Part shown: piece by piece, positions 1 through 64,000 of the stretch
Layout: every line of letters starts with the position of its first letter
Numbering within the stretch: position 1 is the first letter of the stretch
From: Cerrena zonata
Taxonomy: Eukaryota > Basidiomycota > Agaricomycetes > Polyporales > Cerrenaceae
Assembly (NCBI GenBank): GCA_038087015.1
Contig: JASBNA010000066.1
Span: 167,418 to 231,417, forward strand
Length of the DNA stretch: 64,000 nucleotides
Direction: 5' to 3'
Translations under genes and position numbers: made by a program
The notes under the pieces: model-generated
The model's database searches: none
Told to the model about the DNA's origin: nothing
The model's input: the letters and a program-made list of their open reading frames with translations, nothing else

Positions 1-248
1 TCAGGTTGGGAACCGCTTTACCGGTTAAAGCGATTAAAGTGTGTACGTAGCGTACAGAATTCCAACTAATTTGTGTAGTTTTTTTCCCTCAATTTGTAAG
101 TGCTCGATTGAGGTTTGAGGTTTAATCGTATTACTTCAAGATTCACAACCAATTGCTTCTTTTATTATTCTTTTCATATAATCTTTTAACCTGAGATTGA
201 TTTTTCAAATAGTTTGTAGATCTCCTTACTGTCATTGATCAATTAATC
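1..248 (+). promoter_or_regulatory. 5' flank of EDE1
   Basis: No open reading frame or RNA gene is seen here. The stretch is AT-rich with T-rich runs and leads directly into the short first exon of EDE1, so it should hold that gene's promoter and 5' UTR. No specific factor site is claimed. Confidence 0.5.
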
Positions 249-3200
249 ATGAGTATATCACTGGGTATGTTTATTTGATTTGCTTTTGGTTGCTTCTCCA
301 GCTGGGGAATCTAACCGCCAATATAAATTGATGATTTTAATACTAATAAATATTAGCTTCTCCATCGTTCAAGGTGGGTCTTTCGCCTGATGAAAAGAAA
401 TTATATGCTCAACTATTCAAATCCTTAGATCCTGAAGGAACTGGGATTATCACTGGGGAAAAGGCCAGAACTACTTTTGAAAAATCTGGCTTGCCTCCAG
501 CAATTCTTGGAGAAATTTGGCAAATAGCTGATCAGAACAATTTGGGGTTCTTAACTCAGTTTGGTTTCTGTACTGCAATGAGATTGATTGGTTATACCCA
601 AGCTGGTAATCATCCTTCTGCTCAATTGGCAGATTACCCTGGTCCTCTTCCTAAGTTTGCAAATTTGAACTTATCTTCTAATTTTGCTCCTCCAAATGCT
701 TTACAACCACAATCAACCAATAGTTCATTTATGCAAACTCAACCAAGCTCAATTGTTCCTTCCAATCCTGCCACTAACCATGCAGTTCCTCAAGATCCAA
801 TACCTAAAGTTAGTCCAAGCGATTTTCAAAACTTTAGTAAGTTGTTTATCAAAACAACCGGTTCTGCTACTAATGATTTAAATGGGGCTAAAGCAAAAGA
901 TATTTTTCTTAAAGCTAAATTACCAACTTCAACTTTAAGTCAAATTTGGAGTTTGGTTGATAGAGATAATTTAGGTTATTTGAGTTTGGGTGCTTTTGTT
1001 GTTGCAATGCATTTAATTCAAGGTGTTTTAAATGGCTCAATCAAAGAGTTGCCTCCTTTCCTTCCAGAAAGCATTTGGCAATCCGTTTCTACTCCTGAAT
1101 CAACTAATCAACCAGGTTCTCGTCAAATCTCTCAAAATTCAATCGGATCTCAACAAACAACTATTAATCACCCTCCTTCATCTGGTACCGCTCAAAGAAA
1201 TTTGTCAACAAATTCTCAAAATAATCCTTGGTCAATCACTCCTGCTCAAAAACAACAATTCGATTCCATCTTCAATAGTTTAGATAAAGCTCACACCGGT
1301 CAATTGAACCCTGATCAAGTTGCATCGTTTTTAATGACTTCAAAATTAAATCAACAAGATTTGGCAAACGTTTGGGATTTATCTGATATTCAAAATACCG
1401 GGATTTTCAATAAACTTGAATTTTCCATTGCTTTGTTTTTAGTTAATAAAAAGTTATCTGGTGAAACTTTACCCAATATAGTTCCAGATACTTTGGTAGA
1501 ATCAATCAAACAAGCTGAAGAATCTACTCATGCTGTACCAGAACAAGCTCAACCTCAGGTTCCACCTCAAACGACTCCCCAAGCTGCTTCTCAAGCTGCT
1601 GTCAAACCTCAACAACCAATGGCTCCTCAAAAAACTGCCATGGACGATTTGGCTGATATATTCGGGTCCTCTAGTGCTGTTTCTTCTCCTCAAACAGCTA
1701 ATGCTCCATTGGCAACTCAAACAAGTGGGAACCGTGGATTACAGAAATCGCCCTTCGAGTAGTGATCTTTCACCCTCTTCTAACTTGCCTAGAGTTCGTC
1801 ATAACTTGACCGGGTCTTTCAAGCCAACTTCTTCATTTGGTCAAAACTTGATGCACAAGCAGCCACTCCTGTCTCCAAAAGAAGATGATGATGAAAATTT
1901 AATCGGTGATGATGTAGTTCAAAATAAACAAGCTCCTGCTGATACTGCTCAACCTCCTCAACCCACTCAGCCCGTCGAGCCTACTCCATCCGCTCAACAA
2001 GAACGAAAGGCAGTTAACTATGATGCTTTAAGAGCTGTTCCTCCACCTCCAGTTAAAAACACCAGTAGTGGCTCTGTGCCAGTTGCTGAACCCCCAGTTA
2101 CTTCAACTCCTCCTGCTAATGATAGAAGTATGTCTGGGAACTCTGATTTATTGGCTGATAAAAGTGCTATTTCTGGACAATTGTCTCAGCTACTTCTGAC
2201 ATTGCTAATATTTCCAATCAAGTTAAATCATTGACTAGTCAAACTACTGGATTGCATGAAAAGAAATTAAAAGCTGAACAAGATCTTCAGAGAATTTTAA
2301 ATACAAAAGCAGAATTTGAAAATAAATTGAAACAATTGAGAACTTCTTTCGATAATGAAGTTAAACAGGTTGACCAAGTTGATGCTACATTGGCCTCTGC
2401 TCAAGAAGAAACTGAAGCTTTGAGATCTGAAGCTTCAATCTCTGAAGCTAAACTTAACCATTTGTCAAGTCAACTTAATGAAAAACAAGTTACTTGTGAA
2501 GACTTGCAAAAGAATAATGCATCATTAAAAGAAAAATTAGGCTACTTAAATGTCGAAATTGCTGAATTAGAGAAACAATTGGAAGCTAAATCAGCTGAAA
2601 ACCAAAGATTATCTAATCAAGCTTCCGTTAAGAAATCTCAAGTGCAAGTCTCAATTGTCAAGACAGAAGAGTTGAGAAATAAAATTGCTGAATTAGAAAA
2701 TTCCAACAAATTGTTGCAAGATGAACACGATAAAGCTATCGAACGTGAACAAGCATTAGAAGCTGAAAGACAACAATTAGCAACTAGACAAGCTGAAGCA
2801 ACTAATTTTAAACCTACTACTAAATCTTCTCCTGGATCAAGTCATGGAAAGGGTTTGGCTGCAGGTGCTGCCGTTGGTGCTGCCATTGCTGGTGTAGCAG
2901 GTGCTGCTGCTTCTCACTTAGGTTCAAGCAAGTCGGACGACGCGGATAATGCTACTTTGAATCAAGAAGAAAAACAAAAGGAAATCGATCCTCAGGAACA
3001 CCCTAGTGATGTTAAACCATCAGGATTCAGCGTCGGTGCTCTTGTTGATGAAGTCAGAGATAAGCCAAGTGCTGATATGACTGGTATCGATGATTTACAA
3101 CAAAATGATCCGACTAGTGAACACTTTCCAGAACCAGAAGCCGTCAGGGATACCGTTGTATCACCAGGGCAATTTGTCAGTGTTCCTGAAACGAAAGAGG

Positions 3201-4494
3201 ATGAAGTTGATGAAATTAATAATAGATTTCCTGATTTGAGTGTTACTGATCGCGATAACAGTACTGACCGTGATAATGTAACTAATCAAACTGCTCCTTC
3301 ATCAACAAATTCCTATAGACATAATGAAGATGGTGAAACTCCTGTCACCTCTCCAAGTAACTCTGATTTCCAATTCCACAAAATGCAAATGCAGGAGTCG
3401 TTGGTAGTCTCGTTGGTATGCCTGGTGTATTAGTTGGTGTACAAAGAACTGACTCTTTGACTTCGAGTGTCCAAAACAATGCTGCTTTGTCCGTTCGTGA
3501 CGATAACATTGATGACATTAGTGACCGTGATACCATCGACAATGAAGTAGCTACTTCTCAAGGTAGAGTCAACTCTCCACCTACTAGTTCAGGCACGCGT
3601 ACTGAACAACAAGGACACCAAGAAGATTCAAGTGAAGGTGAAAAATTATCATCCGGTGTAGAATCTTTCGAAATAGTCAATGCAGAAGAGGCTAGAGGTG
3701 TTGATCAATATAACTTCCAAGAAAATAAGGAGGCAGAACCATCCAGTGCTCCAACAGAAACCTTCGTTATCAAAAACCCGGCTCAAGCACAAGATGGTGA
3801 AGAGTTCCCACCAATAAGAGAGCTCGACTATGATGAGAGCTCTTCTTCTGATGAAGATAACGAACAAGATAGGTTTGATGATGCTAATGATAATTTCCAA
3901 AATCAAAGCAGTGATAAAATTGTTGGGGCCGATCTTAGATCAAATGCCCCTGTTACATCTGAATTACAACCAAGTAAAGGTAGTGACTTTGACTCCGCCT
4001 TTGATGACTTGACCCCTGCTGCTGAAGAATCGAAGGAGAAGAATGCAGATCTTTTCGCAGACGAGTTTGATAATTTGGAAACTGCAAAACCTGATACTAA
4101 TCCAGAAGATTTCGAAGCTAATGAAGATTTCGGCTTCAACAGTGAATTTACTGAGGCCCCAGTCAAGCAATCGCATGCACCCTCTTTTGAGCAAAGTTCT
4201 GTTCCTGAGACTAAGGAAAGTAATGATGAATGGGAGCAATTATTTGCCGGTTTTGGTAATGCACAAGCTCAACCACCAGCTCAAGCTCAAGCTCAGTCAC
4301 CAGAACCTCAACCGATTACTCAACATGTGACATCACATGAATTACCTAGGGTTTCTAATCTTTCAGCATCTCAAGAAGATTCTGTTCAAGAATTAGTGGG
4401 TATGGGTTTCGATGAAAAGACTGTTGTTGACGCTTTACAAAAAGAAAACTGGGATACCGAAGCCGCTACCAATTACTTGTTAGACCATGCTTGA
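249..4494 (+). CDS. EDE1: EH-domain endocytic scaffold protein Ede1 (intron; three apparent indels)
   Basis: Ede1 is an Eps15-like scaffold that starts clathrin-mediated endocytosis at the plasma membrane. Three EH domains lie at about residues 14-105, 159-246 and 297-386. A P/Q-rich linker follows, then a long coiled coil (DNA about 2240-2800), a glycine/alanine-rich stretch, an acidic region, and a C-terminal UBA domain (VQELVGMGFDEKTVVDAL). Translation begins at ATG 249. A 16-nt exon is joined over a phase-1 intron to exon 2 at 357, giving an N-terminus MSISLASPSFK before the first EH domain. The frame breaks three times: near 1745 (one A too many), 2188 (one A too few) and 3377 (one C too few). 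Allowing for these gives 1385 codons including stop, close to the 1381 residues of S. cerevisiae Ede1. I read this as one functional gene with sequence errors, not four small genes. A genuine pseudogene is the alternative. Confidence 0.93.
265..356 (+). other. spliceosomal intron in EDE1
   Basis: The 92-nt intron has a consensus donor GTATGT at 265-270, a branch-point match TACTAAT at 341-347 and the first downstream AG at 355-356. Splicing joins G (264) to CT (357-358) as an Ala codon and opens directly into the first EH domain frame. Without it the EH frame has only a GTG at 374 and no ATG near its start. Confidence 0.9.
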
Positions 4495-4754
4495 AGTTTT
4501 TAATTTTTTGTTTTCTAAATCGTTTGTATTAATTTTAAAGAATTTTATTGTTTCTGTTTGCGTTTTATGATATATTGTTTCTAGTTTATTTTTTACATAT
4601 TCTTTTATTTGTTTAATTTGTTGTTTTCATAAAAAATTTAGTGTAAGGGATCATTTGTTATTCTATATGTACGTTTTCTTTTACATTATGTTCAACTACA
4701 GCGTATTTTAAATTAAACACAGACTTTTATTAAATAGGATATTAGGATGAGCTT

Positions 4755-5909
4755 CTACTTGAAGGCAGAATCCAAGGCATTTTCAAGGTCACCTACGTCG
4801 AACTCTTCTTTATTTAAATCTTTCAAGTCCTCTACTGGTCTTTCTGCAGTTGGGGTTATTCTGAAAGCGTGACGGTGAACGGGAGTATCCCAATCAACAA
4901 TAGCTGAATGAACAGTTCTTCTGTTATCCCAAACGACAACAGTATTTGGTTCCCACTTGGCTCTCAATTGTAAATCATGTGAGAGGTCAATGTGGGTATA
5001 TAAGAACCTAAGTAAGTAGTCAGATTCCTCTTCTTTCAATTCGACAATCTTTCTTGCGAAAGGTCTATTTAAATAAATGGCCTTTTCGCCAGTAACTGGA
5101 TGGGTTCTGATTAATGGATGTATGTTGGAAGCAGGTTTTCTTCTTTCAATACCACCCAAACGAAGAGAGTTGGAAGCCTGATCTTTGGAAGTGTGTAAGA
5201 CATGTAAGCCAGCCAATCTTTTTTGAAATTCTGGTGATAATCTCTTATAAGCTTCAACGGTATCAGCGAATATGGTGTCTCCTCCTGATTCTGGTCCTTC
5301 TAAAACACTGAAGAAGGTGTATCCAGGAGGTTGGAGTTCGTAGCTGACATCACTGTGGAATGAAACGTTATTATTCTTATTGGAAAATATTCTATCGAAT
5401 TCAGTTGGGTCAGGACGTCTGTAAGTAATGTGTAATTCAGGGTATCCTTTTGGAGCTCCAGAAGTTGGATGGATATGTAACCTACCAAAATATTTACCAT
5501 AATCAACTGCAAAAGCAGGACCTTTTTCACCAAAATCTTGATCTCTGAAAACAGCAACCCCTCTTTTAGCAACATATAAGGCCAATTCATCTTTTCCTTT
5601 ATCACTTAATTCAGAAAGTTGAACCCCGAAAACTTCAGTACCAAACTTTGGAGTAATATTCTTCTGTTTGATTTCTTGATCTTTGGGGAATAAGTTTGGT
5701 AATGTTGGATCAGCTCTCTTACCAGGATCTTCGTGTTTATAGAACTTTTGAGCTGGGAATTTCTCTTTTGGATCCCAGGTAGGTAAGAATTCTGGGTGTT
5801 TGGAAAGAGCTGCACTTTTTCTATTAATAATCAAAGTACCGTCTTCATCAACTTCATCAGTACCGTGATAGAAGTGAATATCGAAATTACCAAATGATTT
5901 AGTAGCCAT
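4755..5909 (-). CDS. JLP1: Fe(II)/2-oxoglutarate sulfonate (taurine) dioxygenase, JLP1-like, copy A
   Basis: This 384-residue protein belongs to the TauD/Jlp1 family, which oxidises sulfonates such as taurine or isethionate with 2-oxoglutarate, releasing sulfite for sulfur assimilation. Visible catalytic features are the iron ligands H185 and D187 (HSDVSYELQPPGYTFF), distal H334 (WDNRRTVHS), and R346/R350 in HRHAFRIT, the pair expected to bind 2-oxoglutarate and substrate. The length matches fungal Jlp1 (about 410). It is the downstream member of a tandem same-strand pair with the gene at 6393-7550; the two are closely similar over their whole length, so this is a local duplication. The residues just before the iron ligand differ (SFHSD here, NWHSD in copy B), which may mark different substrate preference. 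Its upstream gap carries a Met31/32-type and a Cbf1-type site, fitting sulfur-limitation control. The family is certain; the exact sulfonate is not. Confidence 0.93.
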   Translation of the reverse strand: MATKSFGNFDIHFYHGTDEVDEDGTLIINRKSAALSKHPEFLPTWDPKEKFPAQKFYKHEDPGKRADPTLPNLFPKDQEIKQKNITPKFGTEVFGVQLSELSDKGKDELALYVAKRGVAVFRDQDFGEKGPAFAVDYGKYFGRLHIHPTSGAPKGYPELHITYRRPDPTEFDRIFSNKNNNVSFHSDVSYELQPPGYTFFSVLEGPESGGDTIFADTVEAYKRLSPEFQKRLAGLHVLHTSKDQASNSLRLGGIERRKPASNIHPLIRTHPVTGEKAIYLNRPFARKIVELKEEESDYLLRFLYTHIDLSHDLQLRAKWEPNTVVVWDNRRTVHSAIVDWDTPVHRHAFRITPTAERPVEDLKDLNKEEFDVGDLENALDSAFK

Positions 5910-6056
5910 TATGAATAAATTATTGAATGTTTAAATTTAATATATTTGAAAATAACTGCTTGAAATAAGTTCTTTCAGTTCTCTTTTATATGTTTTCCTT
6001 AATGGTGTCGGTTGACCCAAAATGTATCGATATTCGGATGCTAAAGTTAGATAACA

Positions 6057-6065
6057 CCACAGTTT
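6057..6065 (-). promoter_or_regulatory. Met31/Met32-type site (AAACTGTGG on the minus strand)
   Basis: CCACAGTTT on the plus strand is the exact complement of the yeast Met31/32 consensus. It lies about 150 bp upstream of dioxygenase copy A, in the same orientation as the gene. Binding is inferred from the motif only. Confidence 0.5.
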
Positions 6066-6147
6066 TACAGGTATATTTTTTGCAATAATTGAATGGCGAC
6101 CGAACCGAGCCTAGCAGTGGCTGCGAGCCGAAGCTACGATAGTGGCG

Positions 6148-6155
6148 GTCACGTG
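6148..6155. promoter_or_regulatory. Cbf1-type E-box GTCACGTG
   Basis: GTCACGTG matches the preferred Cbf1 site RTCACRTG. It lies about 240 bp upstream of dioxygenase copy A and about 90 bp from the Met31/32-type motif, the usual pairing in sulfur-regulated yeast promoters. Confidence 0.5.
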
Positions 6156-6392
6156 CCTATTGCAACCAATTCTCAAAATTGTTGCAACCATTAAAAAAAT
6201 CACAACAAAGAAGAGCCACAATCTTGACTGTTTAACTTTGCTGTTTAAAGCAAATGAAATATCCCTTGGGTGTGTGGGGAAGATCATTTCCGATTGGGCC
6301 AGATAGCGGATTGAATGCTACATTAATCATCGGTGTAAAAACGATTATCGGATTGCTATTTGAAGAGAGGGAGGTTTGTATACAATAATTAT

Positions 6393-7550
6393 TTACTGGA
6401 AAGATTTATTTAATGCATGTTCGATATCAGCTATGGTATCTTCGGGCTTGTTTAAATCTTTCAAGTCTTCGACTGGTCTTTCAGCCTGAGAAGTGATTCT
6501 GAAGGCGTGACGATGAACCGGGGTATCCCAATCAATGATGGCAGAATGTACTGATCTTCTATTGTCCCAGACAACAACGGTATTTGGTTCCCATCGAGCT
6601 CTTAATTGTAGGTCATGGGCTTGTTCGATATGAGAGTATAAGAACTTGAGTAAATAATCGGATTCTTCTTCTTTCAATTCAACAATCTTTCTTGAGAACG
6701 GTCTGTTTAAATAGATTGATTTTTCTCCGGTTACTGGGTGAGTTCTAATCAAAGGGTGGATATTTGAGACCGGTTTTCTTCTTTCAATGCCTCCTTGAGT
6801 CTTTGAATTAGATGCTTGATCTTGAGAAGTATGTAAGACGTGTAAGCCAGCTAATCTTTTTTGAAATTCTGGTGATAATCTTTTGTAAGCTTCCACGGTA
6901 TCAGCAAAGATAGTATCGCCACCTGAGTCGGGTCCTTCTAGAACACTGAAAAAGGTGTAACCGGGAGGTTGAAGTTCGTAGCTTACATCACTATGCCAAT
7001 TCACTGCCTGGTTTCTGGTGGCAAACACTCTTGAAAATTCAGTTGGATCGGGACGTCTGTAAGTAATGTGTAATTGCGGATGACCTCTTGGGGCTCCAGA
7101 AGTTGGATGGATATGTAATGGACCAAAATATTTACCATAATCAACTGCAAACCCGGGTCCGTACTGGTTAAAGTCTTGATCTCTGAAAACAACAACACCT
7201 CTTTGAGCAACATACAAGGCCAATTCATTCTTACCCTGATCATCTAATTGAGAAAGTTGGATCCCGTGGATTTCAGTACCCAATTTAGGGGTTATATTTT
7301 TCCTCTTATATTCGATATTCTTAGCAAACAAATTTGGAAATGAAGGATCGGCTTTCTTACCAACATCTTCATAATTAAAGAATTGTAATGGAGGGTATTT
7401 CTCACTTGGATCCCAAGTGGGTAAAAATTCCGGGAAATGGCTTATATCTCTCGAAGACTTATTGATGGAAAGCACCCCATCCGAACCCACTTCGTCTAAA
7501 CCTTTGAGAAAGTGGGTATCGAAATCACCATATCTTTGATTTGAAGTCAT
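6393..7550 (-). CDS. JLP1: Fe(II)/2-oxoglutarate sulfonate (taurine) dioxygenase, JLP1-like, copy B
   Basis: This 385-residue tandem paralogue of the gene at 4755-5909 keeps the complete active site: H186 and D188 (NWHSDVSYELQ), H335 (WDNRRSVHS) and R347/R351. The long stretch SYELQPPGYTFFSVLEGP and the C-terminal half are nearly the same as in copy A, while the N-terminal 60 residues and the region before the HxD motif differ more. Copy B keeps the usual family Trp before the iron-binding His; copy A has Phe. The promoter (7551-7838) holds an AAACTGTGG element but no CACGTG. The role is inferred to be sulfonate use as sulfur source in the cytosol. The gene is intact. Confidence 0.93.
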   Translation of the reverse strand: MTSNQRYGDFDTHFLKGLDEVGSDGVLSINKSSRDISHFPEFLPTWDPSEKYPPLQFFNYEDVGKKADPSFPNLFAKNIEYKRKNITPKLGTEIHGIQLSQLDDQGKNELALYVAQRGVVVFRDQDFNQYGPGFAVDYGKYFGPLHIHPTSGAPRGHPQLHITYRRPDPTEFSRVFATRNQAVNWHSDVSYELQPPGYTFFSVLEGPDSGGDTIFADTVEAYKRLSPEFQKRLAGLHVLHTSQDQASNSKTQGGIERRKPVSNIHPLIRTHPVTGEKSIYLNRPFSRKIVELKEEESDYLLKFLYSHIEQAHDLQLRARWEPNTVVVWDNRRSVHSAIIDWDTPVHRHAFRITSQAERPVEDLKDLNKPEDTIADIEHALNKSFQ

Positions 7551-7664
7551 TGTAGATTGATAATGTGGATGGATTGGAAATGTCGAAGAGAACTACCAAC
7601 CTGTTTATATAGTGGTCTGGGTGTGGCTACTGAAACTTTCGCCATTTTTTGCAATCAAGCTTAC

Positions 7665-7673
7665 CCACAGTTT
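7665..7673 (-). promoter_or_regulatory. Met31/Met32-type site upstream of dioxygenase copy B
   Basis: CCACAGTTT (AAACTGTGG on the gene strand) lies about 115 bp upstream of the copy B start. The same nine bases occur in the copy A promoter, in the same orientation to the gene. Confidence 0.5.
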
Positions 7674-7838
7674 TTGAGACAATCGTACGATTTACTACAG
7701 GTGAGAATTATTCGATAATAAGGTATTAATCTATACGTATGCAAGAATTGAAAAAGGAAAATATATAAATAGTAAAATGTTAATGAATGAAATGAACCCA
7801 ACCTCCGTGAAAAGACATAAACGTAAAAAGAACTAAAA

Positions 7839-8426
7839 CTATTTAGCATGAATTTGGCACAATTCATTTTCGCTATTGAATGAAGTAACAATAAAGTGAG
7901 TTTTAGACTCTTTAACTTCTTTTTGTTCCTTTTTAACCGACTTGGGTTTAGAAACCTTATAATCATTAGTTGATGATGGAGGTAATAATAAAAAGTTTAT
8001 ATCGGTAACTGCCAACTTTCTTGTATCAGCACGAGGCGACAGTATAGGTGATGGATAAGCATGAGCACCTTTAGTAACATCAGATTTCACTTCTTCTTCT
8101 TCAGCATTGACTAATTCTGGAGATGAAGTAATTGAAATTGGTGATTCAACCTTGATGGCTTCTTCCTTCTTCTTATCACACGAATCGGGCCACGAACAGT
8201 CCAAAAAGTTCCTTATACATGCCTGGCATTTCCCATCTTCTTTATCCATATCACACTTCTTCTTTCTTCTACGACAAGTAAAGCATCCAGTTTTGGTTCT
8301 TCTTTTAATTGGTTTATCCTCTAATGCGTCACCACTACTAGGGGACTTTTTGGATGCGGTTTTCTTTGTTTTTTGCTTAGTTGGTGCTGCAAAATTCAAC
8401 ACCTGTTGATACTCTTTATAACCCAT
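7839..8426 (-). CDS. small Zn(II)2Cys6 DNA-binding regulator
   Basis: The 195-residue protein has one fungal zinc cluster, C48-x2-C51-x6-C58-x8-C67-x2-C70-x6-C77 (TGCFTCRRRKKKCD...CQACIRNFLDC). A Lys/Ser-rich N-terminus precedes it and an acidic, low-complexity C-terminus follows. The large fungal middle-homology domain common in this family is absent, so it is unusually short. The name and targets are not recognised. It lies on the same strand as, and 0.3 kb upstream of, the two sulfonate dioxygenases, and 2 kb from MUP1, so a link to sulfur or amine metabolism is possible but is only a positional inference. No indel is evident; a lost C-terminal extension cannot be excluded, as the region downstream to 7551 was not resolved into a continuing frame. 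Confidence 0.85.
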   Translation of the reverse strand: MGYKEYQQVLNFAAPTKQKTKKTASKKSPSSGDALEDKPIKRRTKTGCFTCRRRKKKCDMDKEDGKCQACIRNFLDCSWPDSCDKKKEEAIKVESPISITSSPELVNAEEEEVKSDVTKGAHAYPSPILSPRADTRKLAVTDINFLLLPPSSTNDYKVSKPKSVKKEQKEVKESKTHFIVTSFNSENELCQIHAK

Positions 8427-8519
8427 AATGAATGAAGACCTGACTTGGTTAATGAAGAAAAGAACCTATAATTTTATGAAATAGTTATGAAAAGTTTTTC
8501 ATGAATCATCAACAGGGAA

Positions 8520-8720
8520 TCCATGCTTTGCTTATTTCTTTCTCTTCGACCAGAACGGAAAGAGAAGGAGCGAGATCCTTGGGGATTTGTCTGTTTCCAG
8601 TAACCGTGTGCGCGCTGGGTTTCCTTCCAGGGGCGGCCGTGGGCCTTATCCGGCTGCTGTTGCTGTTTTCTGCTGCCCCCGTCGACCTCCGTACCGCCCG
8701 GCTTCTTGGCTGTAAATGGC
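8520..8720. other. GC-rich island without a recognised gene
   Basis: About 200 bp, clearly richer in G+C than its surroundings, with runs such as GGGGCGGCCGTGGGCC. Short open frames exist on both strands, but none resembles a known protein. It may be part of the Zn2Cys6 gene's promoter or foreign DNA. Confidence 0.4.
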
Positions 8721-8758
8721 AGCCAACAGAGACTCAAACAGTTGCAAATATTCATTAC

Positions 8759-8821
8759 ATCACTTCACCATCACTTCACCATCACTTCACCATCACTTCA
8801 CCATCACTTCACCATCACTTC
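8759..8821. repeat. 11-bp minisatellite, about 5.7 copies
   Basis: The unit ATCACTTCACC repeats perfectly from 8759 to 8821. It runs into a degenerate series built on GATCAATTCGTGG-like units up to about 8890. Confidence 0.92.
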
Positions 8822-8965
8822 GTGGACGATCAATTCGTGGACCATCAATTCGGTATGTCACTATCACTAGATCGTGGATCATCAATTCGGTAGGTCAGCA
8901 TTGTAGAAGTATCAATGTTTCGGTACATAGATGGGTAGGCAGAGTATCAAAATATATAATAGTCA

Positions 8966-9190
8966 ATCAGTTCAGTAGATCAGTTCAGTAGATCAGTTCA
9001 TTAGATCAGTTCATTAGATTAGTTCAGTAAATTTAGTAGATCAGTACAATTCAGTATACCAGTACAATTCAGTAGACCAGTACAATTCAGTAGACCAGTA
9101 CAACTCAGTAGATCAGTACAATTCAGTAGATCAATACAATTCAGTATACCAGTACAATTCAGTAAATCAGTACAGTTTAGTAGATCAGAA
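8966..9190. repeat. 13-bp and 18-bp degenerate tandem repeats
   Basis: The first part repeats AGTTCAGTAGATC-like 13-mers. The second part repeats AGTACAATTCAGTAGACC-like 18-mers about eight or nine times with substitutions. The 18-bp period keeps one minus-strand frame open (LLNCTG repeats), but this is a by-product of the repeat and not evidence of a protein. Confidence 0.85.
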
Positions 9191-9596
9191 TAGTCTAGTA
9201 GCACAGTCATCTCTACAATTCTTCTCAGTTGCTTCTCTCTTTATACATCTCTACAGTCCGGTCGCTCGATTCTTCGGTCACTCTTAGTTCCCTATGATTA
9301 CGTCTTTCAATACAGTTATCATACGTAAATCATCTGGAAATCTTGCCTAGTATGTAGAACCACATACAAAAAGTGAAGTGTCCTCTGTTAATGGAAACAC
9401 TTAAAGTAAATAATTCTTGTGGCTCAATAATTCTCAAATTTTGAAAATATTTTGCATAAGTTTTGAAAAATTACATTGGGACTATTATCAATAATATATA
9501 TATTGAATGCTATTTACAACGAATGAAACTATTGTTAATGTAATGTACAAGAGTTGAATTGAAATTGAATCAACTGAAATGAATAAACTGGTATAA
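9191..9596. other. intergenic, 3' side of MRPL51
   Basis: AT-rich sequence between the repeats and the end of the mL43 gene. I see no gene, RNA or repeat beyond A/T-rich runs. It should include the MRPL51 transcript end. Confidence 0.4.
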
Positions 9597-10019
9597 TCAA
9601 ATTTTATGTCTGTTTTCTTTGAAAACATGTAATGGAGACCAGATACCTCTAACAGACTCATTAACAGACTTAACTTTATGATTATACTTGTATAATGGAT
9701 TCCCACTACTTTGAGAATGTTCATGTAATTTCTTTAAAACTTCGGAGTCCTTCAAATTACGAACATCAACATCCTTAACAACGTCATTATTATAATGGAA
9801 CTTTAATTGCGGGTGTCCGCTTCTTTTAACTATGTCAAAAACAATTTGTGGTTTGTTTGATGCTACTTTATTCAATTTCCCGGATTTTAATAATTCACGA
9901 ACTCCATTCGATGATCCACCCCAATTACAGTATTGAACTGTCACTCTATGACATGGAACAACGAATGCTCCAACACCGTTACGTGCTAACGAAGTCTTAG
10001 GTATGGCTTTCACGGGCAT
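9597..10019 (-). CDS. MRPL51: mitochondrial large-subunit ribosomal protein mL43
   Basis: This 140-residue protein, the same length as S. cerevisiae Mrpl51, carries the L51/S25/CI-B8 thioredoxin-like domain. The N-terminal half has the family pattern around [19 protein letters not shown], then [34 protein letters not shown]. It is a structural component of the mitochondrial 54S subunit. There is no long presequence, as in other fungal members. The gene stands alone between the repeat block and MUP1 on the same strand, and the reading frame is intact. Confidence 0.92.
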
Positions 10020-10408
10020 CTCAAAGTCTTATTGGCAAGCAGTACTAATAAAGTAATGTTCTAGTGAAATTGTTCTAGTGATATTGAAAAATTATCATCT
10101 TTCGTTCGAAGAAGAAGAAAAAAAAAAAAAAAATCCATACGAAAAGTCGTGTGAGTGGAAAATGTTTAGCAAACACCCGCACACCAAAAAACTATTGATT
10201 TTAGCTGCAACTCAAAGATAACCTACAAATGTAACAATATAATATCTAAAATGCCTAAAATGTTGAATTATTATACATAATGACTTTCAAAATCGTTAAG
10301 GAATTGAAAGTAGAGAGGGGAGAAAAAATATAAAAGTAATTAAATAAAGTGAGAAGAAGTGAAGTAGAACATGAATGCAAAAAATCAAATTAATGAACTC
10401 AAAATAAA
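10020..10408. other. intergenic between MUP1 and MRPL51
   Basis: A 389-bp gap with an A-rich run around 10110-10132. It holds the MRPL51 promoter and the MUP1 terminator. No gene is seen. Confidence 0.4.
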
Positions 10409-12233
10409 TTATTTGTATGAATTAGTATTTTCGAGAGTGACGGCTGAATCACGTTCAACATTCTCATCTTCACTGGCAATGTCATGAGCAGCACCATCCT
10501 TTGAGAACTTGTGAAATTTCTTTGAGAACTTGTGAAATTTCTTTGAGATCTTGTGAAATATATTTCTCCAAAAACCATCTTCACTGGCAATGTCATGATC
10601 ACTGGCAATGTCATGAGCAGCACCATCCTTTGAGATCTTGTAAAATTTATTTCTCCAAAAACCATCATCACCCAAGATTTCTTTAGCAACCAAAGTATAA
10701 CCACCCCAATATGGTAACACTTTAGTCCAAGCAATCCAATAGATAACCCCAATAGCGAAAATCAACCAGGTGACAACTGGATGAATCCAATAAGGTAAAT
10801 CTTGATAAACACTTTGTCCACCAGTAGGAGGAATATAAGGAGCAGCTACTAAATAAAGACTTGATAAAAAGAAGAAAAGAGTAATGGGGATACTTGCTTT
10901 AATTGGAGGATTCCAAGCTTCTATACCTCTAATTTTCTTGTACTGTAAATATAACAACCCACCAGAAATAGCAGCATTAACAATATTTAATGGATAGGAA
11001 ACTAAATTAAGAACAAGATTAAATCCATCACCAGCAGGAGGAGCAGTAATTGTTACGATACAAACAATCCAATGTTGAGCCAAACCAATAAACGGAGATT
11101 TGAAAGGTTTTGAAGTAGCCCAAAATCTTGAAAATGGTAGAATACCTTCTCTACCTAAAGATTGAACAATTCTACCTTGAGAAAAGATAACGGACATGAC
11201 GTTACCCAAAGCAGAAAGGGCAACAAAGACAGAAGCCGCTTTTTCGGCGGTACGACCAAAAGCATATTTGAAAAACGAAGCTGCAACAATTCTACCAGAG
11301 GAAGCAATTTCTTCAGCTGGAACAACGGCAAAATAAGCAATATTAACAAAGATATAAAGAATTGCCAATAAGATAAAAGCAGAAGGAGCGGCGACTTTCA
11401 AAAGTTTAACTGGATTTTTAACTTCACCCAAGGCATAATTAGCATTTGAATAACCAATATAAGACCAAATGACATTATATAACGCATTAACAATCCCGTA
11501 TCCACTTGGATCAGTACCTTTAAAAGCATCAACAAAATTATGAGGATCTTTAAAATCATTTGTTTTAATACCACCACCAAGGGCAACCCAACCGGTAACC
11601 GCAATGAAAAGAACAATTCCAAGTTTGAAAACCCCCAAAACATTAGCAATAAACAATCCAGCTTTAACGTTTAACCCGTTGATTAAAAAACAAAAAGTGA
11701 TAACTCCTAAACCAATACCTCTGGCATTCCAAGTACCAACCTCAACACCAGCAGCATTTAATAAGTATTCACCAACAACAACCGAATTACCGGCTGCCCA
11801 ACCCAAAAAGAAAACGTAACTAGCGTACATTGCAGTAACGAAAAACTTTGGTTTTCTATAAATATATTCCAAATAGTTTTTTTCACCACCATTTCTTGGA
11901 ATGGCAGAACCTAATTCCATATAAACCAATAACCCGGTGAATGCAATTATAGATCCAGCAGCAAAAATCAAAAAAAAGGCCCCGACTGATCCAGAAAATT
12001 CATAAATGGTTGAAGTAGTAACGAAAACACCAGCACCCAAACATCTGTTGAAAATAAGAAATGTAGGCTGAAATAAATCCAATCTCTTTGGTGTTTTTAT
12101 CAACTTGACCATAGCAGTAGCTGATTCTTGATCACTATAGTTTAACGATGCTGCATCATTAAATCCGGCTGCATCTGGTGAAGAAGCCTTTTCAGGACAC
12201 CGTCTGCTGCTTATAAAACTTACTAAACCCCAT
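10409..12233 (-). CDS. MUP1: high-affinity methionine permease Mup1
   Basis: Mup1 imports methionine and other sulfur amino acids at the plasma membrane (APC superfamily, about 12 membrane spans). Family signatures include NRCLGAGVFVTTSTIY, GGEKNYLEYIYRKPKF, YGIVNALYNVIWSYIGYSN and the C-terminal GDDGFWRN. An uninterrupted frame of 567 residues starts at ATG 12112, but the same frame stays open to about 12196 and encodes plausible cytosolic tail sequence. The best ATG is at 12233 (MGFSKFYKQQ), separated by one apparent frameshift near 12196-12205, so I place the start there. The C-terminal tail is unusual: a WRN-KISKDGAAHDIAS block is duplicated and KFHKFSK is repeated. The promoter has Cbf1-type and Met31/32-type sites. 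Identification is firm; the N-terminal 40 residues are inferred. Confidence 0.9.
10465..10672. repeat. internal duplications in the MUP1 C-terminal tail
   Basis: The segments ending CACCATCCTTTGAGA and CTCCAAAAACCATC occur twice, and an approximately 21-bp unit ending TTGTGAAATTTCTTTGAGA is tandem. All are in frame, so the tail grows without loss of the reading frame. Confidence 0.8.
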
Positions 12234-12356
12234 TGCTAAGTTTTATGAATGAAATTAGTTATTCTCCAAGCTTAAAATGAAGAAAATAACCTAGAATATA
12301 TATCAATTATTCATTTATAAGAGTCACTTTTACACTATGAACGAAATGCACCCAAA

Positions 12357-12359
<3 letters not shown>

Positions 12360-12391
<32 letters not shown>
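12360..12391. repeat. poly(A) tract of about 32 bases
   Basis: An uninterrupted A run in the MUP1 upstream region. It may be a nucleosome-excluding promoter element. Its exact length is unreliable if the assembly has homopolymer errors. Confidence 0.8.
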
Positions 12392-12393
<2 letters not shown>

Positions 12394-12503
12394 CGCCTGC
12401 AAAAACACCGTAGTTATTTTCCAACCTCTGCGACACCGGAAAAACGATTCACCTAAAGCCACGGTCGGATCTGCTTCGAACGCCTTACACATCTGGTAAC
12501 AGC

Positions 12504-12511
12504 GTCACGTG
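12504..12511. promoter_or_regulatory. Cbf1-type E-box GTCACGTG upstream of MUP1
   Basis: GTCACGTG lies about 270 bp upstream of the MUP1 start. It has the same eight bases as the site upstream of dioxygenase copy A. Confidence 0.5.
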
Positions 12512-12542
12512 CGCGTACTACAAGTCTCACCCGGCAGCACCC

Positions 12543-12567
12543 CCGTATTGCTGTTCTTGCAATACGG
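12543..12567. promoter_or_regulatory. perfect 9-bp inverted repeat with CCG...CGG ends
   Basis: CCGTATTGC and GCAATACGG are separated by seven bases. The everted CCG/CGG ends resemble half-sites of dimeric Zn2Cys6 factors. It is 30 bp from the E-box upstream of MUP1. The function is inferred. Confidence 0.45.
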
Positions 12568-12640
12568 CGATGAGCTGCCATTTCTTTTTCACTCGCTACA
12601 AAAAAAATAAAAGATTCATTTCTTTAATGCAATTGAAGCA

Positions 12641-12647
12641 GCCACAG
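12641..12647. promoter_or_regulatory. Met31/32 core GCCACAG
   Basis: The complement CTGTGGC is the Met31/32 core. It lies about 410 bp upstream of MUP1, between two E-boxes. Confidence 0.35.
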
Positions 12648-12860
12648 TGACAAGCAGAACTCCTCAGTTGGCACTGGAACCCCTGGAACCACTGGGACCA
12701 TTGGCAATTGTCTTGGAATGCAGCAGTGGGAAAAGTGTGGATTGTTGCAGGGCCCTCTTTGTTAATTAAGGCAATTTGAGTAGGCCTTGGGAAAATGTAA
12801 GTTCAACGTTCGCTGATTGAATGCGAAAAAATAATGAAGAAGAACCGGGGTTTCGTCACC

Positions 12861-12868
12861 TCACGTGA
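12861..12868. promoter_or_regulatory. palindromic E-box TCACGTGA
   Basis: A perfect Cbf1-type octamer about 630 bp upstream of MUP1. It is the second E-box in this gap. Confidence 0.35.
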
Positions 12869-14080
12869 CAAGACACCCAAACATCTTGGGTTTTGTTTGT
12901 CCGAAACAGGAAAACACAAGATTGTGGTTGCAAGAATCTAATTAAATCCATAATTAAACGGCCGCAACAATTAGAATTAGATCAATTGGAATAAAGCCTT
13001 ATGGTATTTCATGGCTTGCCCGATGCATTGCATGGAGTTCTTGCAAAAGTACGAACAAGCAGTTGATGAGCAAATCCAAGAATTGACCAATACAAGAATT
13101 GAGAAATACAAGAATTGAGAATTAGTACAAGCAGCAATTGGTGAAATACGCTAACGATTTCGTTGGTCTATGATTAGTTGTAAATAAAAGAATGTAAATC
13201 AAAAAGGTAAATCAAAAAGCAAAAAGAAGAGTCTACAGCACGATGGTTGGTCTATGATTAGTTGTAAATAAAAGAATGTAAATCAAAAAGGTAAATCAAA
13301 AAGCAAAAAGAAGAGTCTACAGCACGATGGTTTCCATTATGGTCTCCCACTAACGTACTCAGCATCGCTCTCAGCAGCTTAATAATTATTGATCGGACGG
13401 GTAATCATGCTTTATGCTGGATATGGCCGTAGACATTTTACTGAAAATTTTGGTTTGTTATGAAAACATTATTTTCAGCATCTGGGAGTTTAATGCTTCA
13501 AAAACGTGAATTTCGTGATATGGTCACTTCCGCTGCACCCAATTTGGACAACTTTGTCAGACCTTGAAGGTCTGCAGATGATGTACTGGCCTATCTATAC
13601 TGACAGGTACAATACATCATCAAATGAAGACACAAATTATATTTAAAGTTTGTGTTAATCCAGAAATGAGGCATTGTGATAATGTGCACATATATATAAA
13701 TAATTAGGCATTTCCATATTAATGGAAAATTCTTCTACTCGACGTGGGCTGTGGACCAAAGTGATGCTTCTAATTGGTTGAAGCATGGTCGACGACCTAT
13801 GGAGAGTTCTTTATATTCGGTAATAAATATTTCTATATAATATTTACAAATTGGCTTTGGATACTTAAGCTTAATCGTAATAAGTTATTTCCTCCCTTTG
13901 AATAACGTGAAAAGATTAATCTGACAGTATCGAATTAATCCACTCTACTACCAGGTATTAGTATGTATTTGACTAATGCTATTTATGCGTGTGTTATGGT
14001 CAACCGTACTAGAACCATGTATCTAATACTATTGGATACTGGTGGTTGATTATGGGCTCGATCTACCCACATAACCCGAT
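12869..14080. other. gene-poor intergenic DNA
   Basis: About 1.2 kb with no convincing gene. It contains an 84-bp tandem duplication (listed separately), small hairpins (for example CAGACCTT/AAGGTCTG near 13560 and ATGCTTC/GAAGCAT near 13770), and, at its end, a 22-bp sequence that recurs as an inverted repeat near 43.1 kb. Confidence 0.5.
13163..13330. repeat. 84-bp direct tandem duplication
   Basis: The block beginning TTGGTCTATGATTAG and ending GCACGATGG occurs twice back to back with an 84-bp period and no visible differences, implying a recent event or an assembly duplication. Confidence 0.9.
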
Positions 14081-14627
14081 AAACTTAAAAACCATTTCTC
14101 CTGACACTTTCCGGAGTTTGAGTCAGAAACAAAAATTACAAACCAAAAAACTTTCCATTAGCCACCATCTAACCCAATTTTTTCCTAGACAGCATGATCA
14201 ATTAAGAAAATTTTGGAAAACTTTTTCAAAATATTCTTTTTCCCAACTTCCTATCGATAATATTCATCTCTTCCATCTCGGGATTTACCTCTGGAAAATC
14301 TGGAATCAACAATCCTGTTCACTTTGCCACCATTCTTTTTCAACACCTATTTCAAAACACCAAGTTCTCACTCATGTGTATACCGGTTGTTCTGTTACCA
14401 GATCCCTTTGGGACTTATCAGGATGTTCCGGTTTAGATCGAACTTGGCTGCAAATTTTCGCACCTTCCAATTTAACCTTTCATTCAATTCCCAAGATAAA
14501 TAGATACCTTTACTTAGTTAAATGTTTTATTGATTTTCGACGATCTTCGTCGGCCTCTTCTGAGGTCCTCACTCGTCGGCTCATTAAAACAAAGGTATCT
14601 TTTTTCTTATCATCATATAAATTCTAA
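14081..14627 (+). pseudogene. C-terminal fragment of LINE ORF2 protein
   Basis: The frame carries a C-x2-C...H-x4-C zinc knuckle (CSLCHHSF ... THVYTGC) followed by SVTRSLWDLSG. This corresponds to the cysteine-rich end of LINE ORF2 proteins, where C..C, H....C and a trailing LW are typical. The reverse transcriptase and endonuclease domains are missing. The frame is open to the TAA at 14625-14627. Confidence 0.75.
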
Positions 14628-14793
14628 ACTCGATAAATTAATTCCATCCCCTTAATCAACTAAAGTGGTTTTTTCAAATTTTCCACTATGCACCCCCTTT
14701 TATATATCTCTATCTACTCTCTTTATCTCTATATAGTTAGTATTTAGATCAAATATATAAAAATATACGTGAAAAAAAAAAAAAAAAAAAAAA
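14081..14793 (+). mobile_element. 5'-truncated LINE-type (non-LTR) retrotransposon, copy 1
   Basis: The segment holds the last 180 or so codons of an ORF2-type protein, a 3' UTR of about 145 bp and a 22-base poly(A) tail (14772-14793). It is closely similar to the copy at 59318-60025 over its whole length, tail included; similarity starts abruptly at AAACTTAAAAACC in both. Truncation at the 5' end and a poly(A) 3' end are the signature of target-primed reverse transcription. Zorro-type L1 elements are known in Candida; the exact family is not assigned. Confidence 0.85.
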
Positions 14794-15500
14794 GATTTTG
14801 ATCCTTTTGAAAGATCAGGACTTTCGACTATCGCAGAAGCAGGAGTCAGAAAGACTTCCTGCGTTATGCAGAAAGGCTGCGAAAAAATTGGTATCTTATT
14901 GTATTTCGGCACTCAATCTCTAGCTCAAACTAAATAGTTCCTTTGGAACTCACTCCAATTAACACCAACCATCTCTATCCCACAAATTAATTCAATATGG
15001 GTTTTTTGACTAAATATGGTCTTTCATAATCTAGGTATATATCAGTAAATAGCTATAAAATATATATATTTATATGTCAAAAAAAAAAACAAACTTATTA
15101 CTTCAATTTCAACGTTTGAAACACCTCTCTGTATTATTCACTGTTAAAATAGCTGAAATTGAATTAGTTTTAACGAAATTGGGTGTTTTTTACGTACAAA
15201 ATGTTCATTCGAATCTTTACACTTACAGAAATTTCCTTTTACCTTGCATGCTACATGAATTATACCTATATTGAAGACAAGTTACAATGATGTTACTGCG
15301 AAACGTATATATCTGAACTTCTGAACTACTTGCAAGTCTACTTTATACTATATTAGGATGTCTCGCTGTGCTTACGGCTTGACTCGTAATTGATCTTCTA
15401 TGATGCACGTTATTAGATCCCAATGAAACCACTAGCCTCATTGGAATTAGTGATTTAGTACTCTGGAAGAACTACTCCAGTAATGTCATCTCAAATATAT
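14794..15500. other. intergenic between LINE copy 1 and the Gag-like gene
   Basis: No gene is recognised. A TTATATGTC(A)n motif at 15070-15091 matches one at about 61115-61137 and could be another element's 3' end. No pol sequence follows the Gag-like frame here. Confidence 0.45.
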
Positions 15501-17370
15501 TCACTCAGGGGTCAATCCAGCATTTTTTGGTCTTTTCCTATTTTTTCGTTCAACTACCTTAGTCCTACTATCATTTCGACTATCACTTTTGTGTTTGCCA
15601 GAGTCTCGGTCAACCTGTAATCTTTCAAATAAGTCTTTCCCGCTGAAATCTTCACCTATCGTATCTCTGCCAACCTGAATACTGTCAAATATATCTCTTT
15701 CGCCAAAATCTTCTTCCATTAAATCTTTCTCATTGGAGTTTCTCGATATGAAATCCCGACCATTATCATTATTCGATGGTCTTTCCAATTCCTTTGGTCT
15801 AAAGCTAATGAGTTTTGGTCTTTTATCTTTCCTCCTTGGAGTTTCTACATTGCGTCCTCGCTTATCACCTCTCTTGCTAAGTAAAAATCCTGCACGATTC
15901 TCAGCCATGGATTGTAACTCATTTAATGAATACTCTTCGAATTCTTCAGGCATAAAGTATCTCAATCTATTATCAAGACCATTCATATAAATCTCAATCT
16001 GCATCTTGGGTGAAATCTCCATTGGGCTACGTATATTGTGCGGACCCATCACCGATAGATACATATGATACTCATCAACAGTATCATTAAAGTGTCCATT
16101 GTACTCATTAATCGAGTACGCCCCTTGTCTATGTCTGAGTACTTTCCGTCTTAGAATTTGACCATAATTTGGTGGGAGATACCTATCGATAAACTTAGCT
16201 CGAAACGATACCCAGTCCAAAAGGATATTCGCCAGAAACTCCTGTTCAAGATACTCCCTGGCTTCTCTGATTGTCAATTCTCTTAGCGCATCGTTGATAC
16301 TTCCATATTTGGTTAAAAGTTCTTCTTCATGGTTATCAATATAATAAAGCCAAAATATGAAGTTTGGTGTGTATCCGTATTTATCACGCCCTGCTCCCTT
16401 AAAAGCAGGAGCTGGTTTAAAGTTTAAAACCTTCGAATTAGAATCTCTTTTTGGTGAAGTGGAACCTATATTTGAAGTAACTATCTTTATCTTATTCGAG
16501 ACCGGAGTTCTATCTTTCGGGCTTGGATTATCTGGAATTGAGTTTCTGTTCAACGTTGTATTCACTGGAGTAATTTCTCTATTTGCAGGTGTCAAATCTC
16601 TATTTGTAGGTGTCGATTCTTTGGTTACAGTATCATTCGTTATATTGCCATTCTCTGGCACATCGGCTCTACTTTCGGGTCTTGAAACTAGCCTTGGTAG
16701 AGTAAAATCTCTGTAAGCTGGGATTGGATCTGTATTTTCAAGATTTTTATCAGTAATCGAATCTCCGTTCAAATTCTCATTTGTTGAATGGGCTCCTGGA
16801 ACCAGAAATGCATTGTCCAAATTTGAGTCTCCATTTGCAGGATCTTTGTTCAAATTCGTATCTACGCTATTTGAATTTGACTCTCTTTCCATTGGTGCTA
16901 AAATACTATCCATGGATATTAGGTTTCTATCTATTGGTGCTAAGTCTCTGACTACCGGACCCAGATATATATTTGCTGGACTCGAAAGTTTATGAGCTTC
17001 TAAAGCCATTCGCTGAAGTTCCTCATTTTCATTAATGGCTTTTACAATATCATCTTTATTGGCGAGTACTTCTGTCATACGAACTTTCATTTGTTCATCC
17101 AAATCAGAAACCTTCTTAATATATGACATCGTCATTTCCTTTTCTTTGTTCATCCAAATCAGAAACCTTCTTAATATATGACATCGTCATTTCCTTTTCT
17201 TTGTTCATCCGCTCAATGGCTTCTGCAATGTGCTTCTCCATATCTTGCATCAACTGAATAGCAGTGTTGTTTATAGTATCTCTTTCTTTAGAATATTGCT
17301 GGATCAAACGTGTCACAAATCTATCACCTGGGCTTTCCGGAGTGTCACTAGGAACAAGCCGCCACTCCAT
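15501..17370 (-). CDS. LTR-retrotransposon Gag-like protein, frame broken by a 55-bp tandem duplication
   Basis: The C-terminal third has the retrotransposon Gag capsid pattern: an aromatic-rich helix region (FIFWLYYIDNHEEELLTKYG), then LLDWVSFRAKFIDRYLPPNY, a LRHRQGAYSINEYNGHFND segment and IEIYMNGLDNRLRYFM. A long Asn/Asp/Ser/Pro-rich middle separates this from an N-terminal coiled-coil-like part. No CCHC knuckle, protease, integrase or reverse transcriptase follows. ATG 17370 is the first Met in frame (MEWRLVPSDTPESPGD). The frame shifts at a 55-bp direct duplication near 17090-17209; without one copy the frame would be exactly 605 codons. It may be a remnant Ty3/gypsy-type Gag or a captured host gene. 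A long open frame with no pol argues for at least partial maintenance. Confidence 0.7.
17090..17209. repeat. 55-bp direct tandem duplication inside the Gag-like gene
   Basis: The block TTGTTCATCCAAATCAGAAA...CCTTTTCT occurs twice with a 55-bp period. Because 55 is not a multiple of three it shifts the frame, and both copies encode the same 21-residue peptide beginning MNKEKEMTMS. Confidence 0.9.
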
Positions 17371-17923
17371 GTTAGGATTCTTGCCTATTATTGAAATCAA
17401 TTTGGTCCGAGCCAATGATAGTTAATTCCCAAGAGCTATTATTCATTAAACAGCCGCCTTAACAATAAAACCTTTAAATAATTACTTGATGTATAAATCG
17501 CTATTTCTCCTTCTCTTTAAGACCTTACTTTCGGCTCAGCACAACTTAACTTGTCAATGAAAACCATTTCCCTGTGTCAGTCAATCAATCTCAAGTGAAA
17601 AAAGTGTGTTCTCATTTTTTCTCCGGACTTGATTAATCGCTCCATCAGATCCAAAACCATCTGCTTCAACCCCATTACCAATTATGATAATCAAGGCCAT
17701 CTACTTGTTTCACTTAACAAGAGTGTCAAATACGAAGCAACGAGATACTCCGCAGTAAGACTAAACATAAAGGTAAGTGAAGCTTTTATGCTTGCTCGCT
17801 TATTCGGTCAAACCTGTATCGAATTTAGCAAGCAAGCTTTTCGCAGACATATATATATATAGCATTCTTTGGATATCCTGAACCTTCAGCTGGGGGTTGA
17901 TTAATAACGGTTACAATAGAAGT
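17371..17923. other. intergenic between the Gag-like gene and PHR1
   Basis: About 550 bp without a recognised gene. It contains an inverted pair GCTTGCT/AGCAAGC (about 17790-17835) and a short (AT)n run before PHR1. Both genes' promoters must lie here. Confidence 0.4.
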
Positions 17924-19583
17924 ATGGCACCCTCGAAGAAACCAAAGTTGGAAAGACTTGCGTCTTTTTCAAGTCCCTTTTACCCTCCTACAATGACAAA
18001 AAGCACAGTCAACAATAAGTATAAGAAAGACGAAAATAAACCTTTCCATATCTTGAAAAAGACCTTGGAAGACACCCAAACAGAAAGAGAAAAGATCAAA
18101 ACCGGTAAGAATGTTGCTCATTTGTTCACCAGGGACTTTAGGCTTGGAGATAATTTTGCATTATCTCAAGCCAGCGAGTTGGCCCAAGAATCGGAGGTCC
18201 GCTTATTAGTTTATTTGTCTATTCCGAAGAAGATTTCCGTTCTCATTCAGTGAGTCCATTCCAATTGAGGTACAGATTGAAATCTCTTGAAATTGTCAAA
18301 CAGGATTTGAAGAAGAAGAATATTCCCTTGTATACCCTAAATGTCGATAAAAAGAAGGATATCAATTCTTCTATATTGAAATTTTTAAAAGATTATGAGA
18401 TTTCTCACTTGTTTGCCAATATAGAGTATGAGGTTGATGAATTGAGACAGTTCATTGACTTGACAAAGTCCTTATTGGAAAACAAGATCTCTTTCCAACC
18501 TTTCCATGATACTTGTGTGGTGAAACCAGGTGAATTGGCTACAAAGTCCAAAGGAACTCAGTATGCCGTTTTCACTCCCTGGTATCGTGCCTGGGTTGCT
18601 TACTTGGAGTCTTTGGATGATCCTTTCCCCAACTACCCTCAGCCAGAGGCCAACTCCTCAACTAAGGGTTTGGAAAAATTATTTGAATCGAAAATTCCAG
18701 AACCAAAAAGTGATTTTTATAAACTAAATGCTAAAAGTCTGGAATTTTTCGATAAGACCTGGAGTGTTGGTGAACATAATGCTGAAAAGCAGTTATTGGA
18801 TTATATAAAATCTAAAACAATTAAACTGTATGATGATTTGAGAAATGAAATTAGCACTGATGCAACCTCTCATATGAGTCGTCACTTGGCTTCGGGTACT
18901 ATCTCTTCAAGAACCTGTATAAGACTCATTTAGAAAATAACTTGGTTTCCTCTTTAGCAAAAGGTCCTTCGGGAATAACTGAATGGATTAGACAGGTTTC
19001 GTGGAGAGATTTTTACAAACATGTTATGGCAAACTGGCCTCATATTTGTATGTTTAAGCCTTTCCAAGTTGAATACGACGATATTGAATGGGAATATAAT
19101 CTTGAACATTATCAAAAATGGTGTGAAGGGAAGACAGGTTATCCAATCGTTGATGCCGCCATGAGACAATTGAATGAGACTGGGTATCTTCATAATAGAC
19201 CAAGGATGGTGGTTGCTAGTTTTTTAAGTAAGCATCTTTTAATCGATTGGAGGTGGGGTGAACGTTACTTCTTAGAACACCTAATCGATGGAGACTTTGC
19301 TTCCAATAACGGTGGCTGGGGTTTCAGTTCAGGTGTAGGAGTTGATCCGCAACCTTACTTTAGGATTTTTAACCCTTGGACCCAATCTGAGAAGTTTGAT
19401 AAGAATGGTGACTATATTAGAGAATGGGTTCCGGAATTGAGAGAGATCGACGATTCGAAAGGAATACATAACCCTTATGATCATGGATTTGAGGACGTCG
19501 CTGAAAAAAATGACTATCCCAGACCAATTGTCGATCATTCTTTTGCTAGAGAAAGAGCCTTAGAGAGATACAGAGGAGAATAA
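17924..19583 (+). CDS. PHR1: CPD photolyase (two apparent single-base deletions)
   Basis: Phr1 repairs cyclobutane pyrimidine dimers using light, FAD and an antenna pigment. The N-terminal antenna domain starts after a basic leader (VAHLFTRDFRLGDNFAL). The C-terminal FAD-binding domain has GPSGITEWIRQVSWRDFYKH, GYPIVDAAMRQL, HNRPRMVVASFLSK and DFASNNGGWGFSSGVGVDPQPYFRIFNP, the class I yeast signature. The frame breaks at 18224 and 18914, both at a CC where CCC would keep the conserved reading (for example SRTLYKTHLENN). With these allowed for, the protein is 553 residues, near the 565 of S. cerevisiae Phr1. ATG 17924 is used; the frame upstream has no earlier ATG. I treat it as one intact gene with sequence errors. 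Confidence 0.92.
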
Positions 19584-19727
19584 TTGTTTCCCAAGCTACA
19601 ACTTCTTCAACTAAATGTCATATCGAATCAGTTTTATGTATTAAATGCAAACACTTTTTTATATACTTTTATTTTGATGGAAATCAAACCTCAAATCAAA
19701 AATTTTTATGTACTATATACAATAAAC

Positions 19728-22700
19728 TCAAAGCAAACTTTTGATTGATTCTTCAGCGAGTTTCAAGTTATCTGGAGAACCAACTAAATAAATGAAATTA
19801 GAATTCTTTTCATTGGATCTTGGAACAGTAATGAAAGTATTGGTTTTTGATCTAATACCATTAACTACAGAACCTAATGGCCCAACGACCTTGGTGAAGG
19901 AGGAAGGATTAGCAGAATAGAACCAAGCAGCAGCACTAGCATTTTTAGCATTTTCTAAACGTTGGTTGATAAGTTCTGCTGCTTTTTTAGTATCTTTTTC
20001 TTCACCTTTTAATCTCCATGGAATAACAGTCTCAGAAATTTCACCTTCAGCAAGAGATGAAATAGTGAACTTAGTCTTCTCATTATTTTCTGGGAGTGCT
20101 TCTTCTGGAGGATTTGGACTTGCAGAACCAGATAATTTAGAAGCAAGTCTAGTTAAAGTACCATGCTGAACTTCAACTTTGTAATCATTTTTCAATTTTT
20201 TGAAGATGGCACCTTTTTCAGATACTAAGGAATGATAACGTTCAGGAACATCAATGGATACATTCCAATCATCTTTGGTGATTTCATCTAACTTGGCCTT
20301 CAAAGCTTCGATTTTGTCTGGTAAACCAGCCAATTTAACAATTGTACTTTGATCGTTTGGTCTTGGAATATCAATAGAGGTTTCATAAGTCTTTTGTAAT
20401 TCTGAACGGATGGAGCCACCTGGACCAATGATTAATCTATGTTTTTCTTTAGGTAATTCATATTCAGCAATAATGCTAGCTTCTTTGAGAGCAACAATGT
20501 CTTTGATTTGTTCGATAATCTTATTAACAATGGCTTTGTCACCTTGAGAAGTAACTTCATCAGAGCCTGATCCTTCATTTGGAATGGTTAATAATTTATA
20601 ATATCTATTTCTTGGAACATCAGCACCACCAGCTTTGGAAATTATTTCCCTCATGACTGAACCACCTTGACCGATTAAGTCACGGTGATATTTTGGATTA
20701 ACATTAATTGAGATGGAGACGAAATTTTCAATTTCATCAACAATGTCATTAATTTTTTTGGCAGCTTCTTTCAAAGCAGATTTAGAACCAGTCAATTCAA
20801 GTTCAGCATAACCAAGTTCTTCTTCAGAGTTGTTGGATCTATTGAATCTATATTCAACACCACTACCATCAGCGATATCTCTGATGGTTTCACCTGATTT
20901 ACCAATGACTCTTGGAACGGCCTTAGTTGGAACTTGAATGGTTTGCTTGAACCCGTTTTCTTTTTCGAATTGATGCAATTCCTTTAATTCTTCAACAGCT
21001 TTAGCAACACCTTTGGATGGTCCCTTGATGGTGACTTCATCTTTTGATTTTGGAGCATCAGCAAAAGTTGATGGAGTATTATCAGCAGAAGGGAATCTGA
21101 TTTTAACATTATACTTATCTTGCAATCTATTAATATAGCTAAAGTTTGGACCAATGATTCTTCTATGATATTGATTTTCGATTCTTAATCTTTCCAAAGA
21201 TTCATCAGCAAATCTTTTAGAAGAAGAAAGAATATCGGCCTTAGCTTCTTCAGCATTCTTCTTAGCACCAGTGATGGTGATTTCTGATTTAGTTGATTTA
21301 TCATTACCAGCATCTTTATTTTCATCAGTAACGTCAATTTTGACACCATATTTTTCCTTTCAAAGATTGAACATTACTACCACCTTTACCGATGATTCTA
21401 GATAAAACAGAGGATGGAACTTCGAAGGTAGTCTTGAAACCATCTTTATATTCTTTGGCATCAGATAAAATGGATTCAATATCTTTCTTGATCTTGTTAA
21501 CTTCCGATTTAATACCGTGGATGAAAACTTCATCTGCTGATTCCCCGGATTCATTAGAATGCAACTTAATTGTCACAGAGTTTGGTTCAACAGATGATAA
21601 TACAGCATTCAAGGTAGTATTCTTGGACCAGCGATATTAGATTGTTCATCACTTGGAACGGATAAAGTGAGAGATTCTAAATTAGCAGCCAATTCTCTCA
21701 ACTTGTTGAGAGCTTCATCAACTTTGTTGAAACCTTCAGATGATTGAGTAGTATCAACAAAATCGAAATCAGTTTCTTCAGATTCTTCGTTTGAGAAAAG
21801 AGTGATGTTTTTACCTAATATAACATAAGAAATATTATTAGCAAAGGCAACTTCATCAATTGTTTTTGGAACTTGGTTAATCAAGAATTGGTCGATATCA
21901 GAAACAACCTTAGTTTGTTCTGGGGTAATTTTGTTAACCAAGGTGACAATAGATTTTTTAGTAGCTTTAGTTTTTTCAACATCATTACCTTTAACAACAA
22001 TTTCAATTGGAATTGAAGCAATTGAAGAATCTCTTAAGGATTTGATAGATGGGGCATTAACACTAACATCATGTTCGTTAGAAATTTTTTCAAAAGAACC
22101 ATTCTTGCTTAATAAAGCAGCAACAGATTTGACATGAGGTAAATTTCCTTTATGGGCTTTAGCCATATCTAAAACTTCAACATTATATTGAGAAGTAGTT
22201 TTTCTGGCACTTTCTTTTGCAAAAGCCAATTTTTTCTTTTCACCAATGAATTTAACACTAGATTCACCATGACGAGGTAATTGGATCAAAATATTGTGTT
22301 CTTCCAATACAGAATCAACAGGTAAGAATTGGTGCTTAACTTTTGGAATTGGAACTTCTTCAGTAACTATCTTAGTAGAAAGAGTAGAAACAATATCCTT
22401 GATTTCATCTTTTGCTTCTAAAGCCTCTTCTCTATCACCGACAATAACAATCTTTGATGATGAAGAATTGTAGCTTGGAGCTGAGATATCCAAATCAGGG
22501 TATTTAGCAATGACTGGAGAGATAGCTTTAGAAACAAATGGTTTGACAAGATCATCGATAGTGACTCTAGTGGATAAATTCTTTGTTTCTTCTTTAACAA
22601 TGGCTAAGATTTGAGCCTTAGCATGTTTACAACCTTCAACATCCCCTTCAATAGTAACATTAACGGTTTGAGCAAAAGCATCATCATCATCGTCACTATT

Positions 22701-23399
22701 AGATTCAGTATCTTGAGGATTACCAACATCAATTTTGACTTCATTTTCTTGAATTATTGACTTAATAGTACGGCCCTGTTGACCAATAATTCTAAATCTA
22801 ACGGCAGCAGGAATGGTAAAAGCGACAGAAATTGGTTTAGTTAATTTTTTGATAACAACTCTTTTAGCTTGTTTAACTTTTTCAGGCTTACCGGTAATCA
22901 AGAAAGTTCTCTTTTTAGTATGTTGAGAAGTAGTACATTCAATGTTAGTATTTGTTTCAGCTTTAACATTAGTTAAGATTTTAATAAATTCTGGTCTAGC
23001 AACATTCAATTGATCTTCAGCGTCTAATGAAAAAGCATCTTGAATGGTAGAAGCCTTGAATTTACCATTGTTAATACCAATAGCAGCAACAGGCGATCCG
23101 GCTTTTAAGCCAGAACCAGAAATAGCGTTATTAGAAACAGAATTTTTAATACCAGGACCCCAAGAAGGAGCAGAAGCAGAAGAACCATTAGAAGATTTCT
23201 TACCACCCAAAGTTGGAAAAGCCGATTCGTCGGCAATAGAAGGAGGATTAGCAGCAGAAGAACCAGTAGAAGATTGATTATCAGATCCATTAACCCCGTT
23301 TAATTCAAAATTAGAGTTAGAGTCAGAAGAAGAATCAATCGAATCGCCTAAATAGGTGCCGTTGACACGGGCGGCAATAATTTCAGCTGGAGTGGCCAT
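19728..23399 (-). CDS. SCP160: multi-KH-domain RNA-binding protein Scp160/vigilin (two apparent indels)
   Basis: Scp160 is a polysome- and ER-associated vigilin with many KH domains. Repeated KH cores are visible: RIIGQQGRTIKSI, RIIGKGGSNVQSL, RIIGPNFSYINRL, RVIGKSGETIRDI, DLIGQGGSVMREI, LIIGPGGSIRSEL and KVVGPLGSVVNGI, with degenerate KH units between. ATG 23399 (MATPAEIIAARVNGTYLGDS) is chosen over an upstream Met at 23474 whose extension is hydrophobic and cysteine-rich. Frame breaks occur near 21623 (one base short in an A run on the coding strand) and 21356 (one G too many); allowing for both gives 1224 codons including stop, against 1222 residues in S. cerevisiae. I treat it as one gene. 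Confidence 0.93.
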
Positions 23400-23966
23400 A
23401 GCGGGAAACTTGGAAAAAAAAAAGACAGTACAAAGAACTAACGTGTAACAACAGCAGTAATAACAAAATGGCAATGCTTTTACTAGGAAAGTTCTGATAA
23501 AAGCAGCAGGAAGAAGGGTATCGAAATTAGTATTACTAAATCAAAATATTCTATAAAAGAACGTGCACCTTCGTAAGTTGGTTTAAAAGTTTAAAAGCAA
23601 ATCAGTAAAGCGTTGAAAGCTCTCAAAACGATCAAGAATAGTTAGGGGAATTGGTTGATGTGAATGAAACCGAAGAATTAAAAGAGGTTAAATCTAATAA
23701 TTTTTCAAAAATTACGTGGATCATACTAAATTACTAAAGAAGGACACAGTATTGTTGAGTATTTCGCATTTTTCATTCCGTTTTTTTTTTTTTTTTTTTT
23801 TGTTTTGTTCTTTTAAGTTCCGTTATATGTTTCCTGTACATAACTATACGAGTCTAACTAAATATATTTATTAATGTTGGCAGACTATCAGAAACCATAG
23901 TCTTAATAAACAAGTAAAGAGCTATAAATAAATAGTAGAGCAGGAAGCTGGAATTGCAGGATGGAC
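23400..23966. other. intergenic between AIP5 and SCP160
   Basis: About 570 bp holding the SCP160 promoter and AIP5 3' end. It has a T run around 23781-23801. No gene or RNA is recognised. Confidence 0.4.
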
Positions 23967-26810
23967 TTACAAAGTCTCGTAGAGTAATTCTCTCAACTTA
24001 TATTCTTCATTGGCTTCATCGATTTCTTCCCAATTACCAATGAGATCATCTCCTCTAACCACACCAGGCAAGGTTCTGCCATTGGCACTTCTTTTCCAGA
24101 TTTTTTTGGCTGATTCGTCGGTACCCAAATCACGGTATTCGAATTTGACGCTGTTTGCTTGGAGAATGGTGGCCAAACGGTTGGTTCTTGGGATTATTTG
24201 CATTCCACCGGCGAAAGAGGTGAAGATGAAGACGGGTTGGCTTTCTAAATGTTTGCGGATTTCTTCTGGAGAAACGTCAAAGTCAAGGTCATCATCGGCG
24301 ACCTTGGATTCGGGCTTAGTCTCTGCTGCGATCTCCTTGGTTTCATCCTTGGTCTCGGTATCTTTTTGGTCTTCATCTTTTGATTCAATATCCTTAGATT
24401 CGGTATCCTTAGATTCGGTATCCTTAGCTTCGATATCTTTCGATTCAATATCCTTAGATTCGATATCTTTCGATTCGGTATCCTTAGCTTCGACATCCTT
24501 AGCTTCAATATCCTTAGCTTCAATATCCTTAGATTCGAATATTTTAGCTTCAATATCCTTAGCTTCAATATCTTTGGCTTCAATATCCTTGGCTTCGGAC
24601 TTCTTTCCGTCATCATTAGCTTCGGTATGAGCATCAACATTGGCCTTCTTTCCTTCACCTTCGGTTGCTTCAGTTTCATCTTTTGTAACTTCAGGTTCTT
24701 TAATAGATACCTCTGATGGTTCAATGTCGGCAGCAGCAACTTGATCAGCCACGCCTTCGGTTTTATCGTTGACTTTAATTTCGTCGGCAGTAACAGTTTG
24801 GGAGTTGGAAATGGCCGGATCAGTCTCCTTTTGATCGCCTGGAGCAGAATCCACATTGACCTCATCTTCCACTTTTTCTGGATCCTTAATCTCTTTTGAT
24901 TCTTCTGGGGTAATTTCAGATTTGATATCTTTTGTAGACAAACTTGGTGCTTCTTCATCGAGTATCTGCTTTTCAGTTTCTTCAACCTTTGTTTCTGCAG
25001 GAACATCACTTACTTTTTCTGCATCATCCTCTTTGGATTGTGCATTCTCTTCCGTCTCTTTAGATTCAGGTTCATCTTTGAGTTCCTCAGATTCATCAAC
25101 TTTTTTAGTGTCAGATTCATCAACTTTGTTGTCAGATTCATCATTTACTATAGCAGTTGAGGAAACTGCTTCAGCTGCTTCACCAGCAAGAGTATTCTTG
25201 GCAGCAAGTGGAACATCATTTTGATCCATTGGTAAATTTTTAGCATTAGTGTCATCAGTGGCATCTAAGCTTTCAGTTTTATTTTCAACTGATTTTTCCG
25301 ATGGTTCTGTAGCTACAGGATCATCATTATTTTTTGTATCTTTGGTTTCGATAGCGGTACCGGTTAACTCTTTTGAAACGTCAACTTCTTTCTTGTTTTT
25401 TTCTTCTTTCGAATCATCAATTTTTTCAGAGTCTTGCAAATCTTTTGAATCGACGGTATTTTGACCATCGTTAACCACTTTTTCAACCATGTTATCTAAT
25501 CCGGTGATTCTTTCATAAGGGTCTTCTGAAATCAAAGCCCCTTCTTGAGCCAAATTGGTTGAATCAGCGTCATTTTTTTCATGAATGATGTTGTGTTGGT
25601 TAACCAAATCATTTTTTTCTAATTGTTTTGGTTGTCTTGATTTTGATCTTGAGATTGAACGTAAATAATTAGTTGAACTTTCCGATCTAGTTGAATATAA
25701 CTTATTTGAAGCATTTATGTTGACATCTGGTCTATCAGCATTGAAATTCGTATAATCACCAGTGGTAACTAAGGAAGGATCTCTAGTTGACGAAACATCC
25801 GAATGGAAATCTTGAGAATCAGACGAAGCTTTTGCAGCTTCAGCGGCAGCAATTGATTCCCCCATTGTTGGTTTAGATTGTCTAGTTCTTCTATCTTCAT
25901 CTTGTTCGACTTCTTCCTTTGGAACTTCCAAATCAGCTGGTAATTCATAAGTAGAAGGTTCAACGTCGTGAGTATTTTTATAAGAGTCCCCACGAGCCAA
26001 ATGAGGATTTCTGGTTGAAGATCTTGAACGATCAGAGGATTTATCAATGAGAGACGAGGATCTAGGACCTCTTGATCTTGATCTGGAAGAAGGTCTTCTT
26101 TGTTCGGTATGCAAAGGTGCAACATGAGCGGACTCGGGAGACCTTTTGAAAACCTCATTTGATTTTGAAATTTCCCGATCATTTGAAGTTGGCAACCGGT
26201 GGTGGTCGTGAGACTTGACATTATCTAATAATTCTTGGTGGTTACTGATTTGATTATCGAGTTGGTATTCAGATAAGTTGGGCGTGGAGTAGTCCTCTTG
26301 TTGATAAAAGCTATTACCTTGTTTTACGTCTTCACCTTTTGCTTCCTCTTTGACTTCCTTTTCATCTTTTACTTCCTCTTTGACTTCCTTTACCTCCTCG
26401 TCGTCCTTCTCTTGGAGATCATTTGAGTTAATCACCGCCTTCAAAGGAGAAGACTTTTCTGCCTCAGCTGCTTCCTTCTCCTTGACGTACCTAGCATCGT
26501 CCTTCACGTTACCATCGTCATCCAAGAACTTGGTGAAGTCCTCCTCAGACCCCAACAACGCCCCCTCGCTGATCAAATCATCCAAAGAGCTCCCAATTGA
26601 GCTGTTCATCAACTTCTTCTTACTTGCACTCTTCTTCTTCTTGGGTTTGGTTTTACTGGGGTGAATGTAGTTATTGTGCGCCGAATCGTCGGCGGACCTA
26701 ATGGACGACCCAACAAGCGATGGGTCAGGCGATTGCTCGGCTCTTTCTAACTGTTCTTCGATATCCATGTCTAATACTAGCGGCTCCAATTGATTGAAGT
26801 TGTGGATCAA
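23967..26810 (-). CDS. AIP5: Aip5-like actin-assembly protein with C-terminal glutaredoxin-like domain
   Basis: The 947-residue protein has a long, highly charged, disordered body (Glu/Lys/Asp/Ser) and a compact C-terminal domain of about 90 residues (PVFIFTSFAGGMQIIPRTNR...LPGVVRGDDLIGNWEEI). That end resembles the glutaredoxin/SH3BGR-like fold of S. cerevisiae Aip5 (YFR016C), a polarisome-linked factor that promotes actin nucleation with the formin Bni1. The thioredoxin CxxC is absent, so a redox role is unlikely. Residues about 735-815 are a run of five-residue AKDIE/SKDTE repeats. Two starts are possible: Met at 26810 and, 14 codons in, MDIEEQLERAEQ at 26768. The frame is intact. The assignment rests on domain architecture; the body is too divergent to use. 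Confidence 0.75.
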   Translation of the reverse strand: MIHNFNQLEPLVLDMDIEEQLERAEQSPDPSLVGSSIRSADDSAHNNYIHPSKTKPKKKKSASKKKLMNSSIGSSLDDLISEGALLGSEEDFTKFLDDDGNVKDDARYVKEKEAAEAEKSSPLKAVINSNDLQEKDDEEVKEVKEEVKDEKEVKEEAKGEDVKQGNSFYQQEDYSTPNLSEYQLDNQISNHQELLDNVKSHDHHRLPTSNDREISKSNEVFKRSPESAHVAPLHTEQRRPSSRSRSRGPRSSSLIDKSSDRSRSSTRNPHLARGDSYKNTHDVEPSTYELPADLEVPKEEVEQDEDRRTRQSKPTMGESIAAAEAAKASSDSQDFHSDVSSTRDPSLVTTGDYTNFNADRPDVNINASNKLYSTRSESSTNYLRSISRSKSRQPKQLEKNDLVNQHNIIHEKNDADSTNLAQEGALISEDPYERITGLDNMVEKVVNDGQNTVDSKDLQDSEKIDDSKEEKNKKEVDVSKELTGTAIETKDTKNNDDPVATEPSEKSVENKTESLDATDDTNAKNLPMDQNDVPLAAKNTLAGEAAEAVSSTAIVNDESDNKVDESDTKKVDESEELKDEPESKETEENAQSKEDDAEKVSDVPAETKVEETEKQILDEEAPSLSTKDIKSEITPEESKEIKDPEKVEDEVNVDSAPGDQKETDPAISNSQTVTADEIKVNDKTEGVADQVAAADIEPSEVSIKEPEVTKDETEATEGEGKKANVDAHTEANDDGKKSEAKDIEAKDIEAKDIEAKIFESKDIEAKDIEAKDVEAKDTESKDIESKDIESKDIEAKDTESKDTESKDIESKDEDQKDTETKDETKEIAAETKPESKVADDDLDFDVSPEEIRKHLESQPVFIFTSFAGGMQIIPRTNRLATILQANSVKFEYRDLGTDESAKKIWKRSANGRTLPGVVRGDDLIGNWEEIDEANEEYKLRELLYETL
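24370..24600. repeat. 15-bp coding minisatellite in AIP5
   Basis: Units of the type TCCTTAGCTTCAATA / TCCTTAGATTCGATA repeat about fifteen times with a 15-bp period, encoding KDIEA/KDTES on the minus strand. Unit types are interspersed, suggesting unequal exchange. Confidence 0.85.
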
Positions 26811-27654
26811 TTTACCACCTTATGGTGATCTCCGGGGGTTTTGGCGGTTTTTTTTTTTGGCCAAAGGGGACAGCAAAGGCCACACCCGTACCTCTCCCCT
26901 ACCTTTGATGCTCCCCCTCCGCTCCAGTCTCTGACTCTCCTTTCCAGCTTCATTCGTCAGATTTTGCTATTTTGAACAATCAGGCACTACTAAATGACGA
27001 AACAATTTAACCGTATTCAAAGGTAAATTGGCTTATAATAGACATTCTTTGTATTTGTTAGGGTATTTAAATCTTGTTGTTAAATTGTTCAACCCTTCGT
27101 CTATAAGTTGCTCTAGCTATATCCATACTATCCATACTATCCATACGTACTATCCATACATACACCATACATACACCATACACCTGTATTATATATATAT
27201 ATATATATATATACATCATCTATTATATATAGATATCATATATATATATATCATATATATATCATATATCTATTGTATCTTATCAAGCTTTATTTGGAAT
27301 TCTGATTCACCGCACAATTTCATACCAAAAAAGCAGTGAGAAAAAGAAAAGCTTTACTCACTAATCGGTAACCTCTTCATTTCATTTTCTTTTTATTAGT
27401 GTTTTCTTCTAATAGCTTCAACTAACAACATATACCGTTTTGTTGAGCTAGACCTTTCCGTTGTTTCTTATTCTGTAACCAAGCTTTGCTGTTTGCACTC
27501 TGTACTTGCCTTATTGATCAGAAGACCTGACAAATACAAATAGAGTACACCCCAAAAAGAACGAAGAAAAAAAAAATTAACATCATACAAAAGATTGGAA
27601 ATACAAATACATTTCTAAGACTCGAATATAATACAAGTTATCTGAAAGTAGTTC
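26811..27654. other. divergent promoter region of AIP5 and CDC34
   Basis: About 840 bp. It holds a CATAC-rich stretch (27120-27190), a long AT microsatellite (about 27190-27275) and A-rich 5' flank before CDC34. An open plus-strand frame of tyrosine/isoleucine/histidine repeats is a by-product of the microsatellite. Confidence 0.5.
27190..27275. repeat. (AT)n / ATATC microsatellite
   Basis: A run of TATATATA followed by repeats of ATATC-containing units. Such a tract is slippage-prone and may vary between strains. Confidence 0.85.
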
Positions 27655-28380
27655 ATGATGAGTTCCAAGACCGCTGCTGCCATTTTGTCACGACAATTTA
27701 AAGACTTGACCGATCCCAAAAAGGGGATTCCATCGTTCCATATCGAACTTGATGATGATAATATTTTCCTTTGGAATATTGGTATTATGGTATTGAATAA
27801 AGACTCGATGTATCATGGGGGTTATTTCAAAGGACAAATGAGATTCCCATCGGATTTCCCCTTTGTTCCACCCACCTTCCGTTTCACCCCGGCAATTTAC
27901 CACCCAAACGTTTACCGAGATGGTCGTTTATGTATTTCCATTTTACACCAGGGTGGAGATCCAACTTCGGATGAACCAGATTCAGAGACTTGGTCTCCTG
28001 CGCAAACCGTGGAGAGTGTTTTGATTTCAATCATTAGTCTTTTGGAAGACCCCAATGTTTCTTCGCCGGCCAATATCGATGCTTCGGTGGAATTACGTAA
28101 GAACCCAGAAGCTTATAAAAAGAAGGTTTTACAAGAAGTTGAACGGTCCAAAACCGACATTCCAGAGGATTTCGTGATGCCAGAACTGGAGTTACATGCT
28201 TATGGCAATGGTGGTTCTGCTAATAAAGATTTGGAACAAGAACCAGTCGACGAAGACTTTTGGTACGATAGTGAAGAAGAAGAAAGCTACGATGAAGAAA
28301 GCTTAATGGACGACATTGAAGATGATGACGATGACGAAGAAGAAGAAGAAGAAGCTGATGACATGGTTGTTACAAAATAA
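27655..28380 (+). CDS. CDC34: ubiquitin-conjugating enzyme E2, Cdc34
   Basis: Cdc34 is the E2 for SCF ubiquitin ligases and drives G1/S by ubiquitinating Sic1 and cyclins. The UBC core has HPNVYRDGRLCISILHQGGD with catalytic C93, followed by the acidic insertion (DPTSDEPDSETWSP) that distinguishes Cdc34/UBC7-type E2s. The C-terminal tail is strongly acidic (DDIEDDDDDEEEEEE), as in Cdc34, where it contacts the cullin. The protein is 241 residues. Translation starts at one of two adjacent ATGs (27655 or 27658); MSSK at the second resembles the yeast N-terminus. The frame is intact. Confidence 0.94.
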   Translation: MMSSKTAAAILSRQFKDLTDPKKGIPSFHIELDDDNIFLWNIGIMVLNKDSMYHGGYFKGQMRFPSDFPFVPPTFRFTPAIYHPNVYRDGRLCISILHQGGDPTSDEPDSETWSPAQTVESVLISIISLLEDPNVSSPANIDASVELRKNPEAYKKKVLQEVERSKTDIPEDFVMPELELHAYGNGGSANKDLEQEPVDEDFWYDSEEEESYDEESLMDDIEDDDDDEEEEEEADDMVVTK

Positions 28381-28775
28381 TATAGAAATGTGCATTTATC
28401 CTTTTAAGTTTTTTTTTTTTTTTTTTTGGTTTTTTGTCTCTCTCTGGTTTGTTATTATCTTATTCGTCATCGGTGAGTCGTAAGACTCATCATTAGCACA
28501 AGTTTATGATTTTTCCCTTCTTTATTTTAACGTCTTTTCATTTTCATTCACAGATACCTTCTTTTTGTTTTGCTATCTTTTTTATCTTTGGTTTGCTTTA
28601 ACGTCATATACATAGTTATCACTAATTTCTGTTCTTTTGATCTTTATCTTTATATTACTACCACTACTTTTATTATTATTATTTAGTATTACTACAAATT
28701 GATCTCTTTATTCTTTTGGTATTCTTTTATTTCTCATACTTTTAATACCGATATAAGTGATTTACCCATTGTAGT
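28381..28775. other. convergent intergenic region CDC34 / SLM4-like
   Basis: T-rich 395-bp gap with a T run near 28409-28427. It should contain both transcript ends. No gene is seen. Confidence 0.4.
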
Positions 28776-29210
28776 TCACCCTCGATACCCTTCTAATCCC
28801 TGACTCAAAGCACTACATAAATTATCTAATCTTAATTTGGCTTCGGCATCTGAGAACATGCTATCGTAAAATATAACAACGTATAATCCCTCTTCCCTTT
28901 TATCTTCAATTTGTTCTTTATTTATGTAATTTTTCAATTCCAATTTCGAAATCACCACCTTCAAGTTCTCGTCTAGCTCCAATAACCCCCACTCGTCGTC
29001 GTTCTGCTGGCGTAACTGGTTAAGTGCCAATAATGAGTATATCTTCAAGTTGTCATTAGTTAAATGTTCATTCTCTTGATTCGGTACTCTCACCGTACTT
29101 AATGGTAATCCGTTGCTTGAAAGAAGCGATATCGAGAGCGGCGACGTTCTGGAGTTGCTACTGCCCAACCCTTGCGAAAGTACCTTGGATATCTGTCTCA
29201 GTTGAAGCAT
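28776..29210 (-). CDS. SLM4: roadblock/LC7-like protein, possible EGO complex subunit Slm4/Ego3
   Basis: The 144-residue protein starts MLQLRQISKVLSQGL and continues PLSISLLSSNGLPLSTV. This matches the helix-strand-strand opening of the roadblock fold and resembles LAMTOR2 and yeast Ego3/Slm4, vacuolar scaffold proteins that anchor Rag GTPases for TORC1 signalling. The C-terminal part (EEGLYVVIFYDS ... AEAKLRLDNLCSALSQGL) fits the last strand and helix. The family is inferred from pattern and length only; other roadblock proteins are possible. The gene is intact and divergent from DBF4. Confidence 0.55.
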   Translation of the reverse strand: MLQLRQISKVLSQGLGSSNSRTSPLSISLLSSNGLPLSTVRVPNQENEHLTNDNLKIYSLLALNQLRQQNDDEWGLLELDENLKVVISKLELKNYINKEQIEDKREEGLYVVIFYDSMFSDAEAKLRLDNLCSALSQGLEGYRG

Positions 29211-29359
29211 GCTTTGCTCTCTATAACCAGTCTATACTCCCTTGGTTATCTGCTAGTCTTTTCTGATAGTGTTACTCCTAGGACCTTCTTTTCTTTTGGT
29301 GCATGGGTGTTCTGGTCACGTGCGCGCGCCCTGGCAATTCGTTTCTTCATATAAACAAA

Positions 29360-29365
29360 ACGCGT
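29360..29365. promoter_or_regulatory. MCB element ACGCGT upstream of DBF4
   Basis: ACGCGT is the MBF (MluI cell-cycle box) core. It lies about 280 bp before the DBF4 start in the divergent DBF4/SLM4 promoter, fitting G1/S expression of DBF4. A CACGTG near 29316 lies in the same gap. Confidence 0.45.
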
Positions 29366-29625
29366 ATTGGTAAATCTACTACGCTTTACTGGAAGAAAAT
29401 TTTTTTGAAAGATACTATCAACCAGCACGATTTTGACTTCAAATAGCCTTCTGATTTCATATATACATCAGAGTGTCCGTAACTTCTGGCCTGGTTCGTT
29501 GACTTAACTCTATTCCAGTTGCGAAATAGCTCCTTGTTGGTGTTGCAAAGACTTTTTCGTTTATAGATTACCGCTGGATTTGTTGTTGTTTTTATTCAAG
29601 TAATTTGATAAATTATTTTCATAGC

Positions 29626-29655
29626 ATGCAATACTCATTCCAATGGATTCAATGA
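29626..29655 (+). other. short upstream ORF overlapping the DBF4 start codon
   Basis: ATG at 29626 opens a nine-codon frame ending in TGA at 29653-29655, out of frame with DBF4 and spanning its ATG at 29643. If the transcript includes it, it would lower or regulate initiation. No other evidence. Confidence 0.4.
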
Positions 29656-31394
29656 TTAGTAAGAAGAGACTGGGTCTCCAGGAATCCGTTGGACAACCAT
29701 CAAATGGTGTGTCATCGTCGAATAATCGACTTCCGTTAAAAGAAACTAGTGGGAATATACCCTCTCCAACATTTAAAAAAACAAAATTGAATAAAATTGA
29801 TCATACTCAAGCTTCGTCTATTGCTTTGAATAAACCAAGCTTGCCACAGCCTAATAATAATCTTCATAATCATAACTTCAATCATAATCATCCTCATAAT
29901 AATAATAATAATAATAATAATAGATATCAAATTCGACTTCAGCATAATCAAAATGTCAATCAAACTTCTAATTCTGTTTCTCAGAATCATCATCATCAAG
30001 AAAAATCAACTTCCAATACTAAATCTACTAGATTGGTGGGTGAAGAATTACGCAATTGGCAAATATCATGGCGCAAAATCATGAAAGAATCTATCATCTA
30101 TTTTGATAAACAAGGGTTCGATTCTACTAATCCAACTCAATATTCGGAAATGAAAAGAGCTTCTAAAGCTTTGAAAACAGTTGGTTGTACAATAAGTGAA
30201 TTTTTCGATATAGAAGTTCGTATCATTATTAGTAGACGGCCTTTTAATCCTAAAATTGAATATCCAAGTGCAGACGTTTTTGCAAAAGCAGTTCATCATA
30301 AAATTAAAGTATGGGATTATGATAAAGTATTCCGTTTTTTGAAAAATTTAGGTGCTAATGATTCTCCAATTTCAAATTCAAAGGGTAATTTATCAAATTT
30401 ATTACACGAAGAAAAAGTTTTTGGTTCTACTGATCGTGATCCAAATGCAAGACGAGATGATCTTCATTACCTTGATAAAAATTATTTGTACGTGTACGAT
30501 TTATCTCAAAATGTTAGACCTATCGCGATTAGAGAATGGTCAAATGATAGTTATCCTATGATTCAAAATACTTTGGATGGTAAATGTCCCTTTATTCCTG
30601 ATCCTTCAGAAAATTCTGACCGTAAAAAATTACGTAGGTTACAGAAATTCAGTGCAACGAAAGAGTACCGTGATTTATTGAAAAAGGTTACCACCGATAT
30701 AATGAATCATGCAAAAGACGGTATCCAACTTGACTCATCTGGTTTTACGGGTACTAGTACTAGTACTGATAGAATTGAAGATAAAGATGATTATCAAAAA
30801 CCTAAAGACTCAGATGTATTCAATGAAGAAATTAAAGTTCACGATACTATTTCAACCTCCAAGTATGATTTCAAAGCTCCTCCTGCTCCCTTAATTCGTA
30901 ATTCATCATGTGTTCAACCATTTCAACATTCAAACTATAATTCAAATCTGAATTCAAATTCAAAGTATTATGAAGTTGCTGCATCCGGTTATAATGGAGC
31001 ATCTAATGCAGTCCAATGCTCCATGGATTCTACTCTTAATAGTAATGCAGCTGCTCAACAGCAAGGTAATGGATTAGGTCCAATGGTATCTGCCGTCCCT
31101 TCTAAAAATATTAATAATTTGAAGAGACGTATCTTTGTCAAAAAACAAAAACAAAAACCAGAGAGCTCCAGATCTCATCATCATAATCAAGATCGTGAAT
31201 TAAATCCGGGTTACTGTGAAAATTGTCGTATCAAATATGATCATTTTGATGACCATATTGTTTCCAACAGACACCGTAATTTTGCTTGTGATGACCGTAA
31301 CTTCAGAGATATCGACTCGTTGGTTCTTCGTTTGAATGACAGTAAAAGACGAGGAATGGTTACATCAAATGGGGATTATAGTTATTCTAATTAA
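29643..31394 (+). CDS. DBF4: Dbf4, regulatory subunit of Cdc7 kinase (DDK)
   Basis: Dbf4 binds and activates Cdc7, which phosphorylates Mcm proteins to fire replication origins. Over 583 residues the order is: a basic/Asn-His-rich N-terminus; a BRCT-like region (VGCTISEFFDIEVRIIISRRPFN); motif M around YVYDLSQNVRPIAIREW with downstream GKCPFIPDP; and a C-terminal DBF-type C2H2 zinc finger (GYCENCRIKYDHFDDHIVSNRHRNFA). The Asn/His run at about residues 75-93 comes from CAT/AAT repeats. An MCB lies upstream. The frame is intact. The next ATG (MISKKRLG, Met4) is an alternative start. Confidence 0.93.
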   Translation: MDSMISKKRLGLQESVGQPSNGVSSSNNRLPLKETSGNIPSPTFKKTKLNKIDHTQASSIALNKPSLPQPNNNLHNHNFNHNHPHNNNNNNNNRYQIRLQHNQNVNQTSNSVSQNHHHQEKSTSNTKSTRLVGEELRNWQISWRKIMKESIIYFDKQGFDSTNPTQYSEMKRASKALKTVGCTISEFFDIEVRIIISRRPFNPKIEYPSADVFAKAVHHKIKVWDYDKVFRFLKNLGANDSPISNSKGNLSNLLHEEKVFGSTDRDPNARRDDLHYLDKNYLYVYDLSQNVRPIAIREWSNDSYPMIQNTLDGKCPFIPDPSENSDRKKLRRLQKFSATKEYRDLLKKVTTDIMNHAKDGIQLDSSGFTGTSTSTDRIEDKDDYQKPKDSDVFNEEIKVHDTISTSKYDFKAPPAPLIRNSSCVQPFQHSNYNSNLNSNSKYYEVAASGYNGASNAVQCSMDSTLNSNAAAQQQGNGLGPMVSAVPSKNINNLKRRIFVKKQKQKPESSRSHHHNQDRELNPGYCENCRIKYDHFDDHIVSNRHRNFACDDRNFRDIDSLVLRLNDSKRRGMVTSNGDYSYSN

Positions 31395-31738
31395 AATAAT
31401 GATATTTTCAAATTTATTCTAATGATTCAAAATTAAAATAGAAATAAGCTTTTTTCAACATTCACGTCCGTCAAGTCCTTTTCATTTTTTTTGCTTTCTC
31501 TTTATTTTCATTCATATCACGTTTATATAGATATGTATATATATATGTCTTTATGTATTTATCCATAATTTCAAATTTTTAGCATTAAAACTTCATTACC
31601 TTTTACTTACTCCAACTTTTGCACCAAAAAAATTGGCTGCGCACAAAAAAGTTACATTTTGATCAAAAAAAAATTTTACTGTACTTAGTGCCCAATAGAT
31701 TCGCTTTCCCAGCTTGGATATTTCATAATCAGTTAACA
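31395..31738. other. intergenic between DBF4 and IFM1
   Basis: AT-rich 344-bp gap with TATATA runs near 31530. It holds the DBF4 terminator and IFM1 promoter. The IFM1 frame is open upstream to 31619 but has no ATG there. Confidence 0.4.
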
Positions 31739-34140
31739 ATGATAGGAAGGAGCTCCAGGTGCATTCCTCTGTACTGCCAGAGTCTTTACAAAGGATGTAC
31801 TTTTAACCCGGGCAACTTACATTGTACTAAAAGAGCATATAGTGATTTTTTGAAAAATTTACCCAGAGTAGGTGGTGGTATTTCTAAATTTAAGAAGGAA
31901 GTCCCTACTCAGCAAAAAGCTAAACCTCTGACTCCCGTGGCTCAGAATGCACAGCTGTCTTCGAAGATGCAGAACAATCGTTTCGCTCAACAATTTGCTA
32001 AACCAGAATCCAATAACCCAGGAAAAAGACCTTTTCATGACAGACGACAACAACAACAGACCCAGGATAAGAACGGGTCGAATAAAAACAAGGCTACATT
32101 ACAAAACCCTAGATCGAATAAGAATGCAGAATCTCGTCCCTCCTCGAATAACATAGCAAAATCCAGAACGAACCAAAACGCAGAATCTCGTCCTTTCACA
32201 AATAATAGACCTGATCATTCAACTAAAAGCAATACTAAATCTTTCAAACCTCCAATTAATCATAGAAAAGACAAGAAGGTAAGACTTGAAAAAATTCAAA
32301 TTCAAATTCCAACATTCATAACAGTTTCTAATCTTGCTTCTATCCTAAGAATCCCCTTGAATGAATTCATAAAGAAACTAGAGTCTTTGGGGTTTGAAGG
32401 AATGACCCACAATTATATTCTTGATAAAGAAAATGCATCTTTAATTGCGGATGAATTCGGATTTGAAATCACAATGAATGATGACGCCGGTCTTGATTTA
32501 TTCCCAGCACCTGAAGACTCATCGAAATTGAAACCAAGGCCTCCAGGTGGTAACTATCATGGGGCATGTGGATCATGGTAAAACTACCATTTTAGACTAT
32601 TTGAGGAAATCTTCCATTGTGAATCAAGAACATGGAGGTATCACACAGCATATCGGTGCTTTTTCAGTCACCACACCAATATCGAAGAAGAACATTACTT
32701 TCTTGGATACACCAGGACATGCTGCATTTTTGAAAATGAGAGAAAGAGGAGCAATTATTACCGACATTGTCATTTTAGTGGTCGCAGCCGATGATTCAGT
32801 TATGCCTCAAACTCTTGAAGCAATCAAGCATGCCAAAAAATCAGGAGTCCCAATTATAGTGGCCATTAATAAGTGTGATAAACAAGGTGTTAATGTTGAC
32901 AAGGTCTTGAGTGATCTCGCTCGTTATGAAATCGATATTGAAGACTATGGTGGTGAAACTCAAACCGTGAGAGTATCAGGTAAAACTGGTATGAATATGG
33001 ATAAATTGGAAGAAGCTGTGATCACTTTAAGTGAGTTAAGTGAATTTCAGGCCGAGCCTCAAGGAATACCTGCTGAAGGTTGGGTTATCGAATCTGAAGT
33101 CGAGAAAGGTATGGGAAACATATCAACCATTTTGGTTCGTAGAGGTACTATAAAAGTCGGTAGCTTTTTGGTTGCTGGTAAAACATATTGTAAAGTTAGG
33201 GGTATGAAAGGACGAGAATGGTAAAGTGGTGAAAACAGCTGGCCCATCGACTCCTGTTAGAATCTGGGGATGGAAAGACTTACCAGAAGCTGGTGATCAA
33301 ATATTGGAGGCTAAGAACGAAAAGGTTGCTAAAAAAGTAATTGAAAATAGAATTACTCGTGAAAAACAAATTCAAGCTGGGCAAGATATTGAAATAATTA
33401 ATGCTAAGAGACAAGAAGAAATCAAAGAATTACAAAGACAAGAGAAATTGAATGAGTTGAAATTAGCAGGTATCAATGTCGAAGAATTACCAACCGAAAG
33501 TACGGAAACAAAATGTACTCAAGTTAAATATATTATTAAATCCGATGTCTTTGGTTCTGCTGAAGCTATCAAAGAAAGTGTTGATGGTCTAGGAAATGAT
33601 GAAGTTAAGGCATTGGTTATTTCGCATGGTGCTGGATTACCAACTGATTCAGATATAGACACTGCTAAGGCCTTGGATGCAAAAATCGTTTGCTTCAATA
33701 TTAAAACTCCAAAACAGATAAGCTTCAAAGCTGAAAGGTTAGGAGTTTCAATTGCTGAACATAACATTATTTATAGATTGATCGAAGAAATAACTGAAGA
33801 GCTTACATCAAAATTGAAACCCCATATTGAAATAAAGACAGTTGCAGAGATTGATATAAAAGGTGTATTCGTTATTATGGGTAAGAACAAGAGTAAATCT
33901 AAAATTGCCGGTTGTAAAGTTAACAATGGTAATCTTAAGAGATCTTCAAATGTAAGAGTTATTAGAAATGACGAAGTTATTTATACTGGTACTCTTTCAT
34001 CATTGAAACATGCTAAAGATGATATAAATGAGGCCAAAAAGGGTACTGAGTGTGGTTTAGCCTTCGAAAGGTGGGATAAGTTTGAAGAGGGCGATAAGAT
34101 TGAAGTATTCGAAGAAGTAAAACATCAAAGGTATTTGTAG
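31739..34140 (+). CDS. IFM1: mitochondrial translation initiation factor IF2 (two apparent indels)
   Basis: IFM1 is the GTPase that loads initiator tRNA onto mitochondrial ribosomes. ATG 31739 gives a basic, Cys/Ser-rich leader ([19 protein letters not shown]) typical of a mitochondrial presequence. An Asn/Lys/Gln-rich linker follows, then the IF2 N-terminal fold and the G domain with G1 GHVDHGKT, G3 DTPGH and G4 NKCD. The C-terminal domains follow from about 33240 ([20 protein letters not shown]). The frame breaks at 32546 and 33210, each with GG where a single G would keep the conserved reading. Allowing for both gives 800 codons. I treat it as one gene. Confidence 0.93.
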
Positions 34141-34320
34141 AACTGGAAGACGTTCTAACAAACTTGTATAAATTGTCTTCATAAATTGTATATAGCAAAA
34201 TAAAAACCCGTACATGTATATATTTAGGAAGTTGTGATGAGTGTAAAACTGAAAAAAAAAAAAACTTGAGAATAAAAAATTTCATACAAGCAGAAGATTT
34301 GTCAATTAGCCAAAGTCAGA

Positions 34321-35662
34321 ATGTCATCCCCACATGATGAATACTCTTCAGATGAAGAAGATTTGTTTGATGAAAATGAAAAAACTGATGTCTACTTGGG
34401 TTTCGTAGACGACGTTATAGAAAGCAATGAAGATGATGAAGAAAGTCAACCAACCATTGAAGATACATTCATTGGATCTAAACCAATCTGGTTGCATCCA
34501 GACTCTCAGCCCGATCCAGCTAGTTTAACTTGCGACAATTGTGATAAAAAAATGGCTCTTTTAATGCAAGCATTTGCTCCAATTGACGGGAAATTGTACG
34601 ATCGAGTCATTTACATATTTGCCTGTAAAAATACTGGACAGTGTTCTAAGAAGAAAGGCTCTGTTAAATGTATAAGAGGAATTAATAAGGATCCTAAAAA
34701 AATTGCCCAAATAAAAGCTGAACAAGAGGAAGAAGTTCGAAAACAACTAGATGAAAAATTAAAGATTGACAATCAAAAAAAATTAAATATTGAATTGACA
34801 AAAGACTTGTTCAATAATTCGAATTCAGGCAGTGATAATCCCTTCGGTAGTAATCCATTTGGATCTTCTTCGTCCAATCCATTTCAAAATAAAAGTAGTC
34901 CCTTTACTGCTCCTGCAAAATCAAATGATGAAGAAAGTAAAAAAGAAGATAAGAAAACAAATGATAAAAAAACTTATGCACAAGTAAGTGCCCTCAAGGC
35001 AGATAATAAAGTGAGCAAAACTAAAAGTAAGGACCCAGTAACTTTACCATCTTACCAAGGGTATTTTATCTACGTTGATCAAGAGAAGTTCAAAAAAGTC
35101 ACTTTGGAACCAGAATTAGAAAAATATAAACATTTAGTTGAAGAAATGGAAATGGATGAAGGTTCTAGTTCGGATAAAAAAGGTCGTTCATCTTCAGTAT
35201 CGTCTTCGTCTTCGGCCACTTTGAATCCACAAGGCCAAAAAAATTTCTAATATGTTGGACGATAAGTACTTTGAAAATTTTACAAACGTTGTCAAACACA
35301 ATCCTTCGCAGATTCTTCGATACGACTTGGGAGGTAAACCATTACTCTATAATGGCAAAGACGAAGTTGCCAAAAAATTCATCATAGAAGAAGGCAAAGA
35401 CTTTAATGTTCCTAATCCTGGATACAACCCATCATCCAAGAGACAATTCGAGTTACAATTAATGCCACAGACTATTATGAATTTAGAACAACTTGAAGAC
35501 TCCAATAACATAGCGATCAATGATATTTTGAATGGTATGTCATGGGGGACCATCATTGTTTGTACCGATATCGAAGATTACATACCCGAAGAAAACTTCG
35601 ATGAAAATCATGTTGGATACATTGAAGACTGGTGTGGAGTCCAATGGGAAGAAAGTGTGTAG
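34321..35662 (+). CDS. TSR4: Tsr4, PDCD2-like ribosome biogenesis chaperone (one apparent indel)
   Basis: Tsr4 is a dedicated chaperone for ribosomal protein uS5 (Rps2) and is needed for 20S pre-rRNA processing. The N-terminal PDCD2 part has VYLGFVDDVI, GSKPIWLHPDSQPDP and the zinc-binding pair CDNCDKKM; the C-terminal PDCD2_C part has QILRYDLGGKPLLYNG and DWCGVQWEES. An acidic, Asn/Ser-rich linker joins them. A run of seven A at 35237-35243 shifts the frame; six would keep QKISNMLDD open, giving 446 residues (S. cerevisiae Tsr4 is 408). I treat it as one gene. Confidence 0.92.
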
Positions 35663-36805
35663 TTTAGTGTATATAGAGAAATTTAGGTTGCAAATAATTG
35701 AAACTTACTCAGGTTTTTTCATGCAAGGAACCTCAATGTTGTAAACTGGAAAGTATTCTGTACCACTACGACCGGTTCCAGAACTGGATATAAGAAATAC
35801 AATTTCAGGCTACATATCTCGAGTTAAAACTTTGTCTTTGCCTTGTCTGCTCATTACGTGACAATAGGTAACAATAGAGTATTAGGAATTTCAAATCGAA
35901 CAACAAAAAAAAAAAAACAGTCTACTGTATAATAAATTTTTGTAAGACTAATTCTAGAATAAATAGTCAACGTGAAGAATAGTACAAATATCAAAGATAA
36001 GACTTGTAAGTTAGCCCTGATTCGGATCAATTATTAAAAATAGAATTTTGCAAGCCCTTGTTACCTTAGCTATTGTTGGCGATACCAGTGAAACGTGTAA
36101 GTCCCTAGATATATCTGTACTGAGCCTATTTTCATTCCCTCGTCGTCTGGACGAGCTTATTACTTGTCAACACGAATTGACACTAATTGGGAGTACAAAT
36201 TTCTATCAGAAATTCATGCTGCTCAAGCTATTTAGATTAACTTGTGGATCGTTAAAGCAATGACACTATTATAAACTTAAATTCCATTTCATTTGCTCCT
36301 TTGCTGCCTTGCTGTCTTTGCCAAAGAAAAAAAAAATGGAAAAAAGGAAATGCAGCACTTTTCCTTTACACTAAAAAAAAAAAGAATGAGTTTTTTTGCA
36401 AGCTTAAATGGAAGCTTAACTATGCCCCAAAATGTAAGCGATGAGTGTTGCAAGATCGGCAGGAATACAAACAGCTAAAGATAACGGGGAAAAAGAGCAA
36501 ACTGGCGGCTTATTTATGAAACTGCAAATTATTTACGCATCTTTCTAAAGATAATAATGTACTTTAGCTAATTTTTATTTTTCGTTTTCTTTTTTAGACC
36601 TATTTAGTTTGACTATTTTACTAGCCATTCCGTGACATTTGGATTGATACGTTTTCTGATTCCATTTTTTGCTGTTGTTCATTGTTTGACTCATTTCTTT
36701 TACTCCCTGGGAAGGAAAACCGTGTTGAAAAAAATCAAAGCATCATCACCACTCTTTTTGCTTCCAGACAGACTACATCTGGTACGTGAGGGATAGTTGG
36801 GTAAA
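35663..36805. other. intergenic between TSR4 and PRM10-like
   Basis: About 1.1 kb with no convincing gene. It has several A runs (35905-35918, 36330-36340, 36372-36383) and short frames without recognisable features. It includes the PRM10-like promoter. Confidence 0.4.
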
Positions 36806-39800
36806 ATGTCTTCTATAAAAAGTGGTGGTTCATCTGATGACGATGATGACGAATCCAGGGTCAATCACAGGACAAACATTAATTTGCCCAAGATAGATTT
36901 ATCTTATGTTAGACAGCAAAATGCTAAAGATTCTTCACCTCATCCGATTACCAAAGTTGGGAAAAACTTGATTAGAAAGCCATCAAATAAATCATTAGCA
37001 CGGTCGGATTCAAAATCTTCAATCAAAGCGGCCGCAATACTGGAACTCCCTCGAAAGCTTTCGTCTGGTAATTTAGGGGAAGTAAGGGACAGTATCGATT
37101 TAAGTAATGACTATTCTCTACCAACTTTTAGATTTGATGCTTGCGAAGCTGATGTCAAGAATCGTCTGCTTGATGCCTTCGATAATGATCCTGCTGATGA
37201 TTTTTCTGATGAAAGTGACTTTGATGATCCTACTCACCACCCTCAAGGTCCTCAAACCTTTGACACCGATAGCTCTGACGAGTCTGATCAAAATGAAGAT
37301 GATGACCCAGTAAGGCTATCCCAACTGACTGATAGCCAAGTATCAAATTTCAAACCACCGACTGAACATTCCATTTCGAATGTAGAATCAAATTCTTCTA
37401 AAAGTACCAGACTGTCCTTGAGGCAATCCATAGGTAGTCGATTCTTTAACTTCCATAAAAATATCCAGGAGAAGAATAATCCATTTGCAACTGACGAAAT
37501 AAAAAGCAGCCAGGCTTCAGTCAATGACTCCCAATCTTCATTTGATAAACCAGAATCCATAGATGGCCATCTTAAGAAAATTTGGAAAAAATTAAGTTTG
37601 GCAGAGCCTAGTAAAATTGATGATATTTACGATAAGCATGATCGTAACTCTGCTCATTCAGATGGTTTTATTGGGAAAGTTTTAAATTATAGTACTGGTA
37701 CAAGCGGTGGTCTCACGCCGGGTGCAAGTAATAGAAATTCAAGGGCGAAACCTCTAGATGAAGAACAAGTAGTAGGTGGTGCCTTGGATAGCCCCGATAG
37801 TATTGAAATGAAAAAAATGAATTTTTCTTCTTACAATAAAGAAGCTCAAAGCATGATTTTAAGTCATATACCAGAAGCTGCAGATTTCTTCAAAAACCCA
37901 AAGAACTTAGACTACCTCAATGATCATAGTTTACCGGTGCTGCCAATTCTGCCAACCCTGCCAGCACTGGCTAATTCCACTTCGTTTTTCATTGAAAAGG
38001 ACAATAACTCTGACCAAAACCAAAATGATTCAGTTTCTTCGAAAAATAACTCATTTGATAATAATGTAAGAAATATGAACCTTCAAAATTTAGATGATTC
38101 GGATGAAGAAACAAAGTTACCTCAGTTTAAAGCTGGTGTTTTATCTTCAATTTTAAAGCTATACCAAACTCAAGGACAAGCATTTCCTCAACAGCAAAGT
38201 CGACCTTTAATGGATAAACTGCCGGCGGAAAGTAGTAGAACATCGATCAACGACAACTTGAGTACTCTTGGACCTACAAGCCCAACTAGTCCAGTCGATA
38301 TTACGAAATTGAATACTACATTTAATAGTAATATATCAGATACTTCTTTTTCACCAAATACTAATAGAGAATCGACTTCAAGTGCCGAGTTAGAAAAAGA
38401 ACCTACGCAGGAAGGATTACCTTCATTTTTGAATGCCAAACCAAAATTACCGCCAAAGAAAAAGCTTCCAAAGATATCTTCCAAGATCAAATCCCGTAAA
38501 AAAGAACAAGCCAGACAATTGCGTATCACGGTTCATATTGCTGATATCCTTCAAAGACAAAGATTTATTTTGAGAATGTGTAAAGCATTAATGAAATATG
38601 GGGCACCAACTCATCGTTTAGAGGAATATATGGTAATGACTAGTAAAGTTTTAGAAATAGATGGCCAGTTTATCTATTTTCCCGGTTGTATGATTGTTGC
38701 CTTTTCGGATGCATCAACTAGAACTTCAGAAATACATTTAGTCAAATGTAATCAGGGGGTTAATTTATCCAAACTTGCAGATACTCATGCCATTTATAAA
38801 AGGGTTATTCATGATCTTGTTAGTGTTGAACAAGCTGCTGGTGACTTGGAAGAATTATTAAGAAGAAAAAACAGATTCAATCCCTGGATCTGTGTATTTT
38901 TATACGGGTTAGGATCAGCATCCGTATCACCCTTTGCATTTAGCGGTAATTGGATGGATGTTCCAATTTCCTTTGGTTTGGGACTTTGCATTGGATATCT
39001 CCAGTATATTATATCTTCGATCTCTAATCTTTATTCGTCAGTGTTTGAGGTTAGTGCTTCAATTGTTGTTTCATTTGTGGCGCGAGCTATTGGTTCCATT
39101 AGAGGAGGTGAACTTTTCTGTTTTGGTGCAATTGCTCAGGGATCCTTAGCATTAATATTGCCGGGTTATATTATTCTTTGTGGATCTTTAGAATTGCAAT
39201 CAAGAAACTTGGTTGCGGGCTCAGTAAGAATGTTCTATGCTATTATTTATTCTTTATTTTTGGGATTTGGTATTACATTGGGATCTGCTTTATATGGTTG
39301 GGTTGATAAAGACGGCACTAATCAAGCGAAGTGCAGCCCTGGACATAACATTGATGATAAATGGAGAATTTTATTTATTCCACTTTTCTCTGTTTGTTTA
39401 GGACTTATAAATCAAGCAAGATTCACTCAACTCCCAGCCATGGTTTTCATCTCCTGTATTGGATACCTTGTAAACTATTTTGCCGGTAAACATTTTAATG
39501 ATGTAACTGAATTTTCTGCAGCCATAGGATCATTTGTGATTGGTATCTTGGGTAATATGTACTCCAGAATAGGAAAAGGAATGGCTGTTAGTGTGATGCT
39601 ACCAGGAATATTCCTCCAGGTTCCTTCGGGGATAGCTAGTCAAAGCACATTGTTGTCTGGAGTCAATACTGCAAACGAAATAACCAACTCTACTTCTTCA
39701 GGCCATCATCAAGAAAGTCAAATTACATCTTTAAGTTTTGGTGCTTCAATGGTGGAAGTATCAATCGGAATAACCGTGGGTGTTTTCGCAGCTGCTTTAG

Positions 39801-39847
39801 TTCTGTATCCATTTGGTAAAAAAAGAACTGGATTATTCACCTTATAG
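36806..39847 (+). CDS. PRM10: Prm10-like membrane protein, ThrE/DUF1212 family
   Basis: This 1013-residue protein has a long, Ser/Asp/Asn-rich cytosolic N-terminus (about residues 1-570) and a C-terminal ThrE domain. That domain opens with RFILRMCKALMKYGAPTHRLEEYM and contains about ten membrane spans, including GLGSASVSPFAFSGNW, GGELFCFGAIAQGSLALILPGYIILCGSLEL and VSVMLPGIFLQVPSG, ending YPFGKKRTGLFTL. ThrE relatives are putative exporters; S. cerevisiae Prm10 is named for pheromone induction and its substrate is unknown. The start is ATG 36806; the frame extends three codons upstream only through a TTG. CTG codons cluster at 37939-37968 in a Pro-rich disordered stretch, where a Ser reading would give an SP-rich segment. 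The frame is intact. Confidence 0.85.
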   Translation: MSSIKSGGSSDDDDDESRVNHRTNINLPKIDLSYVRQQNAKDSSPHPITKVGKNLIRKPSNKSLARSDSKSSIKAAAILELPRKLSSGNLGEVRDSIDLSNDYSLPTFRFDACEADVKNRLLDAFDNDPADDFSDESDFDDPTHHPQGPQTFDTDSSDESDQNEDDDPVRLSQLTDSQVSNFKPPTEHSISNVESNSSKSTRLSLRQSIGSRFFNFHKNIQEKNNPFATDEIKSSQASVNDSQSSFDKPESIDGHLKKIWKKLSLAEPSKIDDIYDKHDRNSAHSDGFIGKVLNYSTGTSGGLTPGASNRNSRAKPLDEEQVVGGALDSPDSIEMKKMNFSSYNKEAQSMILSHIPEAADFFKNPKNLDYLNDHSLPVLPILPTLPALANSTSFFIEKDNNSDQNQNDSVSSKNNSFDNNVRNMNLQNLDDSDEETKLPQFKAGVLSSILKLYQTQGQAFPQQQSRPLMDKLPAESSRTSINDNLSTLGPTSPTSPVDITKLNTTFNSNISDTSFSPNTNRESTSSAELEKEPTQEGLPSFLNAKPKLPPKKKLPKISSKIKSRKKEQARQLRITVHIADILQRQRFILRMCKALMKYGAPTHRLEEYMVMTSKVLEIDGQFIYFPGCMIVAFSDASTRTSEIHLVKCNQGVNLSKLADTHAIYKRVIHDLVSVEQAAGDLEELLRRKNRFNPWICVFLYGLGSASVSPFAFSGNWMDVPISFGLGLCIGYLQYIISSISNLYSSVFEVSASIVVSFVARAIGSIRGGELFCFGAIAQGSLALILPGYIILCGSLELQSRNLVAGSVRMFYAIIYSLFLGFGITLGSALYGWVDKDGTNQAKCSPGHNIDDKWRILFIPLFSVCLGLINQARFTQLPAMVFISCIGYLVNYFAGKHFNDVTEFSAAIGSFVIGILGNMYSRIGKGMAVSVMLPGIFLQVPSGIASQSTLLSGVNTANEITNSTSSGHHQESQITSLSFGASMVEVSIGITVGVFAAALVLYPFGKKRTGLFTL

Positions 39848-40662
39848 TTTAATTTTATTTATGTGTATATGTCTATAAATCTAATAATGAATTTCTTCTT
39901 AGTATTTTTGGTATCCTTGATGGTAAAAATAGGAAAAATTAACTTTTTGCAGCAATGTATAAAGGAGCAGCAAGGTTCTTTTTTTTGCTTTTCAGCCTTG
40001 AAAAGTTCTGGAATTCCACAAGGGTCTTATGAAACAATCGTGGCCTACTATCTAAAGATTCAGAGGCTAAGGATTATGGATGTGGCCTTGGGTCACAGAT
40101 AGCTGGAGTTGGTTGGTCCATTCCGTTTTGTTAATCTGATAATTTTAGCGTATTTCCCCTGGTTTTGGCAGATCGGCATTTGTCGCGCGATTAGCCGTGC
40201 TCCACTTCTCATCTTCAAGCCATTACAAGAGACATCGTAGTATATACCAAAAAGGTAATGACGGTCTGCTGAGGTGAGCCGTACTCCTAATAGAAGCCAA
40301 TAGATATAGGAGATCGAGTATACCAGCCGGGAAAACATAAGCAAAGATAAAAAAAAAAAAAACCTGGAAGGATTTAGTGAAAAAATTCCCTTCGGTATTT
40401 TTGTGCCAATCATCCGACGTGGTGCAGGGAGATAAACGTCAAAGATAAGAGGAATAGAGCTGTTCGTGTAGCATTCAATAGTTTTTTGCAAAAGCGGAAT
40501 GGTTGATAAAGCTAATGTATATAAGAAGATGTATTTCTCCAGCTGACGAAGTGTTCAGGGTGACTTACAAGGTTAGTCATTATTGGACGTTTGAAATCCC
40601 CTAGTTAATTGTATAAGAATTGAAGATTCGGTTGTTGACATCAATTTATCAAACCAGGACAA
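39848..40662. other. intergenic between PRM10-like and the Dal5-family transporter
   Basis: About 815 bp. The last 320 bp hold four GATAA motifs (listed separately) and a TATATAAG at about 40518. No gene is recognised; small frames on both strands lack features. Confidence 0.45.
40346..40509. promoter_or_regulatory. cluster of four GATAA motifs upstream of the Dal5-family transporter
   Basis: GATAA occurs at 40346, 40431, 40444 (GATAAG) and 40505, all on the plus strand within 165 bp. Clustered GATAA/GATAAG sites are the hallmark of nitrogen catabolite-regulated yeast promoters (Gln3/Gat1 family). Confidence 0.5.
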
Positions 40663-42147
40663 ATGACAACTAGAGATCCAACCCAAGGGCAACAGGAAAA
40701 GACAAAATCAGAAGTCAAAGTAGAACAGCAATCAGATGTTACAGACGTTGATGAAGTCCTTCAGGAACTACATAACTTTTATGTAGATCCAGAAGTTGAG
40801 AAAAGTGCAGTTAGAAAATTGGATTTATATGTTCTACCTATCTTAGGCTTATTCTATTTCTTTGCAGCACTTGATAGATCAAATATTGGTAATAGTGGGC
40901 CAGCTGGATTGGTGGAATCTATCAATATTACTGATTCACAATTTTCATTGTCGATCTCGATATTTTATGTGACATATATTATATTTGAAATACCCGGAAC
41001 CATGCTTTTGAAGAAATTACGGCCATCAAGATTGTTGACTGTGGCAGTTGCTGGCTGGAGTCTTACGTGTATTGGAATGACTTTTGTTTCATCTTATTGG
41101 CTGTTAATACTTCTGCGGTTGATCTTGGGGGCTTTAGAATCCTTTTTTTGGCCGCTGCTTGCTGTCTATATAACCGGGATCGCATGCTATACGAAAGAAG
41201 AGATTGGACTTAGAATGGCCATATTACTATCTTGTGCTGCGTTATCTGGAGCAGTGGGTGGTTTAATCAGTTATGGGTTCGTTCAAGTTAAAACTTCTGC
41301 GTTAGAAGGATATAGATTTATTTTCTTATTGGAAGGAGTTATAACTCTTGCTTGTACTCCTTTACTAATGTTCTTTCTCCCAGATGATCCTGCTACTGCT
41401 AAATTCTTCACTGAAGAAGAAAGGGAAATTATTCTTCATAGAAAAAAGCAAAGAGAGTTACTCACTGGCGCTTCTCAGTTCAACTGGAAAGATGTTAGGA
41501 TTGCAGTTTTGGATATAAGAACTTATTATAGTATGATTATTCAATTTTGTGGTGATATGATTTTATATGGTTTTTCTAATTTCCTTCCAACTATCTTATC
41601 TAGTGGTCTTGGATTTGATAAATTGAAGACTCAATATTTAACTATTCCTGTTTATGCTGTTTCTGCAATTTCGGTGCTTACTATATCCATAATCAGTGAT
41701 CGTATGAAGTTAAGAGGTCCTTTCATTTTAGTTAGTGCCCTTGTGGGGTTAATTGGTTACTCGATTATCCTTGGTTCTAAGAATGACTCAGTTAAGTACT
41801 TCGGTTGTTTTCTATCATCTGTAAGCTTATACACAGTGGCAGGGCTTAACATTACATGGACTTCAAATAATACTGATCCTTATTATAGAAGAACTTTGAC
41901 AATCTCAATGAATCAAACTTTTGGGAACTTATCAGGTGTCTTCGCTGGGCTCGCTTACTCCCACATGGTTGTCGGTCACTCAGTATCTCTTGGATGTTTA
42001 TGTGTTGCAGTAATCACTGTGGTCCTAAATACTATCAGACTTCGACAATTGAATAACGAAAAAGAACAAATATTAATGGGACAGAAAGAAGATCCAAACA
42101 AAGAACGAACAGGTGATCAAATTTTGGATTTTAAATACATATATTAG
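40663..42147 (+). CDS. Dal5-family (anion:cation symporter) MFS transporter
   Basis: The 494-residue protein has about 12 membrane spans and the opening RKLDLYVLPILGLFYFFAALDRSNIGNS, which is characteristic of the Dal5/allantoate permease subfamily (compare DxxxxPxLxxxYxxxxLDRxNIGNA). Later markers are LRLILGALESFFWP and YRFIFLLEGVITL. Family members carry allantoate, ureidosuccinate, nicotinate, pantothenate, cysteine or sulfonates; the substrate cannot be read from sequence. The GATA-rich promoter favours a nitrogen source. The N-terminus is a charged cytosolic tail. The frame is intact. Confidence 0.88.
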   Translation: MTTRDPTQGQQEKTKSEVKVEQQSDVTDVDEVLQELHNFYVDPEVEKSAVRKLDLYVLPILGLFYFFAALDRSNIGNSGPAGLVESINITDSQFSLSISIFYVTYIIFEIPGTMLLKKLRPSRLLTVAVAGWSLTCIGMTFVSSYWLLILLRLILGALESFFWPLLAVYITGIACYTKEEIGLRMAILLSCAALSGAVGGLISYGFVQVKTSALEGYRFIFLLEGVITLACTPLLMFFLPDDPATAKFFTEEEREIILHRKKQRELLTGASQFNWKDVRIAVLDIRTYYSMIIQFCGDMILYGFSNFLPTILSSGLGFDKLKTQYLTIPVYAVSAISVLTISIISDRMKLRGPFILVSALVGLIGYSIILGSKNDSVKYFGCFLSSVSLYTVAGLNITWTSNNTDPYYRRTLTISMNQTFGNLSGVFAGLAYSHMVVGHSVSLGCLCVAVITVVLNTIRLRQLNNEKEQILMGQKEDPNKERTGDQILDFKYIY

Positions 42148-43524
42148 CTAGAAACTATTTTTACGGTGAATATATACTTGCTAACTATATCTTACGTGTA
42201 AAATACTTCGTTGTATAAGATGGGCATACCTGTTTGAAATTCAGCTTCATTTGACGGTGAAGAGGTAAATCAAAAGAAAAACTTACCCCTATCTTATCCT
42301 TCATCTGCTTCGAAATAATCCATTCTGGTATATATGCATCTCAATGAGTCGAGCATGGTGAAATGATTGATGCTGGAAAGAAGAAGTTTCATGACTCTCA
42401 TTTTTCGCAGCCAGTCAGTGGAAGGGGGTATTCTTTCTAACTCTTTGTGAGCCATTATTCCTTTATCCTAAAAACCAAAAGGCGTATGTCTAGTTATTAA
42501 TGGGCTTATTACTAAAGGAATACAAGCATTGCGAAGTTGCCACTCTTTTCAGTGAAAGACGGTCTAAGAAAGTTATAATTAAACCTTTTTTATAGCTTTT
42601 TTTTCAAAAAATTTCGTATTTTTACTTAATATCGACCACTTACCAAGATATAGAAAATATCTTAAAATACAATTGAGTGGAAACCACTTTTTTATGACGC
42701 TTTTTTTCTTATATAGCTCTATACTTTGCTAAATGCTAATTATATAGAAAAAACATAAAGGGCATGGATAGACATGCACAGTGGAAAATAAAACTTCCTA
42801 GGTTCATTAAAAGGTTGTGGGATTAATGGCATCTAATAAGTAATTTGAAAGTTATAAGATGATGAAGATATCGAAGATCTAAAAGCAATAAGGTTCTTGC
42901 TCTTTGTTTAATTAGTTATTATCAGAAAGTTTTCAATTTAGTATTTCGCTAAACCAATACTCGAACATTAAATCAACCAATGTTTTATAGGTTTTAACCA
43001 AACCTTTTCCTCATATCCAACCATATACTTTCTCTTAAACTTTATAAATATTCATTCTCGTTTAAAGAGAAATATCGGGTTATGTGGGTAGATCTACGTA
43101 GATACTTGAGGACGACAGAGGTCTGATCTACCCACATAACCCGATAAGAAAGATAAGGAAAAGAAGTCCTTCATTTGAATGGTTTTCCAGGTAAAGCTCT
43201 CAGGATATCCCAAGATAAAGGTAGCATCACGTCAATAAAGCACTTGAGCAACGGAATCCATTTCTCTTAAGAATTGAGGTGATGATTGAATTTCGAGGTG
43301 CGATAATTTGCAGCCATTTGAAATCTATACATATACAACGCAATTTATCTCCATTCTGAGGACTAAAACAACAAAAGTAAATGAAACGAGCTGTGAGTGT
43401 CTCTCTAGAGGAAAATAACTAATGAAAGTTGTGCTTTTTGAGCCGAATAATATTTTGTCAGTTTTCCTCTTTTATGATATTTCACCTATCTTATATACCT
43501 TTATTCTATATTTTGGCACAACAG
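42148..43524. other. gene-free gap between the transporter and tRNA-Leu
   Basis: About 1.4 kb with no protein gene. It contains A/T-rich sequence and the 22-bp inverted repeat at 43073-43146. tRNA-flanking DNA is a common retrotransposon target, but I recognise no complete LTR. Confidence 0.45.
43073..43146. repeat. 22-bp perfect inverted repeat with 30-nt spacer
   Basis: The arms are 43073-43094 (TATCGGGTTATGTGGG...) and 43125-43146 (...CCCACATAACCCGATA), perfect complements. The right-arm sequence also occurs at 14059-14080, immediately before LINE copy 1. Confidence 0.9.
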
Positions 43525-43622
43525 GGCAACCTGGCCGAGTGGTCTAAGGCGCCAGGGTAAGGTCACCTTACCATACTTTCCTGGTCTCTTCGGAGGCGCG
43601 AGTTCGAACCTCGCGGTTGTCA
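43525..43622 (+). tRNA. tRNA-Leu(AAG), intron-containing
   Basis: The acceptor stem GGCAACC/GGTTGTC, D arm GGCCGAGTGGTCTAAGGC, anticodon stem CCAGG/CCTGG, a long variable arm and T arm GCGAGTTCGAACCTCGC form a class II tRNA. The loop GTAAGG carries anticodon AAG after T33. A 16-nt intron (TCACCTTACCATACTT) follows position 37 and pairs with the anticodon loop through CCTTACC. The mature length is 82 nt. An identical copy lies at 55988-56085. Confidence 0.95.
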
Positions 43623-43757
43623 TAATTTTTTGCATCGCATGATTTTTTGGTGCGAAACTGATTCGTCGAGATTACCCCATAAAATGGGATAAAAACAGAG
43701 AATAAGTCCCCACAAATTCACGTTGAGGTCCTTTTTTTTTCAATAAAGATCCTTAGC

Positions 43758-45074
43758 ATGATTAGGACGAGGACCAATTGCATTCGGCCGGTAATAACCA
43801 ATTGTCAGTTTAAAAGATGCTTGACGGTAAAGCAATTCAATGACAATTATGTGTCCGTTGAGTTTGGAAATGGATTGACTTCAAACTTCAATACTGTCTT
43901 CCTTAGAGATTCTTGTTCATCTCCTAAATCAGTTAATGTATCGTCCAAACAGAAATCATTCACCACCTCTTCGATTTCAAATAGCTTGAAGATAGCTGAA
44001 GTTCCACATGTGAGAAGAAATCCCGAGACTGGTGAGAACCATCTTGATATTGTTTGGAAAGAAAATGATGGATCTTTACATGAATCTAGTTATAAGGAAA
44101 GTTTTCTCAAAAATCATTCTAGCAGTCTGGTGGTACATGAAAATACAATGATCAATAGAAGACTTTGGAATAATGAAGATATTTCGTTTGATTTTAACAG
44201 CCTATTTTCTGATTATGCAGAATATTTTTCCTCCAATAACAAAAGCTTCAATAAAGTCGTCAATGATCTTAACAAGTATGGATTGAGTTTCATTGAAAAT
44301 ATACCTGATCCTTCCGAGGAAACAGAATTGAAGCAAATCACTGAAAAGAATGTGTCAAGGTGGCCTGTATCCAAGTTGGCAACGAGATTTGGCTATATTA
44401 AAAGAACATTTTATGGTGACTTATTTGACGTAAGGAATGAAAAAGAAGCAAAAAACATTGCAAATACAGCAACCTTTTTACCCTTGCATATGGATTTATT
44501 GTATTATGAGTCTCCACCCGGGTTGCAATTATTACATTTTATTAAGAACTCGACTCTAGGTGGTGAAAATATCTTTTCAGATTCATTTTTAGCGGCTGAA
44601 ATCATCAGGGATATTGATATCACTGCGTACGAAGCCTTGAAAGAAGTTCCTATATCATATCATTACAATAACAACGATGAATATTACTATTTCAATAGAC
44701 CTGTTATTGTGGAAGACCCTTTTGATGTGGATCTTGTCACTGGCAAAAATAAAATTTTAGCTGTTAATTATTCTCCGCCATTTCAGGCACCATTTCAAAT
44801 GTCAACTTATTCACAGCACACTAGACGCTTGTGGGAGAACTTTTTAAGAGGACTTGAATTATTCGAGGAAATTGTCAACGATCCTAGGAATCAGTTGAAA
44901 TTGAAAATGAAGGAGGGAAATTGTGTTATTTTTGATAATAGACGAGTTCTTCATTCTAGAGAAGCATTCTCTGATTCGAATAACGGGGATAGATGGTTGA
45001 TGGGTTGTTACGTTGACGGAGATAGCTTTAGATCAAAAATGAGAATGGCAAGTAAATTAAATTTGAACCCATAG
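43758..45074 (+). CDS. gamma-butyrobetaine/trimethyllysine dioxygenase-like enzyme
   Basis: The 438-residue protein belongs to the BBOX/TMLD branch of the TauD superfamily: an N-terminal DUF971-type domain (VFLRDSCSS) and a C-terminal 2-oxoglutarate dioxygenase domain. The iron ligands are H244 and D246 (LPLHMDLLYYESPPGLQLLH) and H399 (FDNRRVLHSREAF), with R412 for 2-oxoglutarate. These enzymes hydroxylate trimethyllysine or gamma-butyrobetaine in carnitine synthesis, a pathway present in Candida-type yeasts but absent from S. cerevisiae. The Arg-rich start (MIRTRTNCIRPVITNCQFKR) could be a mitochondrial presequence, which would favour the trimethyllysine enzyme; sequence alone does not settle which. 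It lies 135 bp after tRNA-Leu. The N-terminal domain lacks the full zinc-binding Cys set seen in the best BBOX members. The frame is intact. Confidence 0.85.
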   Translation: MIRTRTNCIRPVITNCQFKRCLTVKQFNDNYVSVEFGNGLTSNFNTVFLRDSCSSPKSVNVSSKQKSFTTSSISNSLKIAEVPHVRRNPETGENHLDIVWKENDGSLHESSYKESFLKNHSSSLVVHENTMINRRLWNNEDISFDFNSLFSDYAEYFSSNNKSFNKVVNDLNKYGLSFIENIPDPSEETELKQITEKNVSRWPVSKLATRFGYIKRTFYGDLFDVRNEKEAKNIANTATFLPLHMDLLYYESPPGLQLLHFIKNSTLGGENIFSDSFLAAEIIRDIDITAYEALKEVPISYHYNNNDEYYYFNRPVIVEDPFDVDLVTGKNKILAVNYSPPFQAPFQMSTYSQHTRRLWENFLRGLELFEEIVNDPRNQLKLKMKEGNCVIFDNRRVLHSREAFSDSNNGDRWLMGCYVDGDSFRSKMRMASKLNLNP

Positions 45075-45251
45075 TCTTACATTTTCAATTGCAAAAAATA
45101 TTTAAAATTAGTTTTAATATACACAATGAAGTACGTCAGTTTTTTTTTTTTTTTGAATGAAAAAAAGATGAAAATGACTAAAATATACAGAATTTTTTAA
45201 AAACCAACCAAAGTTCGTAATGTTCATTTGCTTTTTTGAAAAAATAAAAGC

Positions 45252-48200
45252 TCAGTAGCCATATGACCCATAGGAGCTAACTTGAGGTTGAGGTGGCATT
45301 CTTGATGATCTAGAACTGTCTTTGAGATGGCTCTTGAAAGTTTGCTTGAACCCATTACATAATCGAAGCATATTAGGATAAGAGAAACCCTTCAATCTGT
45401 AACCATCACGTTCAGTTTTGACATGCCATGTAACAATTGGAGTATTAACATTTACTTTAAATAATAATAAAAACCAACCTGGTGCTTTATGATCGTAACA
45501 AAAGACGTAGGCACTATTTTTAGGATTAGCTTTAGTATATGATTCTAACCACTCATTAACTTCTGATAATGTACCTTCACGGAATTTGGGGTGACGACAC
45601 ATTTCATTGACGTGCTTGGCAATGGCTTGAACATGTTGGAAAATCAATTGATCTAAATCAGCATAGACTTGACGTTCAACTGTATATTTCTTACCCATGC
45701 TACCTGAGGATTCATGAATACTAAGATGTTGGAAAAGATTGTTGGCAACCTTCCAAGTAACTGATAAATACTCAGGACCCTTTGACGAAGGACGAAGCAC
45801 ACAATCACCTACTGATTGTGGAGCTAAAAATTCTTCTGCTTGTTTATGGGAAAAGTTGTGGAACAAAGGATGTTGAATATTTCTTGTTTTGGCTAGCTTG
45901 GCTCTCTCTTTAGCGATTTCTCTTTGTCTATCAGCCTCTTCGGCTTCAAAGTCCCATTTCAACGGGTCCTTATGGAATTTTGGAGCAGATGCCCTCTTAA
46001 TATCAGTGTCTAATAAACTGAAGGTGGCTGAAAATGAATCATAAAATGCATCAAGAATGACAGCTTGGACGACCAGGCCTTGTAAATAATCAGCCTTACG
46101 AGGAATAAAGTTTTCTTCGACAACACCAGTGACCAAGGACGATGTAGTGACTCTCAAATATCTTATCTGGGAGTCTTGATCACGGAAGTTTTTACCGACT
46201 TTGTTAACAGTCACCGGAACTATGATTCCTCTGCCAAAAGTCTCTGGTGTTTCCCCAGTTAACATTTGAAATACTTCAGCGCTATCTAAAATATGAAATG
46301 ATCTTCTTAATTCTTCGAAATTATTCACAAGTTCTTCTTTTATACTTTGTAAAGTAGCATATTTACGTTTGCCAAATTTGGATTCAAGCTCTTTACCATA
46401 AGCAGTTAAATTCAAATCATCCACCTTATTAACACCTTCTTGAATTAATTGATAGATGATACCACCTTGTTCTTCTATGTGTGCCATGTCTTCTTCATCA
46501 AAATCAAGAGCATCTGCGGCCATTTTTCTAGCCAAATCATAATCTTCAGGATGGATTCTGGTTGAGTCTAAAATTTCCATTCCGCCATCTCTTAATGATA
46601 AGCTTTCGTCATATGTAATATTCAAAAAGGAAGAACAGTTTATAAATATATTAGCAGTCGAAAGTTCATTTTCAATAAGATCACTTCTATTAGATAAGGT
46701 TCCTAGCTTGGAGTTAATATTTCTTAAAAGACCAGAAGCCTTACGAGGTCCTAAACCAGCAACATATTGCAACAACTGAGCAACATAAGGGTTACGAAGA
46801 GCTTCATTAATTTCCACACCTACCATATTAACAACATCAACAAAAACAGACTCTAAAGCATTCTGAATTAAGTCAGTAGGAAGTAATTTTTGGTGTTCAT
46901 AAAAGGACAATGATAATACATCATCTCCCAAAGAGACATACTCCAATAAAGGACTTTGAACATATCTTGCTAATCCCACACAATATTTTACTAAAGGTGG
47001 TTTATCGGAAAGTTCGACGGTAGCTCTTTCTGAGTTTTGGAATAATCTTGCAGTTTCATCTTGACCCCAAATTACTGGAACTAAGACATCCGCAAAAGAA
47101 GCTGCATCTCGCAATTCATCAGTATTTATAGTGATTTTATTTCTGGAAACGAAGTTTGTTAGAACATCGAATAGTTTTTTAGCAGTAGCGTTTAAACCTG
47201 AAACCACAATGACATCTGGTCTATAACTACGAAATTTTTTGTCAAAGAACTCTGTAAGTTGACCCATAAAGCTTTCTTCACTTTCACGATCTCTAATAGG
47301 ATTACTTTCAGACTTAAATGAGTCTGAGACCTTTCCATTTTCTTTGATAAAAATACCAACTACTGCGTTATCAAAATCACCTTTACCAATGGACAAAGCA
47401 AAAACATTTGGTTTAGTTCCTTTATCGTATCCAATTGGAGTGAAAGCAGCTTGATTGACTTTAGCATTGAATCCTCTACGAACATCACTTGTAATCAAAC
47501 GTTCACATTCACGACGTAATGCTTCTTTTGTGTTTAAAGCAACCATACTGGTTAATCTTTTGAAAGCCATGCTTAAAGCAAGTTCTCTTTCTTTATTCCA
47601 TTGTTCTGATATTTCAGACGATCCATCAGATTTTAAACAATTAAAGATAGATTGATACCAGCTTTCGTAGTCTTTAGTTTGAACTTTGATGACGATTAAG
47701 CCTAAAGATTCAGCCTCAAGCATTCTTAATAAAATATCAGGTTGACGAACCAAGTCCGATGGAGAACGATCAATAGCATATTTAATATCAGCATATGGAC
47801 TATGGTTTTCAATAGAACTTCTTCCCTTTTCCGTTAAAGCGACACTGATCGACACATAGTTGTTGTATGTTTGTCTTACTTCATGTCTGATTTTTGGATT
47901 GTGGAAAATTTCTTCAGAAAAAGTCTTTCTGACTGCATTCAAAGCATTCTTTGGGTCTTTAAATAATATTTCATCATCTTCAATGAATTTTTCTATTAAG
48001 TCATCAGGAGATTCAAGAGGGTCATCAGTAGCATGGATTCTGTAAGGAACATCAAAATTCTTAGAACTTTGATCTTGAACATTTTCTCCAAATTCCTTAG
48101 CAGTGATACCGTAAGGCTTTCACAACATCATATAAAATATTTTCTCTCAACCTTTCAAAAATAGCAAATTTATGATGTTTTCTACCTGACTTGTTCTCTT

Positions 48201-49573
48201 CGTCATCTTCCTCATTGGAAGCCTTATTAGAAAGTTCTTTAATTTGAGCCGAGTAATTGAAGCTCAAGTAATCGTGTAAATCTTGGATAGCAACCATTGA
48301 GTCCAAATATTTCACGTCTTTAACCAAATCATCGTCTAACTGCAATTGTTCGATCAATTTTTCAGTATTCAATCTCTTTTCATATAAAGAGTGATACTCT
48401 ATATCCAAATGCACTATACGCCATAAGTCATCTTCGAATAAAAGTTTGTGAACGTAATTACTAGTTGTTCCATCCGGGTTATTAATATTTTCGGAAAATA
48501 AGAGGAAATCACGACGATGAGCCCAAATGAAAGGAACCTCATAAGCATCTTTTGAGACGAATTCCACTACTTTTGCAACTGCTTCTTTAAAAGGTTGTTC
48601 TAATATACCATCGAAGGAACTCTTTTTCTCTTTAAAAAGTATATTACTGATCCATTCTTGCTCCCTTATTAATTCATCACCTTCTAAATCAATATAATTG
48701 AGATTGGCACGATATTTTTGGAATCTCTCTGGAATATCAATGATACGAATTAAATTATCTTCTTCTGTTAGCATACGTTCCTTCAATTCTGAATATTCGA
48801 AAACTTCATCTAAAGCAGTAGGTTCTAATTCACCATTACCTTCATCTTCAATTTCTTGAGCTTCCAAAGCCCATTCATATTCACCACCGTTACCAAAGAC
48901 CTCGTATAACTGTTGCAAACTTTCTCTATCGACAGTTGATAATTTTGAAGTATCTAATCTTGGACCAGTCTTCTTGGCTCTTTCTCTACGCTGCACTTCT
49001 TTTTGTTGACGACCTTCATTATCGTCAGAAAATTCATCATCTTCGATGAAATCTTCGAAACTCATCTAAAATATTTCTGCCAGGGTCTTCTCTTGAAGCT
49101 TCTTCAGCAACACCTTCATCTTCATCATTATCTTCATCTGAGAAAATATCAGTTAAACCTTCTTTTCTTTTACTTCTGCTTTGTCCAGTTTCTTCGACGT
49201 CATTATCTTCATCTTCGACATGAGCTCTTTTAAGACGCTTGAATTTACCCTTTGATTTTGAAGCTGGTCTGGCACCAGAATTTTCCAATAATAATTCTAA
49301 ATCATCTTCATCCAAAGCATCATCATGCTCGCCATCTTGGGTACGTTCTTTATCTCTCTTTCTCTTTTTATGTTTTCTCTTTTTCTTCTTGCCATCCACG
49401 TCATCTTCGTCATCATCTACGATGAAGCCTTCACGAACTTTCTGTATGGCTTCTTCATCATTTTCATCGTCTTCTTCTTCAGAGGAGTCTTCTAATGCAT
49501 CGTCACCTTCACCTTCTGATGGATTTTCAGAAACATCATCACGGATCTCTCTCTCTTCTTCTTCTTTAACCAT
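45252..49573 (-). CDS. SPT6: Spt6, histone chaperone and transcription elongation factor (two apparent indels)
   Basis: Spt6 travels with RNA polymerase II, reassembles nucleosomes and binds the Rpb1 linker through tandem SH2 domains. From N to C: a very acidic, disordered N-terminus (49573 to about 48950, including FEDFIEDDEFSDDNEG), a helix-turn-helix region, a YqgF-like domain (VFALSIGKGDFDNAVVGIF), a helix-hairpin-helix (LLQYVAGLGPRKASGLLRNI), an S1-like domain, and the tandem SH2 (GDCVLRPSSKGPEYLSVTWKV). The frame breaks at 49058 and 48113, each with one base too many in a short A run on the plus strand. Allowing for these gives 1439 residues (S. cerevisiae 1451). The single CTG codon in the 896-codon body (46074-46076) is in the S1-like domain. 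I treat it as one gene. Confidence 0.94.
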
Positions 49574-49943
49574 ACTGTCTCTATTTTATGTGTTTTTCAA
49601 CGAACAAGAAAATTGAAATTTTATAGATAAAACGAAAAAGAAAAAGCGAAGAAACGAATTAAAAATAAATAGGAAAAAAAAAAACCAATCAATTCAAACA
49701 AAGAAATACTTCTATTCTCGAAGCAAATACTATAGGAGAAGTGAAATGAATGTAATTAAAGTAGTTGACGGACTGTTTCGATAACACTAACCGCTCAAAC
49801 ATAATGTGAGTTTTTTAGTTGTTTTTTTCGAACAAAATTTTGAGAAAATTGACGGGCGGGTAACCTTCAGTTCTTTACATCCGTACATCAGTAATGAAAA
49901 TACATATATAGTACACTATATTACAAAATTAAAAGTATAGACT
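49574..49943. other. intergenic between SPT6 and SYF2
   Basis: AT-rich 370-bp gap holding the SPT6 promoter and SYF2 terminator. No gene is seen. Confidence 0.4.
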
Positions 49944-50600
49944 TCAATCCTTATCGTATTGTCTGTTGAGTTTCATGTTGAACTGCTTGTTCTTCTCGTT
50001 GATGTAACTGGAAACGTCATGCTCACTATCATGGTCTCTGCGTCTTTTCATTCTTCTGTCGTTTGTTTCATTGATGTTTTGAACCAACTTATCAATGTCT
50101 GAGGACTTTACTTCACTCTTCAAGTCAATGATGTTCCTGACATCTTTTGGTTCGGTGATGTTGTATTTTCTCATGAGCACCTGCTTCTTTTCATTATAGT
50201 CATCCTTGTCCACTTGAAGCTTGCTTATCTCTTTTTCATAAGAACTGGCTGCAAGTTGACTCCAATTGTCAAATCCAACTTGTCTGGGTCTTTGCTTTCC
50301 TGTTTTCTTTTCCCATTCCTCCCAGTCCTTTATGGACCAATCCAAATTCCTCTGTCGTTCATAATCCTCACCACGCTCTTCATGGTCAAGTTTATTCACT
50401 TCTTCTTCGGCATTCTCTTTCAACTTTTCTATTTTTTTCCTATTGATTGATTGTAATTTTTGTTTTTTGTAATCATCAAAAAGATCTTTTCTATTGTTTC
50501 TTTCACTTTCTGCCTTTTTTGCCTTGAGTCTTTTCAACCGAGAAAGCCTACTTGACCTCTTATCATCTGGACTGGATTCGTTTCCTTCCGCTGATCCCAT
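49944..50600 (-). CDS. SYF2: pre-mRNA splicing factor Syf2
   Basis: Syf2 is an NTC-associated splicing factor. The 218-residue protein is almost wholly helical and charged, with the family core FDNWSQLAASSYEKEISKLQVDKDDY, then NDRRMKRRRDHDSEHDVSSYINEKNKQFNMKLNRQYDK, which matches the conserved SYF2 C-terminus. S. cerevisiae Syf2 is 215 residues. ATG 50600 is the first in frame. The gene is divergent from the COMT-like gene and intact. Confidence 0.92.
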   Translation of the reverse strand: MGSAEGNESSPDDKRSSRLSRLKRLKAKKAESERNNRKDLFDDYKKQKLQSINRKKIEKLKENAEEEVNKLDHEERGEDYERQRNLDWSIKDWEEWEKKTGKQRPRQVGFDNWSQLAASSYEKEISKLQVDKDDYNEKKQVLMRKYNITEPKDVRNIIDLKSEVKSSDIDKLVQNINETNDRRMKRRRDHDSEHDVSSYINEKNKQFNMKLNRQYDKD

Positions 50601-51094
50601 TTCGAGTGTTTGAAGTAAAGCCTAAAACACTAAGCAGACGTAAAGATGAAAAAAAAAATAGAAAGAGAGAGACATTTTATTGACTTTGGATGTCGCGATT
50701 GCAAAAAGCGATATTTTAAACCAACTTAAAGCATTTTAGGGACCTTATTAGCAGTGGAAAGCTAAGCACTGGTTTTGCAACAACAACAGGAAGGCAGTTC
50801 TTCGATGTCGGTGCTCTTCATGGTCCACGGGTGTGGACACGGCTGGTACACTGAGATATCTCCACGTAATAACTTGTAAAAAGGGTTCGCAAATAGGGAT
50901 AGCCCGATACGGCAATTGCATATAAAAAGATCAAACCATAATTGATACTGGGTTTTTGAGAGCAGAATCTTGAACTACATTGTCTTTCTAAGGAATTAAT
51001 ATAAAAAGGTAATTCTCTTCTCATAAGGACATACTTGAGATTCCCAGATATTGGTATAGGATTTATTATTAATTGCTATCAAATTTACGGCAAG
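50601..51094. promoter_or_regulatory. divergent promoter region SYF2 / COMT-like
   Basis: About 490 bp between two divergent starts. It contains a small perfect inverted repeat GTCCAC-GGGT-GTGGAC at 50823-50838. The COMT-like frame is open upstream to a TTG at 51035 but the first ATG is 51095. Confidence 0.45.
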
Positions 51095-51877
51095 ATGGGA
51101 AAGGATACAACATTTTTTGATGACGGAAGAGAAGAACAGCTAATTGATTTCATCTTTTCGCTTCCGGAAAATGAATTGAACCAATTGAAAGGTAATCCTA
51201 TTAAGGTTTTGGAGAAAATCGATGAATTTTCCCTGACTCAAAGCTTTCTTATGAACATTGGTAAGGTAAAGGGGAAAATGATTACCGATATTATTGAAAA
51301 GGAGAAGCCTAAAACATTGGTTGAAATTGGTGGCTACATTGGTTATTCTGCTATATTGTTTGCAAATTCAATAAAGGAGGATTCTAATGCTACATTTTAT
51401 ACTTTTGAATATAGCGAGAAATTTGCGGATATCGCTCGTAAACTTATAGACTTGGCTGGTTTGAGTCATAAGGTTCGTATTATTGTGGGTAAAGCCCATC
51501 ATAATTTGGTTAGTTTTGAATCGGAGTTGACTAGAAAAACTGGTGACTACGTTTCGGTTGATTTTGTTTTCATTGATCATTGGTGGGTTCAATACGTTCC
51601 TGATTTCAGAGTTTTGGAGTCGTTAAACTTGATTCGCCCTGGTACCGTCATAGTCGCTGATAATATTTGGAATCCTCCTCCCGGTGCTCCCGACTACTTA
51701 AGATATGTTAAAGGTAGTCCTCAAGATAGAAAAATACATAATGAAGCAGTTGAAAATATTAATGGGAAACATTTCACTGGTAGATGGAATATAATTTACG
51801 ATTCTAAAACTGTCGAAGTTAAGCCTATCAGTGATGCCATTGAAGTGACTAAATGCCTTCAATATTTAACTGGGTAA
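51095..51877 (+). CDS. catechol O-methyltransferase-like SAM-dependent methyltransferase
   Basis: The 260-residue protein is a class I methyltransferase of the COMT family. The SAM site is LVEIGGYIGYSAILFANSI, and the Mg-binding acidic set lies in FIDHWWVQYVPDF and VADNIWNPPPGAPDYLRYV, which matches mammalian COMT (LDHWKDRYLPD ... LADNVICPGAPDFL). The usual MNIGKVKGKM segment is also present. Yeast homologues are known by sequence, but their natural substrate is not established; a catechol is only implied. ATG 51095 (MGKDTTFFDDGREEQL) is the first in frame. The frame is intact. Confidence 0.87.
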   Translation: MGKDTTFFDDGREEQLIDFIFSLPENELNQLKGNPIKVLEKIDEFSLTQSFLMNIGKVKGKMITDIIEKEKPKTLVEIGGYIGYSAILFANSIKEDSNATFYTFEYSEKFADIARKLIDLAGLSHKVRIIVGKAHHNLVSFESELTRKTGDYVSVDFVFIDHWWVQYVPDFRVLESLNLIRPGTVIVADNIWNPPPGAPDYLRYVKGSPQDRKIHNEAVENINGKHFTGRWNIIYDSKTVEVKPISDAIEVTKCLQYLTG

Positions 51878-52120
51878 TCTCCTCTGGATGTTTCTTCTAT
51901 TCTTTCATATTCCTTACGATCTAACTTTTAAAATTTCAACCCTCTATTGTATAAAACATGTTATGGTATCATTTATTATAAATAATCTTATAAGTTGTAG
52001 TTTTACTGTTTAAGATCAAGATCGCAGTCAAAAAAAAAAAAAAAAATCAAAAACTCAGAGCTGAAAAATGACAAACTGGACTAAATTCATCATCAAAACT
52101 TTTATGCCTGACTCATCGAT

Positions 52121-53167
52121 ATGACTGATCTCACTCCTACATTTAAGAAATATGTCGATATTGTCCAGCATGAAATAGGGCACTCGATTGAAAAAGACCA
52201 GAACCAAAACAAGACTCGTCAATTGCAGCACCAAAAACGAGTTCATGAAAGATTTACCATTAATGACACTTTCATAAAAGAGACCAAAGAGCTCTATTCA
52301 CATCTAGTCGTTTTAAGTGAGTTTTTGGTAAGCATAAAGTCTACATATTTGTCTACTAATGATGATTATTCGAATCATCTGAGGTCGAACAGATCTTTAA
52401 CGTTAAATGATAAGAACAAAGTTGATGAAGATTTCGAGTTTAAAATTCATGAATTGTATGAAAAGTTAAAACTTTTACAAACGTATGAAAAAAAAAGACA
52501 GGAGGCAGTTGAGTCGAATAAATCAAAGAGTTTATTCAACGGAATCTTTGGTGGTGCCGATTTTGATGATGACGAGTTGTTTCTTACAACAATTGGGATT
52601 CATAGAACCCTGATTTTAAAACTTTTGAACGAAGTAGCCAACTCGGTTAACAAAAAATTTGAGTCAATGCAACGCAAACGTTATGAAAGAGAAAAACAAT
52701 TAAATCTTCTTAACTTTCAAAATCTTGAGGATGATCTAGACTTGAACTATAGCAATGATGTACCCCCAAGTTTTGAGAATTCATATAATGAGATTGAACT
52801 CCAAGAACAAGATTCATCATTCTCGGGGCTACAAGAGTTATCCCAACAACAAATTCAAGAATTGGACTCTGAGAATCAGGAATTTCTAGCATTGAAAACT
52901 AACCAACTCAAACAAGTTGAGAAACTCCATAATTCTATGATCGATATAGTCAGTTTACAGGCAGAATTGACTTACCAGCTAGAAACACAATCTGATCAAA
53001 TAACCAATCTTCTCGATAATCAATCCCAGGTAGAGGTTGATTTAAAGATGGGTAATCAGAATTTAAATAAAGCCACTACGAGAAATAAAAAAGGTGCAAA
53101 CCTAATCATTCTCACTTGCTTTATTTTGGGTTTCCTCCTTTTATTCGTTGACTACATCTCATTCTAA
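52121..53167 (+). CDS. UFE1: ER t-SNARE (syntaxin 18 family) Ufe1
   Basis: Ufe1 is the ER Qa-SNARE for retrograde Golgi-to-ER fusion. The 348-residue protein begins MTDLTPTFKKYVDIV, matching the yeast N-terminus MSDLTPIFRKYV, which binds Sly1. A helical body follows, then a SNARE motif (about residues 250-315: LKQVEKLHNSMIDIVSLQ ... SDQITNLLDNQSQVEVDL) and one C-terminal membrane anchor (LIILTCFILGFLLLFVDYI). It converges on HBS1 with a 90-bp gap. The frame is intact. Confidence 0.93.
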   Translation: MTDLTPTFKKYVDIVQHEIGHSIEKDQNQNKTRQLQHQKRVHERFTINDTFIKETKELYSHLVVLSEFLVSIKSTYLSTNDDYSNHLRSNRSLTLNDKNKVDEDFEFKIHELYEKLKLLQTYEKKRQEAVESNKSKSLFNGIFGGADFDDDELFLTTIGIHRTLILKLLNEVANSVNKKFESMQRKRYEREKQLNLLNFQNLEDDLDLNYSNDVPPSFENSYNEIELQEQDSSFSGLQELSQQQIQELDSENQEFLALKTNQLKQVEKLHNSMIDIVSLQAELTYQLETQSDQITNLLDNQSQVEVDLKMGNQNLNKATTRNKKGANLIILTCFILGFLLLFVDYISF

Positions 53168-53257
53168 TTAAGTAGTATATCTATATAATGCTTATTTGAA
53201 TATCCTAAATAAATACAGAATTATTATGAGACTTCCATTAAATTTTACATTGGTCTA

Positions 53258-55839
53258 TTATAAATCAACAACAGCACCCGCTCCAATAGTAGATCCTTCC
53301 CTTCTTATGACGATTCTACCTAACATTTTGCTGTCATCGAATTTACTTAATGGTAAAAGTCTATCGCCTTGTATCTCAATTTCAACCAAAGCTTTTTGTT
53401 TCGATACTAAGTGCATCTTCTTCTTCTTTTTCTTATCATCGTCAATTGCTAAAATTTTAGAAATTCTTGCAGGAACATAAGTATTATTTCTAAATAAGAC
53501 AAAAGGTGTTCCCACCAATAATGGTTTGTTCATATTGAATAAATTAATTCTAGCTGTAAGTTTATTCACTGAAGCAACCAGAGAACCAACCTTCAGAATC
53601 AAGTCACCTATACTGATGTCATCTGTAGACTTGTTAGTCAATTGGTTAGTCTTGAATGAAATTGTGGTTGTTTCACCTTTAACTGCTATATTAACATTTT
53701 GACCTCTAACCTTGACACTTTGAACTTGTAGGTATTCTTTAGTCGGTGATACCTCTACCGTCTCACCAGGTTGTATAAATCCAGAAAGAATTCTACCTTT
53801 GACTGCAAATTCGGAACTTGAGATATCATAGATATCATTGATAGCCAAACCAAACTCTTCGGCAGTAACAACGCTAACAGGATCCTTGGTTAAGTCACTC
53901 GTTGAGATTTTAACCTTTTCTAAATACTCAATAAGAGTTGGGCCTTTGTACCAACCTAATTCTTTGACTGATTGGTCAGCTTTTACAACATTGTTACCAG
54001 TCAAACCCGAGATAGGGATGAAGGATACGTTTTCAGAGTCAAATCCAACATCAGAAACTAAAAAGCTCTTCAATTGATTTTGAATATCCAAAAATCTTTC
54101 TTCAGACCAGTGCTCTTTATCTAACTTATTGATAGCGACACAAATTTTTTCAATCCCCAAGTTTTTACATAATAATGTATGTTCTTTGGTTTGACCATCC
54201 ATAGCAAAACCTGCTTCAAATTCTCCATTGATCGAATCAACAACTAATAAAGCAATATCCGCTTGAGTCACACCTCCTATCATTTGCGGAACAAAGTCTT
54301 TATGACCAGGTGCATCAATAGCAGTAAATATAGTATTGTTTGTTTCGAATTCGGTAGCACAGATATCGACAGTAACACCACGAGATCTTTCTTCAGAGGT
54401 TTGATCCATAACCCAAGCAAGAGCGAAAGATCCCTTACCTGATTTCTCGGCTTCTCTCATTAATTTATTGATGGTTTTGGCATCCACAACACCTAAATCA
54501 TACAATAGACGACCCATTAAAGTAGATTTACCAGCATCGACATGACCAATGACCACAAACGATTTGTGGGCTTTGCTGTAGGCTTTATTGGTGGAAAGTT
54601 CATTTTCTATGTTGATCTTCTTGAAAGGTTTAGTTGGCTTTGGGGGCAATTTTTCCTTTTGGTCAGTTTCCTTCTTATTTGAGTCAGAAATCTTCAAGTC
54701 ATTCATTCCTTCTTCAAATGCAGTTTTTTGGGCATTGAGAATTTTGTCATCAGGACTTGGCTCTTCGAAATTACTTTTAGCTTTTTTAACATTTTCTATA
54801 TTCAATTCAATGTTAGTAAGAGGACAAAAAATTGATCCTGCCAGTCTCTTAAGTTTATTCCTATTTTGAGGTACGTGATTTTCCTGATCGTTTTGATTCT
54901 CGCTTTGGTGGAAAAGAAATGCAGAAATTGAGTTATGAGGGTATTTTAAAACATTTTTGTCATCAAGAGATAGATCATATACAATTATAGGAGCCTCTGG
55001 TGTTATTTTCTTTGGTTTTTCTATTATCGAAGAAGATCCTTGTTCGTCATTCGTATTAACTTCGAGATGTTCTTTAGTATCTTGTTTCTTGTTCAAACTG
55101 TTAACAGGCTTAATATTGGATTTGCGAAGGTTAGCTATCTTCTCGAGAGGTTTTCTTGCTAAAACCCTCTTCTCTGATGAGTCCTTTCCCTTTGGATTAA
55201 CTTGAAGGTTCTCCAATATTCCCAAGGACTTATTGTCGGTCACCTGTTCCTCTGGCTTCTTCTGCGCTCTAGACTTCGCTAGAGATGCCAATTTAGATAT
55301 GCGTTGAGGTTTCTCCTCTGGATTATTTGAGTTGTCTTTCTCTTGTTTCATTCTGGCTCTCTCTAGAGCGAGTTTTTGTAATTTTGAAAGTGGCTTTGAC
55401 TCTGTTGAATCTTCTATAAAGAAATATAAATATTAGAATCCTAGAACTCTTGTTAACGGGAAACAAAACGATTTCAAAATTTCGAAAAATCAAAGACCTC
55501 TTTGCTCAGTTTCTTTCGGGCGATTAATAGGCAAACTATGAGTCAATGACGGAATAAAGAGAAAATTTGAAGATTGAAAAAAAACATACCTTTCTTCTTT
55601 GGAAATTTAGACTTTAACTCCTCTATGGCATCACTTAACTCATAATAATTGTAATATAAGGCCTCCTTTAACGCCATTTCGTCTATGGAATTGTTATAAG
55701 AAGCGATTAATTCCTTCAATTTTGGCAAAGTCTCATACAATTTATCATACTCTTCGTCATTCAAACTGTCTTCATTGAATTCTTCTTCACCTGCGGAATT
55801 GTCGTAATCTGCTAGATCATCATCATTGAATGGGGCCAT
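53258..55839 (-). CDS. HBS1: Hbs1/Ski7 translational GTPase, two exons
   Basis: Hbs1 works with Dom34 to rescue stalled ribosomes; Ski7, its sister in S. cerevisiae, links the exosome to the Ski complex. Exon 1 (55839-55590) encodes the HBS1 N-terminal domain (ALYYNYYELSDAIEELKSKFPKKK). Exon 2 (55413-53258) encodes a Lys/Ser-rich linker with two similar helices (LSKLQKLALERARMK and RISKLASLAKSRAQKK) and the eEF1A-like GTPase (G1 GHVDAGKST, G3 DAPGHKDF, G4 NKLD), then the beta-barrels. The spliced CDS is exactly 802 codons. Non-WGD yeasts generally have one gene in place of HBS1 and SKI7; alternative splicing of it to give both protein types is known in some. Possible in-frame alternative acceptors lie at 55410 and 55401. 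Confidence 0.93.
55414..55589 (-). other. spliceosomal intron in HBS1/SKI7
   Basis: The 176-nt intron has donor GTATGT (55589-55584), a branch-like TTCTAAT about 20 nt before the 3' end, and acceptor TATAG (55414-55415). It is phase 1, so AAG AAA G joins AA GAT as Lys-Lys-Glu-Asp. The acceptor is a TAGAAG tandem. Confidence 0.88.
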
Positions 55840-55987
55840 TGTTGGTAAAAGATGTAATTAATCCTCTAGACTTCAGAGAGAAGAACTAAAAAAAAAATCT
55901 AAATTGATTGACAAACCAATTTGCTGAGTTAATGCGACAGTTGCTTGAAGGTTCTTTAGATGAGAAGAGGAAAAAAAAAGAAATTAG

Positions 55988-56085
55988 TGACAACCGCGAG
56001 GTTCGAACTCGCGCCTCCGAAGAGACCAGGAAAGTATGGTAAGGTGACCTTACCCTGGCGCCTTAGACCACTCGGCCAGGTTGCC
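55988..56085 (-). tRNA. tRNA-Leu(AAG), intron-containing, second copy
   Basis: The reverse complement is identical over all 98 bases to the copy at 43525-43622, including the 16-nt intron. The two genes face opposite ways. Confidence 0.95.
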
Positions 56086-56302
56086 TCCAATTACACATGT
56101 TACAGGTATGTTGGTACTATGTTCGGCTTTATTTCATTCATTTAAAATTATCTAATGTCTATAAAAAATTGAAAATAAGGTACGTATTAGTATATAATCG
56201 TTATTAGATTATAATTTGAAAATTTCTCATTCATTACTGAACAAAAAAACATACCTTTATACTTAAAAAAAGAAAAAAAAAAAAAAAGAAAAAAAATTTC
56301 AA

Positions 56303-56425
56303 CTTAATCAAACGTTTTATCTATTTTCGACCACCTTCAAGTTCCGACTCTCCTGAAGGCCTTACCCGTCGAACAGTGATAACGAAAGTATCTTTTTATT
56401 GGCATCATATAAATTCAAAATTCAA
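56303..56425 (+). mobile_element. degenerate LINE 3' relic
   Basis: The segment ACTTAATCAAACGTTTTATCTATTTTCGACC... through GTATCTTTTTATTGGCATCATATAAATTC aligns with the end of the LINE ORF (compare 14514-14625) with many substitutions. It is older than, or from a sister family of, the two good copies. An A-rich stretch precedes it at 56265-56300. Confidence 0.6.
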
Positions 56426-57453
56426 AATTTGTTTGTCCCTTGTGGTTTGTTTCTAGGTATATCATTGATTATACTCATAAAACTAAGCTTTGGGTCAGAA
56501 CTTGTCTTTAATTTCTGACTACAGTTTATATAAGGAGAATAAATTACCCTGCTTTCGGATCTTTCTGTCCTTTTACATATGGCTTTTCTGATAGCATAGA
56601 ATGAACAATAGCTACTGGGAATTAATCGTAGAAATTGAGGCGAGCTGTAACCCACAGACCCTCTGAATCTTTTATTTCTTCGATGACTTCGTCCATTTGA
56701 ATGTTGAGTAGTTTTGAGAAAGTTTTGAAAATTTATAGGTTCCTTGATCGTCAATATTATTCTATGAAAAGAAAAATATTTACTCTTCGATTGGAATAAA
56801 TAGAATCATGGAAAAGCGATATATTGAATACACATGAAATATATATTATGAAACGCAGAAATTTTTACTGAAAACTGAAATAAAGAACCTAGTATTCATG
56901 TTTTATCTCAAAGACAATGTGGGTGAGTTAATCAGTAAAAACTATATCCAAACTTTGAAGTCTGGCAGAAGATATAAGTACCAAATGTTTAGTTATTGTA
57001 CGATCCAAATGAAGAAGATTTGGACTCTTACACAACTATTCTAAAATTAAAAGATTTATTTATGGGGCCTTCAATGTGCTTTCAGATGTTGTTCTTGTTT
57101 TTTTTTGCAGCAAAAAACACTCTAAATTGTTACAGATTTATGAATCTCAGAGCCCAAATCAGATACTTGTCAATATTTGGAAAAATGCATTCAATGACAT
57201 GAAGAAAAGTATAAGTGCTTAGATTGACAATGGAAAGTATGGAAGTACCTTAAGTATATTGGCACCCAAAAGAGAAATTGAAACAACTACACTTCGTAAA
57301 TCTGAAGTTCCCTGAATGCCACCCCAGGAGATACCAGATAGGCATGGCTCTTATTATTCAGTGCATAAGTTGAAGTATCCAAAGATAACTACATGGCGTG
57401 TAACAAGCTAGACGAGGGACTATATATTGAACTATAATAAATCATCATTAGTA
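56426..57453. other. gene-poor DNA between LINE relic and the BBD gene
   Basis: About 1 kb with no recognisable gene. A minus-strand frame of 110 codons (56422-56754) lacks any known feature. It may be decayed transposon DNA. Confidence 0.4.
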
Positions 57454-57861
57454 TTAAGCTAAATCCACTACGAACAATCCGTTATCAGCAATTGAGCCTA
57501 ATTTCTTATCATCTGGACTAATGTAAATTCCATCGCCACCTAACAGAAAGTTAATACCAGAGTCCTTCATGGCTTGAGCCATAGAAACAAAACTTTTTTC
57601 GGAATCAGGAGCATAAAGGCAATTATCCAATGTTAATTCAGAACCACATGCCAACGAAAGGACGACAGTTCCAGAACCCTCTGCGTTTACTTTTCCATCG
57701 TTACCCAAGACCACTTCTCTAGGTTTTTCAAAAGTTTCAATTGATTTAAAGAGAGAACGGTCTGAAAATATATGTTGGGAAACATTAGTCACAACAAAGA
57801 TTCCACTATTTGATTCTTCCGAATGGTCACCACCACATGAATGACTTCCGCAACAAGACAT
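57454..57861 (-). CDS. small protein with a Ty1/copia protease-type (Pol beta-barrel) domain lacking the catalytic Asp
   Basis: The 135-residue protein aligns end to end with the protease-like beta-barrel of Ty1/copia Pol proteins: SDRSLFKSIETF, then REVVLGNDGKVNAEGSGTVVL, LTLDNCLYAPDSEKSFVSMAQ, INFLLGGDGIYI and a final NGLFVVDLA, which corresponds to the start of the GAG-pre-integrase segment. The catalytic DSG triad region (typically WILDSGASRHM) reads IFVVTNVSQHI, so the catalytic Asp is gone while the following His is kept. The N-terminus MSCCGSHSCGGDHSEE is rich in Cys and His, suggesting metal binding. No integrase or reverse transcriptase follows. An open, stop-free frame of exactly one domain suggests a domesticated gene. 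The function is unknown. Confidence 0.75.
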   Translation of the reverse strand: MSCCGSHSCGGDHSEESNSGIFVVTNVSQHIFSDRSLFKSIETFEKPREVVLGNDGKVNAEGSGTVVLSLACGSELTLDNCLYAPDSEKSFVSMAQAMKDSGINFLLGGDGIYISPDDKKLGSIADNGLFVVDLA

Positions 57862-59049
57862 GATTGGATTATTAAGATTGAAGCAATTAAGCTGGTACTT
57901 TTCCAGAAGAAATAGTATATTAGATTCAAAGTCGATGCAATCACCAGACCTCGAAGAAAATTTGGTACCCCACTTTTTTGTATACGCACGCCACTCACCA
58001 CACTAGACCAACTCGCTGATAAGATGTTACAATCTACAATTAAGACATATTCCGATAGGCTCCATGGGCCCTACCAAGCTCCCAAATGTTATATTGATGG
58101 AATTGGCTCTTAAAGCTTGTCAAAAACTATCAAAAATGCAAAAAATTGACCAGTTCATTACGTCGGAGTTTAGTACAAAGTCCATTTATAAGCATTTAGT
58201 TGAAATTTTAACATTAAGCAGATTGATATAAGGTCAATATCGTATACTACTTTGTCTTGAGTTCTTTCTTTTTGTAGAAGTGAATTTTGATTGATTTTTC
58301 AAAAAAACTGAATTATGATGTTTTTTGCAGTAATTCGCATCCAATTACTATGTATGTGAAATTCGATGTTTTACATTTTTTTCTTTTATCACTAGAATTG
58401 CAACTTTTCTGATCATGATACTATCACGACACTTGCTTCGAGCCAAAACAAGCCATAATCAACTACAAGGACCTTTTCTGTATTCTTAACGTCAATATTT
58501 TCGAAATATATGGGGAGGATTGATTGATTTCCAACTAAAAATCCTCTCTTGAATCCAGCAAACAGATTCAGTATCTACACCTCTAACAAAAAAAATTTGT
58601 AAAGTTGAAATAAACTAAAAGCAACGGTTTTTCTGTTCGTAAGATGGAATTTTTTTTTAAAAATTTTGGACACGATCTTCAACGGGGGAGGGTCTTTGTC
58701 TGAGACATTATTAATTTTGTAAACAAAAGACGTTTTGATGTTTTTATATGGTTACGTCAAAAATCACCAGACCCATCTCCCATGAGCTCAAGAACTGACT
58801 TGGATATGAGCAGTTTCAGAAGAACACGGGATATCCAACACATTTGGGGATCATCTTTTGGTATTTCCGTTTTATATATGTAATTTAAGTGCCATTTCCA
58901 GCACTTTTACTTCTCAAGTTCTCTTTCAACAGAACCTAACAAATTATATCACCGTGAATTCTCCTCAGGTAAAGTATTAAATATCAAAAATAAAAAAAAC
59001 ACGGAGAATACTATTAGAAAATCGTAATAGTAATCTTGAAAAAAATAAC
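57862..59049. other. gene-poor DNA between the BBD gene and tRNA-Ala
   Basis: About 1.2 kb. A short plus-strand frame (58062 on, about 55 codons, MGPTKLPNVILMELAL) has no recognised relative. The rest is AT-rich with no feature I can support. Confidence 0.4.
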
Positions 59050-59122
59050 TGGACGAGTTGGGAGTCGAACCCAAGACCTTTCGCATGCTAAGCGAACGCG
59101 CTACCAACTACGCCACACGCCC
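59050..59122 (-). tRNA. tRNA-Ala(AGC)
   Basis: The reverse complement folds as a normal class I tRNA: acceptor GGGCGTG/CTCGTCC, D arm GGCGTAGTTGGTAGCGC, anticodon arm TTCGC-TTAGCAT-GCGAA with anticodon AGC, and T arm TTGGGTTCGACTCCCAA. There is no intron. Confidence 0.94.
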
Positions 59123-59317
59123 ATTTTATGAACAATAAAATGGAATGTTCCTTGATATTCATTACTTCCCGTCTGGGAGGTTGACGGTTCGACTCTGGTC
59201 GGCGAAAATTCATGAGAATAGAAAAAAGTTTACACCAAGATCTACACTGAAACATAAACCGAATATATGAATCAAGTAATGGCCATATTTCATGAACTTA
59301 TACTAACAATAAGCAGA

Positions 59318-59864
59318 AAACTTAAAAACCATTTCTCCTGACACTTTCCGGAGTTTGAGTCAGAAACACAAATTACAAACCAAAAAACTTTCCATTAGCC
59401 AACATCTAACCCAATTTTTTCCTAGACAGGATGATCAATTAAGAAAACTTTGGAAAACTCTTTCCAGGTATTCTTTTTCCCAAATTCCTATCGATAATAT
59501 TCACCTCTTCCATCTCGGAATTTACCTTTGGAAAATCTGGAATCAACAATCCTGTTCACTTTGCCAACATTCCTTTTCAACACCTATTTCAAAACACCAA
59601 GTTCTCACTCATGTGTATACCGGTTGTTCTGTTACCAGATCCCTTTGGGACTTATCAGGATGTTCCTGTTTAGATCGAACTTGGCTGCAAATTTTCGCAC
59701 CTTCCAACTTAACCTCTCATTCAATCCCCAAGATAAATAGATACCTTTACTTAGTTAAATGTTTTATTGATTTTCGACGATCTTCATCGGCCTCTTCTGG
59801 GGTCCTTACTCGTCGGCTCATTAAAACAAAGGTATCTTTTTTCTTATCATCATATAAATTCTAA
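59318..59864 (+). pseudogene. C-terminal fragment of LINE ORF2 protein
   Basis: The same frame as in copy 1 with about a dozen amino acid changes. The zinc knuckle CSLCQHSF ... THVYTGC and LWDLSG are kept. The reverse transcriptase is missing. Confidence 0.75.
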
Positions 59865-60025
59865 ACTCGATAAATTAATTACATCCTTTTCTTAATCAAC
59901 TAAAGTGGTTTTTTCAAATTTTCCACTATGCACCCCTTTTTATATATCTCTATCTACTCTCTTTATCTCTATATAGTTAGTATTTAGATCAAATATATAA
60001 AAATATACGTGAAAAAAAAAAAAAA
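59318..60025 (+). mobile_element. 5'-truncated LINE-type retrotransposon, copy 2
   Basis: It is closely similar to copy 1 (14081-14793) across ORF end, 3' UTR and poly(A) (60012-60025), with scattered substitutions and a small length change in the 3' UTR. It starts at the same AAACTTAAAAACC. A second, minimal insertion of the same family follows directly. Confidence 0.87.
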
Positions 60026-60035
60026 ATCGGCGATC

Positions 60036-60135
60036 TACTATGCACCCCTTTTTATATATCTCTATCTACTCTCTTTATCTCTATATAGTTAGTATTTAGA
60101 TCAAATATATAAAAATATACGTGAAAAAAAAAAAA
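60036..60135 (+). mobile_element. minimal 100-bp LINE insertion with 7-bp target-site duplication
   Basis: The segment is the last 87 bases or so of the LINE 3' UTR plus a poly(A) tail, repeated beside copy 2. It is flanked on both sides by GCGATCT (60029-60035 and 60136-60142), a clean target-site duplication. Confidence 0.88.
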
Positions 60136-60142
60136 GCGATCT

Positions 60143-61175
60143 TTAGTTATAGTGTTTTGGGAACACTAGAACGTCGTGATGGCTAGTAATAGTCAGAGCA
60201 GGATCACTACTTACGTCGGGAGATGAACGGAAAGAGCTAACAGGACTTGTTGGCGATTGAAGTGAATCCGCTAGATATAGGTAGGTGCGATTGAGTTATG
60301 CTGCAGTCTCTTGGAAGCACGTACACCGAGTAGAGGGAGCTTAGACATGATTGGTGGACGAACTTTGAAGGGATGACAAAGTTCGTCGAGAAAAATAAGA
60401 AAGAAAGAAAAGAACAACTATCAAGAAGTTAACAAGTTTTTACGTTGTTATTTCAGTTATTATTATCTTAAGAGTATGTATCATAGTATGAAAAGGATTC
60501 TAGTATCATGTCTATAACTCATCTATCTTGTGTTCGTGGGATTAGTCTGTGATGGATTAGTCTACGTGTGTTGAGGTTGGAAGATGGACTTCTTCATCCT
60601 CTGTGTTGAGATATAGCGATATCTCTGGATCTGAAAGATAGTTAGGGTTGTTTAGATAGGATGCTGAGATGCATCTCATGTGACTTGGGATGATCTACTC
60701 CTAGTCTAGTTCAACATAGCTTGATCAGAAGTGTGTGTTATAAAAGGCTTAATGAACCTTGTTATAATGCAGGCCATCAGCTCCTAGACGAGTTGGATGA
60801 GTGTAATAGATTAGTGATAGAGTTTATTAATAGGACGTCTTATAGAGGTCGACTGCTTCGGGAGGAAGCTAGGCCGTTTGTGTTTAATATGAGTTATTGT
60901 AGAATAGCTTGAGTATGTTTCTCTAGGATAGAGTTATACATTGGAATAGATTCAGGATCATAGTCTGGCGCCTAATTAGGTTGCAATTACCCTTTTAGGA
61001 CAGGTATGAGGCCAGATTATATTACAAACAAAATTATGGGCTTAGACTTTAAGAAGTACAATATATAAAATAATATTTGAAGCTTAAATATAATCAATAG
61101 TTATTAAATATATATTCTTATATGTCAAAAAAAAAAATTCTTCAAACTCATTTGATTATAGTACAATAAATAAAA
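60143..61175. other. G-rich, gene-free DNA upstream of HSP12-like
   Basis: About 1 kb whose plus strand is richer in G and T than nearby DNA. A frame of 63 codons (60721-60912) has no recognised features. It includes an 11-bp perfect hairpin (60357-60387) and a TTATATGTC(A)n motif near 61115. It may be decayed retroelement DNA; no LTR boundaries could be fixed. Confidence 0.4.
60357..60387. repeat. perfect 11-bp hairpin
   Basis: GACGAACTTTG and CAAAGTTCGTC are exact complements separated by nine bases. Confidence 0.85.
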
Positions 61176-61373
61176 ATGTCTGATTTTGGTCGTAAAGATA
61201 TCTCTGAAAAAGTTCAATCTGCTGTTAAACCAGATTCTGAAAAATCTACTCCTGAACACTTGAAGGACAAGGTCACCGACAAGGCTGACAACGCTGCTGG
61301 TAAAGGTACCTCTGACAACAACAAGTCTTTTGTTCAACAAGCTGCTGACACTGTTTTCGGTAACAACAAATAA
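61176..61373 (+). CDS. HSP12: Hsp12/Wh11-like small stress protein
   Basis: The 65-residue protein starts MSDFGRKDISEKVQSAVKPDSEKST and continues KVTDKADNAAGK, the Hsp12/Wh11 pattern (MSDxGRK, KPDSxKS, TDxxDNxAG). These are unfolded, membrane-associating amphipathic proteins induced by stress and stationary phase; the short form resembles Candida Wh11 more than the 109-residue S. cerevisiae Hsp12. Codon use is biased to AAG/GCT/TCT, suggesting high expression. No stress element (CCCCT) is evident in the near upstream region, which is transposon-derived. Confidence 0.88.
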   Translation: MSDFGRKDISEKVQSAVKPDSEKSTPEHLKDKVTDKADNAAGKGTSDNNKSFVQQAADTVFGNNK

Positions 61374-61708
61374 GCTGCTCTTCTGCTTGGTTTTTATAGT
61401 TTTATGAATAAACGTTGAAATTACTGTCTAAAAAAAAAAAAAAAAAAATCTCAGAATCAAGAGTATACACCCTAATGATCATTTAGAATGAATATTTCGG
61501 GTTCGTTTGGTATAATAAAGATAAAATTGTTGCAAATATCATAAAAAATTAAGAAAAATGAAGGAAAAGATAAATGAGAAAAATTGGTTTTACTGAAATT
61601 AGCATAGTCACATTAAATAGCTCTTGGCTATCATACTACATCATTCATATAAATATATATTTATTTACACTAAATAGATTAATTATATATATATATATAT
61701 ATCTATTA
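61374..61708. other. convergent intergenic region HSP12-like / amidase
   Basis: AT-rich 335-bp gap with an A run near 61431-61448 and a TA repeat at about 61685-61702. It contains both transcript ends. Confidence 0.4.
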
Positions 61709-63430
61709 TTAATATACTTTGTATAAGTCGGCTCCTAAAGCTTTAGTAATAGATTTACCAGCAGCTACAACTTCTTCATCAAAGTATCTTCTACCGGACA
61801 ATTGTAAACCAATTGGTGCTCCAGTAAAGTTTTCTGGAATATAGTTATCCAATTCTAATTTCTCTAAATCGCTTCTAAACTCATAGGTGCTATGGCTATC
61901 GTCCCACTTATCGACTTTAGGATCTTGAAACAATCCAGTCTGGAAAGCTAAAGTAGGTAAATCTAAGATATTGAAAAGGGAAGTGTAAGACCAATTATAA
62001 ATCTCTTCTGGTCTAGGTGCAACATTATTGTAAGCAGGACTGATAATAAAATCGATTTTATTTTCATTCAAAAAATCAGTATATTCTTGTTTTAAAGTAT
62101 CTCTAATTATATTCAATTGACGATTTTCGGTGATTGAGAATGGACGACCTCCATCACCAAAATTAAGATTCCATTGGGTCAATTTAGTCAAAGGCTCTCC
62201 ACTTTCTGCAAGAAGAGTCTTTTGAGCATCATTACCATCACAACAGTACATCTTGTGGACGGTGTCATAAGCCAATTTAGTCTTTATTGGTTTGAACTCG
62301 ACAACCTTAGCGCCTGCCTTGGACAATTTGTCAGCAGTCTCTTTCAACCCTCTTTGAATAGGAGGAGTTGGTTTCACCAAACCATCATCGTACATAATAG
62401 CAATGGTCAATGAATCAACTTTAGGAACGTCAACTTTTCTCCAAGGTAATGGGATGACATTACAATCAGTTTCCCAAGGCTTACCTTGGTTGATATAAAT
62501 GTTCATCCAAAAATCGATATCATCGACAGATCTAGTCATTGGACCTTGCACTGCAGGGACACTTTCTTGACCAGCACCAGAAGAGACACCACCAGCAAGT
62601 GAAACTCTTTTAGAGGTAGGTCTTAAACCAATGCAACCAGAAAAAGCGGCTGGACCACGAATAGAACCACCAATGTCACTACCAATACCAATTGGGGAAC
62701 CACCAAACCCAACAATAGAACCTTCACCAGAAGATGAACCCCCGGGTGATAAGCCCAAATTATGGGGATTTCTAGCGGCACCTACAACATTGTTATTAGA
62801 ACACAAATGCATCAAAGTTTGAGGTTCATTGGTTCTAATATAAAAGACAGCACCCAAGTTCTCCAAAATTTGAGTGGTGTTACCATGTTTAGGAGTTATA
62901 TTATCAATCAAGGAAACATAACCTGCATGAGTTGCTTTACCTTTATAGTGCATGTGCTCTTTCAAGGAAATTGGTAAACCATGTAATGGTCCAATTGGTT
63001 TTTTCTCTTTTGCCAAATATTCATCCAAGTACTTAGCTCTTTCTAAACCTTCATCATTGAAGATTTCCATAGCACAATTGGTGAATTGATGGGCGATGGT
63101 AGCTCTCTTAGCAAAAGCCTTGAAGACCTCAACAGCCGTCAACTCACCTTTAGCCAATTTAGGTACCAATTCAAAAGCTGGAGTATCGGTGATTTTGAAT
63201 TCCGCTTCACTAAGTAAGTTTTTTTCATAAATATACTTCAATGGGTTGAATTGTTTAGTTTTCAATTCATCAATATCACCCGGTAACTCAATGCTATATT
63301 CAGGAAGAATGGCATCTTCCAATTTCTTCCGGTAAGCTTCAAGTTTTGGAACGAAGCTGGCATATTTTTCAGCATTCTCGAAACCTTCGAAGTTCTCCAG
63401 AGTTAAAAAGCTAGTGTGAGAGATTGACAT
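61709..63430 (-). CDS. AMD2: amidase (acetamidase/Amd2 type)
   Basis: The 573-residue protein has the amidase signature with a complete Ser-cisSer-Lys triad: K157 (GLPISLKEHM), S232 (SPGGSSSGEGS) and S256 (DIGGSIRGPAAFSG). It hydrolyses short amides to acid and ammonia, so it can supply nitrogen. Similar fungal proteins include S. cerevisiae Amd2 (549) and Aspergillus AmdS. The substrate is not determined. Two GATAAG sites lie upstream, fitting nitrogen control. The frame is intact. Confidence 0.9.
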   Translation of the reverse strand: MSISHTSFLTLENFEGFENAEKYASFVPKLEAYRKKLEDAILPEYSIELPGDIDELKTKQFNPLKYIYEKNLLSEAEFKITDTPAFELVPKLAKGELTAVEVFKAFAKRATIAHQFTNCAMEIFNDEGLERAKYLDEYLAKEKKPIGPLHGLPISLKEHMHYKGKATHAGYVSLIDNITPKHGNTTQILENLGAVFYIRTNEPQTLMHLCSNNNVVGAARNPHNLGLSPGGSSSGEGSIVGFGGSPIGIGSDIGGSIRGPAAFSGCIGLRPTSKRVSLAGGVSSGAGQESVPAVQGPMTRSVDDIDFWMNIYINQGKPWETDCNVIPLPWRKVDVPKVDSLTIAIMYDDGLVKPTPPIQRGLKETADKLSKAGAKVVEFKPIKTKLAYDTVHKMYCCDGNDAQKTLLAESGEPLTKLTQWNLNFGDGGRPFSITENRQLNIIRDTLKQEYTDFLNENKIDFIISPAYNNVAPRPEEIYNWSYTSLFNILDLPTLAFQTGLFQDPKVDKWDDSHSTYEFRSDLEKLELDNYIPENFTGAPIGLQLSGRRYFDEEVVAAGKSITKALGADLYKVY

Positions 63431-64000
63431 ATTGGCAACTCAATGATAATGATAATTTGAATCGAAACTGAAAAAAAAAAGGAAGAAGACTCAGAATTCC
63501 CAAAAACCAATCTGTAAAGGAGGAATAGTTGCACTTTATCTACCAAAGGGGAGAACGATAAGGGGCACTTTAAATAATTTGGATCGAAATCACTATAGTC
63601 GATAAGAAAGACGCGGGAGTTCTATAGTTTTTTTTTTTTTTTTTGTTTTGTTAGGGTGAAAAGCGGAATGGAATGAGTTGCCTAATAGGGATTCAATGAT
63701 TTTGGGGTAATATCGGGTCGGCTAGAACCTACTCGTTTGGGAAGATTTCATTTTGAGAAGCTAATATGAATACACCAACCAATGAAAACGATTATTTCGA
63801 ATCAAGATGAGTTACTTAAGGAACTGTAATAGAATTTGCCAGTTGATTAGATTCTGCATCTCGAAGTGTTGCATTCCGAAAATAAGTAACGGAAAAAAAG
63901 ATATTTGCAACCTTTTATGAGCGAGGTTACATTTTCTACAATTTAGGGTTTAATTAGTCTGCATTGATTACACACTCAATTAGGAAGTTAAGCCGACAGC
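63431..64000. promoter_or_regulatory. amidase promoter region with two GATAAG sites
   Basis: GATAAG at 63557-63562 and 63601-63606, 127 and 171 bp upstream of the start, match GATA-factor sites. A T run is at about 63629-63644. No gene is seen to the window end. Confidence 0.45.

Follow-up and report, generated by a model that had tools for sequence, protein, structure and literature searches.

A short open reading frame (ORF), which encodes a protein of 135 amino acids, very probably represents a host gene that arose when the protease domain of an ancient Ty1/copia retrotransposon was exapted. Data from two haplotypes underlie this judgement and, taken at face value, would warrant somewhat firmer confidence still. 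The ORF resides in a 64,000-nucleotide stretch of DNA (hereafter the window), and a sequence-only reading of this DNA had called it a likely domesticated gene. That proposal is supported by the presence of one domain at a single locus, by the low dN/dS ratio between haplotypes, by host-like codons, and by searches that found no adjoining copia sequence. The coordinates of the gene and its associated features are listed in Table 1.

Table 1. Features of the candidate gene and its surroundings (positions in the window).
Feature	Position	Strand	Evidence
ORF, 135 codons plus stop; probable domesticated copia protease-type gene	57454–57861	−	Pfam; haplotype dN/dS 0.10; no indel versus 26 flank gap events
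Pol_BBD (PF22936) match, residues 28–99	57565–57780	−	Pfam; predicted retropepsin-like model
Former catalytic triplet, Val24-Thr25-Asn26 replacing Asp-Ser/Thr-Gly	57784–57792	−	Alignments with copia proteases
Cys/His/Gly-rich N-terminal tail, residues 1–19 (MSCCGSHSCGGDHSEESNS)	57805–57861	−	No haplotype difference; Cys/His density; predicted disorder
Block conserved just 5′ of the ORF; candidate for the promoter and 5′ UTR	57862–58045	−	8.7% divergence versus 18.0% beyond
tRNA-Leu(AAG) with intron, flanking	55987–56085	−	tRNA search
tRNA-Ala(AGC), flanking	59049–59123	−	tRNA search

The coordinates given in the sequence-only reading, which left the strand unstated, proved exact. The frame is free of stops over 135 codons under genetic code 12 and begins MSCCGSHSCGG as that reading had described; the plus strand of the same interval carries nine stops. 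The CTG codon for residue 106 is the sole codon of the protein whose reading depends on the code. Named relatives of the protein encoded by the neighbouring Ufe1-like gene, as recovered by database search, include Scheffersomyces, Metschnikowia and Candida, which we take to be CTG-clade yeasts. The nearest upstream in-frame stop is located 144 nt before the ATG. As the open frame spans 182 codons in the haplotype of the window and 156 codons on the haplotype carried by contig C79, the frame shared by the two barely exceeds 135 codons.

A Pfam search of the protein returned Pol_BBD alone, with an E-value of 1.9e-14 and a score of 54.2 bits (cut-off 27). This match and the 19-residue tail that precedes it agree with the earlier description of a single copia Pol beta-barrel (protease-like) domain with a Cys/His-rich N-terminus, and the GDGIYI and GLFVVDL landmarks are both found in the protein. 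Given the Pfam score and the conservation between haplotypes, a chance origin of the ORF and its domain is very unlikely. In a profile search of database proteins 79 of 618 candidates were matched, 78 of them besides the query itself. These 78 appear to be pieces of copia-type elements, and none carries the Cys/His tail.

From these 78 matches we chose 49 rows (48 distinct proteins, one present twice) for an alignment of homologues. In the columns of the catalytic triplet, Asp is found in 46 of the 49 rows (Asn in the remaining three), Ser in 46 and Gly in 47. The candidate protein reads Val24-Thr25-Asn26 where its homologues mostly read D-S-G, and the catalytic site is thus replaced, as had been noted earlier. 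Because the triplet is Val-Thr-Asn instead of Asp-Ser/Thr-Gly, aspartic protease catalysis would not be expected of this protein, judging from its sequence. Thirty-two of the 78 matches lack the triplet motif pattern; most of these begin downstream of the triplet, one (P0156) is intact in a form that escaped the pattern, and in seven the triplet is altered, as it is in the candidate. His30, Gly64 and Leu82 are invariant across the 49 rows and shared by the candidate, which also retains the conserved Tyr83, Pro85 and Ser93. The full domain aligns with Ty1/copia Pol proteases (PF22936), but the candidate lacks the catalytic Asp and Gly and carries Phe in place of the conserved Leu at positions 22 and 91 (47 of 49 rows each). 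It further differs from them in standing alone at a single locus with a new N-terminus, and in sharing about 30% or less identity with the resident elements.

Structure prediction for the 135-aa protein gave a retropepsin-like model whose top structure matches are Ddi-type domains. The predicted fold would be of the type found in Ddi1 and ASPRV1, retroviral-like proteases encoded by host genes. ASPRV1 is described as self-processing (PMC11402058), whereas the candidate has Val24 in place of the catalytic Asp. The structure matches lend something to the notion that the gene is not derived from copia at all, and is instead a shrunken cellular Ddi1-like retropepsin that converged on the copia profile. 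This is highly improbable, however, as Pol_BBD is the sole Pfam family matched, the copia alignment spans the whole length of the domain, and a sequence search with the protein returned no relative of solved structure at E ≤ 5.

A single-sequence protein database search found no orthologue, recovering only the protein itself (eight candidates), and no relatives were found in viral contigs. As a control, the 348-aa protein of the Ufe1-like neighbour matched 83 of 1,776 candidates, with the nearest non-self match being 62% identical. An orthologue of 135 aa that was 62% identical can be calculated to have about 12 five-residue words in common with the query, and therefore should be detectable if it were present and not evolving faster. 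The sequence-only reading had held that a lack of orthologues in sister species would count against domestication. None was found, which is weak evidence given that the nearest organism sampled is 62% identical at the Ufe1-like gene. The gene looks lineage-restricted, but the nearest relative sampled is distant. Likewise, no yeast gene consisting of a dead copia protease on its own was found described in the open-licence PMC literature, and this absence is also weak evidence.

The assembly comprises 55.5 Mb in 171 contigs, and the gene is present in it at two places, in contig C66 (within the window) and at the start of C79, with proteins that are 96% identical. The window ends at the end of C66, and C79 starts at the counterpart of window position 54495. 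C79 matches the window at 54495–59143 (73–99% identity by 100-base block from 54500) and at 61620–63998 (94%), with scattered pieces alone matching in between. Most of the last 9.5 kb of the window (54495–63998, against locus L004 of C79, 1–8416) consequently has a second haplotype, and about 59144–61619 is mostly unmatched. The locus is syntenic, with the same tRNA genes flanking the gene on both sequences, and there is no third copy in the assembly. Two 6-kb interior pieces, one each from C66 and C79, match only themselves. Because the interior pieces are single copy and the overlap sits at contig ends, the two copies are most simply read as two haplotypes that overlap at a contig junction. 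Segmental duplication is less likely, although the divergence is high for alleles (14.5% in the flanks; dS 0.21 for a neighbouring amidase gene). Whole-genome duplication is disfavoured, since the interior pieces are single copy and no other close copy of the Ufe1-like gene is present. The amidase gene (window 61709–63430) occurs as a tandem pair on the C79 haplotype (L004 6132–7853 and from 8418, = C79:8421–10139), and the proteins of this pair share 98% and 86% identity with that of the window.

Between the two haplotypes the ORF differs at 14 of 408 bases, with 10 synonymous and four nonsynonymous changes and no indels. These 14 differences yield a dN of 0.0127, a dS of 0.123 and a dN/dS of 0.103 (neutrality test, binomial P 9.6e-5), distant from the value near 1 that the sequence-only reading had regarded as contrary to its proposal; calculated in the same way, the ratio for the neighbouring amidase is 0.043. 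In simulations of 14 random changes that used the flank transition rate, a mean of 10.2 codons was changed, and four or fewer were changed with a probability of 0.00045. Over 2,408 aligned bases, the flanks between the tRNA genes show 350 mismatches along with 26 gap events. From these rates 59 mismatches (P 1e-13) and 4.4 gaps (P 0.012) were expected in the ORF, where 14 and none were observed, and its divergence is approximately fourfold below that of the flanks. Because divergence at synonymous sites is close to that of the flanks, selection acts on the protein, and this protein is under purifying selection between the two haplotypes.

Conservation is not confined to the coding sequence. 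Upstream of the ATG, divergence is 8.7% over 184 aligned bases and 18.0% in the next 316, and the 113 bases directly downstream of the stop diverge by 9.7%. A 16-base core of the upstream block occurs, allowing at most one mismatch, only at this locus and on its second haplotype in the assembly. A conserved block that reaches about 180 bp upstream is what might be seen if an overlapping RNA or regulatory DNA were conserved, or if gene conversion had occurred between the haplotypes. Neither process, however, predicts that 10 of the 14 changes in the ORF fall at third positions or that dS is near the flank divergence, and Rfam, at gathering scores, matches nothing besides tRNA-Ala in window 54000–64000. 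We consider such explanations to have very little chance of being correct.

The location of the gene between two tRNA genes was correctly recognized in the sequence-only reading. Its tRNA-Leu(AAG), missed by an intron-free scan, has a copy of 98% identity 12 kb away at 43525–43631. The same reading placed the gene in a LINE-rich block, for which support within the tRNA interval is weak: the interval holds a single 120-bp repeat tail (56302–56423), whose LINE identity is inferred. This tail recurs at five other places, and no Pfam domain was found in four frames related to or near it. It belongs to a repeat family (also at 14046–14627 and 59355–59864) that includes an ORF with a Cys/His motif, and whose members are probably LINE 3′ ends. 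Except for the 120-bp tail and one 38-bp match, the flanks match once per haplotype. On neither haplotype did the interval between the tRNA genes show LTR-like direct repeats, although an LTR that is solo or heavily decayed could escape detection. The sole direct pair on the window haplotype is a 36-nt repeat of 72% identity with both copies on one side of the gene, and C79 has none.

When the assembly as a whole was searched with the protein, 13 candidates were scored and three of them reached E ≤ 0.001: the gene, its second haplotype and a copia element on C26 (31% identity). A full-length copia element of the same sequence, proposed earlier as a sign that the ORF is a mere fragment, was therefore not found. 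We rejected the possibility that the ORF is a fragment of a resident copia element, as the best identity to resident elements is about 30% and no LTR, gag or pol sequence was found next to it on either haplotype.

A family search identified at least 41 copia-type places. Loci were obtained for 34 of the 39 besides the gene and its second haplotype (C73, C135, C97:17179, C11 and C12:334573 were left out); 23 of these 34 were included in a seed alignment, which excluded 11 without a seed match. By coordinates, a gag_pre-integrs match adjoins 33 of the 41 places. Among the other eight, five (C26:525372, C9:1066712, C8:694762, C20:618981 and C18:676919) adjoin other copia sequence, one (C8:572100) is a copia relic of the Pol_BBD domain with three stops, and the remaining two are the candidate gene and its second haplotype, beside which no gag_pre-integrs match was found. 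The protein was compared with frames from the first 30 loci, and then with 70 frames (minimum length 200 aa, antisense frames included) from those and later loci. Used as tblastn queries against both haplotypes, the 70 frames aligned to the domain with roughly 29% identity and revealed no other copia sequence at the locus below E 1e-4. One additional match (44 aa, 29.5%, E 6.8e-4) on the plus strand near 56859–56990 is present on one haplotype only and is taken as chance. The simplest reading is that the gene originated from an old copia insertion, the rest of which has since been lost. Elsewhere in the window, a 550-aa ORF (15501–17153, minus strand) matches Retrotrans_gag at 23.6 bits, just below the cut-off of 24.1, and is possibly another retroelement-derived gene.

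The codon usage of the ORF is host-like. Its GC3 is 0.27, compared with 0.20–0.46 for 22 chosen host frames of the window and 0.46–0.49 for three copia pol frames. On a scale contrasting host with copia codons, the ORF scores +0.18 per codon, within the leave-one-out host range of 0.09–0.30; the copia scores of −0.21 to −0.30 were obtained on the very frames used for training, so that the contrast is flattered. Stop-bearing relics such as C8:572100, together with the lack of an orthologue, might suggest that the ORF is a truncated copia remnant in decay whose frame is open by chance. The low dN/dS, the lack of indels and the reduced divergence relative to the flanks argue against this, as does the host-like codon usage. 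Moreover, 81% of 2,000 simulated copies of the ORF gained a stop at the flank rate. A decaying relic is thus very improbable, and exaptation from a copia protease domain is the reading that we retain.

The N-terminal tail shows no differences between haplotypes over its 57 bases, codon 21 being the first to differ. Five Cys or His residues lie within its first 13 positions, a density matched by five of 10,376 13-mers from 22 window frames and reached in the first 60 residues by none of the 78 non-self database matches. The tail is predicted to be disordered. A database protein of 99% identity (P0002) differs by S14T in the tail and at residue 106, the latter owing to the code used.

Because the domain has been kept under selection while its catalytic residues were lost, a binding role is proposed. 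Retroviral proteases are obligate dimers. The retropepsin-like barrel would work without catalysis, as a stable and probably dimeric binding module, and the Cys/His-rich tail, acquired at domestication, may bind a metal ion or a thiol partner. A dimeric barrel with two metal- or thiol-reactive tails could then form a metal- or redox-linked scaffold or adaptor. We advance this non-enzymatic barrel with its metal- or thiol-binding tail only tentatively. The same caution applies to the broader possibility that the gene encodes a lineage-restricted, non-enzymatic regulator, composed of a copia protease minus its catalytic Asp plus a metal-binding tail, and expressed from its own promoter.

Control of live copia elements, which the sequence-only reading had suggested alongside metal binding, is a different role that domestication might serve. 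By the standards of CTG-clade yeasts the 55.5 Mb assembly is very large, and some copia loci (L034, L035 and L036) have identical protease regions, which suggests recent activity. In Saccharomyces, p22 is a Gag-derived restriction factor. By analogy, the dead protease could pair with the protease of live copia elements or compete for its substrates, blocking Gag-Pol processing in trans. With many copia-type places in the assembly, some identical in their protease regions, a target probably exists, and a domain kept after the loss of catalysis is what a dominant-negative factor requires. Identity to resident copia proteases nevertheless reaches about 30% at best, which is probably too low for mixed dimers or co-assembly to be likely, so that copia control by this route is less likely, and Pfam finds no capsid domain (Gag C-terminal type) in the protein. 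According to the report on DRT2 of Saccharomyces cerevisiae, that gene derives from the Gag capsid, lies between tRNA genes and restricts its own source subfamily (PMC10951436). The candidate resembles DRT2 in being a retrotransposon fragment that persists intact in a yeast as a short gene flanked by tRNA genes, but it derives from protease and is far from any resident element found, whereas Drt2 comes from the Gag of the very subfamily that it restricts. On balance, we regard a restriction factor as an unlikely role.

A domesticated Gag is already known in yeast from DRT2, for which that report gives a dN/dS of 0.84 over strains (PMC10951436), compared with 0.10 over two haplotypes here by different methods. 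If our reading is correct, a yeast would have domesticated the protease of a copia element and not its Gag, and the protease barrel alone could be recruited as a binding module, under apparently stronger constraint than DRT2. A small single-copy gene derived from an old retrotransposon protease and kept by selection would probably have a new job for the cell.
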